64,000 nucleotides of DNA, from the NCBI GenBank assembly GCA_003151975.1, contig PLZD01000054.1, forward strand, positions 25,177-89,176. The letters run 5' to 3'. This document shows, piece by piece, positions 1 to 64,000 of the stretch (its first letter is position 1; the number at the start of each line of letters is the position of its first letter). The notes under the pieces were generated by a model, which saw only the letters and a list, made by a program, of their open reading frames with translations, was not told where the DNA came from and searched no databases. A program made the position numbers and the translations under genes. Source of the stretch: Elusimicrobiota bacterium (GTDB lineage: Bacteria > Elusimicrobiota > Elusimicrobia > UBA1565 > UBA9628).

Positions 1-974
1 GGGTACCGCGTGACCATGACCGGCGTGTCGAAGCCCTCGGTGAGCGCCGTCTCCTCATCGCCACCGAGGTCGTCTCCGAATTTCACCGGGAAGCCCTTCG
101 TCTCGAGAATCTCGATCGCGTCGCGGTAGTCGACTCGCGGAAATTTCTTCGAAACGACGGGCTCGAGCTTGGCCACGTCGCGCTCGAGGCGCTTGAGATC
201 CTCCTTCCGGCGGTCGAGGACGCGGGCGGTCAGCTCCTTGACGAACTCCTCGGCGAGGTCCATCAGCCCGTCGATCTCCAGGAAGGCGACCTCCGGCTCG
301 ACCATCCAGAACTCGCGCAGGTGCCGGCGCGTTTTGGACTTCTCGGCGCGGAACGTGGGCCCGAAGCAATAAACTTTTCCGAGCGCCGCCGCCGCGGGCT
401 CGAGATAGAGCTGGCCGGACTGCGAAAGGTAGGCCTTCTCCTCTTCCGTGTACTGCGTCTCGAACAGGCTCGACGTGCCTTCGCAGGCCGCGGGGGTCAG
501 GATGGGCGAATCGAGGCGCGTGTACCCGCGCGTGTAGAAGAAGTCGTGGATCGCGCTCTCGACCTCGCTCCGCACCTTGAGGACGGCGACTTGCTTCGCC
601 GAGCGGAGCCAGAGGTGCCGCTTCGACATGAGGAAGTCGACGCCGTGCTCCTTCGGCGTGATCGGCCAGTCGTGGCAGAGGTCGAGGATCTTCACGTCGG
701 AGACGGCCAGCTCGACGCCGCCGGGCGAACGCGGGTCTGCCTTCACGAGGCCGGTCACTTCGAGCGTGGATTCCTGCGTCGCGGCTGTCGCGGCTTCCCA
801 CACGGCCTCGAGCACATCGGCCTTCGAGACGACGGCCTGCAGATAGCCGCTCCCGTCGCGCACGACGAGGAACCAGATCTTTCCGCCCTTCCTCCAGTGG
901 TAGAGCCATCCCTTGAGGGTGACGGTTTCGCCGACATGAGACGGGAGACTGGAAATCGAAAGCGAGTTTTCCAA
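1..974 (-). CDS. asnS: Asparaginyl-tRNA synthetase, C-terminus cut off by the window edge
   Basis: Charges tRNA-Asn with asparagine in the cytosol. The visible 324 codons hold an OB-fold anticodon-binding domain (about residues 10-115) with [11 protein letters not shown] and [12 protein letters not shown], then the start of the class II catalytic core: [12 protein letters not shown], the stretch [11 protein letters not shown], and motif 2 as [19 protein letters not shown]. The family is usually 430-460 residues, so roughly 110 residues lie beyond base 1. The frame has no ATG upstream; the only start after the in-frame TAG is a TTG at 974-972 giving MENSLSISS. It lies 11 bases after the stop of the small upstream gene, so the two probably share an mRNA. 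AspRS is less likely because the overall pattern follows AsnRS. Confidence 0.93.
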
Positions 975-985
975 GAATCTCTATC

Positions 986-1243
986 TTATTTCGACATCCG
1001 GATTCGCCAGCTGTTCAGGACGACATTCGCCTGCGAGAGCCGGAGGAGCTTGCGGTTCTTGGTCTGGCTCGCCTCGGCGTCGTCCTGCGGCGCGACCTGG
1101 GCGCGAAGATCGCGCGTGAGCTTCTCGAGCTCCTTCGCGAGGGCGTCGACTTCGTGCTTCTCGTACTTCTTGAGACTAACTGGGTTGAGGGTGACGTAGC
1201 CCTCGGAGAGGTCGGCCGCCATTTTCCAAGCTGGGGTTGCCAT
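986..1243 (-). CDS. Small charged helical protein of unknown function, upstream of asnS
   Basis: An 85-residue protein I do not recognise. Residues about 22-65 are rich in Lys, Glu, Leu and Ala with heptad-like spacing (EKHEVDALAKELEKLTRDL), which suggests a coiled coil or helical hairpin. It has no signal peptide, no membrane segment and no cysteine. It ends 11 bases before the TTG start of asnS, so it is probably the first gene of a two-gene unit. A TAATGT hexamer lies six bases before the ATG. Reality is supported by the tight spacing and normal composition; function is unknown. Confidence 0.6.
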   Translation of the reverse strand: MATPAWKMAADLSEGYVTLNPVSLKKYEKHEVDALAKELEKLTRDLRAQVAPQDDAEASQTKNRKLLRLSQANVVLNSWRIRMSK

Positions 1244-1294
1244 ACGGGAACATTAACACCGGATCTCCGGTACTCTTCGAACGCTGGAGGCATT

Positions 1295-2482
1295 GTGAGC
1301 TTTTCCGGAGTCGATTTTCTGGGGATCGAAGACATGCTGTCCGAGGACGAACGCGCTGTGCGCGACCTCGTGCGCGACTTCGTGGACGAAGACGTCCTCC
1401 CCATCATCGAGGAGTGTGCGTACGAGGGGCGCTTCCCGAAGGAGCTCATCCCGAAGATGGCGGCGATGAACCTCTTCGGCTCCACGATCTCCGCGTACGG
1501 CCTGCCGGGGCTGAACAACGTGGCCTACGGTCTCATCACGCAGGAGCTCGAGCGCGGCGACTCCGGGCTGCGCTCGTTCGTCTCCGTCATGTCGTCCCTC
1601 GTGATGTACCCGATTTACACGTACGGCTCGAAGGAGCAGAAGGACCGCTGGATCCCCGCCCTCGCGAAGGGCGAGAGCATCGGCTGCTTCGGCCTGACCG
1701 AGCCCGACTTCGGCTCGAACCCCGGCGGCATGCGCACCGTCGCGAAGAAAGACGGAGCCGACTGGATCCTGAACGGCGCGAAGGCCTGGATCACGAACGG
1801 TTCGATCGCCGACGTGGCCGTCGTGTGGGCGAAGGTCGGCGACCTGAACGGCCCCGTGCGCGGCTTTCTCGTGGAGCGAGGCATGAGAGGCTTTTCCGCG
1901 CCCGAGCACCGGATGAAGATGTCCCTGCGCGCCTCGGTCACGTCGCAGCTCGTCTTCGAAGACGTCCGCGTGCCCGCCGCGAACGTCCTGCCGGGCGTCG
2001 AGGGGCTCAAGGGCCCGCTCTCGTGCTTGACGCAGGCGCGGTATGGCATCTCGTGGGGAGCCCTCGGTTCGGCGATGGCGACGTACACCTGCGCCCTCGA
2101 CTACGCGAAGAGCCGCAAGCAGTTCAAGGACCGGCCGATCGCGTCGCACCAGATGGTGCAGGAGAAGTTCGCCTTCATGATCACCGAGATCACGAAAGGA
2201 CAGCTCCTCGCGCTCCGGCTCGGGCGCATGAAGGACAAGGGGCAGATGAGGCCCGAGCACGTCTCAATGGCCAAGCGCAACAACGTGTGGGTCGCGCGCG
2301 AGTGCGCGAAGCTCGCACGCGAGATCCTCGGCGCGAATGGAATCGTCGGTGAGTACCCGGTCTTCCGGCATCTCGCGAACATCGAGTCGGTGTTCACGTA
2401 TGAGGGGACGCACGACATTCACACGCTGGTTCTCGGGCAGGCCGTGACGGGGATTCCCTCGTACAACCCGCCGATGGAGTAA
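1295..2482 (+). CDS. gcdH: Acyl-CoA dehydrogenase of the glutaryl-CoA dehydrogenase type
   Basis: An FAD enzyme of 395 residues that probably oxidises and decarboxylates glutaryl-CoA to crotonyl-CoA in lysine/tryptophan/aromatic breakdown. The fold is complete: the acyl-CoA dehydrogenase signature GCFGLTEPDFGS, the FAD/substrate part WITNGSIADVAVVWAKV, and the C-terminal catalytic base Glu370 in TYEGTHDIH. Arg93-Ser94 in LRSF match the residues that bind the gamma-carboxylate in glutaryl-CoA dehydrogenases, and GMRGFSAP and KMSLRAS also follow that subfamily. The reading frame extends upstream to 1154, but a GTG at 1295 with CTGGAGG just before it gives the expected N-terminus. A different short-chain acyl-CoA substrate cannot be excluded. 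Confidence 0.88.
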   Translation: MSFSGVDFLGIEDMLSEDERAVRDLVRDFVDEDVLPIIEECAYEGRFPKELIPKMAAMNLFGSTISAYGLPGLNNVAYGLITQELERGDSGLRSFVSVMSSLVMYPIYTYGSKEQKDRWIPALAKGESIGCFGLTEPDFGSNPGGMRTVAKKDGADWILNGAKAWITNGSIADVAVVWAKVGDLNGPVRGFLVERGMRGFSAPEHRMKMSLRASVTSQLVFEDVRVPAANVLPGVEGLKGPLSCLTQARYGISWGALGSAMATYTCALDYAKSRKQFKDRPIASHQMVQEKFAFMITEITKGQLLALRLGRMKDKGQMRPEHVSMAKRNNVWVARECAKLAREILGANGIVGEYPVFRHLANIESVFTYEGTHDIHTLVLGQAVTGIPSYNPPME

Positions 2483-2523
2483 AGCCGCTCCGTTCAGGCT
2501 CTTACACGCTACAATCGCACCGG

Positions 2524-3816
2524 ATGGCCATCGCAGGAAACCTGCGCACGATGCAGTTGTCGGAGCTGCTCCAGTGGCTCTCGACGGGTGTGAAGACGGG
2601 TACGCTCGTCGTGCGCGGCGCGCCCGGCGAGAAGCGTATCTACTTCAGCAACGGCCGCGTCACGTCGTCCTCGTCCACGCTCGAGCGCGAGCACCTGGGC
2701 CGCTTCCTCGTGGGCTTCGGCTTCATCACCGAGGAGGAGCTCATCCGCGCGTTGGAGGTCCAGCAGGAATCCCGGATCCTCCTCGGCAAGATCCTCGTGA
2801 TGATCGGAGCCATCAAGGAGGAAGAGCTCGCGGACCTCGTGCGGCTGAAAGCCGCCGAGACGATCTACGACATCTTTCTGTGGAAGGAAGGCTCTTTCGC
2901 GTTCATCGACGGGGAGATCCCAAGCCTCCCGATGGTCGCGATCTCCACCGACGTCACGGGCATCATCATGGAGGGCCTGCGCCGGTTCGACGAGTGGCAG
3001 CGCATCAAAACGCGCATCCCGACCATGCGCATCATTCCCTCGGTGGTCGTGCCGGTAGAGGAAGACCTCGGCGAGCGCGACAAGATGATCCTCACAGCGG
3101 TGAACGGCCGCCGCGCGATCGACCAGATCGCCCTCGAGACCCACAACCCCGACTTCCACGTTGCGAGGCTGATGTACGACCTCATGCTGACGGGTCACGT
3201 GACACTCGCGGGCGAACGAGAGGAGACGCCCACGGAGCCCGTATTCCAGGAGTTCGAGCCGGAGGAAGAGGAGTCCTCCTTCGATCCGCTGATGTCGGGC
3301 GATCTGCACACGATTCCCGACGCGGCTCCGCCCGCTCCGAACCAGGAGAAGCTCGCGCAGGGTTCGCCCGGGCCGCGCACGCCCGCGCCGACCGACTTCA
3401 ACCAGTTTCTCAAGCGCGGGCCTGATTCCGGAGCCACACTCTCGCGGCGCGGGTTACCGCGGCCGCTCGAGAGCTCGAGCACGCTTCCCAACGTAAGAAC
3501 CGCGGCCTCGCCGGCGGCGCCGCCCTCCGCCGCGCTCGGTCCGGCACCCGCCGCGAAGTCCTTGCCGCCTCCCGAAGAGGCTCCGGCCGCCTTCGAGCCT
3601 CTTCAGAGGGTCTCCCCCGGGGCCATCCCCGTGCTCACCAAGCCGATGGAAGAGCTCATGTCGTTCCCGTTCACGCCGCCCGAGGCCTTTATCGTGTCGC
3701 GAATCAATGGGATGTGGGACGTCCGCTCGATCGCCCGCATCTCGCCATTCCCGGAGTCCGACGTGCTGCGCATGTTCCAAAAGCTCCGCAAGAGCGGTGT
3801 CATTTCGTTCAAGTAA
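2524..3816 (+). CDS. DUF4388 (PatA-like N-terminal) domain protein with two winged-helix-like segments
   Basis: A 430-residue cytosolic protein. Residues about 1-165 match the DUF4388 pattern seen in regulators of gliding or developmental bacteria (NLRTMQLSELLQWLSTGVKTG, then a GEKRIYFSNGRV strand pair). Residues about 195-240 (RRAIDQIALETHNPDF) and the last 45 residues (IVSRINGMWDVRSIARISPF) look like two copies of a short DNA- or protein-binding winged helix. A Pro/Ala-rich linker of about 130 residues separates them. The ATG follows TACAAT by eight bases, so the mRNA leader would be very short. The next gene starts inside its stop codon, so it probably feeds into the same cyclic-di-GMP signalling unit. 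The biochemical role is not known. Confidence 0.8.
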   Translation: MAIAGNLRTMQLSELLQWLSTGVKTGTLVVRGAPGEKRIYFSNGRVTSSSSTLEREHLGRFLVGFGFITEEELIRALEVQQESRILLGKILVMIGAIKEEELADLVRLKAAETIYDIFLWKEGSFAFIDGEIPSLPMVAISTDVTGIIMEGLRRFDEWQRIKTRIPTMRIIPSVVVPVEEDLGERDKMILTAVNGRRAIDQIALETHNPDFHVARLMYDLMLTGHVTLAGEREETPTEPVFQEFEPEEEESSFDPLMSGDLHTIPDAAPPAPNQEKLAQGSPGPRTPAPTDFNQFLKRGPDSGATLSRRGLPRPLESSSTLPNVRTAASPAAPPSAALGPAPAAKSLPPPEEAPAAFEPLQRVSPGAIPVLTKPMEELMSFPFTPPEAFIVSRINGMWDVRSIARISPFPESDVLRMFQKLRKSGVISFK

Positions 3817-5522
3817 TGTGGAACCGCGACCCCCAGCCCGTCCTCTTCACGTTGATCGCGCTCGGACTTCTCGTCGCCGTCATCGTCGTCACGAGAATGC
3901 TTGCTCGTGCCCGTTCCGGCGCGGCCGAGCTCTCGCGCAAGAATCGCGAGCTCGCCACGCTCCGCGAGATCACCGCGATCGTGTCGAGCGCGGCCCCCGG
4001 AGAGGAGATCTTCGCCCGGCTCTTCGACACCCTGCGCCATGCGCTGCCCGTCCGCGCTCTTGCGGCCGTGTCGTACGAGGAGGATCCGGACGGCCAGGCT
4101 CTCGTCGCTTTCGGCGGCGAGGTGACGCTCGAACGGCGGTCGTTTCTCGACTGGCTCGCCGCCCAGAAGGACCTCGAATCGCCTTTCGTGGCGGCCTCGC
4201 CCATTCCCCACGTGGCGAACGGACCGAACCGCGACCTCGTTCTCAATCCACGCTTCGCGCACCAGGTGTTGCTGCCGCTCCAGACTCCCGCGGTCATCGC
4301 GGGCGTCCTCATTGCGGAATCCGACGATCCCTCTCTCGTCATGCCGCAGACGCTCCAAGAGCTTTCCGTCGTCTCCGACCACGTGGCGCTCGCCCTCCAG
4401 GACCGCAATCTTCGGCGCCAGATGCAAGCCGTGAACGAGCGGTTACAGGAGCGCGCCGAGATGCTCCAGCGGATTCTCGAAGTCTCCAACGAGCTCAAGT
4501 CGCACCTGACCCTCGAGCACCTCGTGCAAAGCATCGTGCAGGCCGTCCACCACAGCCTCGGGTACCGCGTCGTGGTCCTCTCCCTTTTCGATTCCGCCGA
4601 AAACGTCTTCGAGCGCCGTGCGCAGATCGGCCTCGACGACACATCGCCGGACGTCCAGCCGCGGAAGGTGCCGCGCGACGAGATCGCGCGCTGGTTCGGT
4701 GAGCATTTCCGGATCTCGAAGTCCTACTTCGTGAGTCACCTGGACCGCGAGGAGCCGGGCGAGGATTCCGGTGGGGTCGAGCGCCGCAGGCGCAGCACGT
4801 CGGTGGGGGCGTGGCACCCGAATGACCTCCTCTTCGTCCCGCTCACCGCCGGGGATCAGCTCGTCGGAACGCTGCAAGTGGACAAGCCAAGGAGCGGACT
4901 CGTGCCGCGCATCGAGGACATTCAAGCCCTCGAGATCTTCTCGAACCAGGCCGTCACGGCGATCCAGTCGGCGCGCGCCTACGAGACGACACGGCAAATG
5001 TCGGTGCACGACTCGCTCACCGAGGCGTTCAACCACCGTTACCTGCAGGAGACGCTCTCGCGCGAGATCGCGCGTCACGAGCGCAGCAGGCAACCGCTCG
5101 CGCTCGTCATGCTGGACATCGACGACTTCAAGAAGATCAACGACCGCTGGGGGCATCCCGTAGGCGACCTCGTGCTGCAAGGGCTCGTGGAAGAGCTGAC
5201 CAAGGGAGTCCGCGAGATGGATACGGTGGCGCGATACGGCGGAGAGGAGTTCTCTCTCATCCTTCCGGAGACGACGCCCGCAAAGGCCTGGGGGGTGGCC
5301 GACCGCTTGCGAAAACGCGTGGCCGGGCGCCTTTTCGTCGCCCCTCAGCTCGATCGCGCCCTCGCCATCACGATCTCGCTCGGTCTCTCCTGTTTTCCCG
5401 AGGACGCCGTCACGAAGCGCGCCCTCATCGACCTCGCCGACCAGGCCCTCTACCAAGCCAAGCGCAGCGGCAAGAACTGCCTCGTGACGGCTTCCTCGCT
5501 CGCCGACCTCAAGACCCTCTAG
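3816..5522 (+). CDS. Membrane-anchored GAF-GAF-GGDEF diguanylate cyclase
   Basis: Makes cyclic di-GMP from two GTP. The 568-residue protein has one N-terminal transmembrane helix (about residues 8-27), a GAF-like domain (about 45-190), a coiled linker (about 195-225), a second GAF-like domain (about 225-390) and a GGDEF domain (about 405-565). The active site reads GGEEF at residues 475-479 and an inhibitory I-site RxxD (Arg466-Asp469) lies five residues before it, so it should be active and subject to product inhibition. The ATG shares one base with the TAA of the DUF4388 gene, implying coupled translation. Ligands of the GAF domains are unknown. Confidence 0.92.
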   Translation: MWNRDPQPVLFTLIALGLLVAVIVVTRMLARARSGAAELSRKNRELATLREITAIVSSAAPGEEIFARLFDTLRHALPVRALAAVSYEEDPDGQALVAFGGEVTLERRSFLDWLAAQKDLESPFVAASPIPHVANGPNRDLVLNPRFAHQVLLPLQTPAVIAGVLIAESDDPSLVMPQTLQELSVVSDHVALALQDRNLRRQMQAVNERLQERAEMLQRILEVSNELKSHLTLEHLVQSIVQAVHHSLGYRVVVLSLFDSAENVFERRAQIGLDDTSPDVQPRKVPRDEIARWFGEHFRISKSYFVSHLDREEPGEDSGGVERRRRSTSVGAWHPNDLLFVPLTAGDQLVGTLQVDKPRSGLVPRIEDIQALEIFSNQAVTAIQSARAYETTRQMSVHDSLTEAFNHRYLQETLSREIARHERSRQPLALVMLDIDDFKKINDRWGHPVGDLVLQGLVEELTKGVREMDTVARYGGEEFSLILPETTPAKAWGVADRLRKRVAGRLFVAPQLDRALAITISLGLSCFPEDAVTKRALIDLADQALYQAKRSGKNCLVTASSLADLKTL

Positions 5523-5523
5523 C

Positions 5524-6210
5524 TCATGTCAGGGCCGCTCGCTCCGACCCTCGTCGCGGACATGAGGTGAGGAGCCCGCGGCGCGACGTCACCGCCGGAC
5601 AGTCCGCCACCGCGAAGCGCAAAGGCCACGCCGCGGCCGCGCCCGCGTAGTCCACACCCACGCGCGGCCCCGAGAGCACGTCGAAGTCGCGCCGCGGTCC
5701 GCGGGAAATCAGGAGATCCGGGCCGGAAAGAGAAGTTCCGGACAAAGCGGTCGTCACGCTCAGGTGGGCACAGAGTTTTCCGGGACCAGAGAAAAGAAAA
5801 ATTTTCTTAGAATTCACTTTCAAAGAAATCTTCCTCTTCTCTTCTCCTCTTTTCTCTCTTCCCCGCTCTTTCCACCATTCCTCCGACACTGCCGCTCTGA
5901 GCAGAACGGCTTCCGGCACCCCTTCCTCTTGCGTCACGACATTGAGGCAATGGTGCATGCCGTAGACGAAGTAGACGTACGCGTGCCCGCCCGGCCCCCA
6001 CATGGGCGCGACACGCGGCGTTTTGCGGCCGTTCCACGTGTGCGCGGCGCGGTCCTTCACTCCGAGATAGGCCTCGGTCTCGACGATCACGACGGCGAGC
6101 TTCTTGCCGTCCGGGAATCTGCGGGTCAGCCGGCAGCCCAGGAGATCGCGCGCGACAACCGCCGTGTCGCGACGATAAAAGGACAAGGGGTACGGACGGA
6201 GGAACGGCAC
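5524..6210 (-). CDS. mpg: 3-methyladenine DNA glycosylase, AAG/Mpg family
   Basis: Removes alkylated purines from DNA to start base excision repair. The sequence keeps LLGCRL, the catalytic glutamate in VETEAYLG, DRAAHTWNGR and the GPGKLC motif. A GTG at 6210 gives a 228-residue protein; the frame stays open to 6285 but that would overlap the divergent epimerase gene. Between LLRA and GPGKLC the protein carries a Lys/Glu/Arg-rich insert of about 25 residues, encoded by an A/T-rich, purine-strand-biased stretch (about 5785-5875) unlike the rest of the gene. The 3' end abuts the convergent diguanylate cyclase gene with one base between stops. Confidence 0.87.
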   Translation of the reverse strand: MPFLRPYPLSFYRRDTAVVARDLLGCRLTRRFPDGKKLAVVIVETEAYLGVKDRAAHTWNGRKTPRVAPMWGPGGHAYVYFVYGMHHCLNVVTQEEGVPEAVLLRAAVSEEWWKERGREKRGEEKRKISLKVNSKKIFLFSGPGKLCAHLSVTTALSGTSLSGPDLLISRGPRRDFDVLSGPRVGVDYAGAAAAWPLRFAVADCPAVTSRRGLLTSCPRRGSERAALT

Positions 6211-6225
6211 GCTATCCTCGGCGGC

Positions 6226-7170
6226 ATGATGCCTGAGATACGCTCCGTCCTCGTCACCGGCGGGGCCGGTTTCATCGGCTCCCATCTCGCCGACGCTTTC
6301 CTCGCCGAAGGAAAGCGGGTCGTCATCCTCGACGACCTCTCGACGGGCCTAAGGTCGCGCCTCCCGGGCGGCGCCCGGTTCGTCGAGGGCGACATCCGGC
6401 GCTTCGACCTCGAAGGCCTCCTCCGCATCGAGAAGATCGACACGATCGTCCACCATGCCGCGCAGATCGACGTGCGCAAGTCCGTGGAAGATCCCGTCTT
6501 CGATGCGGAGGTCAACGTCCTCGGCACGATCCGACTGACACAAGGAGCGCTCGCGGCGGGCGTCACGCAGATCGTCTTCGCGTCCAGCGGCGGCGCGATC
6601 TACGGCGATCCCGAGGGCTTCGCGGCCGATGAGAGCCACCCCACGAATCCCGTGTCGCCGTACGGCGTGGCGAAGCTGGCCGGCGAGAAATACCTCTTCG
6701 GCCTCGCCCATGGCTCTCCCCTCATCGTGACCGCCCTTCGTTACGCGAACGTCTACGGCCCGCGTCAGGACGGCCGGGGCGAGGCCGGCGTCGTCGGCAT
6801 CTGGATGAAGAAGCTCCTCGCCGGCGAGGAGTGCCTCATCAACGGAGAAGGCGAGCAGTCGCGCGACTTCGTCTTCGTGGGCGACATCGTGCGGGCGAAC
6901 CTGGCGGCCGCCGCGCGACGGCTGGCCGGTGTGATCAACATCGGCACCGGCGTCGAGACGTCGGTGAACCGGCTCTACGATCTCGTTGCCGCTGCGTGCG
7001 GAACGCCGCGTCCCGCGCGGCGCGGACCCGCGAAGCCGGGCGAGCAGACGCGCAGCGTTCTCGACGTCACGAAGAGCCGCACGGCTCTTGGGCTGACGAC
7101 CCTCGTGGAGCTGCCGGAGGGCCTCAGCCGGACGGCGGCGTGGTTCCGTCGGGCATCATCTCCGGCCTGA
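6226..7170 (+). CDS. NAD-dependent nucleotide-sugar epimerase/dehydratase (UDP-glucose 4-epimerase-like)
   Basis: An extended short-chain dehydrogenase of 314 residues. The NAD-binding Rossmann motif is TGGAGFIGSHLADAF near the N-terminus; the catalytic set is Ser-Ser-Gly-Gly (about residue 120) and YGVAK (about residue 147). NVYGPRQDG and the DFVFVGDIV segment are typical of UDP-glucose/UDP-glucuronate 4-epimerases. The start is ATGATG at 6226/6229 without a good Shine-Dalgarno. It is divergent from mpg, and its last 47 bases overlap the convergent SpoIIE phosphatase gene. No other sugar gene is close on this side, so the exact substrate is open. Confidence 0.85.
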   Translation: MMPEIRSVLVTGGAGFIGSHLADAFLAEGKRVVILDDLSTGLRSRLPGGARFVEGDIRRFDLEGLLRIEKIDTIVHHAAQIDVRKSVEDPVFDAEVNVLGTIRLTQGALAAGVTQIVFASSGGAIYGDPEGFAADESHPTNPVSPYGVAKLAGEKYLFGLAHGSPLIVTALRYANVYGPRQDGRGEAGVVGIWMKKLLAGEECLINGEGEQSRDFVFVGDIVRANLAAAARRLAGVINIGTGVETSVNRLYDLVAAACGTPRPARRGPAKPGEQTRSVLDVTKSRTALGLTTLVELPEGLSRTAAWFRRASSPA

Positions 7171-8410
7171 CGCGCGGATGCTCGCCCGACCGGCGCGGAT
7201 GGCCGCCGGCGCGCTGTGGCGCGCGCCGGATCGCGACCGCGGTCATGTCGTCCTCGGCAGGGGCGCCATGCGACCACGAGCGCGCCGCATTGACGACGCG
7301 CTGGACGACTTCACGCGCCGACTCGCGTCGCGCTTGAACTAGAAGGCGCCTCAGGCGAGGGGCGCCAAACTCGTGCCCCTTCGAATCGTGCGCCTCGAGG
7401 ACGCCGTCCGTGTAGAGGAGAACCAGGTCGCCGGGCTCCATGTGAATCGCCCGGCGACTGTAGACGGCGTCGGGCGAAGGCCCGAGGACCATCCCCGTCG
7501 ACTCGAGCTCGCTGAACGTGCCGTTCGCGGCATGCAGGTGAAGCGGCGACGGGTGTCCGGCGTTCACGTAGACGACGTCGCCGTTCGTCTCGAACTCCCC
7601 GTAGAACAGGGAGACGAACTTCGTCGTGAGGCGGCTTTTGTTCAGGATGCGGTTCAACCGCTCGATCGTGCGGGCGATCTTGAAGTCGTTTCCGATCCCC
7701 ATGCGCAACCCGACGTAGATGTCGCGCACGAGGAGGGCCGCAAGGAGCCCGTGGCCCGAGGCGTCCGCGATCGCGGCACCGAAGCTCAGGTCGCTGAGCG
7801 GAAGAAAATCGTAGAAATCGCCGCCGACGGCTTCAGCGGGAAGAGAGAGCCCGTAGAGCTCGAAGTCCCCCACCTGCGGCACCGCGCGCGGAAGGATCGA
7901 CTGCTGGATGCGCCGGGCGTCCTGCAGAAGGCCCTCCAGGCGCCCGGTGCGCACCTTCGAATCGACGACCGTCCGGATGATCCCGAGCGCAAGGAGGAGG
8001 TCCTCCTCACGGGCCCTCGGATGGACGTCGAAGGAGAGAAGATAGCGCTCCTCGCCGAAGGAGACCGCCGCGAAGCGCGAGACGCCGAGGCGCTTCTCGA
8101 GCTCCCGGTCCACGGACGGATCATCGAGGTCGGCGAGCGCCATCCCGTCTTCCTCCGCCCGCCGGATCGGGCCGTAGTCGGCGGAGACGGCGATCCCCTT
8201 GGGGACGTGGCGCGAGCGGCCGAATCCCCGCTCGAGGAGGTACTGGTTCTCGCGCCGCACGTAGAGCCGGCCGCCCAGGATCCCGAGCTCGCTCCGGAAG
8301 TTCCGGACGATCGCCTCGCCCACGCGCACGATCGTCACGAGAACGTCCTCATCGCCTTCGATCGCTTCGAGGGTCTTCTCGACGTTCTTCAGGAGCAGGC
8401 GGTAGTCCAT
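7124..8410 (-). CDS. SpoIIE/RsbU-family PP2C serine phosphatase with N-terminal sensor region
   Basis: A 428-residue protein likely to dephosphorylate an anti-sigma-factor antagonist in a partner-switching pathway. Residues about 1-165 form a GAF-like sensor; residues about 180-400 are the phosphatase core with the metal ligand motifs GGDFYDF, ADASGHG and the C-terminal EDDMT. Gly-Asp and Asp residues needed for two metals are present, so it should be active. TACACT lies seven bases before the ATG. No anti-sigma gene is adjacent. The C-terminal 15 or so residues overlap the epimerase gene on the other strand and look unconserved. Confidence 0.87.
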   Translation of the reverse strand: MDYRLLLKNVEKTLEAIEGDEDVLVTIVRVGEAIVRNFRSELGILGGRLYVRRENQYLLERGFGRSRHVPKGIAVSADYGPIRRAEEDGMALADLDDPSVDRELEKRLGVSRFAAVSFGEERYLLSFDVHPRAREEDLLLALGIIRTVVDSKVRTGRLEGLLQDARRIQQSILPRAVPQVGDFELYGLSLPAEAVGGDFYDFLPLSDLSFGAAIADASGHGLLAALLVRDIYVGLRMGIGNDFKIARTIERLNRILNKSRLTTKFVSLFYGEFETNGDVVYVNAGHPSPLHLHAANGTFSELESTGMVLGPSPDAVYSRRAIHMEPGDLVLLYTDGVLEAHDSKGHEFGAPRLRRLLVQARRESAREVVQRVVNAARSWSHGAPAEDDMTAVAIRRAPQRAGGHPRRSGEHPRVRPEMMPDGTTPPSG

Positions 8411-8455
8411 TCGGGCGAGTGTAACCGGGCGGCGCGCGGGGGCGCGTCAGGCGAG

Positions 8456-8517
8456 AGTCGCGCTTCGATGGCGCACGCTAACCGAAGGTCGCGCTTCGAC
8501 GGCGCGCGCTAACCGAA
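8456..8517. repeat. Two tandem copies of a 31-bp unit at the 3' end of dacB
   Basis: Unit 1 is 8456-8486 and unit 2 is 8487-8517, differing at four positions; a partial third copy starts at 8518. Each unit ends in CTAACCGAA, which holds the dacB stop codon, so the downstream copy looks like a duplication of the gene end. No inverted repeat of terminator quality is evident. Confidence 0.7.
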
Positions 8518-9993
8518 AGTCGCCAGTTCGTTCAGGAAACGATCCTGATAGGCATGGCCGCGCCCCTCCTGGCAGCCGCCGTTCAGGAGAATGCTGAAAG
8601 CGTACATCTGCCCGCTCTGCGCCTGCACGAAGCCGCACAGCGTCACGACGCCGGCCACGTTTCCGGTCTTCGCCCACACCTTGCCGGCGGTGGCGGACCC
8701 GAGAAGCCGGTGGCGCAGCGTGCCGTCCGGCTCGGCGGCGACGGCGAGCGTGGCTTTGAATGTCTCGAAGCGCTCCCAGCGCGTCGCGAGCGCCGTGAGG
8801 AAGTCCACGTACGCCCCCGCAGAGGCGCGGTTCGAGCGCGCGCGCCCCGATCCGTCGGTAAGCTCGTAGCGCGAGGAGTCCAGTCCGAGCGATCTGAGGA
8901 ACGCGGCGACTTCGGCATGCCCGTTCTCCCACGTCCCCCGTCCGCGCTTCTCGGCACCGAGCGTCTTCAGGATCTGCTCGGCGAAAAAGGACTGCGAGCG
9001 CTTGTTGCACACCGCGAGGGCGGACAGCAGGGGCGTCTCGTGCGTGTGGAGAAGAACGCGGTTAGCGAATGGAAGCGGCACGCTCGAGGGCTCCGTTTTC
9101 ACGGTGGGCGGGGCGTCGATGCGGATGCCGCTTTCGCGCAGGACCTGCGAGAGCGCGGCCGCGAAATAGAGCGGCGGGTCGGGGACGGTCACGTCACCCA
9201 CCCACGTCCGGTTTTTCCCGACGCGCCCCGCGGCCACGACCGTGTGGCTGCCGGCCCCGCGGCGCACTCCGACCGAGGTGCGGCGGGAGGCGGTGATCAC
9301 GTTGGAGATGAGGTTCAGGAGAGGAGGTCCGAGCGGGTCGAAGCCCAGGAGCGCCGGGCTCCCGGGGCGGAGGCCCCCTGAGGCGCGCACGAGGACGATG
9401 TTGTCGTTGTACGAGAGGGCCGAGACCGGCGCCTGATACCAACGTTGCTCCTGCTCGCTCGGCCAGTCGGGATGCAACTGTGCGTCGTCGAAGAACGACA
9501 CGTCCAGAAGAAGACCGTCCCGGACGACGCGGACGCCCTTCCTCGCGAGCGACACCGCCCAAGGCTGGAAGACGGCGAGCGGGTCGTCCTCGTACCAGCG
9601 GCCGGAGAGCCCCGGATCGCCTCCGCCCGTGATGACGAGATGCCCGGGAAGGACGCCGTCCTCCCCGATCTCCGCGTCCCGGTAGAGGCGGGTCCGAAAT
9701 TTGTAGTCAGGGCCGAGGCGGTCGAGCGCTGCGGCGGACGTGAAGAGCTTCGTGGTGGAGGCCAGGATGAGGGGCTTGCCGGGGTTGAGCGTCACGAGAG
9801 GCGCCGGGTCTCCGAGCCGCGTGACGGCGACGCCCATCTCGGACCGGCGAACGGGACCCTTTCTGAGCAGCGCGTCGAGGCGCTGTTCCAGCGTCGCGGG
9901 CTGCTTGGGCTTCTGCGCGGCATGGGCAGCCGAGGGGAACCCGAGAAGGACGGCGACCGCCGCAACCCCGAGAAATCGGTGAACCCGTGACAT
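8509..9993 (-). CDS. dacB: D-alanyl-D-alanine carboxypeptidase/endopeptidase, PBP4 (DacB) family
   Basis: A secreted peptidoglycan hydrolase of 494 residues with a signal peptide (residues 1-26, cleavage after AHA). The three penicillin-binding motifs are all present: Ser79-Thr-Thr-Lys82, SYN in the middle of the protein and KTG in VWAKTGNVAG. The length and the large insert between SxxK and SxN fit the PBP4 group rather than PBP5. The ATG lies six bases after a TAGAAT hexamer, so the mRNA is probably leaderless. Expected to act in the periplasm or outer wall in cell-wall turnover. Confidence 0.93.
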   Translation of the reverse strand: MSRVHRFLGVAAVAVLLGFPSAAHAAQKPKQPATLEQRLDALLRKGPVRRSEMGVAVTRLGDPAPLVTLNPGKPLILASTTKLFTSAAALDRLGPDYKFRTRLYRDAEIGEDGVLPGHLVITGGGDPGLSGRWYEDDPLAVFQPWAVSLARKGVRVVRDGLLLDVSFFDDAQLHPDWPSEQEQRWYQAPVSALSYNDNIVLVRASGGLRPGSPALLGFDPLGPPLLNLISNVITASRRTSVGVRRGAGSHTVVAAGRVGKNRTWVGDVTVPDPPLYFAAALSQVLRESGIRIDAPPTVKTEPSSVPLPFANRVLLHTHETPLLSALAVCNKRSQSFFAEQILKTLGAEKRGRGTWENGHAEVAAFLRSLGLDSSRYELTDGSGRARSNRASAGAYVDFLTALATRWERFETFKATLAVAAEPDGTLRHRLLGSATAGKVWAKTGNVAGVVTLCGFVQAQSGQMYAFSILLNGGCQEGRGHAYQDRFLNELATFG

Positions 9994-10053
9994 CGATGCA
10001 TTCTAGCTGAACAACCCGTCTTCCGATACGGGGTGCGCGCCCTACAATCGGCT

Positions 10054-12516
10054 GTGGCGCTCTCGGTAGATCTCGCGAAAAAAACGATCACGCTCTCTCC
10101 CGGCGCGCTCCTCGGCGGCGTCACACGCCGGGCCGGCTTCGACCGGGGTGAAGGTTTCGAGCGGCTCTGGATCGGACAGGCGATACACCGGCGCGTGCTC
10201 GGCGAGCATCTCGCGAGCGTGCCCGGCTACGCGGTCGAAAAGTCGATTCGCCTCGTCTATGCCGTGGATGACTTCACCGCGGTTCTCGAAGGGCGCCTCG
10301 ACGGCCGCTTCGAGAAGGACGGCCGCGTGATCGTGGACGAGGTCAAGTCCCTGCACTTCTCCGAAGACCTGGCGAAGCTCCCGGGGTCACCGCGGCTCGA
10401 GCGGTTTCAGCTCCAGCTGCGCTGGTACATGCAGGCGGTTTCCGCGGCCGAGGGCCGGCCCGTTCACGGGCGCCTCGTGCTCGCGGACATCGAGACGGGC
10501 GCGACGAAGCTCCTCGACGTGTCTCACGAGCCCGAGAAGACGCTCGAGGACCTCGTTCGCCGCACGCGGATCCTCCTCGACGCGTTCCTCGAGGAGCAGG
10601 CCCTCGCCGAAGCGAAGGCTGCCGAAGCCGCGACGCTCGTCTTCCCGCACGCGCGCTTCCGGCCCGGGCAGCGGGAGATGGCCGCCGCGGTTGCGCGCGC
10701 CGCCGCGCAGGGCGAACACCTCCTCGCCGAGGCCCCGACCGGCATCGGAAAGACAGCAGCCGCGCTTTTCCCCCTGCTCGTCAGCGCCCTCGAGACACAC
10801 CGGCGGCTGTTCGTCCTGACCGCGAAGACGACCCAGCAGGACATCTACATGAAGACGCTCGCGGCGATCGACGGCGAGTCCTTCCGCTCCCTGAGGCTCC
10901 GGGCGAAGGAACGCATGTGCGCGAACGACGTCGTCCTCTGCCACGAGAACCACTGCCAATTCGCGAAGGACTACGGCGCCAAGATGGAGGCCTCGGGCCT
11001 CCTCGAAAGGCTCGTCGAGAGCCACCGCCACCTCGACCCGGATACGGTCTTCGAGGAGGCCCGCAACGAGGTGGTCTGCCCGTTCGAGGTCTCGCTCGAG
11101 CTCGCGGAAGAGGCCGACGTCGTCATCGGCGACTACAACTATGTCTTCGACCCGGTCGTCGCGCTCGCGGCGGCGCGCGACCCGTCCACGCTCGCCCAAT
11201 CGTTCCTCCTCGTGGACGAGGCTCACAACCTCGTGGACCGCGGGCGCGGGTACTACTCGCCCGAGCTCTCGGATGGCGCCCTCGCGGCGCTCGAGCAGCG
11301 CATCGGGATCTCGAACGCGAAGACGGCCTGGGACGCGGGCGAGGCCGCGCGCCGCCTGCGCAAGCTCGTGGCGGACGCCGCTTCCGGGCTCTCTCCGGAC
11401 GAACCCGAGCCCGTGGACCTCGTGACCCTGGACGAAGCGCGCCTCGACGACCTGCGCCTGGACTTCGAGTCGCTCCTCGTTCGCCACCTCGCGGACCTGC
11501 GCGCCGGGGGCGAGCGCGTGCCTAACGACCCCGTCCTCGAGCTCTACTTCTCGTTCGCGCGATTTCACGACGTGAGCAAGCGCGCGCAGCCGGCTGACGG
11601 GCGCCCCGACCCCGCCTTCGACGTCCTCGCGGCGCGCGGCCGGAGCGGCGCGCGCCTCGCGATCCTCTGCAAGGACCCGTCGAGGCTCCTCGGCGAGACC
11701 CTGAACGCGGCGGCGGCCACGGTCTCGATGTCGGCCACGCTCTCCCCGCCGGAGTTCTACCGCGATCTCCTCGGACTCGACCCCGACCGCACGTCGGTGC
11801 TTCGCCTTCCCTCGCCTTTTCCGCGGGAGAACCGCTCGATCTTCGTCGCGCCGGACGTGGACACGACGTACGCGGCGCGTGGGCGGGGGGCGCCGCGCCT
11901 CGCGGCTCTCGTCGCGGACGTGGCGCGCGCGTGCCCCGGCAACGTGCTGGCGCTGTTTCCGTCGTACCGCTTTCTCGACGAGGTGCGCGGCCACCTGCCC
12001 GCGATGTCCGGGCGCCGCGTCCTTCGCCCTTCCGACCGCTCGACCGAGCTGGAACGGAACTCCGTCCTTTCGGCGATGAAGGACGGCGGCGCGCCCGTCC
12101 TCGTCTTCGCCGTCTCCGGAGGCGCGTTCGCCGAAGGCGTCGACTATCCCGGCGAGATGCTCCAGGCGGTCGTCGTCGTCTCACCCGCGCTGCCCATGGT
12201 CCGCTTCGAGCAGGAGCGCATGCGCCGCTACTTCGAGGAGCGCTTCGAGCGCGGCTTCGAATACGCGTACGTCATCCCGGGCATGACACGCGTCATCCAG
12301 AGCGCTGGGCGCCTCATCCGTTCCGGCACAGACACCGGTGTCGTCGTCCTCGCCTGCCGGCGCTTCCTGCAGGAGCCCTACAGCCGCTACCTGCCCGCCG
12401 ACTGGTACCTCGACGACCCCGGCGAGCTCGCCTGCATCGAGATCGGCCGCGCCACGGAAGAGTTCTTCGCGCGCGTGAAGACGGGCGCGCTGCCCGTGAC
12501 GACCCCGGAGGATTGA
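10054..12516 (+). CDS. PD-(D/E)XK nuclease domain fused to an XPD/DinG-like iron-sulfur helicase
   Basis: An 820-residue DNA repair type protein. Residues about 25-190 look like a Cas4/RecB-type nuclease domain (GRLDG, then VIVDEVKS, then a Gln-rich QLQLRWYM helix). The helicase part has Walker A EAPTGIGKT (about residue 227), a DEAH box in LLVDEAHN (about residue 387) and the C-terminal QSAGRLIRSG motif. Cys289, Cys296, Cys301 and Cys342 sit where XPD/DinG helicases bind a 4Fe-4S cluster. A GTG at 10054 follows TACAAT by five bases; a GTG at 10033 is in frame but lies before that hexamer. It stands alone between divergent and convergent neighbours. Confidence 0.88.
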   Translation: MALSVDLAKKTITLSPGALLGGVTRRAGFDRGEGFERLWIGQAIHRRVLGEHLASVPGYAVEKSIRLVYAVDDFTAVLEGRLDGRFEKDGRVIVDEVKSLHFSEDLAKLPGSPRLERFQLQLRWYMQAVSAAEGRPVHGRLVLADIETGATKLLDVSHEPEKTLEDLVRRTRILLDAFLEEQALAEAKAAEAATLVFPHARFRPGQREMAAAVARAAAQGEHLLAEAPTGIGKTAAALFPLLVSALETHRRLFVLTAKTTQQDIYMKTLAAIDGESFRSLRLRAKERMCANDVVLCHENHCQFAKDYGAKMEASGLLERLVESHRHLDPDTVFEEARNEVVCPFEVSLELAEEADVVIGDYNYVFDPVVALAAARDPSTLAQSFLLVDEAHNLVDRGRGYYSPELSDGALAALEQRIGISNAKTAWDAGEAARRLRKLVADAASGLSPDEPEPVDLVTLDEARLDDLRLDFESLLVRHLADLRAGGERVPNDPVLELYFSFARFHDVSKRAQPADGRPDPAFDVLAARGRSGARLAILCKDPSRLLGETLNAAAATVSMSATLSPPEFYRDLLGLDPDRTSVLRLPSPFPRENRSIFVAPDVDTTYAARGRGAPRLAALVADVARACPGNVLALFPSYRFLDEVRGHLPAMSGRRVLRPSDRSTELERNSVLSAMKDGGAPVLVFAVSGGAFAEGVDYPGEMLQAVVVVSPALPMVRFEQERMRRYFEERFERGFEYAYVIPGMTRVIQSAGRLIRSGTDTGVVVLACRRFLQEPYSRYLPADWYLDDPGELACIEIGRATEEFFARVKTGALPVTTPED

Positions 12517-12531
12517 CGCTTCAGGCGGACG

Positions 12532-13431
<900 letters not shown>

Positions 13432-13438
13432 GCCGCGA

Positions 13439-14095
13439 TTATCCCTTCCGCCCGAAGATGCCGCTCGGAAGCCGGCGTTCGCCGCTGTTCCCCTTCTTCG
13501 GGCGCACTTCTTGAAGCAGCTTCAGGGTCTCGGCGTCCTCGGGAAGCCAAGCGAGAGCCTGCTCGAAATGGCGCTCGGCCTTCGAATTCAGGCCAGCCAG
13601 CATGAAGAGCTTCCCGGCGTCCCGGTGGAACAGCGGGTTGTTGCCGTCGAGCCGGATCGCCGCCTCGATGGCATCGACTCCGCGGCGGACCTGCCCGACG
13701 ACCTTCATACACGCGAGGGCGAGATAGTGGTGCGCCTTGGCGTCGCGGTCGTAGTGCTTGACCGCGAGGTCGAACTGCGTGATGGCGTCCGTGAAGTTCC
13801 CCTCGCGATAGGCCTTGACCCCCATCGCGAGATACGCGCGTGCCTGCGCCGCCGGGTCCTGGGACATGGGCCGATTTTTCTCCAGCTCGAGGTCGTGGAC
13901 CTTGCGCCGGGCCGGGTTCGTGAGGACGTTCATCGCCTCGGTGAGACGCTGAAACCGCTCTTCGGCGGCCTTCTTCTCACCGGCCTCCTGAAACCGGTCC
14001 GGATGACCGTCTCGAGCGAGAAGGCGGAACTTCCCGCGGACTTCCGAGTCGGAAGCGTCGCGAGGGACCCCGAGCACGTCGTAGTGATTCGTCAA
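13439..14095 (-). CDS. J-domain protein with C-terminal TPR repeats
   Basis: A 218-residue cytosolic protein. Residues about 3-68 are a DnaJ J-domain with the HPD triad (DGHPDRF), so it can probably stimulate a DnaK-type ATPase. Residues about 85-195 hold three TPR-like helix pairs (AYLAMGVKAYREGNF, AHHYLALACMKV, PLFHRDAGKLFMLAG). There is no zinc-finger or Gly/Phe region, so it is not DnaJ itself. The start is TTG at 14095 with GAGGT four bases upstream. It ends just before the PP2C gene; the likely job is recruiting Hsp70 to a client bound by the TPR part. Confidence 0.85.
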   Translation of the reverse strand: MTNHYDVLGVPRDASDSEVRGKFRLLARDGHPDRFQEAGEKKAAEERFQRLTEAMNVLTNPARRKVHDLELEKNRPMSQDPAAQARAYLAMGVKAYREGNFTDAITQFDLAVKHYDRDAKAHHYLALACMKVVGQVRRGVDAIEAAIRLDGNNPLFHRDAGKLFMLAGLNSKAERHFEQALAWLPEDAETLKLLQEVRPKKGNSGERRLPSGIFGRKG

Positions 14096-14185
14096 CGGTA
14101 CCTCGAAGGGGCCGCGATCCGGGTTGTCTGCACAGTCCAGATTCTCACACCGGGGACCCCAAATTCAAACCCTCCTTGAGCAGGC

Positions 14186-15214
14186 TCACCTCTCCTTACG
14201 GGAAACCTCGCGCCGCGCGGTGGCCCGGACGGCGTCGGGCACATTGCGGTCGCTCGCGAGAACCTTCAGGTCCTTGGCGTTCAGGCGCAAGACGATCGAA
14301 AGGGTGACGTCGATGGGCGAGCGCGGGTTTTTCACGATGGCCCGCATGATTCCGTAGTGCCGCATCCAGTCGCGCCGGAACGTGATTCCCCGGAGGACGT
14401 CCTCCGAGACGCTCTTCATGTTCGCGATCGTCTCGGCGTCGGCGTCCCGGGTCTTGGGCGACTTCAGGACCGCGGACGAGACGAGCCGGTTTCGGTCCTG
14501 CACGAGGAACATCCGCTCCTCCTTGTTGCCCCGATAGGCCAGGCGGATTCTCTGGAAGACCGACATCGTCGCGACCCGGGCGAAAAGGCTCCCCTTCGCG
14601 TCCTCGCTGAGCCCCGCTTCGTCCACGGGAACGGAACCAGCCGCCGGCGCGGCCGGGGCCTCTTCCTCGGGCGCCTCCTCCAGATCCCCGGCTTCGTCCC
14701 TCTCGCGCTCCTTCTTGAGGAAGAACTCCTCCAAGAACTCGTCCGCGCGACGCCGGATTTCAGGCGAGAGCCTCGGGTTCTCGAAAAGACGCTCGACGAT
14801 GAGCGGAGCCGCCAGGAGCCGCGTCTGGTTCGTGACGAGGACGTCCTGGAGCGGGGCGTCCACGCGCTCGGCGAGCCATACGAGGGTCTCGTCCGGGACC
14901 GCCCGGTGCCGGATGAGAGGCTCGAGGACGCCCGCGTCCTGCGTGTGCCGCGCCACGACGGCGAGCTGCTCGGGCTTGACCCCCGCGCTCAGCACGGCGC
15001 TCTTCAGGGACGCCGCGTCGAACGCCCGGAAGGACTTCTCGGCGAGCGGTGCGAGGCGGGCGTCGCCGGACGCCAAGATGCTCGCGATCGCGCGGACGAG
15101 CTCGTCGGGCGGCAAGGGGACCATTCCCCGCGCGGCAAAATCGAGAATCTTGGGCGAGGCGTCGCCCCGCTCGATCTGCGTGAGGAGGTCGGCTTCCCGC
15201 GCGGTGTCGGTCAC
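14186..15214 (-). CDS. Helical-repeat protein of unknown function (first of two similar neighbours)
   Basis: A 342-residue protein with no signal peptide or membrane segment. It is almost wholly alpha-helical by pattern, with repeated units resembling HEAT repeats (for example LVRAIASILASGDARLAPLAEKS by shape), an acidic Glu/Ala/Pro-rich stretch at about residues 185-215, and a conserved-looking C-terminal part with FRRDWMRHYGIMRAIVKNPR. The protein at 16090-16854 has a similar style, so the two may be distant paralogues flanking the RodZ-like gene. A GATAAG hexamer lies eight bases before the GTG start. Function unknown. Confidence 0.7.
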   Translation of the reverse strand: MTDTAREADLLTQIERGDASPKILDFAARGMVPLPPDELVRAIASILASGDARLAPLAEKSFRAFDAASLKSAVLSAGVKPEQLAVVARHTQDAGVLEPLIRHRAVPDETLVWLAERVDAPLQDVLVTNQTRLLAAPLIVERLFENPRLSPEIRRRADEFLEEFFLKKERERDEAGDLEEAPEEEAPAAPAAGSVPVDEAGLSEDAKGSLFARVATMSVFQRIRLAYRGNKEERMFLVQDRNRLVSSAVLKSPKTRDADAETIANMKSVSEDVLRGITFRRDWMRHYGIMRAIVKNPRSPIDVTLSIVLRLNAKDLKVLASDRNVPDAVRATARREVSRKER

Positions 15215-15241
15215 GAGGAGAGCTTATCCCCCGCCGGCCCC

Positions 15242-16066
15242 TCAGCCGTCGCGGGCTGCGTCGATGACGTAGTTCTTCACGATCTCGTGCTCGCCGCCCA
15301 GGACGCCGAGCGGCCGCCCATCCACGACCACGTCGACGGCGCCCGCGTTGCCGAGCGTGAGAGTGAACGTGCTGCCGTTCGCGAACTCGCGGCGCGAACC
15401 TCTCGAGAAAAGCCCGCGCACCACGAGCTTTCCGTCCACGAAAACCTCGGCCCAGCACTCGTCGCGGAAGCTCAGGGTGAGCGTCCGCCCACGCGAAGCC
15501 GTGGAGGAAACGGCGCCGGGCAGCGTGGCACCCGCCGGAAGGGCTATCGTGGCCGCCGCGACCGCGGGGGGAAGGGCAAGGGACGCCGGACCGCTTTCCG
15601 CCCGCGCCACCGGCGCCGCCGAAGCGGCGGGTCCGCGGCGGTCGGCTCCGTGCGTCCGCAGGAAGGCCGCGCCGCCCGTCACCGCCGCGAGTAAGAGCGC
15701 GATGGCGATCCCCCGCAGGGTCGTCGAGGACGCCACCGTGCGCCGCGGTTGCGACAGGCGCAGGCCGGCTGTGCTCGTCGGCAGCTGGCGCTCGCGCTTC
15801 ACGCGCTCTTCTTCCCAGGAAGAATGTATGTGTCGAAAGGCCGCGACGGCGCGTTCGGCGTCAAGGCCGAGATGCAGCGCGATGACACGCACGAAGCCCC
15901 TGGCGAAAACGCCGGCGGGAAGTTGGTCGTAACGGCCGGACTCGAGGGCGGCGATGTGCCGCATCGAGACTTTCGTCACCGACGCGAGCTGTTCCCGGCT
16001 TACGTCGCGTAACTCACGTTCCCGGCGAAGCTCCTCGCCGAATTCTCCAGCCGTTTCGGCAGTCAC
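15242..16066 (-). CDS. RodZ-like membrane protein: helix-turn-helix, one transmembrane segment, DUF4115
   Basis: A 274-residue protein with a cytoplasmic Cro/C1-type helix-turn-helix (residues about 10-70, with SREQLASVTKVSMRHIAALE), a basic juxtamembrane region, one transmembrane helix (about 117-135) and, after an Ala/Pro linker, a periplasmic beta-rich DUF4115 domain (CWAEVFVDGKLVVRGLF). In well-studied bacteria RodZ links the MreB cytoskeleton to the cell-wall machinery. The GTG start follows GGGGAA, and a promoter is visible at 16087-16115. The neighbours are not mreBCD, so the exact role is inferred. Confidence 0.85.
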   Translation of the reverse strand: MTAETAGEFGEELRRERELRDVSREQLASVTKVSMRHIAALESGRYDQLPAGVFARGFVRVIALHLGLDAERAVAAFRHIHSSWEEERVKRERQLPTSTAGLRLSQPRRTVASSTTLRGIAIALLLAAVTGGAAFLRTHGADRRGPAASAAPVARAESGPASLALPPAVAAATIALPAGATLPGAVSSTASRGRTLTLSFRDECWAEVFVDGKLVVRGLFSRGSRREFANGSTFTLTLGNAGAVDVVVDGRPLGVLGGEHEIVKNYVIDAARDG

Positions 16067-16086
16067 CCGGTTCCCCGTAACACGTT

Positions 16087-16115
16087 AGCCTATGGCGACT
16101 TACAACCCCTGTCAA
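16087..16115 (-). promoter_or_regulatory. Sigma-70 type promoter for the RodZ-like gene
   Basis: TTGACA at 16115-16110 and TAGGCT at 16092-16087 are separated by 17 bases on the minus strand. The predicted transcript begins about 15 bases before the GTG start. The promoter overlaps the stop codon of the upstream helical-repeat gene. Confidence 0.6.
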
Positions 16116-16854
16116 TGGAATTCGGGCCGTTTTCGAGCAGATCTCGCGCGCAGGCGGCGAGAAGCGCGTCAGCCGCAGGGTCCTCCGCGAGTCTTCTCAA
16201 TTCAACACGCGATGCCGACGTCAGAAGGGAAAGCGCGACGGCGCGGGGCGTCACACGATGCGTGAGAACCGCGATCCTCACCGCGGGCCGGTTCACCCAC
16301 CGCGAGTCACGCGCGACGCATTCGAGCGCGTCGGGCTGCGGATGCCCGGTCGCGAGCCACCGCTGGAGGTCCTCCGCCGTGAGCCGCGAATTCGCGAGGA
16401 CCGCTTCGAGAACGCGCTGATCCGGCTCGTCGAGGAGCGCCGCAAAGAGCGCGGAGGAGGCAAAACGCGCCAGGGCGATCTTCTCGCCCAACGAGAGAAA
16501 CCTCAGCACTTCCTCGAGCTTGCGGTTGGCCGCGACGCGCACCGGCGGGGGCGTACGCGGCTCGCGGGTGAGGTCGAGAAGATCGCGCCACGGGAGATCC
16601 TCGAGGCATCGGAGCGCCGCATGCCGCGGCGTGAGCGGGTGCGCCGCGACGAGGCGCCGCACGCCCCGGAACGCGAGCAACGTCTTCGAGGAGAGGATCT
16701 CTTCGATCATCGCTTCCGAGGCGTACGGATGCCGGAGGGCCTGCAGCGCGTCGCGTTCGGTGAAGCGGGCCAGATGCTCGGACACGAACGCCGCGAGCGT
16801 CGCACGGTCCGCCTTCGAGATCCGGGCGGACAGGCCCGGGTCGCCGGCGGACAC
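16090..16854 (-). CDS. HEAT-like helical-repeat protein of unknown function, next to trpA
   Basis: A 254-residue Leu/Ala/Arg-rich helical protein without signal peptide or membrane segment. Repeating blocks such as HPLTPRHAALRCLEDLPW and SRLTAEDLQRWLATGHPQ resemble Leu-rich or HEAT-type variants. The GTG start at 16854 is one base past the trpA stop, so it is probably translated with trpA. A longer in-frame extension to 17088 lies inside trpA and is not credible. It resembles in style the protein at 14186-15214. I do not recognise the family. Confidence 0.7.
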   Translation of the reverse strand: MSAGDPGLSARISKADRATLAAFVSEHLARFTERDALQALRHPYASEAMIEEILSSKTLLAFRGVRRLVAAHPLTPRHAALRCLEDLPWRDLLDLTREPRTPPPVRVAANRKLEEVLRFLSLGEKIALARFASSALFAALLDEPDQRVLEAVLANSRLTAEDLQRWLATGHPQPDALECVARDSRWVNRPAVRIAVLTHRVTPRAVALSLLTSASRVELRRLAEDPAADALLAACARDLLENGPNSIDRGCKSP

Positions 16855-16855
16855 G

Positions 16856-17661
16856 TCAGCCTTTCGTCGTCGCGGCCGCGAGCGCGCGGACGAGGGCCGC
16901 GGCCGTCTCGACGGGATCCCGGCCGGCCTTGACGGCCTCTTCCATCGCGGCCACGAGGACGCTTCCCACGACGACGCCATCCGCGAGAGCGGCCACCGCG
17001 CCCACTTGCTGTGGAGTCGAAAGCCCGAAGCCCACCGCGACGGGGAGGCGCGGAACCTGTTCCCGGACGCGGGTGACGAGCGCCGCAAGCCCTTCGGGGA
17101 GTGCCGTACGAGCCCCTGTGATACCGGCGCGCGACACGACGTAGAGGAATCCCCGCGACAGCGACCCTGCCCGGCGAATGCGCTCTCCGGGCGACGTCGG
17201 CGCGACGAGATACACGGGGTCGAGCTTCGCGCTCTTCAGGATGGACGCGAATGCGCGGCCCTCCTCGGGCGGGAGGTCGGTGACGAGCACTCCGTCCGCG
17301 CCCGCCCGGGCGGCGCGGTGCGCGAACTCGGCCTCCCCCATCGCGAGGATCGGGTTCGCGTAGCTGAAGATCACGACGGGCGCCGAGAAACCCCCGGCCC
17401 TGAGCTCGGCGAGGATCGCGAGCGCCCCCCGAAGCGTCGTCCCCGAAGCGAGCGCGCGCTCGCTCGCGCGCTGGATGACGGGCCCGTCGGCGAGGGGGTC
17501 GCTGAAAGGAATGCCCAGCTCGATCACGTCGGCGCCGGCTTCGGCAAGCGCGGGCAGGAGCCTCTTGGTCGCTCCGAGATCGGGGTCGCCTGCCTCCACG
17601 AAGACGACGAGCGCCGCCCGGCCCGACGCCTTGGCCTTCGCGAAGGCACGCCCGATGCGAC

Positions 17662-17665
<4 letters not shown>
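16856..17665 (-). CDS. trpA: Tryptophan synthase alpha chain
   Basis: Cleaves indole-3-glycerol phosphate to indole and glyceraldehyde 3-phosphate, passing indole to TrpB. At 269 residues it is the usual length. The catalytic Glu is in [11 protein letters not shown] and the catalytic Asp in LADGPVIQ; phosphate-binding VGFGLSTP and GVVVGSVLV are present. The GTG start overlaps the trpB stop by four bases. All lysines are AAG and the codon use matches the left part of the window, whereas the body of trpB reads like the right part. Confidence 0.96.
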
Positions 17666-18843
<1,178 letters not shown>

Positions 18844-18849
18844 CTTCCT

Positions 18850-18859
18850 ATTATATAAT
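18850..18859. promoter_or_regulatory. Palindromic double -10 element serving trpB and the asparaginase-like gene
   Basis: ATTATATAAT is a perfect 10-bp palindrome. Read on the plus strand it gives TATAAT followed by six bases and the ATG at 18866; read on the minus strand it gives TATAAT followed by six bases and the GTG at 18843. Both genes would have leaderless transcripts and compete for one element. No clear -35 hexamer is seen on either side. Confidence 0.65.
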
Positions 18860-18865
18860 CTCGCC

Positions 18866-19375
18866 ATGCCACAAACCGGATCAGTTCGCGTCATCGTGAC
18901 GGGCGGCACCTTCGACAAGGAATACAACGAGCTCGACGGCTCGCTGTTTTTCCGCAAGACGCACCTCCACGAGATGCTCGCCTTGGGCCGCTGCCGCGTG
19001 CCGCTCACCGTCGAGACTTTGATGATGATCGACAGCCTGCACATGAAACCCGCCGATAGAAAGCGCATCCTCGCCGCGTGCAAAAGATCGCGCGAGAAGC
19101 GCATCGTCATCACGCACGGCACCGACACGATGGTCGTGACCGCGCGCGCGCTGGGAAAGTCGCTTCCGGGAAAGACCGTCGTGCTGACAGGCGCGATGGT
19201 CCCCTACAAGTTCGGCAGTTCCGACGGGCTGTTCAACTTGGGATCGGCGATCGCCTTCGCGCAATCACTTGCGGCCGGAGTCTATGTCGCGATGAGCGGC
19301 AGGGCGTTTGATTGGGACAAGGTGCGCAAGAACCGCGCTAAAGGCGAGTTCGAGCCGCTGAAAAAAAGCGCCTGA
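18866..19375 (+). CDS. Short asparaginase-like protein (N-terminal domain only)
   Basis: A 169-residue protein matching only the N-terminal domain of type I/II asparaginases, which are normally about 330 residues. It keeps the first catalytic threonine motif (TGGTFDK, Thr15) and the second motif HGTDTMV with Thr and Asp, followed by TGAMVPYKF. The C-terminal domain that completes the active site of the dimer is absent. Short proteins of this kind exist in other bacteria with unclear function. It is inserted between trpB and trpF on the opposite strand and its last 38 bases overlap the end of trpF. Enzymatic activity on asparagine is uncertain. Confidence 0.82.
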
Positions 19376-19955
19376 GCTTCTGAGCGTCTTTGACGCCCGG
19401 CTTGCTCTCGATGCCGGAACTCACGTCCACGCCGTCGGCGCCCGAAGTCGCGATCACCGAGGCGACATTGTCCGCGTCGAGTCCGCCCGCCACAATAACA
19501 GTCCGGCCAGGTTTCTTGAGCTCGTGCGCCGTCTTCCACGCATCGGACTGATTCGCGGCCGCGGGCTTTCTTCCGCGAATCCGATCGGCCGAATCGCGCG
19601 GCGGCTCGACGAGCAGGCCGAGCAAATCTTCGGGGATCGTCGGCGGCTTGTGGCACATGGCCCAAAGAATCGGCACAGGGTAGCCGGAAAGCTCGGCCGC
19701 CGTGGCGGCGTAAAGCTGGACGGCGTCAAGCCGGCAGGATTCGATCGTCTTCATGATCTCTTCGCGCTCGTTGCCTTGGAAGACGCCGACCGCCAGGACT
19801 CCCGGAAAGATTTCGGCGCGCAGTTCCAGCGCCTTTTCCTTCCTAAGGTGCCGGGGGCTGTCGGGCGCGAAGATGAGGCCGCACGCCCACGCCCCCAGCT
19901 CGCACGAGAGCCGCACGTCCTCGGGACGCATCAAGCCGCAAACTTTTATCTTCAC
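19338..19955 (-). CDS. trpF: Phosphoribosylanthranilate isomerase
   Basis: Third step of tryptophan synthesis: Amadori rearrangement of phosphoribosylanthranilate to CdRP. The 205-residue protein starts at a GTG overlapping the trpC stop (GTGA). The catalytic cysteine is in KVCGLMRPED and the catalytic aspartate in GVDVSSGIE; AVGVFQGN and IVAGGLDADNV are typical. The reading frame runs on upstream into trpC but that extension has no family match. The 3' end overlaps the convergent asparaginase-like gene. Confidence 0.95.
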   Translation of the reverse strand: MKIKVCGLMRPEDVRLSCELGAWACGLIFAPDSPRHLRKEKALELRAEIFPGVLAVGVFQGNEREEIMKTIESCRLDAVQLYAATAAELSGYPVPILWAMCHKPPTIPEDLLGLLVEPPRDSADRIRGRKPAAANQSDAWKTAHELKKPGRTVIVAGGLDADNVASVIATSGADGVDVSSGIESKPGVKDAQKLRRFFSAARTRL

Positions 19956-20749
19956 GGCGCCATGAGCTCCGCGAGCGCCTTGCCCGGGTCCTCGACGCGC
20001 ATGAGCGTCGTTCCCACCAGGAATCCCTTGTAGCCCAGGCTGGAGAGCTCCTTGAGCTCCTCGCGACTCTTGAGCCCGGACTCGGCGATCAAGCACGCGC
20101 CTCCAGCCAAAGGCGCCAGGCGACGCGCGACGTTGAGATCGGTCTTGAGCGTGCGCAGGTCGCGACTGTTGACGCCGATCAGAGTGGCGCCTGCGGCCTC
20201 CGCCGCTCCGAGTTCGACTTCGTCATGCACCTCGACGAGAACCGAGAGGCCGAGATTCTGCGCTTGCGCGAGCATCTGCTTGAGTTCGCCGCCGATCAAA
20301 GCGACGATCAGCAGGACGCAGTCCGCGCCGCAAGCGCGCGCCAGCTCGAATTGGTAGGGATCGAGAAAGAAGTCCTTCATCAAGAGCGGCGCCTCGGGCC
20401 GCGCGCGGCGCACTGACTCGAGATACTCGGGCGCGCCCGCAAAGAAGTTGCGTTCCGTCAAAATCGAGAGCGCGGCCGCTCCATGATCCAGGTACGAGAG
20501 CGCGATGCGCGTCGCCGACTCCGCGCTCGGCTGCTCCTGGCGCAGAAAGCCCGCCGAAGGCGAGGCGAACTTGACCTCGGCGATGACGCGAGGAAACGAG
20601 CCTTCGAAGGCCTTCTTGAAATCGCGCGGTACGCGCGAGTAAAGCTCCGACGCCTTAAGGGAAGAAACGGACCTGTCGTTCTTGAAGCGCTCGACGCGCT
20701 TTTTGGTGTGCGCGCCGATGCGCGAGAGGACGTCCGTTTCAGCGGGCAT
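19952..20749 (-). CDS. trpC: Indole-3-glycerol phosphate synthase
   Basis: Fourth step of tryptophan synthesis: ring closure of CdRP to indole-3-glycerol phosphate. The 265-residue TIM barrel carries VIAEVKFASPSAG (substrate Lys), the catalytic lysine in LLMKDFFLD, the LVEVHDEVEL strand, GVNSRDLRT, and the phosphate site ESGLKSREEL. It overlaps the trpD stop by 11 bases and the trpF start by four, so trpD-trpC-trpF is one coupled unit. Confidence 0.96.
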   Translation of the reverse strand: MPAETDVLSRIGAHTKKRVERFKNDRSVSSLKASELYSRVPRDFKKAFEGSFPRVIAEVKFASPSAGFLRQEQPSAESATRIALSYLDHGAAALSILTERNFFAGAPEYLESVRRARPEAPLLMKDFFLDPYQFELARACGADCVLLIVALIGGELKQMLAQAQNLGLSVLVEVHDEVELGAAEAAGATLIGVNSRDLRTLKTDLNVARRLAPLAGGACLIAESGLKSREELKELSSLGYKGFLVGTTLMRVEDPGKALAELMAP

Positions 20750-21752
20750 GCGATAAACGCGTCAGATTCCCCAAAGCCGTCGCGGCGCGCCCGCTGTCGA
20801 TGGACTCGGCGGCGCGCTCGAGGCCCTCCTTCCAATCACCCGCCAGGCCCGAAGCGATGAGGGCCGCCGCCGCGTTGAGCAGGCTTACGTCGCGCGCGGG
20901 GCCGCGTTCGCCGTGCAGAACGGCGCGCAAAATCTTGGCGTTCTTGGAAGCACTTCCCCCTTTGAGCGCCGCGAGTCCCGAGCGCTTAAATCCCAACTCG
21001 CGCGCATCGAGTTCGTAGGCGCGGACCTTGCCGCGCTTGACGTGCGCGACGACCGAAGTCGCGCTCAGCGAAAATTCGTCCATGCCGTCGCGCGACGAGA
21101 CGACGATCGCCTCGACCGAGCCCAGCTCCGCCAGGGCCTTCGCGACGATCGGCACGAGGCTTGCGGCGTAGACGCCCATGAGCTGGCGGGCGGCGCCCGC
21201 GGGGTTGGACATAGGACCGAGAAGATTGAACACGGTGCGAGCTCTTAATTCCTGGCGCACCGGACCGGCGTGCTTGAGCGCCGGGTGCAATGAGGGCGCA
21301 AACAAAAATCCTATGCCGGCTTCCTCAACGCAGCGCGCCATCAGGGCCGGAGTGATCAGTGTCTTGACGCCGAGCGCCTCGAGCACGTCGGCCGAGCCGC
21401 AGCGGGATGACACCGAGCGGTTGCCGTGCTTGGCCACCGCGGCACCCGCGCCCGCCGCGATGAAGGCGACCGTCGTGGAAATATTAAAGGTGCCCGAATC
21501 GTCGCCGCCGGTGCCGCAGGTGTCGAGCAAAGGCTCGCGGCGCACCTTGACCTTGAGCGCGCGCTCGCGCATGGCTTGGGCGAAACCGACGAGCTCCTCG
21601 TAAGTCTCGCCGCGCACGCGTAAGGCGCCCAGAAACGCGCCGATCTGGGCGGGAGTGGCCGCGCCGTTCATGACGAACGACATCGCGGCTTTGGCCTGGC
21701 CGCGCGTTAGGGTGCGGCGCTCGAGGATGGACTTGAGCAGGTCGATGAACAC
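20739..21752 (-). CDS. trpD: Anthranilate phosphoribosyltransferase
   Basis: Second step of tryptophan synthesis: transfer of phosphoribose from PRPP to anthranilate. The 337-residue protein has the PRPP-binding DTCGTGGDDSGTFNIST and the KHGNRSVSSRCGSADVLEALG motif, plus NLLGPMSNPA. It starts at a GTG, five bases after TATAAT, so its message is likely leaderless and independent of trpE-trpG. It is not fused to trpG. It is the first gene of the trpD-trpC-trpF unit. Confidence 0.96.
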   Translation of the reverse strand: MFIDLLKSILERRTLTRGQAKAAMSFVMNGAATPAQIGAFLGALRVRGETYEELVGFAQAMRERALKVKVRREPLLDTCGTGGDDSGTFNISTTVAFIAAGAGAAVAKHGNRSVSSRCGSADVLEALGVKTLITPALMARCVEEAGIGFLFAPSLHPALKHAGPVRQELRARTVFNLLGPMSNPAGAARQLMGVYAASLVPIVAKALAELGSVEAIVVSSRDGMDEFSLSATSVVAHVKRGKVRAYELDARELGFKRSGLAALKGGSASKNAKILRAVLHGERGPARDVSLLNAAAALIASGLAGDWKEGLERAAESIDSGRAATALGNLTRLSHAR

Positions 21753-21757
21753 ACCTC

Positions 21758-21763
21758 ATTATA
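21758..21763 (-). promoter_or_regulatory. -10 element of trpD
   Basis: TATAAT on the minus strand lies five bases (GAGGT) before the GTG start of trpD. The spacing predicts transcription starting at or within a base or two of the start codon. The GAGGT could also act as a ribosome site if transcription starts further upstream. Confidence 0.55.
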
Positions 21764-21875
21764 GCGAAACACAGACCTCAGCATTATGAAATTCACTTGG
21801 GCTTGGGAGCCGTGATATAGTCGATCTTGCTCCCGGGCGGACTTTAAGCGCCGATGCGAGCGGAGGATCAAAGAG

Positions 21876-22427
21876 ATGCTCAAGTTATCGATGGCGGCGT
21901 TGATGTTCGCGTGCGCAAGCGTCGCGTCGGCCAATTCCGACCTGGATTTCGCTCGAACGCTGATCGCCGCGCAGGAAGGTCCCGCGGTCTCGCCCGCGGC
22001 CGCGATCGCCGTCAAGGCCACCGGCGGCGAGTCGATCGTCGCCGACCGCACCACACCTGTCGAGGTCGCGCTCAACGCCAAGAGCGTCAAGTGCTCGGCG
22101 GCCGACTACTCGATGCCGATGCTCAAGGTGCTCGTTCCGGGCCTGGCCGATCTCACCGTGCTCAACCACCGCAACACGCGCGAGGGCGCTCCCTGCATCG
22201 CCGCCGGCCGCTGCGGCGAGAACCTCGGGCCGCAGACGATTCTTGGCGCGGGCGAAGGAACCGAGACCATTCCCGTCCGCGTCGTGCTCAAAAAAATCGC
22301 TTCGATCGACGGCGAGCTCTGCCATGTGACCTTGGTCGAGACGGTCACGACGAAGGTGCGCGGCGTGGCGTTCTTCCACGAGCGCACGCAGGCCGTCGCC
22401 GACCGCGCCGCCGCCGACTGCCGCTAA
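21876..22427 (+). CDS. Small exported cysteine-containing protein of unknown function
   Basis: A 183-residue protein with a signal peptide (residues 1-19, ending ASA-N) and five cysteines in the mature part, which suggests disulfides outside the cytosol. It has no recognised domain; the mature part reads as beta-rich. The ATG has CGGAGG about 10 bases upstream and a TATAGT -10 candidate at 21816-21821, so unlike many neighbours it has a leader of about 50 bases. It lies divergent to trpD and its stop interlocks with the stop of the histidine kinase gene (4-bp overlap). No link to tryptophan is evident. Confidence 0.7.
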   Translation: MLKLSMAALMFACASVASANSDLDFARTLIAAQEGPAVSPAAAIAVKATGGESIVADRTTPVEVALNAKSVKCSAADYSMPMLKVLVPGLADLTVLNHRNTREGAPCIAAGRCGENLGPQTILGAGEGTETIPVRVVLKKIASIDGELCHVTLVETVTTKVRGVAFFHERTQAVADRAAADCR

Positions 22428-23085
22428 GCTTTCGGCAGATAGATCGCGAACACCGCGCCGGGGGAGGCGTTCTTGCCCTCGGCGCGGCCTTTTTGGGCGT
22501 CGAGGACTTTCTTGATCATCGCAAGCCCAAGCCCCAGACCGCGCGGCTTGGTTGTGCGAAACGGCTCGAAGAGATGCGGCAGAATCTCGGCCTTGATGCC
22601 GGCGCCCGTGTCGCGCACTGAGATGACGGCTTCTTTTTTATCGCACGATGTCGTAAGGGTCACCGTGCCGCCGTCGGTTGCGGATTCCAACGCGTTCTCC
22701 AACAATCTGCGCACGCAGTCGCGCAGCATCGCCTCGTCGGCGAGAGCTTTGACGCCGCCCTTGCCGAGTTCTTTCTTGATCTTGACCTTGGGCGGGACCG
22801 TGACGTCTTCGAGCGCGGCCTCCACCACCGCGTTCAAATCCAACTCGGCGGGCTTGGCCTCGACGACGCGAGAATAGACGAGCATGTCCGCGATCAGCTT
22901 GTCGGCGCGGCCGATCTCGGAGACGACGATGGCGATATGCTTTTCGACCTTGGGATCGAGCTTGCCGTCCTGGCCGAGCTTGGTCTTGATGAAATAAGCC
23001 GAGTTGTTGATGACGGCCATGGGATTTCTAAGCTCGTGGCCGACGACGGACGCGATGCGCTTGATCAAAGCGGCCTGCTCTTCGT

Positions 23086-23089
<4 letters not shown>
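22424..23089 (-). CDS. Soluble histidine kinase without sensor domain, inside the trp cluster
   Basis: A 221-residue kinase made almost only of the dimerisation/phosphoacceptor helix pair and the HATPase domain. The H-box is VGHELRNPM with His18; the N-box is ENALES, G1 is DTGAGI and G2 is GLGLAM. There is no membrane segment, PAS, GAF or receiver domain, so it must take its signal from a partner or through its own helices. Its start overlaps the trpG stop by four bases, which ties its production to trpE-trpG. No response regulator is encoded in the window. Confidence 0.9.
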
Positions 23090-23648
<559 letters not shown>

Positions 23649-23652
<4 letters not shown>

Positions 23653-25025
23653 TGTCGTTCCGCCAAAGCCAGCGCGCGGCGCAAGGACAAGAGCTTGTTG
23701 AGGATCTCTTGGTATTCGCGCTCGGGGCTGGAGTCCGCGACGATGCCGGCGCCCGCCTGCAGGCGCGCGACGCCGTTCTGCAGGCCCATCGCGCGAATCG
23801 TGATGCACGAATCGAGATTGCCCGAGAAATCGTGATGGACGACAGCGCCCGCGTAGAAGCCGCGCGGCCGCGGCTCGAGGCCCGACAGAATCTCCATCGC
23901 GCGCACCTTCGGCGCGCCGGAAACCGTGCCCGCGGGATAAGACGCGGCGAGAGCCTCCCAGGCCGTCTTGCCTTTTTCCAACCGCCCCTCGACTTGGCTG
24001 ACGAGGTGCATGACATTGGGCAAACGCCGCACGCGCATGAGCTCCTTGACCGCGACGGTGCCTGGCGCGCAGACGCGGCCCAGGTCGTTGCGCCCGAGAT
24101 CGACGAGCATCAAATGCTCGGCGCGCTCCTTGGGGCTTCTCTTGAGCGCGCGTTCGAAATTCTTGTCGGCCGCGGGGTCGGCTCCGCGCGGGCGCGTGCC
24201 CGCGATCGGGCAATTAAGCGCGACGCCGTCTTCGACTTTGACCAGGCGTTCCGGAGAAGCCCCGATCAAATGCCGTCCTCCATCCTTTATCCAAAACAAG
24301 TAAGGAGGGGCGCCCAAGGTCCCCAAGGTCCGGCAGAGCAAAGCCGGCGAGGCCGAGGTCTTCACATGAAACATCTCGGAGAGCACCGCCTGAAAAATAT
24401 CACCCGCCCTGATGTGCTCTTTTAATTTTCTTACGGCGGTCATGAAGTCAGACTTGCCCATCGTCGGCTCGATGGCAGCCAGCTCCCTGGGCGTTACGAG
24501 AACTTCGGCTTTGCGCCGAGGAACGCGAGAGAGAATGCGCGACCACCGCTCGGCTGACTGCCGCGCCTTGGCGCCGCCCTTGATGGTCACAAACTCCGCG
24601 CGGTTGGAGTCCCGGTCGGCGACGACCATGCCGTCGCAGAGCATCATGAGGCCTTCCTCGGGCCACGCTTTTTTGGGCAAGCGTTCCAAATAACGGACGA
24701 TGTCGTAGTCGAGGTAGCCCACGGCTCCGGTCTCGAACGGCCTGGCGTTGCTCACCATGCGTGCCTCAGCCAGGCGCTTGCCCAGCGCCCAAAACGGATT
24801 GCCGGGGAAAATGTGTTTCCCGCGCGCCGTTTCGGCGACCAGCCGCCCGGACTTAATGCGCAGCGTCTCGAAGGGATCGATGCCGAGCAGCGCGACGTGC
24901 CTTGCGCCCTCGGCTTTCTCAAGCAAAAAGCCCCGCGCGCTGCCCGCCGCCTCGAGTGCCGCCGGCGCGTCGAAATCGGCGGCGCCGATAGAAATGCGTT
25001 CGACTTTGGCTCGCTGGGGGCTCAC
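23649..25025 (-). CDS. trpE: Anthranilate synthase component I
   Basis: Makes anthranilate from chorismate, first step of tryptophan synthesis. The 458-residue protein has the chorismate-binding core GDIFQAVLSEMF, PIAGTRPRG (Ala, as in TrpE; PabB has Lys), LVDLGRNDLGRV, GTVSGAPKVRAMEIL and YAGAVV. The N-terminal motif that is LLES in feedback-sensitive enzymes reads LLEK (Lys37), so tryptophan inhibition may be altered. The GTG start lies six bases after TATCAT, leaving no leader for an attenuator or T-box. It heads the trpE-trpG-kinase unit. Confidence 0.95.
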
Positions 25026-25061
25026 GGTCCTATGATACGAAAATGATAAACTCAGGATTAC

Positions 25062-25790
25062 ATGAAAGATGTGGGCATCTTAGGCGCCTTCCTCGCGGGC
25101 ATCGTCTCATTCTTGTCGCCCTGCGTGCTGCCCTTGGTCCCGGGCTACATCTCGTTCATCTCGGGCCTCTCGCTCGAGCAGCTCTCCAAAGACGCGGGCC
25201 GCGAGGATGTCATCAAGCGCGCGGGCTTGGGCTCGATTTTCTTCGTTCTCGGTTTCTCCTGCGTGTTCACGGCGCTCGGCGCGTCTGCCTCCGCCGTCGG
25301 CCGACTGCTTTCGGACTATATGCCCATACTCTCGAAGCTCGCGGGCGTACTGATCGTGCTCTTCGGCCTGCACACGAGCGGCGTCATGACGATCCGCTGG
25401 CTCTATTACGAAAAGCGAGTCTCGGCGGCGGGCGTGCCGCCATCATTGATGGGCGCGTTCCTGATGGGCCTGGCCTTCGCCTTTGGCTGGACGCCGTGCA
25501 TCGGGCCGATCTTGGCCGCGATACTCGCGATGGCCGCCACCGAGAAGACTGTCGCGCGCGGCGTGCTGCTGCTCTTCATTTACTCGATGGGTCTCGGCAT
25601 TCCATTCATCCTGACGGGCTTCGGCGTCAACGCCTTCTTGGGATTCTTCGCGCGCTACAAGCGCTACATCCGCTGGGGCGAGATCGCGGCGGGCCTTCTG
25701 CTCGTGCTCATCGGCGTGCTGATTTTCACGAATCGGCTGACCATGCTGGTTTCAATAATGCCGCAGTCCCTGCACCAATTCGAAAAATAA
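25062..25790 (+). CDS. ccdA: CcdA/DsbD-type membrane thiol transporter
   Basis: Carries electrons from cytosolic thioredoxin across the membrane to periplasmic thiol proteins. The 242-residue protein has six hydrophobic segments; the paired redox cysteines are Cys21 in LSPCVLPLVPGY and Cys146 in GWTPCIGP, each at the start of a helix with the family's prolines. CAGGA lies about six bases before the ATG. The TlpA-like gene follows four bases downstream, which is its likely partner. Confidence 0.93.
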   Translation: MKDVGILGAFLAGIVSFLSPCVLPLVPGYISFISGLSLEQLSKDAGREDVIKRAGLGSIFFVLGFSCVFTALGASASAVGRLLSDYMPILSKLAGVLIVLFGLHTSGVMTIRWLYYEKRVSAAGVPPSLMGAFLMGLAFAFGWTPCIGPILAAILAMAATEKTVARGVLLLFIYSMGLGIPFILTGFGVNAFLGFFARYKRYIRWGEIAAGLLLVLIGVLIFTNRLTMLVSIMPQSLHQFEK

Positions 25791-25794
25791 AATA

Positions 25795-26322
25795 ATGGAA
25801 GAGCTCGCCCCGAAGCCCCTGTCTGGCCTGAAAGCCGCGGCGCTCATCGGCGGCATCGCGGCTTTGGTGTATTTCACGACGCGCCAATCTCTGCCCAAGC
25901 AAGCGCTGGGCGGTCCCGCGCCGGCGCTCTCCATGATAGATCTCTCGGGTCAAACGGCGACGCTCGAAGGTCTAAAAGGAAAGACCGTGCTGCTCAACTT
26001 CTGGGCGACCTGGTGCGAGCCGTGCCAGGAAGAAATCCCGGACCTCATCGCGCTGCAGAAAAAATACGCGGCGAAGGGCTTTACGGTCGTCGGCGTCTCG
26101 ATGGACACGCTCGGCAAGAGCACCGTGGCCGATTTCGCCAAAAAGAACAACATCAATTATCCCGTCTGGGTCGGCGGCGGCGACAATCCCCCCGGGTACG
26201 ACGTACCGGGACTACCCACGAGTTTCTTGATCGATCCGAAAGGCCGGATCATCAGCAGCTACCTCGGCCCGCGCGGCGAAGCGGAGTTTGCGCGCGACAT
26301 CGAGACCGTGCTCGGCAACTGA
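25795..26322 (+). CDS. Membrane-anchored TlpA/ResA-like thioredoxin
   Basis: A 175-residue thiol-disulfide protein with an uncleaved N-terminal anchor (residues about 12-27) and a periplasmic thioredoxin fold. The active site is WCEPC (Cys74, Cys77) and the cis-proline is in GLPTSFLID. It is probably reduced by the adjacent CcdA and reduces cytochrome c apoproteins or other secreted thiols. No cytochrome c maturation genes are nearby, so the target is open. Confidence 0.92.
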   Translation: MEELAPKPLSGLKAAALIGGIAALVYFTTRQSLPKQALGGPAPALSMIDLSGQTATLEGLKGKTVLLNFWATWCEPCQEEIPDLIALQKKYAAKGFTVVGVSMDTLGKSTVADFAKKNNINYPVWVGGGDNPPGYDVPGLPTSFLIDPKGRIISSYLGPRGEAEFARDIETVLGN

Positions 26323-26349
26323 GCCGGAAATCTGGTAAAATAGCTCGTT

Positions 26350-28995
26350 ATGCCGTCGACGCAAACCCTCCCCGACACCCCAGTCATGCGGCAGTGGCAG
26401 GAGCTCAAAAGCGCCTACCCGCACGCCGTTTTATTTTTTCGCCTCGGCGATTTCTACGAGATGTTCGGCGACGACGCCCGCACTTCCGCCCCGATCCTCG
26501 GCTTGGTCCTGACCTCGCGCCAGGACTTTCCGATGTGCGGCGTGCCCTTTCACAACAGCCAGCCCTACATCGCGCGCCTGCTCAAAGCCGGCCACAAGGT
26601 CGCCGTCGTCGAGCAGATGGAGGATCCCTCCAAGACCAAGAAGCTCGTGCGCCGCGAGGTCGTGCGAGTCATCACTCCCGGCACTATCGTAGAAGACGAG
26701 CTGCTCGATCCCGCTCTGACCAATTATCTGATCGCCGTCGAGCTCGACGTGGTCGGCTGGGGAGCGGCCGTGCTCGACGTTTCGACCGGCGAGTTTTGGG
26801 CGACGCAGGCCTTGAACGACCGCGGCTCGCGAAAACTTCTGGACTTGCTCGCGCGTGCTCGACCCGCCGAGGTGCTCGCCGCTCCGCACGCCTGCGGGTC
26901 GCTCAAGCTCCGCGAGGTTCTGCCGTCCAAGACTTGCCTGACGCCCTACGACGGCGCGCCCGAGATGGACAAGAAGCCCGGTTGGGCCAACGCTCCGGTC
27001 TGGATCAATCATCACCTGGCCGCGCGCGCGGCGCTCAAGTGCCGCCGCTACGTGACGGAAGCGCAGTTCCACCTGCGCGAACTGCCCGCTCCCCTTTATA
27101 AAGAGTCCACGACCGAGATGCAGTTGGACGAGACCGCCATCCGCACTTTGGAGCTCGTCGACTCGCAAGGCGGCGAGCGCAAGCACAGCCTCTGGGGCCT
27201 GCTGGACGGTTCGCGCACGCCGATGGGAAGCCGCCTGCTCAAGACCTGGCTCCTGCATCCCTCGATCGACTTGGCCGAGATCGAGCTCCGGCAGAATTGC
27301 GTCGAGGATCTTTTTAATCGCCCCGATTCGCGCGCGGAGCTCTCCGCGCTGCTGCGCGAATTTTCCGACTTGCCGCGCGTCACCAGGCGCCTCGCCACTC
27401 GCCAGGCAGGCCCGCGCGATCTCGCCGGCCTGCGGCACTCTTTGCTGGTCCTCCCGAAAGTGCAAGATTGGCTTTCTAAAACGGATTTCTGCTCGGGACT
27501 CGCGGTGCTCTCGACGACAATTCAGGAAGCGGCGACCGGTCTTTCGACCTGCGCCGCTCTGCTCGAAAAAGCTCTGGCCGACAATCCCCCCGCGCGGCTT
27601 TCCGAGGGCGGGCTCATCCGCTCGGGCTTTGACGCGGCGCTCGATGAGCTCAAATCCCTGCGCTCCGATTCCCAGGGCCATCTCTCGCGGCTCGAGGCAA
27701 GCGAGCGCACGGCGACCGGCATCGGCACCTTGAAGGCCGGCTACAACTCGATCTTCGGCTACTATTTCGAGGTCACCAAGACTCACTCGGCCAAGGTCCC
27801 CGCGCGCTACACGCGCAAGCAGACCCTGACCAACGCCGAGCGCTACATCACCCCCGAGCTGAAGGAGCTGGAAAATAAAATCCTCGGCGCCGAGGAGAAA
27901 ATCCTGCGTCTCGAAGCCCGCTTATTCGAAGATCTTAGGGAAGCGGTGCTGCGCGACCACGATGCCATTCTAAAATTGGCCGAGCTCGTGGCCCAACTCG
28001 ACGTCTTCAACTCGCTCGCCGAATCGGCCGCGATGCACGATCTCGTAAAACCCACGGTGGACTTGAGCCACGACCTCGTCATTGAGGAGGGCCGCCATCC
28101 CGTGCTGGCCGCGATACTTCCCTCGGGCCAGTTCGTGCCGAATTCGATCGCGCTCGATGGAGACTCCAAGCAGGTCATCGTGCTGACCGGCCCCAACATG
28201 TCGGGCAAGTCGACCTATCTGCGCCAGAACGCGCTGATCGCGCTCATGGCCCAAATCGGCTCCTTTGTACCGGCGAAGTCCGCGAAGATCGGCATCGTCG
28301 ACAAGATTCTCACGCGCATCGGCGCGCAAGACGCTTTGGCCGCCGGCGACTCGACCTTCATGGTCGAGATGAAGGAGACCTCGCACATACTGCGGACCGC
28401 AACGCCGCGAAGCTTGCTGATCCTCGATGAAGTCGGCCGCGGGACTTCCACTTTCGACGGCATCTCGATTGCTTGGGCCGTGCTCGAGCATTTAAACGCC
28501 GCTTACGGGCCGAAGGGCTCCTCCGCTACGCCGTCGGCCGCCCCCGCCGGAGGGAGCGCCCCGCGCGGTCCCCGCGTGCTTTTTGCGACGCACTATTTCG
28601 AGCTCACCGAGCTCGCGCACCGCTTGCCGGGTGTGGTCAACTGCAACGTCGAGGCCAAGGAGTGGACCAACGGCGCTGGTAAGACCGAGGTCGTTTTTCT
28701 TCATAAGATTTCCGACGGGCCGGCCGACCGCTCTTACGGAATTCATGTGGCGGCACTCGCGGGCCTGCCCGCGCCCGTGCTCGCGCGCGCGCAAGAAATT
28801 CTCGCCAATCTCGAGAACGAATCGGCGTCAGGCCGAATGACAAGCTCGCGCGTTCCCGCGGCAGTGCCGAATTCTCCCGAACTCCCGCTTTTCGAGGAGA
28901 ATTCGGTGCTTCAAACTTTGCGCCTGCTCAATCCCGACTCCATGACGCCGCTCGAGGCGCTCTCCGCCCTCTGCGAGCTCAAGAAAAAGCTCTGA
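26350..28995 (+). CDS. mutS: DNA mismatch repair protein MutS
   Basis: Recognises mismatches and small loops. The 881-residue protein has the mismatch-reading Phe35-x-Glu37 motif in GDFYEMFGDD, the connector, lever and clamp regions, Walker A GPNMSGKS (residues 614-621), Walker B LLILDEVGRG (Asp693-Glu694) and the FATHYFEL motif. A Gly/Ser/Ala/Pro-rich insert of about 22 residues (720-741) sits in the ATPase domain and is unusual. TAAAAT lies eight bases before the ATG. The mutL ATG overlaps the stop (TGATG), so the pair is coupled. Confidence 0.97.
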   Translation: MPSTQTLPDTPVMRQWQELKSAYPHAVLFFRLGDFYEMFGDDARTSAPILGLVLTSRQDFPMCGVPFHNSQPYIARLLKAGHKVAVVEQMEDPSKTKKLVRREVVRVITPGTIVEDELLDPALTNYLIAVELDVVGWGAAVLDVSTGEFWATQALNDRGSRKLLDLLARARPAEVLAAPHACGSLKLREVLPSKTCLTPYDGAPEMDKKPGWANAPVWINHHLAARAALKCRRYVTEAQFHLRELPAPLYKESTTEMQLDETAIRTLELVDSQGGERKHSLWGLLDGSRTPMGSRLLKTWLLHPSIDLAEIELRQNCVEDLFNRPDSRAELSALLREFSDLPRVTRRLATRQAGPRDLAGLRHSLLVLPKVQDWLSKTDFCSGLAVLSTTIQEAATGLSTCAALLEKALADNPPARLSEGGLIRSGFDAALDELKSLRSDSQGHLSRLEASERTATGIGTLKAGYNSIFGYYFEVTKTHSAKVPARYTRKQTLTNAERYITPELKELENKILGAEEKILRLEARLFEDLREAVLRDHDAILKLAELVAQLDVFNSLAESAAMHDLVKPTVDLSHDLVIEEGRHPVLAAILPSGQFVPNSIALDGDSKQVIVLTGPNMSGKSTYLRQNALIALMAQIGSFVPAKSAKIGIVDKILTRIGAQDALAAGDSTFMVEMKETSHILRTATPRSLLILDEVGRGTSTFDGISIAWAVLEHLNAAYGPKGSSATPSAAPAGGSAPRGPRVLFATHYFELTELAHRLPGVVNCNVEAKEWTNGAGKTEVVFLHKISDGPADRSYGIHVAALAGLPAPVLARAQEILANLENESASGRMTSSRVPAAVPNSPELPLFEENSVLQTLRLLNPDSMTPLEALSALCELKKKL

Positions 28996-30755
28996 TGGGC
29001 AGGATTCAAAGGCTCCCCGACGCCGTTTCCAGCCGCATCGCCGCGGGCGAAGTCATCGAACGACCCGCGTCCCTCCTCAAGGAGTTAATAGAAAACGCGC
29101 TGGACGCGGGCGCCTCCAAGATCAGCGTCGAGGCCGTGGGCGCCGGCAAGAAATCCCTGCGCGTCAGCGACGACGGCGCCGGCATGGACAAGACCGATCT
29201 CGAGCTCTGCCTCGAGCGCCATGCGACTTCTAAAATCGCCAACTTCGAGGACCTGGAAAATCTCGGCACCTACGGCTTTCGCGGCGAGGCGCTCTACGCG
29301 GCGGCCGCCGTCTCAACCATAACGATTTCAAGCGCGCAGCACGGAGCCAAAAGCGGCTGGAAAATCTCGGCTCAGGGCGGCAAGACCGGCGCGCTTTCGC
29401 CTTCGCCCGCCGTCGCGGGCACGACCGTGCTCGTCGAAGAATTGTTCGCGCGAACACCCGCGCGCCTAAAATTCCTCAAGTCCGACCAATTCGAGAAGGG
29501 CAAGCTTGCCGCCGCCGTCGAGGAAGCGGCGCTGGCCAACCCCGAAGTCCATTTCAGCTACAAGTCCGAGGGCCGCCAGCAGCTCAATCTTCCGGCCGAA
29601 AAATCCGCCGACCCCGTGGAGCGAGCGCGCCGGCGCGTCGCCGCCGTGCTGGGCTCGGACCTCGCAAAAAACCTCATCCTGCTTCCCGCCGAACGCGCGG
29701 GTTTTCGGCTCACGATGTTCCTTTCCCCGGTCGACTCATTGGCCGCGACGCGCGGGTTCCAATATTGGTTCGTCAATCGCCGGCCCGTCGAGTCGCGCCT
29801 TCTGCAGCAAGCCCTCTACCGCGGCTACGGCGAGCACCGCTCCAGGGACCGCCACCCGGTCGTCGCCGCTTTCCTCGACCTCTCGCCCGATTCTTTCGAC
29901 GTCAACGTGCATCCGGGCAAGCGCGAGATCCGCTTCAAGTCCGACCGCGAGGTCTTCGACCTCGTCTGCGGCCTGGTCGCTCAGGCCCTGGCCAAGAATA
30001 GGCCGGCCGCGCCTCTCTCAAAGATCTCCGGTTCATCGTCGGTCGCCGAGCCGCCCGCGTTTTATCTCGGCGGCAGGTCGTACTTCCCCGAGGAGCCCGC
30101 TTTCAAGTTCGAAACCAGGCCCGCCAACGCCTTCGAATCTCCCGCGGGCTCGCCGAACTGGTTCAACCCGCCTTACCGGTATGTCGGCCAGATCGAGAAG
30201 AGCTTTCTCGTCTTCGAGGCGTCCGGCGGTATTTTCATCCTCGACCAGCACGCGGCGGCCGAGCGAATCCTGTTCGAAAGACTTCTGACCGAGATCGAGG
30301 CTGGCAAACTGAAGTCGCAAAAACTTTTGCTGCCGCTCACAGTCGAGCTTCCGGCGTCCGCCGTCACCAAGGTCTTGAGCCGCCGCGAGCGATTAGAAAA
30401 GCTCGGATTTAGCGTCGAGGCCCTGGGCAAGACCGCTCTGCGCGTGACGGCCGTGCCCGCGCTCTTTCACAAGGCCGCCGATCTCAAGGATCTCGTGCAC
30501 CGCGTCGTAGAATCGTTCGAGGACTCGGCCGCGGCCGCGCGCGACCTCAAGCACGACGCGCTGGCGACCATCGCCTGCAAGGCGGCCGTCAAGGCGCACG
30601 ACGCGCTCTCCGAGAAGGAGGCCTTGAAGCTGCTCGAGGACCTCAAGGACTGTCATGACGGCTCGTGCTGTCCGCACGGCCGGCGCTCGATGCTGGCGCT
30701 CTCGCGCGACGAACTGGCCCGGCGCTTCCAAAGGCCGGGAGCGGTCCCGCTGTGA
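28995..30755 (+). CDS. mutL: DNA mismatch repair protein MutL with endonuclease site
   Basis: Links MutS to strand removal. The 586-residue protein has the GHKL ATPase motifs ELIENALDAGA, DDGAGM and GFRGEALYA. The C-terminal domain keeps the metal-binding DQHAAAERILFE and a CPHGRRS motif close to the CPHGRP consensus, so it should nick DNA itself, as in bacteria lacking MutH. A flexible linker lies at about residues 335-380. It is the last protein gene before the small RNA locus. Confidence 0.96.
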   Translation: MGRIQRLPDAVSSRIAAGEVIERPASLLKELIENALDAGASKISVEAVGAGKKSLRVSDDGAGMDKTDLELCLERHATSKIANFEDLENLGTYGFRGEALYAAAAVSTITISSAQHGAKSGWKISAQGGKTGALSPSPAVAGTTVLVEELFARTPARLKFLKSDQFEKGKLAAAVEEAALANPEVHFSYKSEGRQQLNLPAEKSADPVERARRRVAAVLGSDLAKNLILLPAERAGFRLTMFLSPVDSLAATRGFQYWFVNRRPVESRLLQQALYRGYGEHRSRDRHPVVAAFLDLSPDSFDVNVHPGKREIRFKSDREVFDLVCGLVAQALAKNRPAAPLSKISGSSSVAEPPAFYLGGRSYFPEEPAFKFETRPANAFESPAGSPNWFNPPYRYVGQIEKSFLVFEASGGIFILDQHAAAERILFERLLTEIEAGKLKSQKLLLPLTVELPASAVTKVLSRRERLEKLGFSVEALGKTALRVTAVPALFHKAADLKDLVHRVVESFEDSAAAARDLKHDALATIACKAAVKAHDALSEKEALKLLEDLKDCHDGSCCPHGRRSMLALSRDELARRFQRPGAVPL

Positions 30756-30780
30756 GCGCCATCAGGGTCCTTTTTGGGTC

Positions 30781-30808
30781 TTGACTTGTCAAGCAATCGT
30801 GCTATACT
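30781..30808 (+). promoter_or_regulatory. Strong sigma-70 type promoter of the small RNA locus
   Basis: TTGACT at 30781-30786 and TATACT at 30803-30808 are separated by 16 bases. It is the best match to both consensus hexamers in the right half of the window. Transcription should begin near 30815. No open reading frame with a ribosome site follows it. Confidence 0.7.
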
Positions 30809-30814
30809 CAGATT

Positions 30815-30911
30815 GTAGGAGCCCGGAGAGATTTGAAGTAGCGGCTCCTGGTGGGTTTGGGGCCTCGAGGCAGTCGATTGAACGACGCTTGCCTCGAGGC
30901 CTCTTACTTTT
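30815..30911 (+). ncRNA. Predicted small non-coding RNA, about 97 nt, unknown family
   Basis: Between mutL and the convergent membrane protein gene lies a stretch with promoter, two hairpins and terminator but no coding potential. Hairpin 1 pairs AGGAGCC (30817-30823) with GGCTCCT (30843-30849). Hairpin 2 pairs 12 bases, 30861-30872 with 30890-30901, and carries an inner GTCG/CGAC stem with an ATTGAA loop. A T-rich tail follows. I do not recognise it as 4.5S, 6S, tmRNA or a known riboswitch. The single-stranded GAGAGATTTGAAGTAG loop of hairpin 1 is a possible target-pairing region. Confidence 0.6.
30861..30911 (+). terminator. Rho-independent terminator of the small RNA
   Basis: A perfect 12-bp stem (30861-30872 with 30890-30901, rich in G-C and containing CTCGAG) is followed by TCTTACTTTT. 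The T-tract is only on the plus strand, so termination is directed away from mutL and toward the convergent gene, whose stop codon begins at 30910. Confidence 0.75.
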
Positions 30912-32487
30912 ACGGCTTTTTTTGAGCCTTTTTGGCGTCTTCGACGGCCCGCTGCGCCTCTTCGAGGTTGTCCTGGGCCAGTTCGGACTCGGGCGACAGC
31001 TCGGCGGCGCGGCTCAGCTCGCGGACGGCCTGCTCGAACTTGCCCTGCCGAAGCGAAGCCGCGCCGAGATACGTCCACGCCGAGCCCAAGTTCTCGTCCA
31101 ATGAGACCGCGCGGCGCAGGACGACCTCAGCCTCGTCGTATCTCTTGAGCTCGAGCAAAACGTAGCCGTGATGGTTCCAGACCATCGCGTTGTTGGGGGC
31201 CAAGCCTTCGGTTTCCTCGTAAATCGAGAGCGCCTCGAACATCCGCCTCTTGCCCGCCAGGGCCAGGCCATAGTTGAGCCGCGCGGGAATCGAGCCGGGA
31301 TCGACGCTCAAGGCCCGCGACCATAGCGCGTCGTCATCGTACCAGAAGCGCGTCTGGCGAAATGAGAGCGCGCCCAAAACGACGAGCAGGACCGCAACGC
31401 CGCCCAAAGCGAGCCTGCCGCGCGCGCGCGCCGCGGCCGCTCCCGCCAGCAGCGCCCAACCGAGGCAAGACAGATAGCTGTACCGGTCAGCCGCGAGCTG
31501 CGGCCCGTTCTGGAGCAAGCCCGAGACGGGAAGCACGGAGAGAACGTAATAACCCCAGAGCGCGGCCTGCGCCCTCCTGTCGACGCGCGCGAGTCTTATC
31601 GCATAAGCGCAAGCTCCGATCGCCAGCAGAGAAATCCACACCCGCGCCGAGAAAACTGAGAGCGCATCCGGGACACGGTATAAAGGAGAAAGCATGGACG
31701 GCCAAAGCGTCTTTTGCGCGTAGAAGCCGAGCCCGATCAAAGCCTCGGCGACTCGCGCGGAAACCCCAAGCTCGGATAGGCCGCGCAGATTACCCGCGCC
31801 GGCCTGGCCGGCAATGGCAAAGGCCGCGGCCCCACCCGCCAGAATAAAAAACGGCATCTTGTCGACGAAGGACTTCTTGAGCTCCGAAAACGAATTCAGC
31901 CGCCGCAGCGGATAGTAATCCAAAATGAGCCAAGCCGCGGGCAGTGCCACGCCCGAAGCCTTCGAAAGCAGGCAGGCCGTGTAAAGCGGCAGGATCGCGC
32001 GCAGGCGGCGCCCCTTGAGCCAGCACAAAGTCGCCCATAGGCCGAAGAAGCCGGCCAGCACATCGCGGCGCTCGGTGACCCAGGCCACCGACTCGACGCG
32101 CAGCGGGTGCAGCGAGAAGAAGAGCGCGGAAACCGCCGCGCCCAGAGCGACTTCGCGTTCAGAGGCGTCCGGCAGCGCGCGTTTCAGGAACTCGCGGCTG
32201 ATAAAGTAGAAGAGCACAGCATTGGCGGCGTGGAGCAGCATGTTCGTCAGATGAAAGCCCCAGGCATGCATTCCCCACAGATGGAAGTCCAAGCCGAGGC
32301 TCGCCCAAGAAAGCGGCTGGTAGGGACCCATGTAGGTCGTCGTGAACATCCACTTCAAGTGCTTCCAGTCGAAATGGCGGTAGGCTCTGTTGTCGAAGAG
32401 ATTGGCCGCGTCGTCCCAGACAAAGCCCGCGCGCAGAGCGGGCAGAAACGGGATGAGCGTCAGGATGAAGATGAGGGCGGCAATCAA
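30910..32487 (-). CDS. TMTC-like GT-C membrane protein with C-terminal TPR repeats
   Basis: About ten hydrophobic segments (residues about 1-380) are followed by TPR units (about 400-510, for example ARLNYGLALAGKRRMFEALSIY by pattern). The N-terminal loop FVWDDAANL and the large first extracytoplasmic loop match TMTC/DUF1736-type GT-C glycosyltransferases, which use lipid-linked sugars to modify proteins. The last residues are Lys-rich. A TTG at 32487 overlaps the queE stop (TTGA); an ATG at 32511 is the alternative and would overlap queE by 28 bases. Donor and acceptor are unknown. Confidence 0.8.
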   Translation of the reverse strand: MIAALIFILTLIPFLPALRAGFVWDDAANLFDNRAYRHFDWKHLKWMFTTTYMGPYQPLSWASLGLDFHLWGMHAWGFHLTNMLLHAANAVLFYFISREFLKRALPDASEREVALGAAVSALFFSLHPLRVESVAWVTERRDVLAGFFGLWATLCWLKGRRLRAILPLYTACLLSKASGVALPAAWLILDYYPLRRLNSFSELKKSFVDKMPFFILAGGAAAFAIAGQAGAGNLRGLSELGVSARVAEALIGLGFYAQKTLWPSMLSPLYRVPDALSVFSARVWISLLAIGACAYAIRLARVDRRAQAALWGYYVLSVLPVSGLLQNGPQLAADRYSYLSCLGWALLAGAAAARARGRLALGGVAVLLVVLGALSFRQTRFWYDDDALWSRALSVDPGSIPARLNYGLALAGKRRMFEALSIYEETEGLAPNNAMVWNHHGYVLLELKRYDEAEVVLRRAVSLDENLGSAWTYLGAASLRQGKFEQAVRELSRAAELSPESELAQDNLEEAQRAVEDAKKAQKKP

Positions 32488-33200
32488 GGCAGGTCCCAAA
32501 CCGGGTGCCATTGCGGAATGAGTCGGACATCCTTGAGCATCGCGGACGCGAGCTTGAGGAACTTAATGCATTGCGCCGGTTCGATCGGCTCGACGCCCCC
32601 GAAGGCGGTGGCCGGCTGCAGGATCAGCGGAATGTTGGTGGAGACCTCCTGCATGAGGCGGATGACCTGTCGCCATTCAAACTCTGTCGTTTTTGCGGTC
32701 AGCACGACCTTGGCGAAAGTCTTTTCGGGCGCCACGCGCAGAAACTCCAGATGCTCGGACCAGGTCTCCCGGCCCGTGGCCGAGGGCAGCTTGATGTCCA
32801 TCGACACGGTATCGCAGAGCGACGCCAATTTTTTGAGCGCCGCGATCTTCGTGCCGTTAGTCTCGAGATAGTTCTTAAAGCCCTTCTGCCGCGCCCAGCG
32901 CATCATCGAATCTAGAAAAACGGGATGCAGGAGCGGCTCGCCGCCGGTCCAAGAGACCGACTCGTGCTTGCGGCCCCTGGCGGTCGCCAGAATCTCGCGC
33001 TGAAGCTTCGCAGCACTCCAGACCTTGCCCGACGGAATCGGGATCGTCTCGGGCTCGTCGCAATAGTCGCAGTGCAAGTTGCAGCCGCCAAATCTCACGA
33101 ACACCTGCCGCTCGCCCAAGCGCACGCCCTCGCCCTGCAGCGACGAGAAGACCTCGACGACGCGCGCGCTGCCCGAATCAGAAAGCTTCAGGTTTTTCAA
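32484..33200 (-). CDS. queE: 7-carboxy-7-deazaguanine synthase (radical SAM)
   Basis: Converts carboxytetrahydropterin to CDG in the queuosine/7-deazaguanine pathway. The 238-residue protein has the cluster-binding CNLHCDYC (CX3CX2C), SLQGEGVRLGERQVFVR before it and SWTGGEPLLHP after it. The TTG start at 33200 overlaps the queC stop (TTGA). The product is the substrate of QueC, encoded just upstream. queD and folE are not in the window. Confidence 0.93.
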   Translation of the reverse strand: MKNLKLSDSGSARVVEVFSSLQGEGVRLGERQVFVRFGGCNLHCDYCDEPETIPIPSGKVWSAAKLQREILATARGRKHESVSWTGGEPLLHPVFLDSMMRWARQKGFKNYLETNGTKIAALKKLASLCDTVSMDIKLPSATGRETWSEHLEFLRVAPEKTFAKVVLTAKTTEFEWRQVIRLMQEVSTNIPLILQPATAFGGVEPIEPAQCIKFLKLASAMLKDVRLIPQWHPVWDLP

Positions 33201-33856
33201 AGAGCGGGGTCCTCGAGACCGGCCTCCAGAAACCCCTTGCCGCGCAGCTTGCAGGAGTCGCAGCGGCCGCAAGGCTTGGCGCCCCCCGCATAGCACGACC
33301 AGGTCAACCGGAGCGGGACTTTGAGCTTTGCCGCCAAGCGCACGATGCCGCGCTTATCGAGCGCAGTCAGCGGCGCCAGAATCTTGATATTGCCGGTTTT
33401 CGTCCCGAGCCGCGCGACCTTAGAGAACGCGTTTAAATAATTCGGCCGGCAGTCGGGATAACCGGAGTAATCGAGCGCGTTGGCGCCCAAGACGACCGCG
33501 TTGGCTCCAAGCGCGTCGGCCAGAGAGACGCCGAGCGCCAGGAAGATCGTGTTGCGTCCCGGCACATAGGTCGAAGGGATACCGCCGCGGCCGATCTTTG
33601 CCAGCGGCAGGTCCGGCAGCTTCTTAGACTTGTCGAGCAAGGAGCTGACCCTGAGCCAGGGCAGCTTGAGCTCGACCACATGCAGTGGGATCTTGGCGGC
33701 CTTGGCGACGGCGCGCGCGGCGTTAAGCTCGCGCGAGTGCCGCTGGCCGTAGCGCGCGCACAGTCCCACGGGGGCGTAGCCTTGCATCTTGGCCCAGTAA
33801 AGGGCCGTGGCCGAATCCATGCCGCCCGACAACAGAACGACGGCGGTCTTACGCAC
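33197..33856 (-). CDS. queC: 7-cyano-7-deazaguanine (preQ0) synthase
   Basis: Converts CDG to preQ0 using ATP and ammonia. The 219-residue protein starts with the PP-loop LLSGGMDSATALYWAK and ends with a zinc site CYAGGAKPCGRCDSC. The GTG start overlaps the end of the upstream exonuclease gene by eight bases. PreQ0 could feed tRNA queuosine or a DNA 7-deazaguanine modification; no tgt, queF or dpd genes are seen here to decide. Confidence 0.95.
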   Translation of the reverse strand: MRKTAVVLLSGGMDSATALYWAKMQGYAPVGLCARYGQRHSRELNAARAVAKAAKIPLHVVELKLPWLRVSSLLDKSKKLPDLPLAKIGRGGIPSTYVPGRNTIFLALGVSLADALGANAVVLGANALDYSGYPDCRPNYLNAFSKVARLGTKTGNIKILAPLTALDKRGIVRLAAKLKVPLRLTWSCYAGGAKPCGRCDSCKLRGKGFLEAGLEDPAL

Positions 33857-34634
33857 CGGCGGAGGCGGGCTTGGGGAATTTTCCTTCGAGCGCGTCCTTG
33901 CAGATGCGGGCGAGCTCCGGCGTCGTGCGCTCGGCGCGCATGAGCCACTCGATGTAGGAGCGATCGCGCGCCGCCACCTCGCGCAAGGTCAGTGTGCGGT
34001 GCTTGCCGAAGTTAAATGCCGCCTCGCCGTTGCGCCAGACGAACTTGCCTTCGGCATCCACCGCTTTGGCGTCGCGCGACGAGCAGAAGGAAGCGATGCC
34101 GGCCATGTCCTTGGGCAGAGCCTCGTAGCGGGCTGCCTGCGCTTCGAAGACCGCCAAGGAGGCCCTGGTGTCGACCTCGGCGCGGTGCGCGCTGTCCATG
34201 ACCTTGCCGCAGTAGAACTTGTAGGCCGCGCCCAAATTGCGCGGCTCCATCTTCTGGAAGATCGTGAACGCATCAACCAGGCGCCGGCCCTCGAGCTTGA
34301 GCTCAAAGCCCGCGCGCTTGAGTTCGGCGGTCAGCATCGGCAGGTCATACTTGAGGATATTAAAGCCGCCGATGTCGGCGCCCTCGATGAAATCCAGGAT
34401 CTTGATCGCCAGGTCCTTGATCGTCGGAGCTGTCGCCACCATCTCGTCGGTGATGTGGTGAATGGCCACGGCCTCGCGCGGGATCGGCACGCCGGGGTTG
34501 ACGAGCGAGGAGAAGAGCTCCTCCTTGCCGTCCGGGAATTTCTTCAGCAGGCAGATGTCGACGATCTTGTCGTCGAGCGCCGAGATGCCGGTGGCTTCCA
34601 AGTCGAAGAAAACGAGCGGGCGATCGCTATTCAT
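33849..34634 (-). CDS. DEDDh 3'-5' exonuclease (DNA polymerase III epsilon-like)
   Basis: A 261-residue nuclease. The DEDDh residues are visible: Asp and Glu in FFDLEATG, Asp in ILKYDLPML, and His...Asp in HRAEVDTRAS. The C-terminal 80 residues add a separate module with FNFGKHRTLTLREVAARDRSYIEWLM-like sequence, seen in some stand-alone exonucleases. It is not the polymerase subunit itself, which lacks that module. The ATG overlaps the lipoprotein stop by four bases. Confidence 0.87.
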   Translation of the reverse strand: MNSDRPLVFFDLEATGISALDDKIVDICLLKKFPDGKEELFSSLVNPGVPIPREAVAIHHITDEMVATAPTIKDLAIKILDFIEGADIGGFNILKYDLPMLTAELKRAGFELKLEGRRLVDAFTIFQKMEPRNLGAAYKFYCGKVMDSAHRAEVDTRASLAVFEAQAARYEALPKDMAGIASFCSSRDAKAVDAEGKFVWRNGEAAFNFGKHRTLTLREVAARDRSYIEWLMRAERTTPELARICKDALEGKFPKPASAGA

Positions 34635-35065
34635 GGTTTTTTATCCTGGGCGGTTTTAGGCGCCGGTTTCTCGATGAGCTTGCAGTCGAAGACGAGGTGG
34701 TGGTAGGGCGCGACATGGTACTGCTCGAGACCGTGCTGCAAATTAACGTCGAGCTCGTCGGCCGAATAGATCGAATCGACGTCGTTGTGCGTGTACTCGT
34801 CGTTGATCTTGGGCTCGAGGTCTTTCTGCTTGGTCTTGCAGACCGCGCGCATCTTGCTCAGGGCCCGGTGCCGGCGCATGCTCACGACGATGCCCCAACC
34901 GTCGACGGAGTAGCGCACGTCGCCGCCGCCGAGCTCGATGTAGCCGACGCCGGGCACGGTGCTCCGGCGCGGCGGGTGCTTTTGGACCATTTCGGCGACA
35001 CAGCCCGAAAGCAAAAGCAGGGACAAAAGCGGTAGCGCGGACACCGCCGCTCCGACGGTCTTCAT
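34631..35065 (-). CDS. Lipoprotein of unknown function
   Basis: A 144-residue protein with a lipoprotein signal: basic start, hydrophobic core and lipobox LLSGC, so Cys22 or so is likely lipidated. The mature part is polar with IELGGGDVRYSVDGWGIVVSMRRH, and a KP-rich tail. No family is recognised. The ATG lies six bases after TATAAT, so it starts a leaderless message that continues into the exonuclease, queC and queE genes. A role linked to those cytosolic genes is not evident. Confidence 0.72.
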   Translation of the reverse strand: MKTVGAAVSALPLLSLLLLSGCVAEMVQKHPPRRSTVPGVGYIELGGGDVRYSVDGWGIVVSMRRHRALSKMRAVCKTKQKDLEPKINDEYTHNDVDSIYSADELDVNLQHGLEQYHVAPYHHLVFDCKLIEKPAPKTAQDKKP

Positions 35066-35071
35066 GCGGAA

Positions 35072-35077
35072 ATTATA
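35072..35077 (-). promoter_or_regulatory. -10 element of the lipoprotein-exonuclease-queC-queE unit
   Basis: TATAAT on the minus strand, followed by TTCCGC and the ATG of the lipoprotein gene. The six-base spacing places the transcription start at the start codon. Confidence 0.6.
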
Positions 35078-35133
35078 CCAAACCGGGTTTCCCCTTGAAT
35101 TGCCGCCGTCTTGGGCCTAGACTATCCAAGCCC

Positions 35134-35943
35134 ATGCCAGCCGACCGCTTCCGCTTCATCGAAGGCGCCAACGGGCCTCTGCCCGAGGACCTCAAGCGCA
35201 CTTTGGGCAATCTGGGGCGCTTCGGCAACCTCGAGCTTTCCGCAAAATGGGCCGCAAAGCCTGAGACAGCGGAAAAGCCCTGCCCTGGCTGCGACGCGCT
35301 CAACGAGCCGGGAGCGCTCGAGTGCAAAGCTTGCCGCCGCGTGCTCGAGCCCGACGCCAAGGTCGTCCCCGCCGGCGCCGATCTCGCGCTCGTGCTCGAC
35401 GGCCAAACCTACAAGTCGAACGATCCCAACCTTCCCGAGGATATCAAAGTGCTCATGGGTCAGCTCCGCGAGAAGGGCTACACGCCGAAGCTCGTCGCCG
35501 ACTGGCGCTCGTGGCGCGCCACGCGCCGCTCGCGCAAGGCCGACTCGGAGCCCAAACCCTCCAAGCCCGCGCCGGTCCTGCGCATCAACGGCCGGCTGCT
35601 GCGCTGGTCCGATCCGGACCTGCCCGACGAGCTCAAGATCTTGTTTTCCTTCATCGCGGCCAACGGCGTCACCAGCGCGCTCATCGCGCATCTAAAGGAA
35701 CTCGGCTACGGCATCGACTACGACCCGAAAGGCGAAGGCGGCCTGGGACTGCTCGACGTGCGCACCGAATCTCCCCTGCTCTTGGGCCTGCGCGGCCGAG
35801 CTTTGACCTTCTTGGTGGTCGCCAGCGTCGTCTGGATATTGATGACGCCGCTGCGCAACATGGAGTCTATGCCCGACTATCTGCGGACCATCTTTTACTT
35901 GCTACCCATCGGGATGGGCGTGACCTGGGCGTCGCGCCGCTGA
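35134..35943 (+). CDS. Zinc-ribbon membrane protein with three copies of a short repeat
   Basis: A 269-residue protein I do not recognise. A zinc ribbon is formed by CPGC (Cys50, Cys53) and CKAC (Cys64, Cys67). Three related segments occur at about residues 8-30, 80-112 and 147-180, each with the pattern hxxG...DPxLPEDhKxLhxxLxxxG (LPEDLK, LPEDIK, LPDELK). Two transmembrane helices lie near the C-terminus (about 222-240 and 250-265). No signal peptide, so the repeats face the cytosol. TAGACT lies ten bases before the ATG. Its stop directly abuts the stop of the convergent FAD gene. Confidence 0.72.
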   Translation: MPADRFRFIEGANGPLPEDLKRTLGNLGRFGNLELSAKWAAKPETAEKPCPGCDALNEPGALECKACRRVLEPDAKVVPAGADLALVLDGQTYKSNDPNLPEDIKVLMGQLREKGYTPKLVADWRSWRATRRSRKADSEPKPSKPAPVLRINGRLLRWSDPDLPDELKILFSFIAANGVTSALIAHLKELGYGIDYDPKGEGGLGLLDVRTESPLLLGLRGRALTFLVVASVVWILMTPLRNMESMPDYLRTIFYLLPIGMGVTWASRR

Positions 35944-37311
35944 TTACTTCAGCGCTTTGAGCGCGGCAGACGTGGACGCGGCTTCTTTTTCGACAGAGTC
36001 CACGCCGAGCAGGCGCTCGGCGCAGCGCTTGCCGTCCAGAATCGTCTCTTCCATGAAGGAATACTTCCAGGCGCCGTATCGGCCGATCGATTCGACGCCG
36101 ATCTTGGCGAGGTGCTTGAAGATCGCCGTGACGGCGGGCGTGCGGTCGAAGTCGTAGACGACGTAGCCGCAGCGGATCGGCATCCAGACCTTGGCCAACA
36201 GCTTGTCGGTGGATTTCAGAACTCCGGCGGAACGCAGGCCGGCGAGCACCTGGTTCTCGAGCTTCTCGAGGTCCACTTTGTCGTCGGCGCGCCGCGAGAC
36301 CTCGATATAGAGCGAGCTCGTGCCCTTGGGGCCGAGGCGCGGCGAGAAATTGCTCGAGTAGCCGACGCGATAGAACGGGTATTTCTTTTCGGGGAAATAG
36401 ACCCAATGCTTGTCCGACATCCGCGCGCGCGCCACGCCAAGATTCAAGTTGTAGACCGTGTTGTAGCGCAAGCGCATGCGCGCCACCGTCACGGCCTGCG
36501 GCAGCGGCCAGCAAAGATCGAGAAAATCAACGAGCGGCATCGTGTTGACCAGGCGCTCGAACTGGACCTCGCCCAGGTTTTCGATGACGGCCGTCTTCGA
36601 GGCAAGATCGACATAGCGCACGGAACAGCCGGTGCGCACCTGGCCGGGCTTTAAGCGCGCCGCGAGAGCATCCGGCAGGACTTGTATGCCCCCGCGCACG
36701 GGATAGCGGAAGTCGGCGTTGTAGCCGAAAAACTTCTTCTGGTCCATCAGCGCGCCGTAGAGGACCTCCGAGGCGCCGGGCTTGGGCACGAAGCGTCCCT
36801 GCCATTCCGTCGTGAGCGCCGAGAGAGGCGAGCGCCAGAGTTTTTCGTTGTACGGAAACATGAAGTGCTTCGAGATCCCCGCGCCGAAAGTGGCCAGACT
36901 CCAGTCCTTAAACGACGGCTTGTCTCCCAGCGCCACGGGCTTGTGCACGGTGCGCAAAAATCCCGCGGCGCAGTCTTCGACCGCGGGCCACGGCAGGCCG
37001 TAGGTGTTGGCCTGGAACGGGTAGCGCGTGAAAGCATTCTGCGAGTAAATCCACGACGAGCGCGCGTGCAGCGCCCAGTTTCCCTTGAGCAGGTCGAGTA
37101 TAAACTTCTTGCCGTAGGAGTCGTGCAGGTGGAGCAGATGCCCCGTGTGGTCGAAGAGAAAATCGCCGTGGCGCTCGGTGCCCGCCGTGCCGCCCACAAA
37201 CGCTCCTTTTTCCGCGACGAGGACCGACAGCTTGCCCAAGCGGTTGAGGTGGTGCGCCGTCGAGAGTCCCGCGAGTCCCCCGCCGAGAATTAGGACATCA
37301 GTCTTAATCAC
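35944..37311 (-). CDS. FAD-dependent amine oxidase / UDP-galactopyranose mutase-like protein
   Basis: A 455-residue flavoprotein. The dinucleotide-binding motif is LILGGGLAGLSTAHHL near the N-terminus, followed by GGTAGTERHGDFLFDHTGHL, which resembles the flavin and substrate part of mutases and protoporphyrinogen oxidase-like proteins. Its start overlaps the WecA-type gene by eight bases and it ends the glycan operon, so a role in remodelling a nucleotide-sugar or lipid-linked sugar is likely. Substrate unknown. Confidence 0.78.
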   Translation of the reverse strand: MIKTDVLILGGGLAGLSTAHHLNRLGKLSVLVAEKGAFVGGTAGTERHGDFLFDHTGHLLHLHDSYGKKFILDLLKGNWALHARSSWIYSQNAFTRYPFQANTYGLPWPAVEDCAAGFLRTVHKPVALGDKPSFKDWSLATFGAGISKHFMFPYNEKLWRSPLSALTTEWQGRFVPKPGASEVLYGALMDQKKFFGYNADFRYPVRGGIQVLPDALAARLKPGQVRTGCSVRYVDLASKTAVIENLGEVQFERLVNTMPLVDFLDLCWPLPQAVTVARMRLRYNTVYNLNLGVARARMSDKHWVYFPEKKYPFYRVGYSSNFSPRLGPKGTSSLYIEVSRRADDKVDLEKLENQVLAGLRSAGVLKSTDKLLAKVWMPIRCGYVVYDFDRTPAVTAIFKHLAKIGVESIGRYGAWKYSFMEETILDGKRCAERLLGVDSVEKEAASTSAALKALK

Positions 37312-38350
37312 GCATCGTCACCTGAGCGAGGTGGTGGCTCAAGACGAGCAGCTCGATGACGACGACCAGATATAGGCACAGCGCCCAGGTCGCGGTGATC
37401 TGAGTGACGAAAAACGCAAGTAATCCCAGAAAACTCGCGGCTCCCGCCGCGAGAAGCACGATGTCGCGGCGGGGGTATCCCAGCTCCTCGAGGCGCAGCG
37501 CGAAGTGGTCCTTCGAGCCCAGAAACGGCGACTTGCCTTGGCGCAGCCGCAGGTACATGACGAAGAAGGTGTCGTACATCGGCACGAGCAGGATCAAGAG
37601 CGGCGCGAATACGCCGATGTTGTTGACGTCGGAATAGCGCGTGCCCATCGAAATGCCGGCAAGCAAAAATCCGAGCAGCATGGAGCCCGAGTCGCCCATG
37701 AATATTTTTTTATTCTTGGAAAGATTCCACGGTAGAAACCCGGCGGCCGCTCCCGCCAGCGCCGCGGAAGCGAAGTTCACGTAGAGCTCCTCGGAGGGCA
37801 GGGAGATCATAAGAAAGGCGAGTGCCGCCACGATCGCTTGGGATGCGCTCAAGCCGTCCATGATGTCGATGATATTGAAGGCGTTGGTGATGCCGACCAC
37901 CCAAATCAAGGTGAGCGCGATCGCGACGTAATCGGGGCTGATGAAGTGGATGCGGATGTCGAAATAGGCCAGCACGCAGGCCGCCAAGCCCTGAACGGCG
38001 AACTTAGATTTAAATCCCAGCCCTTGAGGTTTTTTAAGATCGTCGACGATGCCGAGCGCGAAGACCATGACGCCGCCAACCACGAGCCCGCGCAGCGAGC
38101 GCAAAGTGCCCGTCGGAAACTGCGTCCAAAAGCGCAGCAGCAGCAAAGTGGCCGTGTACGAGATAAAAATCGCGATGCCGCCGAGCGAGGGAGTGGGCAC
38201 CTTGTGGGTCTTGATGGAGGAGGAAGGATGGTCGAGCCAGTCGAAGCGCAGCGCCGCCCAACGCACGACGGGAGTCAGCACCCAAGATAGCCCGGCCGCC
38301 GCTCCCATGGCCCAAACATAAAGCTTCCAATTATCGATCAAGGTCTGCAT
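37304..38350 (-). CDS. WecA/TagO-type undecaprenyl-phosphate sugar-1-phosphate transferase
   Basis: Starts a lipid-linked glycan by moving a HexNAc-1-phosphate from UDP onto undecaprenyl phosphate at the inner membrane. The 348-residue protein has about ten membrane helices and the family's Asp motifs: GIVDDLKKP, NAFNIIDIMDGLSA and FMGDSGSML. The ATG at 38350 overlaps the stop of the upstream GT-C gene (TGATG); the frame runs further upstream without family match. Donor sugar is probably UDP-GlcNAc. Confidence 0.92.
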   Translation of the reverse strand: MQTLIDNWKLYVWAMGAAAGLSWVLTPVVRWAALRFDWLDHPSSSIKTHKVPTPSLGGIAIFISYTATLLLLRFWTQFPTGTLRSLRGLVVGGVMVFALGIVDDLKKPQGLGFKSKFAVQGLAACVLAYFDIRIHFISPDYVAIALTLIWVVGITNAFNIIDIMDGLSASQAIVAALAFLMISLPSEELYVNFASAALAGAAAGFLPWNLSKNKKIFMGDSGSMLLGFLLAGISMGTRYSDVNNIGVFAPLLILLVPMYDTFFVMYLRLRQGKSPFLGSKDHFALRLEELGYPRRDIVLLAAGAASFLGLLAFFVTQITATWALCLYLVVVIELLVLSHHLAQVTMRD

Positions 38351-40329
38351 CAGGGTTTGATGGAGTACAACGCGCAGGCCGGGCCGCGGAAGTCGGCTTG
38401 CAGATGGTCCGGATCGAGGCCCGTCCAATTCAACAGACCTCTTTGAGAAAGTTCCCCTAAACCCGCGCCCAGCCGCGCCCACTCGCGGGGAACGAACAAG
38501 ACATGCGTGAAGCCTTCTTCTTTCAAACGCTTAGCCAGCGCGCCCGGGTCCTTGGCCTCGTTGGCCCAGACGATGTAGCCGTTCGGGGCGTTGACCGTGC
38601 TGGCCTCGTGGTCACGCTCGACGTAATAGCCGCGCTGCTCGCCCACGAGGAGCAGTTTAACATTTTTGTCCAAATGCTCGTTCGCGTAGAGCGCGCAGGG
38701 ATAATAGTCGAAGCGGCGGCTCAAGAATTGCTGACGAGTCTCGGCGCCGACGATCACGGCGCTAATCGAGAAGTAGGCCTGGACGTAGAGGAAAAGAAAC
38801 AAATGCGTCGCGGTCAGTATCGTCACCGCCGCGCCCAGCATCCAGCGACCGCCTTCCTGCAGTTCATCCCACAGCTTGTGCAGGCCGCAGCCCGCCAAAA
38901 GGCAGAGCAGCGGGGCGATCGCGATCAGGTAGCGCAGGACCACGCCCGTGCAGAACCACACGGCGAGATACGCGCCTACGAAGGCCAGCAGGCCGCGCCA
39001 GAAGCGGTTGGCGCGCAGTCCCCAGACCGCCAACGGCAGACAGGCAAACGAGAGCTCCCAACCCAGCCTTCCTAAGGCGTCGATGCCGCCGCCGAAGCGC
39101 GGGTCGTTGGTCAACAGCCGGCCCGGCATGTTGAGCAGATCCTCCCACCAAGTGCCCACATGACCGTAATCGGTGAACACCTTAAAATAGCGGGCGGCAC
39201 TCTCGGTCGTCCAACCCGTGCCGCTCGTCGGGAACCAGCGATACAGGAAAGGGAATACCGGATCGCCGACGGTCAGCGCGTTCTTGACGAGCCAGGGAAG
39301 GAACAGCGCGGTCGTCAGGCCGACATAGATCACGCTGTCTGCGGCGCGTGAGGAGCGCTCGTCGGACTTAGCGTTCAAAAATCGCCACGCCAAGGCCGTC
39401 GTGAGAATTACGGCCGTCGTGCCCGCCGTGTACTTCGTGCCCAGGGCCAGCCCCGAGAAAACGGCGGAAAGCTCGAGCCAGGTCCGCTGGCCCATGATAG
39501 CGGCGTCGACCTGACGCCAGCGCAGAAAGCAAAGCACGGCCGCGGTGGTAAACAGCATGACCAGCGCCTCGACGTAAGCCGTGCTGGAGAGCAGCATGAC
39601 CGCCGTGTGGGTGCTTAGGAACAGGCAGCCCAGAAGGACGGCCGAGAGCGGCGCCTCGCGCTTGCCGATCTCGAAGACCCACCAGACTGAGAGCGCCAGG
39701 CACAGCCACATGAACATCTGCGCGAGCAGATCCGAGCGCATCGTGAGCGCCAAGGTGAAAAGCATCTCGGCGTTCTGCGGGAAAAAGGAAAACAGCAATC
39801 GCGGCGGCGGCTGAAGCGATCCGGCTTTCGCGTAGGAAGCCGCCAGCGGCAAATGGTAAACGAGCGCGTCGTAATGGTGCGGGGGTGCCGCCGCCGGGAT
39901 CAAGGCCAGTAGGAGTGCTGCGAAGACGCCCGCCGAAAACCAGGGGCGGTCGGTCAACAGATTCCGGTTGCCGCCAAGCGAAGTCAGCACGGCGCGGAGT
40001 TCCGTGAAGCCGACGAGCCAGAGTGCTGCGAGAAGCGCCGCCAGGCTCCACGGTCCCAACGAGCGCAGCGCCGCCAGCGCGAACACGCCCAGCGAGAGAA
40101 GTCCGAGCCCCAAGGTCGCACCAATCAAGGTTTTTTGAGAGTCGCTGACGTCGGAGAGGCTCAGCCGGCCGAGCAGAACTCGCCCGCAACCGGTGGCAAG
40201 AAGTGCTACCACCGCGAGCTTGGCAATCGCGCCTAGAGCGTCGACGCAAGGACCGAGGAACGTGCTCCAGCCCGTGTAGAGCGCCAACACGAGGCCCGCC
40301 GCCGCGGCGGCTCGAGCCCCGAAGGTCAT
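38350..40329 (-). CDS. GT-C superfamily membrane glycosyltransferase-like protein
   Basis: A 659-residue protein with about 12 membrane helices and a C-terminal soluble part of about 130 residues (from about 530). The extracytoplasmic loop with HHYDALVYHLP and FFPQNAEML parallels FDEMDYQLSLP and FIPKNVNML in the protein at 46410-48485, so the two are distant paralogues. The Asp in the first loop is the likely catalytic residue, as in GT39/ArnT enzymes. ATGA overlap with the upstream GT2 gene. Specificity unknown. Confidence 0.82.
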   Translation of the reverse strand: MTFGARAAAAAGLVLALYTGWSTFLGPCVDALGAIAKLAVVALLATGCGRVLLGRLSLSDVSDSQKTLIGATLGLGLLSLGVFALAALRSLGPWSLAALLAALWLVGFTELRAVLTSLGGNRNLLTDRPWFSAGVFAALLLALIPAAAPPHHYDALVYHLPLAASYAKAGSLQPPPRLLFSFFPQNAEMLFTLALTMRSDLLAQMFMWLCLALSVWWVFEIGKREAPLSAVLLGCLFLSTHTAVMLLSSTAYVEALVMLFTTAAVLCFLRWRQVDAAIMGQRTWLELSAVFSGLALGTKYTAGTTAVILTTALAWRFLNAKSDERSSRAADSVIYVGLTTALFLPWLVKNALTVGDPVFPFLYRWFPTSGTGWTTESAARYFKVFTDYGHVGTWWEDLLNMPGRLLTNDPRFGGGIDALGRLGWELSFACLPLAVWGLRANRFWRGLLAFVGAYLAVWFCTGVVLRYLIAIAPLLCLLAGCGLHKLWDELQEGGRWMLGAAVTILTATHLFLFLYVQAYFSISAVIVGAETRQQFLSRRFDYYPCALYANEHLDKNVKLLLVGEQRGYYVERDHEASTVNAPNGYIVWANEAKDPGALAKRLKEEGFTHVLFVPREWARLGAGLGELSQRGLLNWTGLDPDHLQADFRGPACALYSIKP

Positions 40330-41078
40330 GCGCGCTCGGAGTGGTGCTTGGGGGTCAGGCGCGCCGAGCGGAAGATGCCCATGCGGTGCAGTTGGAATTG
40401 GGCCAGGACGCCCAAAGTCGAGAGCCCGTAGATCATGGAGCGGCGGAAGTTGATCGAGGAGGCCTCGGCGAAATAGCGCGCCGCCACCGGCACGTCGCCG
40501 ATCTTAAAATGACAGGCCGCGGCCTGAATGAGGAACTGCTGGTCGAAAACGAAATCGTCGGAGTTGAGCTCCCAGGGGACGGTCTCGAGCACCTTGCGCG
40601 AGTAGGCGCGCAGGCCCGAGTGCCACTCGCCGAGGTTCTGGCCGGTGATCGAGTTCTCGAGTATGGTCAGGAAGCGGTTGGCGAAATACTTGTAGACGGG
40701 CATGCCGCCGTCCAACGCCTCCCAGCGCGTGCGGATGCGGTTGCCGAGCACGACGTCGCAGATGTTGTTGGAAATCAGGCCCGTGATGATCGGCGTCAAG
40801 CGCGCGTCGTATTGATAGTCCGGGTGGATCATCACGACGATCTCGGCGCCGCGCTTGAGCGCTTCGCGGTAGCAGGTCTTCTGGTTGCCGCCGTAGCCGA
40901 GGTTGCGCTCGTGGACGATGACCGTGAGTCCCAGCTTCTTGGCCAGCGCCACGGTGCCGTCCTTCGAGCAGTCGTCGACCAGGACGATCTCGTCGACCGT
41001 GCCTTTCGGGATGTCCTTGATCGTCTTCTCAAGGGTCTTTTCCGCGTTGTACGCGGGCATCACCACGATGACTTTCAC
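40326..41078 (-). CDS. GT2 family glycosyltransferase (polyprenyl-phosphate sugar synthase-like)
   Basis: A 250-residue cytosolic GT-A enzyme: PAYNAEKTLEKTI, VDDCSKDGT with the nucleotide-binding aspartates, HPDYQYD (variant DXD) and a QQFLIQA segment near the C-terminus. No membrane tail, so it resembles dolichyl-phosphate mannose synthase catalytic domains. It likely loads a sugar on polyprenyl phosphate for the adjacent GT-C enzyme. The GTG start lies six bases after TATACT. Confidence 0.88.
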   Translation of the reverse strand: MKVIVVMPAYNAEKTLEKTIKDIPKGTVDEIVLVDDCSKDGTVALAKKLGLTVIVHERNLGYGGNQKTCYREALKRGAEIVVMIHPDYQYDARLTPIITGLISNNICDVVLGNRIRTRWEALDGGMPVYKYFANRFLTILENSITGQNLGEWHSGLRAYSRKVLETVPWELNSDDFVFDQQFLIQAAACHFKIGDVPVAARYFAEASSINFRRSMIYGLSTLGVLAQFQLHRMGIFRSARLTPKHHSERA

Positions 41079-41095
41079 AGGCGTAGTATAGCTAA

Positions 41096-42754
41096 TTAGC
41101 GGGAAAGCTTGAAAACGCGCAGAACAGGGCCCGCAACTTCGCCCGGGACCGGCACGAAGTCCTTGACGAACTTGGTCTGCGCGTAGAGCTCGTCAAAAAA
41201 AGTCCGCATTTCCGGCACGCGGGCGTAGTCGGCGCCCCAGTTCGAGGTCACGACGTAGTCTATGCGCATCGCGCGCGCCATGTCGAGGCCGGGCCGCACG
41301 TCGACCAAAGGATAATCGGCCTGCGAGCGCTCGACTTGAGACGGCAGGGAATACATCTCGAGCGCTCCGCGCCGCACGCGGTAGAGCCGGTAGCCGCCGC
41401 CGGGATGAGTCTGCGCCATGCCGCGGTAGAGCCGCGCGCGCGGCGAGCCCGCGGTCTCCGTCTTGGCCGCGAGTTCCTCGGCTTCTTCCTTGGTCATCGC
41501 GAGCATGGGCGAGGCGTGCGGCAGATCTAGCAATATCGAAGAGCCGTCGGCGACATTTTCCTTGATCCATTGCGCCGCGGCCGGCCGCGTGTCGGGCAGA
41601 CGCATGACGGCGTCGGCAAATGACGCGCGCAGAAATCCCGGAGCGAACGCCAGCACGGCGACGAGCAAAGTCAGCAGCGGCCGTTGCCGCATTTCGACCG
41701 CGTCGAAGGCTTCCGCGCTGAGGAGTGCTAGGCCCGGGAAGACCGCCAGCAAGTAGCGCGGCCAGGTTCCGTCAGGGTAGCGCGAGACGGCAAGCCACTG
41801 AAGACTCAGCGGAAGTGCGAAGACTGCGGCAAGCCGCCAGTCTTTCCAGGAAAGCCTCAGCAGGCCGATGATCGCAAGCAGGCCCGCGATCGAGCCGGGC
41901 CCCGCGAACTTCCAATAATTGAGCGCGACCAAACCGCGCATCTTGACCGGATCAAACGCCGTGGCGCGGGCAAGCTCCGCGAAATCCTTCATGCCGGCCG
42001 AGAATCGCGGGAAATCAATCAGCGTGTACGGCGAAGCGACGAAGAATGCCGCCGCCGAAGCGAGAATGCCCTCAAGAAGCCAGCTGCGCTTGACCTTTTT
42101 CGCGGCGAAGAAATGCGCGGCCGGAAGCAGAAACGCCAGCGGCGCCGCCGTATATTGAGTCGAGGCCGCAAGCCCGATGAACGCTCCGCACAGATGATGC
42201 GCTCGCCGCGAGCCCTCCCTTTGCAGATCGACGCCCGCGATCCACGCCAGGCACGCCCAGAACAGCATCATGCAGTCGGGCTTGCACGAGTGCGCCGCCT
42301 CGACGATGACCGGCGCGAAGGCCAGCGCGAGCGCCGCCCAAGGCCACTTTCGGCCGCGCCAAATGTATTCGAAGCGTGCGAGTGCCAGCACTCCCAACAT
42401 GGAAAGCGTCGCGGCCAGCAGCCGGCCGATCAGATAAAACCCGCCGGGATTCCAACCGAAGAGCCCGACGAACTCGACGACCTTGTGGCAGAGGCCGAAG
42501 CAAGACCACGCGAGAAAATAAAGTCCGTAGCAGACGAACAGCACGGTCGGCCAGAGCGCGGGATATTTGAAGTCGTAGGGCTTCGGAAAACTTCCGGCGT
42601 AGGCCAAGGCGCTGTTGACGATGTGCGGCTCGTCCGAATTAAAAGTCCCGGGCAGGCCCCAGGTGATGCCCGCAAGCCGCAGCCAGACGGCCGCCGAGAG
42701 CAGAGCAAGGAGAATCACGAGGCGCGGAGATAGCTGGAGCTTCGCCTTCTTCAT
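41096..42754 (-). CDS. GT-C superfamily membrane glycosyltransferase-like protein
   Basis: A 552-residue protein with about ten membrane helices. The first loop has TFNSDEPHIVNSALAY, an Asp-Glu pair typical of GT39/PMT-type active sites. The C-terminal 150 residues are soluble. The ATG at 42754 overlaps the nucleotidyltransferase stop (ATGA). Probably transfers a sugar from a polyprenyl carrier on the outer face of the membrane. Acceptor unknown. Confidence 0.82.
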   Translation of the reverse strand: MKKAKLQLSPRLVILLALLSAAVWLRLAGITWGLPGTFNSDEPHIVNSALAYAGSFPKPYDFKYPALWPTVLFVCYGLYFLAWSCFGLCHKVVEFVGLFGWNPGGFYLIGRLLAATLSMLGVLALARFEYIWRGRKWPWAALALAFAPVIVEAAHSCKPDCMMLFWACLAWIAGVDLQREGSRRAHHLCGAFIGLAASTQYTAAPLAFLLPAAHFFAAKKVKRSWLLEGILASAAAFFVASPYTLIDFPRFSAGMKDFAELARATAFDPVKMRGLVALNYWKFAGPGSIAGLLAIIGLLRLSWKDWRLAAVFALPLSLQWLAVSRYPDGTWPRYLLAVFPGLALLSAEAFDAVEMRQRPLLTLLVAVLAFAPGFLRASFADAVMRLPDTRPAAAQWIKENVADGSSILLDLPHASPMLAMTKEEAEELAAKTETAGSPRARLYRGMAQTHPGGGYRLYRVRRGALEMYSLPSQVERSQADYPLVDVRPGLDMARAMRIDYVVTSNWGADYARVPEMRTFFDELYAQTKFVKDFVPVPGEVAGPVLRVFKLSR

Positions 42755-43440
42755 CGCGCCTTGATCTTGCGCGCCGCGGCGGGAAGCGAGAGGTCGGCGA
42801 CGAGCTCGGTGTCCAGGAACCCCGCCAGCGGCCGGCCGCGGCGCAGGCACGCGGGAAACGCGTCGCGCGTGAAATCAAAGGCGCCCCCTTCCGGGATCAT
42901 GCGCAGAAATTCACGCCGCAAAAGAAATAGCGGCGAGAGCGCCAGCGGATATCCCCCCACCAACGGGCGCTTCGGCAATTCCATGACGGCGTGGCCGGGG
43001 CCGAGCACGACGGGATCGCACAAGCGCGGGTGCGCGCACTCGTGCACGCAAAGCGTGGCGAGCGCGTCGTGGGCCAGGTGGTGGGCGATAAAGCGCCGCC
43101 CGTCGCCGCGAGGCCAGGCGTCGGCCGCCAGGACCAGGATATTCTCGGGCAACGACGCGGAACCCAGCGCCTTTACCGCGCCCGCGGTGCCCAGCGGCGC
43201 GTCTTCCACCAAGTAGCGCAGGCTCACGCCAAAATCAACGCCGTCGCCGAACTTGGCGCGCACCGCCTCGGCGCCGACGCCCAGGCATAGGACGGCGGCG
43301 GAAATCCCGTTGTCCTTGAGCCACGCGAGCTGTCGCTCGAGCAAGGGCTTGCCGGCGGCGGGCGCGAGTATCTTCGGGGACAGAGCCCCGTCTTCCCGGC
43401 CCAACTCGGCGTGTCGGCCGGCGAGAATGACGGCGATCAT
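42751..43440 (-). CDS. hddC: Sugar-1-phosphate nucleotidyltransferase, heptose-1-phosphate guanylyltransferase-like
   Basis: A 229-residue protein of the nucleotidyltransferase fold. APAAGKPLLERQLAWL and EDAPLGTAGAVKAL are typical, and the metal Asp is in LVLAADAW. The usual N-terminal GGxGTRL signature is replaced by AGRHAELGREDGALSPK, so nucleotide binding may differ. Given GmhA, a GHMP kinase and GmhB nearby, it most likely makes GDP-D-glycero-D-manno-heptose. The symbol is assigned mainly from that context. Confidence 0.7.
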   Translation of the reverse strand: MIAVILAGRHAELGREDGALSPKILAPAAGKPLLERQLAWLKDNGISAAVLCLGVGAEAVRAKFGDGVDFGVSLRYLVEDAPLGTAGAVKALGSASLPENILVLAADAWPRGDGRRFIAHHLAHDALATLCVHECAHPRLCDPVVLGPGHAVMELPKRPLVGGYPLALSPLFLLRREFLRMIPEGGAFDFTRDAFPACLRRGRPLAGFLDTELVADLSLPAAARKIKAR

Positions 43441-43465
43441 GGCTGGATTCTACTCCTTTGCGGGG

Positions 43466-44197
43466 CTAGTCGACGAGCCGATAGCGAACAATGGCCAGCA
43501 GCACGCGCGTGCCGTCCCGCCAAAAACGGATTTTTTTTCCTTCCGCCCGAGAGCGCGCCTTGTAATACACCGGCCGCTCCGCGAAGCGCGCGCCCATCTT
43601 GGCGAGCTTGCCGGAAATCTCCCAGTCGTAGTCGAAGCCGTTGGATTTCAGGCTGATTTTTCTGAGCTGTTCCATGCGAAACAGCTTGAACATCGTCGCG
43701 CCGTCGGACAGCTTGGTCCCGTAGAGAAAATTAAAGAGCCCCGTAAACAAAACTCCGCCGAGGTTGACGAAAAATCCGTAGAAGCGCTCAAAACCCGTGA
43801 ATTTCCGGAACTGCCAATGCTGCGGCGAGGTCATTACGCGCGACCCGAAGACGATGTCTGCGCTCCCATCGAGCAAAGGTTGAAGGAGCGCTCCATAGTC
43901 GTTTACATCGTACTCGAGGTCGCCGTCTTGGATCAGGACGAAATCGCCGGAAGCTTTCGCCAGGCCCGCGCGCACGGCAGCACCCTTGCCGCGCGGGGCG
44001 TCTTCATAAACGACGGCCACACCAGGCTTTCCTTCATAAGACTTCACGACATCCTTGGTGCCGTCGGAGGAGTTGCCCTCGACGATGATGACTTCCTTTT
44101 CTAAACCGGCGGGCAAGGCGACGCCGAGGACCTTGTCGAGCAGAACGGGCGCGGTGGCCTTCTCGTTGTAGACGGGGACGATGATCGAGAACTTCAC
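43466..44197 (-). CDS. GT2 family glycosyltransferase (dolichyl-phosphate mannose synthase-like)
   Basis: A 243-residue enzyme with IIVPVYNEK, the nucleotide-binding VEGNSSDGTKDVV, the metal DXD in LIQDGDLEYD and GFDYDWEISGKLAKMG near the C-terminus. No membrane segment. Overlaps gmhA by four bases. Probably loads a polyprenyl phosphate with a sugar for the glycan made by this operon. Confidence 0.88.
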   Translation of the reverse strand: MKFSIIVPVYNEKATAPVLLDKVLGVALPAGLEKEVIIVEGNSSDGTKDVVKSYEGKPGVAVVYEDAPRGKGAAVRAGLAKASGDFVLIQDGDLEYDVNDYGALLQPLLDGSADIVFGSRVMTSPQHWQFRKFTGFERFYGFFVNLGGVLFTGLFNFLYGTKLSDGATMFKLFRMEQLRKISLKSNGFDYDWEISGKLAKMGARFAERPVYYKARSRAEGKKIRFWRDGTRVLLAIVRYRLVD

Positions 44198-44835
44198 GCC
44201 CGCTGCTTTATGTAGAAGGTCAGTATGTGGCCGATGCCCATGTGCAGGTCCTCGATCACGCCGTACTGATCGGAGTTGACGATCAAGGACAACGCGACCA
44301 TGTCCTTGAGGCGCCCGCCGTCAAACCCCAAGAGTGCTGCCGTCTTGGCGCCCTTGCTGCGCGCGAATTCCGCGGCCTTGATCAGGTTTTTGGAATTGCC
44401 CGAGCCCGAGATCAGGATCACGAGGTCGCCGGGCTCCAGAAGATTCTCGAGCTGGCGCGAGAAGATGTCGTCAAAAGACAGGTCGTTGCCGATGGCCGTG
44501 ATGAAGGAAACGTTGTCGGTCAGCGAGATCGCGCGGATGGGCGCCTTACCCTTGACCTCGGCCGTCTTGGAAAGGTCGGTGGCCCAATGGCTCGCGGTCG
44601 CCGCCGACCCGCCGTTGCCCAGCACGAAGACCTGGCGTCCTTGGTCCTGGCACTCGGCCACGCATTCGGCGAGCTTCGTCACGGCGTCGAGATCGAGGCC
44701 GCGCCACTGGTCCAGCGTCTCGTCGCGGTACCAGCAGGCGAACTTAGATGCGTTCAAGCCTCCCGGACCCGTCACGTGCGTCGCTCCCGGCTTGGTGCCG
44801 CCGACGCGCTTCTTGGCCGATTTACTTGCTGACAT
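44194..44835 (-). CDS. gmhA: Phosphoheptose isomerase (SIS domain)
   Basis: Converts sedoheptulose 7-phosphate to D-glycero-D-manno-heptose 7-phosphate. The 213-residue protein has VLGNGGSAATASHWATDLSK, GNDLSFDDIFSRQLE, the sugar-phosphate loop ISGSGNSKN and a C-terminal EDLHMGIGHIL. The first 30 residues are an unconserved basic extension. The start overlaps the GHMP kinase end by 14 bases. With that kinase, GmhB and the nucleotidyltransferase it completes a GDP-heptose set. Confidence 0.9.
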   Translation of the reverse strand: MSASKSAKKRVGGTKPGATHVTGPGGLNASKFACWYRDETLDQWRGLDLDAVTKLAECVAECQDQGRQVFVLGNGGSAATASHWATDLSKTAEVKGKAPIRAISLTDNVSFITAIGNDLSFDDIFSRQLENLLEPGDLVILISGSGNSKNLIKAAEFARSKGAKTAALLGFDGGRLKDMVALSLIVNSDQYGVIEDLHMGIGHILTFYIKQRA

Positions 44836-45793
44836 AGATGATCTTGGACCCCTCAGGTTCTAAGTCGAACGGAATCTCGCGCCAGCCGCCGAGCGCGCGG
44901 AGCACCGCGGCTCTTTTCTTGGGCGGCACGATCAAAAGCAAGAAGCCGCCGCCGCCCGCGCCCAAAATCTTTCCGCCCGCCGCACCCGCGCGCCGGGCCG
45001 CGGAATACGCCCGGTCGATGCGCGTGTTCGTGACGCCGCCGCCCAGGCTCTTCTTGATCTCCCAGCTCTCGTGCAGAATCTCCCCGAGGCCGTCGAGCAT
45101 GCCAAGCTGGAGCTCGCGGCGCGCGAACTCCGCGAGCTCGCGCAGGCGCAGAAGGCCCTTCGTGCGGTCTTTCGACGGACCGTGCTGGCGGCGCAGTATG
45201 CTCCCCGAGCTGCGCGTGATGCCCGAGTAGAGCAGAATGAGCCGGTCCTTGAGATCGGCGCGGACCTTATCGGGAAAGATCACGGGATCGGCCTTGACCG
45301 TGCCGTTGGGCATGAACTCGAAAAATTGGAAGCCGCCGTAGCCCGCGATGTACTGGTCCTGCTTGCCGCCGGGTTCCTTCAAACGCAACAGCTCGATGTC
45401 GCAGGCCTCGCGCGCGAGCTGTTCGGCCGTCACGAATTCGCCCTTGTACGCGTGTAGGGCATGAAGCACGCCGACGGCAAATGAAGAGGAAGAGCCCAGG
45501 CCCGTGCCGCCGGGTATGTCGGCCATCGAGGTGATCTCGATGCCGCCGGATATCCCGGTGAGCTTCAAGGCCTCGCGCAGGATCGGCTGGCGGACGGCGG
45601 AAGCGCGCGCGACGAGCTCGGTCTTCGAGTACTTGAGCATGATCCGGTCGTCGAAAAAGCGGTTGACCGTGATGTACATGTACTTGTCGATGGCCGTCGA
45701 GACGACGGCGCCCGCGTGCTCGAGGAAGAAGGCGGGCAGGTCGGTGCCCCCTCCGGCAAAGCTGACGCGAAACGGCGTTCTAGAGATAATCAC
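44822..45793 (-). CDS. hddA: GHMP kinase, D-glycero-D-manno-heptose 7-phosphate kinase-like
   Basis: A 323-residue GHMP kinase: SFAGGGTDLPAFF, the ATP loop PGGTGLGSSSSFAVG, KEPGGKQDQYIAGYGG and the C-terminal GAGGGGFLL. These match the heptose-7-phosphate 1-kinase (HddA) and galactokinase-like sugar kinases found with GmhA. It phosphorylates O-1 to give the bisphosphate for GmhB. The GTG start lies six bases after TAATAT. Other sugar kinase activity is possible. Confidence 0.85.
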   Translation of the reverse strand: MIISRTPFRVSFAGGGTDLPAFFLEHAGAVVSTAIDKYMYITVNRFFDDRIMLKYSKTELVARASAVRQPILREALKLTGISGGIEITSMADIPGGTGLGSSSSFAVGVLHALHAYKGEFVTAEQLAREACDIELLRLKEPGGKQDQYIAGYGGFQFFEFMPNGTVKADPVIFPDKVRADLKDRLILLYSGITRSSGSILRRQHGPSKDRTKGLLRLRELAEFARRELQLGMLDGLGEILHESWEIKKSLGGGVTNTRIDRAYSAARRAGAAGGKILGAGGGGFLLLIVPPKKRAAVLRALGGWREIPFDLEPEGSKIIYVSK

Positions 45794-45832
45794 GGTCTTA
45801 TATTAAATCGCTGGAGTATACCAAAAACGACG

Positions 45833-46387
45833 CTACGGCCTGGAGTTTTCGACAATCCAGCGGGCCGCGTTGGCCAGATCCGCGAAAGTTTTCGCGGGTT
45901 TGATCCGGTACGAGCCGTCCTTGCCGCCGTAGCCGGTGCGCACCAGAAGTCCTTTGATCCCCGCGCGCTTGGCCGTCAACAGGTCGGTCGTCGTATCGCC
46001 GACGAAAAAAGACGCTTTCAGATCGAGCTGGAATTTTTTCGCCGCGCGGCGCACCATGGCCTGCCCCGGCTTGCGGCAGGCGCATTTTCCGCCGAAATCG
46101 GGATGATGCGGGCAGTAATAGACGGCGTCCAGGATCGCGCCCTGGGCCTTGAGCATCACTTTGAGCTTGCTCGTGATCGCGGAGAGCCCTTTGAGCGAAA
46201 GCATGCCGCGCGCAATCGCGCTCTGGTTGCTGATGACGATGACTTTGTAGCCCGCGCCTCGCAGGGCGGAGATCGCGCGGGCCGACCCGCGCAAAAGCTT
46301 GAGCGAGCTTGCCTTGACGAGGTAGTCGACCTCATGGACGATGACTCCGTCCCGGTCCAGGAACACCGCTTTATTATGGCGCGCCAT
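45833..46387 (-). CDS. gmhB: D-glycero-D-manno-heptose 1,7-bisphosphate 7-phosphatase
   Basis: A 184-residue HAD phosphatase with DRDG (Asp11, Asp13), SNQSAIARG, the zinc-binding loop CPHHPDFGGKCACRKP and FVGDTTTDLLTAKRAG. The zinc loop and length are those of GmhB/histidinol phosphatase types; the adjacent heptose genes favour GmhB. The ATG lies six bases after TAGAAT in a palindrome shared with the divergent GT-C gene. It heads the ten-gene glycan unit on the minus strand. Confidence 0.9.
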   Translation of the reverse strand: MARHNKAVFLDRDGVIVHEVDYLVKASSLKLLRGSARAISALRGAGYKVIVISNQSAIARGMLSLKGLSAITSKLKVMLKAQGAILDAVYYCPHHPDFGGKCACRKPGQAMVRRAAKKFQLDLKASFFVGDTTTDLLTAKRAGIKGLLVRTGYGGKDGSYRIKPAKTFADLANAARWIVENSRP

Positions 46388-46393
46388 CGCGAT

Positions 46394-46403
46394 ATTCTAG
46401 AAT
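46394..46403. promoter_or_regulatory. Palindromic double -10 element serving gmhB and the GT-C gene
   Basis: ATTCTAGAAT is a perfect 10-bp palindrome. On the plus strand TAGAAT is followed by ATTCTC and the GTG at 46410; on the minus strand TAGAAT is followed by ATCGCG and the ATG at 46387. Both spacings are six bases, as at the trpB element. Confidence 0.65.
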
Positions 46404-46409
46404 ATTCTC

Positions 46410-48485
46410 GTGAAGCGGCCCGCGCTGTACCTGTCGATTGCCGCCTCCGAGCTCGCCTTGCTTGCCGTCTATTTCGCGCGCACGGGACTGCTGGTCACGC
46501 CCGCGCACTTTTTTTCCACCTTCACGCTGCGGCCGTTCCACGGCGTCTTCATCCCCATGCGGTTTATCGCGGTCTGGGGCCTTTCCTTCTCGGGGGCCGT
46601 GATCGCGGCGCTTTGGCTCATACTCGCCGTCAGCGCCGGCGCCGCCGCCCTGGGAGCAGTCGGCCTGCCCGCTCAAAGCCCGCTCGAGAACACCGTGGTA
46701 GCATTGGGCCTGGGCCTCGGCGGCCTGGCCTTGGCCGTTTTTTTTCTCGCGCAGCTTAAAGTTTGCACCCCGACCGCCGCGCTGGCCTTGGGCCTGCTGA
46801 TGCTTGCGGCAAGCGCGGCGCGGTGGCGGCGGCTTTACCTCAGACCGCCCAGCTGGCGGAGCCTTGCCGACGATAACCGCCTGCCTCTCTTTGCCGCGAG
46901 CGTCTTGGCTTTGGTCCTGCTGGCCTTCCACTTCATCGGCGCGCTGGTGCCGCCGTCGGGATTTGACGAGATGGACTACCAACTCTCGCTGCCCAAGCTC
47001 TACCAACTCAACGGCGGCTTCGTGCCGACGCCCTTCTCGCATTTCTCCTTCATCCCAAAGAACGTCAATATGCTCTTCCTGCTGGGGCTCGTGTCGGGCG
47101 GACCGATCGTCGCTAAGTTTCTGGCGCTTAGCATCGCATTGCTCGCGTGCCTTGCGCTCTATGCTTTCGCCGCGCCCCGGCTGGGCGAGCGCCCGGCGGC
47201 TTTCTCGGCGCTGACCTTCTTTTTCCTGCCGGTCATCGGCAATCAGTTCCGCGTCGCGGCCCCCGACATGGGGATCGCGTTTTTCGAGCTCATCGGCTTG
47301 TTCCTCATCCTGCAATGGCGCGACGACCACCAAATCCGCCGGCTTTTGCTTGCCGGTGTTTTTTGGGGCTTGGCCTTGGGCTCGAAGTACTCGGCCTTCC
47401 CCGATTTCGCCGCGTGCCTTCTGGGATTGTGCTGGCTTTGCAGAAAAGACGGCGCCAAGAACAACCTGCGCAATCTTGCGCTCTTCGCGGGAACCGCCGG
47501 CCTGGTCGTCTCGCCGTGGCTCATCAAGAATTGGTGGGAGACGGGCAATCCCGTCAATCCGCTGCTCAGCACGCTGATCAAGAGCAGCAACTTCTACTTC
47601 GCGGGGCAGTACAAGTCCACGGTGGACTACGCTCACGGCCTTGGCATCGAGAATTATTTCCCCATCAAAGGCCCGCTCGATGTTCTGCTCCTGCCCTGGC
47701 GCTTGATCGTCGCCCACAATGATTACAACCATGACATGGGGCCGCTCTGGCTGCTGCTCGCGCCCTTGGCCCTTTTGAGCGCGGGCCGCAAAACCCCCGC
47801 GTGGCTTAAATCCGCGCTCGTTTTTTGCGCGGCCTACTGGTTCATTTGGCTCTGCGGCAGCATACACATGACGCGCTACTTCACGACGGGCCTGGCGCTC
47901 ACGAGTCTCGCCGCGGGCTGGCTGATCTCCGCGGTGCCCGAGCGCGGCGGCTGGCGCTGGGCGCTGCTCATCCCCGTGCTGTTCGCGTGGTTCCAGCAGT
48001 CGGCGCGCATGATCGAGATCCAAAACGACTACAAAAAGCCGTGGGGCTATCTCTCGGGACAAAGCTCGGTCGGCGCGTATCTCGGAGCGATCCTGGTCGA
48101 CAGCCCGTATGACGCCGTCGAGTTCATCAACGAGACCGCCCCGAAGAACGCCCGCGTGCTGGTCTTCAACGAGTTCCGCACCTTTTACCTCGACCGCGAT
48201 TTCCTAGCATCCACGCCCTGGGACCACGACTATTGGCACGAGATGATCCGCGAGAGCGCCACCCCCGAGGAACTCCTATCCCGGCTCAAAGCGCGCGGCA
48301 TCACTTACTTTCTCTGCAACGACAGCTACCGCCTGCACCAGACCGGCATGCCCCTCTCGGATGAATGGACGGCGGAAGACCTGGCCCGCGAGAAGAGTTT
48401 GCTTTTGCACGTCATGAAGCAGGCCTATCGCGGCGGTCAGGGGGCTTGGGTCGCCGTTATTCGCGACCAAGTTCATTATTGGTAG
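46410..48485 (+). CDS. GT-C superfamily membrane glycosyltransferase-like protein
   Basis: A 691-residue protein with about 12 membrane helices and a soluble C-terminal part from about residue 560. The first large loop carries GFDEMDYQLSLP with acidic residues expected for catalysis, then SHFSFIPKNVNMLF. It is a distant paralogue of the protein at 38350-40329 and is divergent from gmhB. GTG start with a predicted leaderless mRNA. Likely acts on the same surface glycan. Confidence 0.82.
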   Translation: MKRPALYLSIAASELALLAVYFARTGLLVTPAHFFSTFTLRPFHGVFIPMRFIAVWGLSFSGAVIAALWLILAVSAGAAALGAVGLPAQSPLENTVVALGLGLGGLALAVFFLAQLKVCTPTAALALGLLMLAASAARWRRLYLRPPSWRSLADDNRLPLFAASVLALVLLAFHFIGALVPPSGFDEMDYQLSLPKLYQLNGGFVPTPFSHFSFIPKNVNMLFLLGLVSGGPIVAKFLALSIALLACLALYAFAAPRLGERPAAFSALTFFFLPVIGNQFRVAAPDMGIAFFELIGLFLILQWRDDHQIRRLLLAGVFWGLALGSKYSAFPDFAACLLGLCWLCRKDGAKNNLRNLALFAGTAGLVVSPWLIKNWWETGNPVNPLLSTLIKSSNFYFAGQYKSTVDYAHGLGIENYFPIKGPLDVLLLPWRLIVAHNDYNHDMGPLWLLLAPLALLSAGRKTPAWLKSALVFCAAYWFIWLCGSIHMTRYFTTGLALTSLAAGWLISAVPERGGWRWALLIPVLFAWFQQSARMIEIQNDYKKPWGYLSGQSSVGAYLGAILVDSPYDAVEFINETAPKNARVLVFNEFRTFYLDRDFLASTPWDHDYWHEMIRESATPEELLSRLKARGITYFLCNDSYRLHQTGMPLSDEWTAEDLAREKSLLLHVMKQAYRGGQGAWVAVIRDQVHYW

Positions 48486-48494
48486 AATATTCTC

Positions 48495-49088
48495 ATGAAG
48501 ACCCCCAAAGACAAGGCCACCCTTTTCGTCGCCTCGACGCTTTTCAAGGGCAAGAAGCTCGTCGACAAAGTCAAAAACGCCGGCAAGCCGGCCGACAAGA
48601 CCTCTGCGGCCGCCGGCAAGGTCTACGATTTCACGATGAAGACCATCGACGGCAAGGACAAGCCGCTCTCCGACTACAAAGGCCGGGTCCTTTTGATCGT
48701 CAACACGGCGTCCTTGTGCGGATTTACGCCGCAGTACGATTCGCTCGAAGCCCTCCATGAAAAATATAAGGAGAAAGGTTTGCGCGTGCTGGGATTTCCC
48801 GCAAACGAATTCGGCGCGCAGGAACCCGGCGGTGATGCCGAGATCAAGGAGTTCTGCCGCACGCGTTTCGGCGTCAAGTTCGACTTATTCTCGAAGATCG
48901 TGGTGAAGGGCCCCGGCATTCACCCGCTCTACAAGTTCCTGACGACCGAGTCGGGCTTCAACGGCGAGATCGGCTGGAATTTCGCCAAGTTCCTCGTCGG
49001 CCGCGACGGCACGATCGCCGCGCGCTTCGGCCCCGAGGACGATCCGATGGGCAAGAAGATCATCGGCGCCGCCGAAAAGCTGCTCTAG
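48495..49088 (+). CDS. Glutathione peroxidase-family thiol peroxidase with N-terminal extension
   Basis: A 197-residue peroxidase. The active cysteine (no selenocysteine) is Cys75 in NTASLCGFTPQY; FPANEFGAQEPG and WNFAKFLVG supply the Gln/Trp/Asn partners. A second cysteine in EFCRTRFGVKF fits the thioredoxin-dependent subgroup. The first 40 residues are a Lys/Ala-rich extension absent from most relatives; no clear signal peptide. The ATG lies six bases after TAGAAT, using the same 12-base string as the upstream gene. Confidence 0.9.
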   Translation: MKTPKDKATLFVASTLFKGKKLVDKVKNAGKPADKTSAAAGKVYDFTMKTIDGKDKPLSDYKGRVLLIVNTASLCGFTPQYDSLEALHEKYKEKGLRVLGFPANEFGAQEPGGDAEIKEFCRTRFGVKFDLFSKIVVKGPGIHPLYKFLTTESGFNGEIGWNFAKFLVGRDGTIAARFGPEDDPMGKKIIGAAEKLL

Positions 49089-49142
49089 CCCGGCGTTCGA
49101 GCTGCAAGGTCGGTCCTGAATCGACGCACGGATTCCTGGGTC

Positions 49143-49171
49143 TTGAGCGAAGGCGATTCAGGGGATACACT
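49143..49171 (+). promoter_or_regulatory. Sigma-70 type promoter for the gene at 49181
   Basis: TTGAGC (49143-49148) and TACACT (49166-49171) are 17 bases apart, with AGGA at 49172-49175 before the TTG start. The transcript would start almost at that ribosome site. Confidence 0.55.
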
Positions 49172-49180
49172 AGGATTGCC

Positions 49181-50920
49181 TTGAAAACCTCGATCCTCGT
49201 TGGGATTCTGCTTTCTCTCTTGGCTGCGAGGTCCCCCGCCGTTCCGCCAAGCAAATTCCAGATTCCAACCAATGCGAAACTTTCCCTGCGTTGGGACAAG
49301 CCTGATTATTTTCTTGGCGAGACGATTGCGGGCCATCTGGTTATCGAGAACACCGGGGGGCCGAGCATCCAATTTGATTCTGGCGGCGATTACAGAGGGT
49401 ACCGACCATGGCGCTTTTCGGTTCGATGCGTCGATCCTGACGGGAATTCCACCGTCGATCCAGACCCTCATGGATTCAATATGGGAGGGGCTTGGGGACC
49501 GACTTCTGTCGCTTCGGGCGCGAAGAAAGAATTGGATTTTCCCTTGCTCAGGTACTGCATAATAGAAAAGCCTGGGAAATACCGCATCACGGTTTCTCAT
49601 GACCTGGGCTGGTGGGGCGGCGGCGAAAAACCCACAGCGACGTCCGAATTAATTTTCCGGGCTCCGAACCGTGAAGAGGCCGACAAGGTCGTAACGGTGA
49701 TGCTGGACTGGATTCGACTCAGCGGTAATCGCGTCTACACGACGCAGGTCGATTTCCAAGCGCTTCGGAACCCAGCCTATCTCGAATCGTTGCTGCGTTT
49801 CGCGAAGGATGGCTCACTGGACGCCGTCGACGGGATCGCGAGCATCCAAACACCCGAGGCGACGAAAGCGCTGATCGAACTTCTGCAAACGACGCAGGGC
49901 GAACAACTCGATCGAGTCACGGACTACCTGAGCAAGCGTGTCCCACTCCCCGAATTCCCGGGGAGCGATCGTCTATCGTCGCCGCGCGGAACTCATATCG
50001 ACGCTGAGTTGGAGGTCCGCCGCGTGATGATGGCGTGGCGTCCAGAATTCGCGCAACAGCTGCGGACGATCGTCATGAAGGTTCGTAATCCAACGTCAGA
50101 TTCAGGGACACAGCTATATTGGATGCAACCACGGGCCCCCATCATGATCGCCGCGGTCCTTCAGCCCGAAGACGCAGCCTTCCTCACGGATCAAATCACG
50201 CTGAGTTTGACATCGAACCGGCACGGCGATCGCCCGCACGGAACATTGCAATGGGGCGCCGGCGCGAGAATTTGGATTGCAAGAGGAATGCATGTTTCCG
50301 ACAAACCTCAAACTCTGGGCGAGAAAGCGCTATTCCTTACCGCCTTTAGAGACCGGCCGGAATTTCGCTCAACAGCTCCTTTGTCGAAAGTTGTGGACCT
50401 GATTGACGACCGACTGCCTGCAATCAGCGAAATGGCGATGGGCGCCCTGCCGACGCCCGCACCTGCCGCAGCGTACGGTCCGATCGCAAGGAGCTTAAAA
50501 AACGGCGATCCCTATGCAGGCACAGTCGCCTGCCAGATTGTGCGGCGCGACAAAATTGAATCATTGGCGACCGCGGTTGCGGGTGCGCTTCATGATGCAC
50601 CGAATGAATGGTTCTTGGAGAGCGCGGCGTCCGCTCTCCTGGCTTTGGATCAGCGCCAGCAAACGGCTGAGCTTTTGGCCGAGAGAATAGACTCCGAGGA
50701 TTCTGAGATTCGTATCGCCGCGTTCGCTAAGCTGGTAGGCCTTATTACCGGTGCCCCGGAATGGAGATACTCAAATCTTGATGAGATTGAGGCGCCGGGC
50801 ATAAGCAAACAGTGGCTTACATTTCTGAAGACACACTCAAGCGAGGTCGCGGCGGGGAAGAAATTTAAACTAAGCGAACTCGCCGATGATCAATTCTTAT
50901 CTTACAGCCGTCCACGATAG
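49181..50920 (+). CDS. Exported protein of unknown function with unusual base composition
   Basis: A 579-residue protein with a signal peptide (residues 1-20, ending SPA-V). Residues about 30-165 look like a beta-sandwich domain (KLSLRWDKPDYFLGETIAGH). Later parts are helical and repetitive, HEAT-like (EATKALIELLQTT, IAAFAKLVGL). The start is TTG with AGGA five bases upstream; no ATG lies near. The gene has visibly lower G+C and freer codon use (GGA, ATT, CGA, AAA) than all neighbours, suggesting recent transfer. I do not recognise the family. Confidence 0.75.
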   Translation: MKTSILVGILLSLLAARSPAVPPSKFQIPTNAKLSLRWDKPDYFLGETIAGHLVIENTGGPSIQFDSGGDYRGYRPWRFSVRCVDPDGNSTVDPDPHGFNMGGAWGPTSVASGAKKELDFPLLRYCIIEKPGKYRITVSHDLGWWGGGEKPTATSELIFRAPNREEADKVVTVMLDWIRLSGNRVYTTQVDFQALRNPAYLESLLRFAKDGSLDAVDGIASIQTPEATKALIELLQTTQGEQLDRVTDYLSKRVPLPEFPGSDRLSSPRGTHIDAELEVRRVMMAWRPEFAQQLRTIVMKVRNPTSDSGTQLYWMQPRAPIMIAAVLQPEDAAFLTDQITLSLTSNRHGDRPHGTLQWGAGARIWIARGMHVSDKPQTLGEKALFLTAFRDRPEFRSTAPLSKVVDLIDDRLPAISEMAMGALPTPAPAAAYGPIARSLKNGDPYAGTVACQIVRRDKIESLATAVAGALHDAPNEWFLESAASALLALDQRQQTAELLAERIDSEDSEIRIAAFAKLVGLITGAPEWRYSNLDEIEAPGISKQWLTFLKTHSSEVAAGKKFKLSELADDQFLSYSRPR

Positions 50921-50975
50921 CCACCGCACCATCCACCTCGGTTGAGGGTTCGCGAAATGGGTTCAGCGGAAACAA

Positions 50976-50987
50976 TGGACTAGTCCA
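50976..50987. repeat. 12-bp perfect palindrome in the gap after the 49181 gene
   Basis: TGGACTAGTCCA lies in the 96-base gap between two convergent genes. It is too short and lacks a T-tract on either side to be a terminator; an operator or chance palindrome are both possible. Nothing else is seen in the gap. Confidence 0.3.
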
Positions 50988-51016
50988 CGGAGCGAGAATC
51001 ACGCAGCTGGCGCCGG

Positions 51017-52096
51017 TTAGATTTCGGTTTCGAGCTCGACGGGCGCGGCCGGATCTTTGCGCTGCGGTTCTCCCACATACCAATAAGGGAACACCGGATC
51101 GTAATACGTGCAGCGTTGGCAGACTTCGGGGAAATCGCCGCGCGCGTGCGAGTCGACGAGATCCCGAAGAGCTTTCCCGCCTAGCACATCGGCCAAGCTT
51201 TCTTTCTTGAGATCGCCCACGATCAACGTCGCCTCGACGTCCCGGCAGGCGCAGGCGTTGACGCGGCCATCCGCGAGGATGACCGGGCTCGTGAGTAAAC
51301 GGTGGCAGGGCCCCTTCTTGACCGGCATGGGCCGCGGCGCTAAACCCGCCTCTTTCAACTCCTCTTCCTTTATATGTCCCGCCCAGGAGTCGTAGGCCCC
51401 CATCCAGGTCATCTCAATGAGGTCCTCTTTCTTGCATTTCAGCAGAAAATCCCACAATTCGCCCTTGTTGTTGTCTTTCGGTGTGCGCAAATTGATCTGA
51501 ACGCCCAAATTCGAGCCGGCCTTCTTCTTGGCCTCGAGTAGGGCCTTGATGTTGGGCACGACGACCTCGAATTTATCGACACCGAAAGTCTTCTTGTAAG
51601 TCTCGCGGTCGAAGCCGCCGAAAGAGATATAGACGCGCAGCTTGTCGCCGTACTTGAGCAGTTTTTGCGAGAGCTCGGGACGCATGCCGATGGCATTGGT
51701 GAAGAAATGGAAGCGGCGGATGCCGGGCTTCGCGAGAAGATAATCCATGCGCTCGAAGAGCTTTCCGTCGACGAACGGATCGCCGACGATCGGCGTCAGG
51801 TCGACATCCCCGCCGCCGAGAGCCGCGTATTGATCGATGACGGACTTAAACAGGTCCATCTCCATGACCTTCTTGGGGCGCACCATCTCGGGATACGCGC
51901 AGAACACGCACTCGGCATTGCAGATATTGGTCCCTTCGATATACAACGCGTGCGGCCAAGCGCGAGTCTTCGACCCAGGCGCGCGCATGAGCTCATAGTT
52001 GAGCCAGGTCTTGCCCCAAGCATACTTGCCGGCGAGCCACGAATAGCCGCTTTGGCCTAAGACGGCCCGCGCCGCGCCCTTCAACAGGTTTCGCAT
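51017..52096 (-). CDS. Radical SAM protein with SPASM domain
   Basis: A 359-residue enzyme. The SAM cluster is bound by Cys59, Cys63 and Cys66 (CNAECVFC). The C-terminal SPASM-type region has ACACRD and CQRCTYYDP plus an upstream GPCHRL, giving cysteines for an auxiliary cluster. The first 45 residues form an amphipathic N-terminal segment before the barrel. Proteins of this type modify peptides or sugars; in glycan regions they often act on nucleotide sugars or lipids. No precursor peptide gene is evident nearby. Confidence 0.87.
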   Translation of the reverse strand: MRNLLKGAARAVLGQSGYSWLAGKYAWGKTWLNYELMRAPGSKTRAWPHALYIEGTNICNAECVFCAYPEMVRPKKVMEMDLFKSVIDQYAALGGGDVDLTPIVGDPFVDGKLFERMDYLLAKPGIRRFHFFTNAIGMRPELSQKLLKYGDKLRVYISFGGFDRETYKKTFGVDKFEVVVPNIKALLEAKKKAGSNLGVQINLRTPKDNNKGELWDFLLKCKKEDLIEMTWMGAYDSWAGHIKEEELKEAGLAPRPMPVKKGPCHRLLTSPVILADGRVNACACRDVEATLIVGDLKKESLADVLGGKALRDLVDSHARGDFPEVCQRCTYYDPVFPYWYVGEPQRKDPAAPVELETEI

Positions 52097-52138
52097 CTCC
52101 CCCCAGGATACCAGTCGGGGCGGGACGCGTCAATGCCG

Positions 52139-52756
52139 CTACCAAGTCATGAGGCCGGCCAGACGCTGGGCCTGCTCGCGCGCGATCCGTGCCGCTTGGC
52201 GAGCGCCGGTCACCTTCCAGATCGTGCCGTCCCGCGGGCCGTTGACCGCGTAGATCGCCGCGATCTGGGCATCGCGAAATGTTACCCAGCTCTGTTGAGC
52301 TTCCCGAACCCCAGCCTGGCGCGCCGGATCGAGCGAGGAAAGTAATTTTTGGTAGGCCCGCTCGACTTCGGCATCCCAGCGCGCCTCGGCCCTGCCGTAA
52401 CACCCGACCCGGCCCGCCGTCGTCTCGTCCTTGCGCAGACAATCGTCCAGAGCGATGTCGATCGGATGCTTGTCGAGGCCGTCGAGTATGGGCAGCGCCT
52501 TCTTGATTTGACGATCGAAGAGATATGGCCCCGAGTTCGAGTCATAGATGAGCAGGAGCGCCTTCCCGCGCGGCCACCGATCTACCTCGTTCCACGGAAC
52601 GGCCTTGTATTCCACCGTCAACTTGCGCCCATCGGAAAGCCAGATCATGCTCGGGTCGTGGTTTTCCTGGTATTGAACCGGCTGGGACCAAGACCAGGGC
52701 TCGGCGGCGCGGGCGGTGGAACAGAGCAAGAGGGAAACAAAAACCAGCGGCCTCAT
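52139..52756 (-). CDS. Exported LprI/DUF1311-like protein
   Basis: A 205-residue protein with a signal peptide (residues 1-17, ending ARA). The C-terminal half carries CYGRAEARWDAEVERAYQKL and REAQQSWVTFRDAQ, typical of DUF1311, a family that includes the lysozyme inhibitor LprI. Two cysteines (about 106 and 119) flank the domain and probably form a disulfide. The N-terminal part (about 20-100) is not recognised. Role as a lysozyme inhibitor is possible but unproven. Confidence 0.8.
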   Translation of the reverse strand: MRPLVFVSLLLCSTARAAEPWSWSQPVQYQENHDPSMIWLSDGRKLTVEYKAVPWNEVDRWPRGKALLLIYDSNSGPYLFDRQIKKALPILDGLDKHPIDIALDDCLRKDETTAGRVGCYGRAEARWDAEVERAYQKLLSSLDPARQAGVREAQQSWVTFRDAQIAAIYAVNGPRDGTIWKVTGARQAARIAREQAQRLAGLMTW

Positions 52757-52792
52757 GGGGACATTACCCGACCGCGCGGCGAAAACTTACGT

Positions 52793-53791
52793 TTAGTCGG
52801 GAAGGACTTTGCCGCGCAGGCGCACGAGCCAATGGCGCGTGCGGTAGAGGTCGTAGGTCCGAACATACAGCTCGGGAGAGGCCAGCGCCAGCAGCAAGGT
52901 GCCGCAGCGAAACGCGCCCAGACGCGTCAAGCCGTGCTTCTTGAACAGCGCCCTCCACCTCGCTCGCGCTTCGGAGGACCGGCCCTCGTACATCGACGCG
53001 AGAATCTCGCGCCGCGCGGTATCGAGGTCCTCGAGAAACCGGTACTCCGGCGAGTAGTCGAGCCCCTTCTCCTTGAGTCGAGGTGCGAGGTAGCGGTCGA
53101 AAGTTTTCTGCAGCTCGAGGCCCATGCGCAGCTTCTTCGGGCTCGAATAGCCCTCCGCCCAGTTATTCGCACCGTGAATGCGGTGATAGCCCTTGGCTTG
53201 AGGGAAGTTGAGCGCGTCGGTATGAAAAAGCCCGTGGACGATCATGTAGATGTCCGAGGCCCAGGCGATGTCCCAGGGGATGGGACCGATCTTGTCGATA
53301 ACGCTGGACCGGACGGCCAGTCCGCTGGCCGCGGCCAGCGCCGCGCCGCCCTTGAGGAAATCCCGCAGCGTGTAGCGGCTCGGCCAGCGCGGGATGCTCG
53401 TCGGCAACGCGCGGCCGTCGGCGTCGACGTCGAGCAGCGGATGCTGCACGATGCCGATGGCAGGGTCCTTGAAGCAGTCCGCGATCACGCGCACCTTGTC
53501 ACGGTCCCAATAATCGTCCGAGTCGAGGAACATGATCAAGTCGCCGCCCGCCTGGCGCAGGCCCGTGTTGAAGGCTTCGGCCTGTCCCCCGTTGCGGCGC
53601 GGCACGATTTTCACGCGCTTTGAGAATTGCTCCGCCACCTTGATGGAGTCGTCGGTCGAGCCGTCGTCGACAAGTATGATCTCGAGCTTCTCGCGCGGGT
53701 AATCCTGGGCAATCACGCTCTCCAGGCACTGTTTAAGAAAGCGCCCGTAGTTGAAGTTGTCGACGACGACCGAGACCGCAGGGGATTCCAC
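52793..53791 (-). CDS. GT2 family glycosyltransferase
   Basis: A 332-residue GT-A enzyme: VVVDNFNYGRFLKQCL, the nucleotide loop VDDGSTDDS, the metal DXD in FLDSDDYWD, and a helical C-terminal part of about 100 residues. GTG start, ten bases after TATAAT. It is divergent from another GT2 gene 37 bases away. Sugar donor unknown; likely part of the surface glycan work of this region. Confidence 0.88.
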   Translation of the reverse strand: MESPAVSVVVDNFNYGRFLKQCLESVIAQDYPREKLEIILVDDGSTDDSIKVAEQFSKRVKIVPRRNGGQAEAFNTGLRQAGGDLIMFLDSDDYWDRDKVRVIADCFKDPAIGIVQHPLLDVDADGRALPTSIPRWPSRYTLRDFLKGGAALAAASGLAVRSSVIDKIGPIPWDIAWASDIYMIVHGLFHTDALNFPQAKGYHRIHGANNWAEGYSSPKKLRMGLELQKTFDRYLAPRLKEKGLDYSPEYRFLEDLDTARREILASMYEGRSSEARARWRALFKKHGLTRLGAFRCGTLLLALASPELYVRTYDLYRTRHWLVRLRGKVLPD

Positions 53792-53828
53792 GATTCATTC
53801 CATTATACCGCTTTGGTACAATCCCCCC

Positions 53829-54845
53829 ATGGCTTTTTGCGCCGTGGTCATCCCGACCTACAACCGCTCGCGGCGCACCGCGGCGGCGGTGCGCTCAGTG
53901 CTCGCGCAAGTGGAAAAGGATTTCGAGTGCTGGGTCGTCGACGACGGCTCGACCGACGACACGCGCGCGGTACTCTCGCAATTCAAGGACCCAAGATTGC
54001 ACCTCGTCTTCAACAACGAGAACCAGGGCCAGCACGCCTGCCGCAACCAAGCCATCCGCGCCTCTCAAGCGCCCTGGATCGCTTTCCTCGATTCCGACGA
54101 TCTCTTTCTGCCCGAGCGCCTCTGGGTTCTGCGCCAGGCCTCTGAAGGCTATCCGCACAACGGTTTTTGGTTTACCAACGCGTACGTTCACCGCTACGGC
54201 CGCATCATCGGCACGCTTTTTGACCCCAAGCGCCACATCCCCGAAGGCAAGCTCCCGGGCTATTACGCGATCGGCGACAAGCACCTGCCGTATGTCACGA
54301 GCACCGTGATGATCCGGCGCGAGGCCTTCGAGAAAACCGGCTACTTTCGACGCGACCTGCGCATACTCGAGGACACCGAGCTTTACGCGCGCATGCTCAA
54401 CGACGGGCTGCACGTCGGCGTGCTGCGCGAACCGTTGGCCGTGCGCTTCCTGCACGACGGCCAGATCACGCGCGACTACTACCGCGACTACATGGAGGCG
54501 CTCGAGGCCCTGCGCTCGGCCGAAGCGCCGGCCAAGGTCGCGGCGCAGATCAAGCGCGCGCTCGCCCTCGAGGTCGCGGAGTACATGTGGCGCTCGCTCA
54601 AGCCCGAGGAGGCGCGCTCGTTCCTGATCCAGGAACTTGGGCCCGGCGCGCGGCGCACGGCCCTCTTCCACCGCACCTTTCTTCCGCCGGCTCTTCTCTC
54701 AGCAGGACGCTGGAGCCGCGAGGTCTTCCTGCGCCTGCGCCATCACCCGTCGCTTGCACCCTGGAGCATCAAGCGCGTCTATCGCACGATCGCGCCGTGG
54801 CTCGATGACGATCAGGGCTTGGGCCCATCCTCCGGCCAGCCCTGA
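53829..54845 (+). CDS. GT2 family glycosyltransferase
   Basis: A 338-residue GT-A enzyme: VVIPTYNRSRRT, VDDGSTDDTRAV, the DXD in FLDSDDLFLPE, and a catalytic-type ILEDTELYARML (ED motif). The last 100 residues are helical and basic. The ATG lies six bases after TACAAT. Its last 34 bases overlap the convergent TldD-like gene. Together with the divergent GT2 it forms a pair with similar architecture but low identity. Confidence 0.9.
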   Translation: MAFCAVVIPTYNRSRRTAAAVRSVLAQVEKDFECWVVDDGSTDDTRAVLSQFKDPRLHLVFNNENQGQHACRNQAIRASQAPWIAFLDSDDLFLPERLWVLRQASEGYPHNGFWFTNAYVHRYGRIIGTLFDPKRHIPEGKLPGYYAIGDKHLPYVTSTVMIRREAFEKTGYFRRDLRILEDTELYARMLNDGLHVGVLREPLAVRFLHDGQITRDYYRDYMEALEALRSAEAPAKVAAQIKRALALEVAEYMWRSLKPEEARSFLIQELGPGARRTALFHRTFLPPALLSAGRWSREVFLRLRHHPSLAPWSIKRVYRTIAPWLDDDQGLGPSSGQP

Positions 54846-56791
54846 CCGTGCAGTCCGCGGTACGCGGTCTCCATCATCGCCGGCTGCACGATCTCCTCTG
54901 AAACCTTGGCCGACTTCGCCAGAATGCCGACGAACTTCCTCATGCGCCGCACCGAGGCGCCGAGGTCGCCGAGGCTGTGGCCGGTCAGTTTGGCGTCGAT
55001 GATCGTGTCCTCGCCTTCGCCGTGCGAGCGCAGGGCCAAGAGTCCATCGAGGACGAACGGCGTGACCGGGCCTTTGAAGCCGGCGATCCTATAGCGCACG
55101 ATCTCGATGTACGGGGCGACGGCAAACGTCGGCACCGGCCGCCGGACGGCCGCCTCCGCCGGCGGAGGCGGCAAGATGGGCGGCTTCTCGGGTTTGGTCT
55201 CGGCGCGCTGCAGCTCGGCGTCGGCCAAGAGCAGGCTCGGCGTGATGACGGAGACCGGCACGTTCCATGAGATGTTCTGCACGGCGGCGTCCGCACCCGC
55301 GCCCACGATGTTGTTCATGAGGTCCAGCGGCGTGCCCACGAGATCCAAGTCGCGCACCAAGGTGAGCGCCCCGGTCTTGGCGTCGACGAGATAAAGCATC
55401 TCGGGCATGAGCCGGATGGAGCCGTGCCCGCCGGTCCCCTGTTGCTGGACGAAGCGCCTGAGCTTTTTCACCCAGAGGCCGTAAGGCTTGCCGCGCCGCA
55501 GGCACTCCTTGCGCAGCGCCTCTAGCAGCTCTTTCTCGGGCCGGGGAGAACGGGAGGTCAGAAAAATATTTCCCGGCGTTCCGACCGGGACGTAGCCGGG
55601 ATAGGACCGCCCGTGGCCGTTGGAACGGTGAAAGCCGATGACCGGATAGCGCGAGAGCAAAAATCCCTTGAGCACGCCGTCCTTGATGAGCTCGGTCCGC
55701 TGGGGCGCGATGCCTTGGTCGTCGAAATCGTAATGGCCGATCAGCGGCGTTCCCTCGAACGCCTCGCGGGTCGGATCGTCGACCAAGGAGAAGTCTTCCG
55801 GCAGAACGCGCTTATCGAGCTTGCCGCGGAAGATCTGCGCGCCGCCGGGATCGCGCTGCTCCTCGCCGGACAGCCGCAGGCCGAAGGCCAGCACCACGGC
55901 GCCCGCGACAGACGGATCGATCAGCGTAGGTGCGCTGAAGGGCGAGGTCGTCTGCGCCACTTTGAGCGCCGAAAGATCGCCGACCATCTCGCGGGCTTGG
56001 CGCGCGAGTTCGGTTTCGGAGGGCAGACCTTCGGGCGCTACCGCCGTGAAGCGCCGCAGAGCGTACAGGCGCAGGCCGTCGGTCGAGATGTCGACGGCCG
56101 AGAGTTCGAGTTCGGCGAGCTGGGATCCGTGATCGACGGCAATCCCGTCGGAGCCGCGCACGCGCGACAAAATACCGCGGCGGCGCACGGTGGACGCGGC
56201 CTCGAGCAGGCCCGGATAGGCGCGGAAGGCGCGGCCGCCCGCGGCGCAAAGGCTCTCCAGCATGCCCGCCGGCCAAAGTGCCGCGGGAGGATCCACCCGG
56301 CGCTCCCGCGGCTCTTCCTTTGATAGGTCGTCGGTGTCGTACTCGGTCTTTCCGCGCGAGACGCGCAGGGCCTGCTTGCGCAGGAAATCCGCCGAGGCGT
56401 TCTTATAGGCGCCGTCAAACATCAGCCAGAGCGCGTGACGCAGGGAAAGCTCGTCGTCCTGGAAGCTCCCGGCGACCGCCGCGTAGCCCGACGGCGCTGA
56501 AACGGGATGATTGTCGAAGGCAAAATCCCCCACGCGCAGGTCCGGCACGAGCAGGCGCTGGCGCGAAGAAGATTCGACGGACATCGCGCCCATGGCGCAG
56601 CGCCGCTCGAAGGTTTCGACATCGATGGCGGCCAGGCTTGCGAAATAGGGCGGCGGGTAGCCGGGCTCATCCAAGCTGTTGACGGCGCGGTGCAGCTCGG
56701 CTGACATCGCGCGCTCGAGGCCCGGCGCGGACTCGGCGTTTGCCGCGGCCGCGGACATCAGGCCCGCGGCCAGGATCGCGAGGAGACGCAT
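54812..56791 (-). CDS. Exported TldD/PmbA-like protein lacking the metalloprotease motif
   Basis: A 659-residue member of the TldD/PmbA group with a signal peptide (residues 1-19), so it acts outside the cytosol, unlike classical TldD. Family landmarks are SVDDP-like LVDDPT, GHYDFDDQGI, LSRYPVIGFHRSNGHGR and the C-terminal beta region. Where active relatives carry HExxxH the sequence is VLAFGLRLSGE (residues 300-310): both histidines and the glutamate are gone. A tail from about residue 540 (Pro-rich PPILPPPP then helical) is extra. The frame extends upstream to 57199 but inside glpK. Probably a non-catalytic binding or structural protein. Confidence 0.82.
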   Translation of the reverse strand: MRLLAILAAGLMSAAAANAESAPGLERAMSAELHRAVNSLDEPGYPPPYFASLAAIDVETFERRCAMGAMSVESSSRQRLLVPDLRVGDFAFDNHPVSAPSGYAAVAGSFQDDELSLRHALWLMFDGAYKNASADFLRKQALRVSRGKTEYDTDDLSKEEPRERRVDPPAALWPAGMLESLCAAGGRAFRAYPGLLEAASTVRRRGILSRVRGSDGIAVDHGSQLAELELSAVDISTDGLRLYALRRFTAVAPEGLPSETELARQAREMVGDLSALKVAQTTSPFSAPTLIDPSVAGAVVLAFGLRLSGEEQRDPGGAQIFRGKLDKRVLPEDFSLVDDPTREAFEGTPLIGHYDFDDQGIAPQRTELIKDGVLKGFLLSRYPVIGFHRSNGHGRSYPGYVPVGTPGNIFLTSRSPRPEKELLEALRKECLRRGKPYGLWVKKLRRFVQQQGTGGHGSIRLMPEMLYLVDAKTGALTLVRDLDLVGTPLDLMNNIVGAGADAAVQNISWNVPVSVITPSLLLADAELQRAETKPEKPPILPPPPAEAAVRRPVPTFAVAPYIEIVRYRIAGFKGPVTPFVLDGLLALRSHGEGEDTIIDAKLTGHSLGDLGASVRRMRKFVGILAKSAKVSEEIVQPAMMETAYRGLHGQGWPEDGPKP

Positions 56792-56816
56792 ATCGGTTCT
56801 ATGATACCATAGCGTC

Positions 56817-58307
56817 ATGGCGCTCAAATCCGCCGTGCTGGCCATCGACCAAGGAACGACCGGCAGTGCCGCCGCGGTAATGGATGAGGACGGCAAGGTT
56901 CTTGCGCACGTCAAGCAGGAGTACCGCCAGATTTTCCCCAAGCCCGGCTGGGTGGAGCACGACCCCGAGGATATTTGGAACTCGGTGCTCGCGACCGCCC
57001 GCAAAGCGCTGGCCAAGGCCGCGATCAAACCCGCGAGGCTCGCGGCCATCGGCGTTACCAACCAGCGCGAGACGACCGTACTTTGGGACCGCCGGTCCGG
57101 TCGCCCGGTCCACAACGCGATCGTCTGGCAGGATCGCCGCACGGCGGACTTCTGCGCGCAGATGAAGTCCCGTGGCCTGGAGCCTGAAGTACGCGCCAAG
57201 ACGGGGCTCGTGCTCGATCCCTATTTCTCGGGGACCAAACTACGCTGGCTGCTCGACAACGGCGCCTCCGCCGCCGCGCGCCAAGGCCGCCTGGCCTTCG
57301 GCACCGTCGACAGCTTTCTGTTGTGGCGGCTCACCGGGGGCGCGGTTCACGCCACCGACGCATCGAACGCCTCGCGCACTTTGCTCATGGATTTAAAATC
57401 GCTTTCTTGGGACCCAGAGCTTTGCGCGATGCTGAAGATTCCGTCCTCGGTCTTGCCCGAAATCCGCCCCAGCATCGGCGTTTTTGGCGTGACCAAGTCG
57501 GTCCCCGGCCTGCCCGATGGAATTCCCATCTCCGGCATCGCCGGCGACCAGCAGGCCGCGCTCTTCGGACAGGCTTGCTTCGACAAAGGCGAGGCCAAGT
57601 GCACGTTCGGCACGGGAAGCTTTCTGCTCATGAACATCGGCGACCGGCCCAAACCGAGCCGCTCGGGCTGCCTGACCACGGCGGCTTGGGTCTGGAAAGG
57701 CCGGGCGACCTACGCTCTCGAGGGCTCGGCCTTCATTTGCGGGGCCGCCGTGCAGTGGCTGCGCGACGGGCTCAAACTGCTCGAGAAAAGCTCGGATGTG
57801 GAGGCCTTGGCGCGTTCGGTCAAGGACGCGGGCGGCGTGCAGTTCGTCCCCGCGCTGACCGGCCTCGGCGCTCCCTATTGGGACCCGGCAGCGCGCGGGC
57901 TCATCTGCGGGCTGACGCGCGGCACCACCTCCGCGCACCTCGCCCGCGCCGCGCTCGAGGGCATGGCCATGCAGAACGCCGACCTGCTGCTGGCGATGCA
58001 GAAAGACGTCGGCTACAAGCTCAAGTCGCTCAAGGTCGACGGCGGCGCGTGCGCCAACGACTTGCTGATGCAATTGCAGGCGGATTATCTCGGCGCCTCC
58101 TGCATCCGGCCAAAGGTCATCGAGACCACGTCTGCGGGCGCGGCCTTCATGGCGGGCCTGGGCGTCGGGCTTTGGCCGGATCTCGACTCAGTGCGCAAGG
58201 TCTGGAGAAAAGACAAAGTGTTCCGGCCGAAGATGGCCGCGACCGATCGGTCGCGCCGCCGCCTCGCGTGGTCGGAGGCCGTCGGCCGCGCGCGCGGCCT
58301 CAAATGA
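56817..58307 (+). CDS. glpK: Glycerol kinase
   Basis: Phosphorylates glycerol to sn-glycerol 3-phosphate. The 496-residue FGGY kinase has DQGTTGSAA, TNQRETTVLWDRRSGRPVHN (substrate Arg-Glu), WQDRRT, FGTGSFLLMN and the C-terminal KVDGGACANDLLMQ. The usual glpF, glpD or glpR are not adjacent. The ATG lies six bases after TACCAT. The methyltransferase ATG overlaps its stop (ATGA), which starts a four-gene coupled unit. Confidence 0.94.
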   Translation: MALKSAVLAIDQGTTGSAAAVMDEDGKVLAHVKQEYRQIFPKPGWVEHDPEDIWNSVLATARKALAKAAIKPARLAAIGVTNQRETTVLWDRRSGRPVHNAIVWQDRRTADFCAQMKSRGLEPEVRAKTGLVLDPYFSGTKLRWLLDNGASAAARQGRLAFGTVDSFLLWRLTGGAVHATDASNASRTLLMDLKSLSWDPELCAMLKIPSSVLPEIRPSIGVFGVTKSVPGLPDGIPISGIAGDQQAALFGQACFDKGEAKCTFGTGSFLLMNIGDRPKPSRSGCLTTAAWVWKGRATYALEGSAFICGAAVQWLRDGLKLLEKSSDVEALARSVKDAGGVQFVPALTGLGAPYWDPAARGLICGLTRGTTSAHLARAALEGMAMQNADLLLAMQKDVGYKLKSLKVDGGACANDLLMQLQADYLGASCIRPKVIETTSAGAAFMAGLGVGLWPDLDSVRKVWRKDKVFRPKMAATDRSRRRLAWSEAVGRARGLK

Positions 58308-58998
58308 GCGAACCGCTCTTCGACTTCAGCCACGAGTACGACCAGATGCTCAACGAGGGCCTCAAGCTCTCGGGCGAGGACAAGGAGTATTTCGTGGCGG
58401 GCAGGCTGATGGAGCTCAAGAAGCGGCTGCCCGCGGGCTTCTCGCCTTCGCGCATACTCGATTTCGGCTGCGGGACCGGCGGCACGAGCACGGCGCTAAA
58501 ATTAATGTTTCCCGATGCCGAGATCGTCGGCGTCGACGCTTCGCAAGCCGCGCTGGCCGCGGCCCGGCGTCTCAACGCGGGCGAAGGGCTCTCGTTCCAT
58601 GATCTCGCCGATCTCAAGCCGGACGCCTCTTTCGATCTCTGCTACGTCAACGGCGTCTTCCACCATATCGAGCCCGAGCGGCGCGCCGAGGCGCTCGCGC
58701 TCATACTCGGATCGCTCAAAGCCGGCGGTTATCTCGCTCTCTTCGAAAACAATCCGTGGAACCCGGGAACGCGCCTGGTCATGAGCCGAATACCTTTCGA
58801 CCGCGACGCCAAGACCTTCAGCATCCCGCAGGCCCGCCGCATGCTTGCGGCCGCGGGCTTCGACATCGCCTCCGAAGGTAATTTTTTCTACTTTCCAAGA
58901 ATGTTGTCGTTCTTGAGATTCTCAGAGCCCGCATTATCCTTCTTCCTGCCGCTGGGCGCGCAGTACCTCGTCCTCGGGCTCAAGAAGAGCTCCGCCTA

Positions 58999-58999
<1 letters not shown>
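58304..58999 (+). CDS. Class I SAM-dependent methyltransferase
   Basis: A 231-residue cytosolic methyltransferase. SAM-binding motif I is ILDFGCGTGGTS (about residue 48), the acidic end of strand 2 is VGVDAS, and NGVFHHIEPERR is motif IV. A SAM-dependent small-molecule or lipid type fits best (UbiE/Methyltransf_11 style). Substrate unknown. ATGA overlap with glpK upstream and TAATG overlap with the kinase gene downstream. Confidence 0.88.
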
Positions 59000-62615
<3,616 letters not shown>

Positions 62616-62619
<4 letters not shown>

Positions 62620-63299
62620 GGCGATATTACCTCGCCGCCGCGTGCCTCTTTTGCTTTGGGCCGTCGCTGCGGGCCGCGGATCGCGACCCTTCTCTGCCGC
62701 CGCCCGCCGCGGGCTACGGCGGAAACCTGCAGCCCGACCCGTCACAGAAGACAGTCCCCGCCGCCGGGATGGGCGCCGACATGACGCCGGACCCCGACCA
62801 GAAGCGGCCGATCATCGTCGGCGTCGGCGGGCTCAACACCGCCGTGGAACCGCAGGCCGAAGCTCCTACGAAGGCCCCGGCCGCCGCAACGCCGGCACAG
62901 AACGATATTCCCGGGATCTACCGAAGCCTGCGCCGGCAGGCGGGCGATGAGGGCTCGCAGGCCGGTGGGTCGAAGGCGGCCCCCAAGAAGCGCAAGGCCG
63001 CGGCGACCTTGAGCGACGCCAAAGAGACCTTGCCCTCGCTCATCGGATCCTACGTCGACACGCACGGCAAGAACGGCGCGATCTCCCTCAAAGGCGGCGG
63101 CTCGAGCCTCCTGCGTTTCTCCGCTCTCGACCACGGCACCGTCAAGGCGCTCGCCCGTCGACGCTTCACGGCCACTGCGATCTTCACCGACGGCGCCGGA
63201 CGAGACGTGAAAGTCCGGGTGGACGCCGATTTCTCGGGAAACGACTGGAAGGTGACGCGCCTCTCAGCGGTCTCGGTCGTGAAGCGGCGAAGGAAGTAG
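62616..63299 (+). CDS. Exported Pro/Ala-rich protein coupled to the Sel1 kinase
   Basis: A 227-residue protein with a signal peptide (residues 1-20, ending LRA-A). Residues about 20-130 are low complexity with two similar QPDPSQK / TPDPDQK motifs. Residues about 140-227 form a basic beta-rich domain (RRFTATAIFTDGAGRDVKVRVDAD). The ATG overlaps the kinase stop (ATGA). I do not recognise the family; as a coupled exported neighbour it is a candidate ligand or partner of the Sel1 ectodomain. Its last 36 bases overlap the convergent TldD-like gene. Confidence 0.7.
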
Positions 63300-64000
63300 C
63301 GGCGGGCGCGCACGGTCCTCGGGCAGCCGCTGCAGCTCGATCTCGGAAACTAAAACGCTGGGCGCGATCTGCGCGACGGGAACGCGGCCGGATTCCGCGC
63401 CGCAGGTGTAGTTGTTCCCGAGGTATGGATCGTCGCCCACGGCCGCGATGCGGTTTAGAACCACGAGCGGCGTTCCCACCATCGAGACGCCGCGCACCAT
63501 GGTCTGCTCGCCGGTCTTGGCGTCGATGCGATAGACCAAGCGCGGGCGCACCTCGAGGGTCTGCGCCTGACCGCGGCCGACCGGATTGTCCCCGCCGAAA
63601 GCGCCGACCAGGAGAAAGCCGTAGGGCTTGCCCGCTTTGCGAGCGAGCTCCATAAGTCTCTTCGTAAGTTCCGCGCGCGGCACCGGCGACTCGGCCTTGA
63701 CGGTCAGGTTGGCCATGCGACCCGTCGGCCGCATGGACGACTCCGCGCGACCGTGGCCGTTGGAGCGCGAAAAGCCCTTGATAGGCCAGCGTGACATCAG
63801 GAAATTACGCAGCACCCCGCGCTCCACCAGAGCCACGCTCTGAGCCGCGACGCCTTCCGAATCGAAGCGGTAAGAGCCGTGCAGCGGCTCCCCGCGCCAT
63901 TCCTTGAGCGTCGGGTCGTCGATCACGCTCAAGAATTCCGGGATGATGCGCTTTCCCACCATGTCCTTGAAGAGCTGGCTTTGCTGGGGGTCGCGCTGAC
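63264..64000 (-). CDS. TldD/PmbA-like protein, N-terminal part cut off by the window edge
   Basis: The C-terminal 245 codons of a second TldD-like protein; no start codon is needed, the frame runs off base 64000. It aligns with the copy at 54812-56791: both have QRDP, VIDDPT/LVDDPT, GSYRFDSEGV/GHYDFDDQGI, and SNGHGR. The residues corresponding to the metal site lie just beyond the edge, so activity cannot be judged. It ends with Pro-rich and Arg-rich residues and lacks the long C-terminal tail of the other copy. Confidence 0.85.
   Translation of the reverse strand, partial: QRDPQQSQLFKDMVGKRIIPEFLSVIDDPTLKEWRGEPLHGSYRFDSEGVAAQSVALVERGVLRNFLMSRWPIKGFSRSNGHGRAESSMRPTGRMANLTVKAESPVPRAELTKRLMELARKAGKPYGFLLVGAFGGDNPVGRGQAQTLEVRPRLVYRIDAKTGEQTMVRGVSMVGTPLVVLNRIAAVGDDPYLGNNYTCGAESGRVPVAQIAPSVLVSEIELQRLPEDRARPPLLPSPLHDRDR

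Follow-up and report, generated by a model that had tools for sequence, protein, structure and literature searches.

An overlapping, symmetric -10 element as a probable doubly leaderless bidirectional promoter between a GmhB-like phosphatase gene and a GT-C glycosyltransferase gene of an Elusimicrobiota bacterium

How can two divergent genes be expressed from an intergenic space of 22 bases? The question is raised by a junction in a 64,000-nucleotide stretch of DNA from an Elusimicrobiota bacterium, the whole of which was analysed and is referred to here as the window. By direct reading, the gap between the two genes is CGCGATATTCTAGAATATTCTC. They are as follows.

45833-46387, minus strand: gene for a GmhB-like HAD-IIIA phosphatase of 184 aa (TIGR01656 above its cut-off; PRK08942 at 164.7 bits, under the cut-off of 178)
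46410-48485, plus strand: gene for a GT-C type membrane glycosyltransferase (PMT_2) of 691 aa, identified by Pfam

The GmhB-like gene adjoins a heptose-kinase-like gene, which also scores below its cut-off, and the nearest relative of the GmhB-like protein is found in an Elusimicrobia bacterium. The gap contains a symmetric element whose parts, the first two of which were read directly from the sequence, are listed below.

46392-46405, no strand: perfect palindrome of 14 bp, ATATTCTAGAATAT
46394-46403, within the 14-bp palindrome: core, ATTCTAGAAT
46398-46403, plus strand: -10 hexamer TAGAAT of the GT-C gene, six bases from GTG, in the TANNNT-N6-start layout that is enriched in the genome
46394-46399, minus strand: -10 hexamer TAGAAT of the GmhB-like gene, six bases from ATG (match at 46385-46399, minus strand, in a scan of the window)
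46410, plus strand: predicted transcription start on the G of GTG, giving a leaderless mRNA, 7 bp past the -10
46387, minus strand: predicted transcription start on the A of ATG, giving a leaderless mRNA, 7 bp past the -10

The sequence-only reading of this DNA had described a perfect 10-bp palindrome with six bases to the start codon on each side. Its place and spacing are correct, but the palindrome extends over 14 bp. On the left, six bases (46388-46393) separate the core from CAT (46385-46387), the reverse complement of the minus-strand ATG, and on the right another six (46404-46409) separate it from the GTG at 46410. The TA at 46398-46399 is common to the two opposite-strand hexamers, so that the core at 46394-46403 consists of overlapping -10 elements in opposite orientations, the defining arrangement of symmetry-based bidirectional promoters. 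Both the palindrome and the 22-bp gap arise because two near-consensus TAnAAT elements overlap at TA (ATTnTAnAAT on the plus strand). A second perfect palindrome, AGAATATTCT (46399-46408), overlaps the 14-bp one, and as a result of it ATATTCT occurs twice at a 10-bp interval (46392 and 46402).

The optimal transcription start lies 7 bp downstream of the -10 (PMC12825309). From the -10 positions, the two starts would be 23 bp apart, within the 7-25 bp between divergent transcription starts that delimits the symmetry-based class, and both predicted +1 positions are purines. As expected for leaderless genes, neither GGAG nor GAGG, as Shine-Dalgarno sequences, is present in ATATTCTC before the GTG or in GAATATCGCG before the ATG. 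The best -35 matches for the two -10 elements are 3/6 and 2/6, which random positions equal, and a two-hexamer promoter scan of 46000-48700 returned none; as neither -10 has a convincing -35, activity may be weak.

We consider it likely, on the evidence of the DNA itself, that this element acts as a minimal, doubly leaderless bidirectional promoter belonging to a known class. RNA polymerase holoenzyme would recognise TAGAAT on either of the two strands, binding in the corresponding orientation, and would initiate 7 bp past each -10, at the first base of each start codon (A of ATG for the GmhB-like gene, G of GTG for the GT-C gene). The products would be two leaderless mRNAs with starts 23 bp apart. 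If both -10 elements are used, the central TA that they share would admit only one polymerase at a time. The earlier suggestion of a bidirectional -10 at 46385-46412 gains support from TAGAAT on both strands and from the excess of core sites and their placement between divergent starts, described below.

The mechanism is not new, as symmetric bidirectional promoters and their 23-bp class are already known. In Escherichia coli, bidirectional promoters most commonly have starts 18 bp apart, with 10 and 23 bp as further common distances (PMC12825309). The present element resembles the symmetry-based promoters of Warman, Grainger and colleagues (2021-2026) in its overlapping opposite-strand -10 elements and its predicted 23-bp distance (PMC12825309), but differs in that each predicted +1 position falls on the start codon of a protein gene; neither PMC12825309 nor PMC10268837 uses the word leaderless. 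It likewise resembles the TA-led leaderless genes, in which TANNNT occurs about 12 bp before the start (Zheng 2011, PMC3160421; the Deinococcus -10 motif of Zhong 2025, PMC12340547): here, too, the first T of TANNNT is 12 bp before the start codon and there is no Shine-Dalgarno sequence. However, two-way use of one -10 was not found in those two articles, from which the word 'divergent' is absent, and PMC3160421 has no Elusimicrobi entry. In Mycobacterium tuberculosis, closely juxtaposed divergent promoters are called common, and prpD and Rv1129c are adjacent divergent genes both of which have start-codon transcription starts, although a single shared -10 is not described for them in the accessible part of that article (PMC3898074). 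EcoRV-type restriction-modification operons also have overlapping, mutually exclusive divergent core promoters, but the EcoRV C transcript has a leader, and it is a C protein that exerts control (PMC5333194). In the literature searched, bidirectional -10 symmetry and the fixed -10 spacing of leaderless genes were not found joined.

Leaderless spacing is enriched in the source genome. From a 764-kb sample, in which our own simple codon-score caller provided 660 genes and their starts, we scored 621 genes, for which 1,850 candidate starts were considered, or about three each. In 69 of the 621 genes, TANNNT is separated from a candidate start by exactly 6 bp, compared to 37, 29, and 30 at 7, 8, and 9 bp; other spacings account for 5 to 23 genes each, averaging about 15 over 10-29 bp. 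The window itself contains 17 instances of TANNNT-N6-ATG, against 2.9 expected. This enrichment of TANNNT about 12 bp before starts, observed across the sample, is the known TA-led leaderless signature as described in PMC3160421 and PMC12340547.

The window also contains other junctions with overlapping -10 elements, as follows.

18850-18859: sister element ATTATATAAT, between trpB (minus strand, GTG 18843) and an asparaginase-like gene (plus strand, ATG 18866), with the same 22-bp gap
25031-25037: TATGATA, between trpE (minus strand, GTG 25025) and ccdA/DsbD_TM (plus strand, ATG 25062), the -10 elements overlapping fully; 18-bp class
56801-56810: imperfect relative ATGATACCAT, between a TldD-like gene and glpK, the -10 elements sharing TA, with spacings of 9 and 6

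For the asparaginase-like gene the caller picked a start at 18833, and 18866 is used here. The trpB element differs in sequence from the GmhB-like/GT-C element and shares its geometry, as had been pointed out, and the TldD-like/glpK junction (56789-56819), previously called an imperfect version, does belong to the same class, its starts being 9 and 6 bases away. The trpE/ccdA element can be assigned to the 18-bp class of symmetry-based promoters (PMC10268837, as far as its accessible text goes); in this region (23649-25062) the trpE side is predicted to be leaderless and the ccdA side has a short leader with AGGA. Symmetric -10 elements thus occur at both trpE and trpB in the window. By reading, four junctions in the window have overlapping -10 elements (trpE/ccdA, trpB/asparaginase-like, GmhB-like/GT-C, and TldD-like/glpK), and the codon-score caller places nine divergent junctions there; this clustering was seen after the fact and is given no interpretation. 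The sample has 71 divergent pairs, and in one further junction among them, on C14, a gap no wider than 25 bp is combined with -10 elements that are both 5-9 bp from a start. We considered and rejected the possibility of a foreign contig, as the tetranucleotide use (0.996) and GC of C44 agree with those of the other sampled contigs; the first two 20-kb chunks of C44 score lower (0.938), and neither palindrome element is located in them.

The sequence-only reading had taken the identical geometry of the two 22-bp elements as a sign of a recurrent promoter design rather than chance. However, given a 6-bp interval between the -10 and a leaderless start, and a TANNNT that can overlap its own reverse complement at TA, identical geometry is to be expected, and it is no independent sign of a special design. 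Shuffled sequence would give 0.05 sites of the symmetric core ATTNTANAAT in the window, which has three: the two palindrome elements and one intragenic site. An occurrence of ATTCTAAAAT at 27967 was set aside as it is inside a gene. In its strict form (start-N6-ATTNTANAAT-N6-start), the arrangement is found twice in 4,644,201 bases, both times in the window, and its backward-read control is found zero times; the genome search that had been proposed, for this form between starts 22 bases apart, thus yielded no further cases in 4.64 Mb. The generic form ANNNTANNNT has six sites against two for backward controls, and the four extra sites all lack a frame of 80 codons or more on at least one side. 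A generic form with a gap of 17 has five sites in the source genome against three for backward controls, and three of the five are flanked on each side by an open frame of 80 codons or more: one has an opposing frame (not the ccdA frame) with no Pfam match, one has a TTG-started frame of 114 codons, and one is a Sel1/nucleotidyltransferase junction.

The core alone is over-represented in the whole genome, with 28 sites against 7 for TAANATNTTA, 13 for AATNTANATT, and 5 for backward AATNTANATT; these controls are three 10-mers of the same composition, and the 20 sites of the first two were located while the 5 of the third were only counted. Of the 28 core sites, 6 are flanked by divergent starts (within 60 bp), 14 precede a single start, 6 are intragenic, and 2 are other; the 20 control sites comprise 0 divergent, 11 one-sided, 4 inside genes, and 5 other. 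Since 11 of the 20 controls also occur upstream of one start, nearness to a single start is not telling, and it is divergent placement that sets the core apart (6/28 versus 0/20; Fisher 0.034). Of 8,493 A/T-rich 10-mers in the sample, 3.9% are in the divergent class, relative to which 6/28 gives p 6e-4. Both exact cases in the genome were known ahead of this test; without these two window cases, 4/26 sites are divergent (p 0.017 versus A/T-rich 10-mers, Fisher 0.12 versus the 20 controls). The other four divergent core junctions have Pfam matches on both sides: P-type ATPase/ABC, UvrD/DUF748, Sel1/nucleotidyltransferase, and methyltransferase/glycosyltransferase, with core-to-start distances of 15/12, 23/12, 3 or 51/7, and 10/8 bp, respectively. 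As these differ from the 6/6 seen in the window, most of the four would have short leaders. The Sel1/nucleotidyltransferase junction has two symmetric -10-like elements 54 bp apart (L209 1501-1523, L285 1501-1510). Recurrence of the design therefore holds for the cores, which are found at 28 sites, 6 of them divergent, but the exact 22-bp geometry is confined to the two window cases.

We also looked for the element in relatives. In 38 genomes of the family, ATTNTANAAT-N6-RTG has 97 matches against 11 for the backward control. Across the phylum, 51 of 294 genomes contain the strict form (59 sites versus 32 control sites), and in the organism's own family (34 genomes) there are 8 sites in 7 genomes versus 0 for the control. 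Examination of 31 strict-form loci, including the two in the window, identified 11 where each side has a frame of 80 codons or more; 2 of the 11 look like one site in sister species. Three of the 11 pairs were compared to Pfam, and both partners have Pfam support in two of them, murB/ChaN-like (same order) and Nudix/DinB-type polymerase (same family); in the third, the short partner of a beta-propeller gene has no Pfam family match. A relative from another family (G035, 396 kb) contains no pair with a gap of 22 or 17 and both -10 elements at 6 bp. In the phylum of G302, an Actinobacteria bacterium, a TANNAT version is found in 45 of 296 genomes (54 sites versus 18 control sites); 8 of the 50 sites inspected are open on both sides or run off the stretch, and the two pairs tested, cation efflux/proC and hisA/Trp-repressor family, have Pfam matches on both sides. 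A conserved 22-bp site in that phylum was rejected as a candidate: its seven look-alikes, 5 one-sided and 2 open on both sides, are upstream of apparently one conserved gene.

The GT-C gene has six close orthologues among 57 genomes. Four of these keep TA(G/A)ACT-GAAATC-GTG, with the -10 exactly 6 bp before GTG, and the remaining upstream sequence differs; in the fifth, the start used is a later one, accompanied by a Shine-Dalgarno-like stretch, and in the sixth CAGAAT is found at 8 bp. The orthologous loci examined showed neither the palindrome nor a GmhB-like partner, and where flanks are readable the neighbours are other genes. The leaderless promoter of GT-C is thus kept in four of the six orthologues, whereas the palindrome and the partner are not. 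Synteny as a footprint was also tried and rejected, as no GT-C-like divergent neighbour was apparent by eye in the five best GmhB matches.

The GT-C gene is also bounded by a repeat of twelve bases.

46398-46409, plus strand: first copy of TAGAATATTCTC, directly before the GTGAAG of the GT-C gene
48483-48494, plus strand: second, exact copy of TAGAATATTCTC, directly before the ATGAAG (ATG 48495) of a glutathione-peroxidase-like gene

The TAG of the second copy also serves as the GT-C stop codon. No further copy is present in the 764-kb sample, and among 652 adjacent gene pairs the best identity between upstream 12-mers is at most 9, except for the GT-C/peroxidase-like pair, at 12. The simplest account that this suggests is insertion of the GT-C gene into an older GmhB-like/peroxidase junction with duplication of the 12-bp promoter. 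With so little DNA needed, a promoter of 12 bp could be copied along with its gene.

The repeat could instead reflect a shared operator, AGAATATTCT, and more generally the 14-bp palindrome or the overlapping AGAATATTCT could be bound by a dimeric regulator, with any promoter role being secondary. The perfect dyad symmetry over 14 bp, together with a palindromic AGAATATTCT upstream of two neighbouring genes, is what such an operator would look like, but the trpB element has only its -10 positions in common with this one, ATTCTAGAAT is found at just two places in 4.64 Mb, the other being inside a gene (L282), rather than at several promoters, and within the 764-kb sample AGAATATTCT is found solely at the two neighbouring sites. 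Pfam identifies neither flanking gene as a regulator, and we regard an operator as distinctly improbable. A single functional direction, the opposite half of the palindrome being incidental, would fit the 14 of 28 core sites that are upstream of one gene only; it is improbable here, as TAGAAT is exactly 6 bp from the start of a Pfam-supported gene on each side, with a purine at both predicted +1 positions.

Chance overlap of two ordinary leaderless promoters, which would arise without selection, is compatible with the bidirectional promoter that we favour. At a gap of 17 or 22, TANNNT on one strand needs only one more matched base for the other strand, the overlap fixing 4 bases rather than 6, and the expected two-sided share given one side is about 10%. 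The confinement of the strict form to the window and the small excess of the generic forms over their backward controls also agree with chance. On the other hand, four of seven cases at gaps of 17 and 22 are two-sided, although two of these are the window cases and the remaining two, at a gap of 17, involve an opposing frame with no Pfam match and the TTG-started frame of 114 codons. Over-representation of the core and its position between divergent starts likewise speak against chance, which we judge rather unlikely.

Returning to the doubly leaderless bidirectional promoter, symmetry makes a -10 bidirectional and leaderless genes fix its distance from the start, and together these predict preferred gaps of 22 and 17 bp between divergent genes. 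Leaderless bidirectional promoters may accordingly form a distinct, recurrent type of junction, with a 10-bp symmetric -10, both start codons as +1, a gap of 22 or 17 bp set by promoter geometry, and 12-bp promoters that can be copied with a gene, as if GT-C had been inserted; we put this forward tentatively, as a possibility somewhat short of even. For the lineage, probably the Elusimicrobiota, the findings point to leaderless expression, of which a limited search of the literature gave no report. The gap prediction could be examined in any species with mapped starts, and the arrangement would help to correct start-codon calls.
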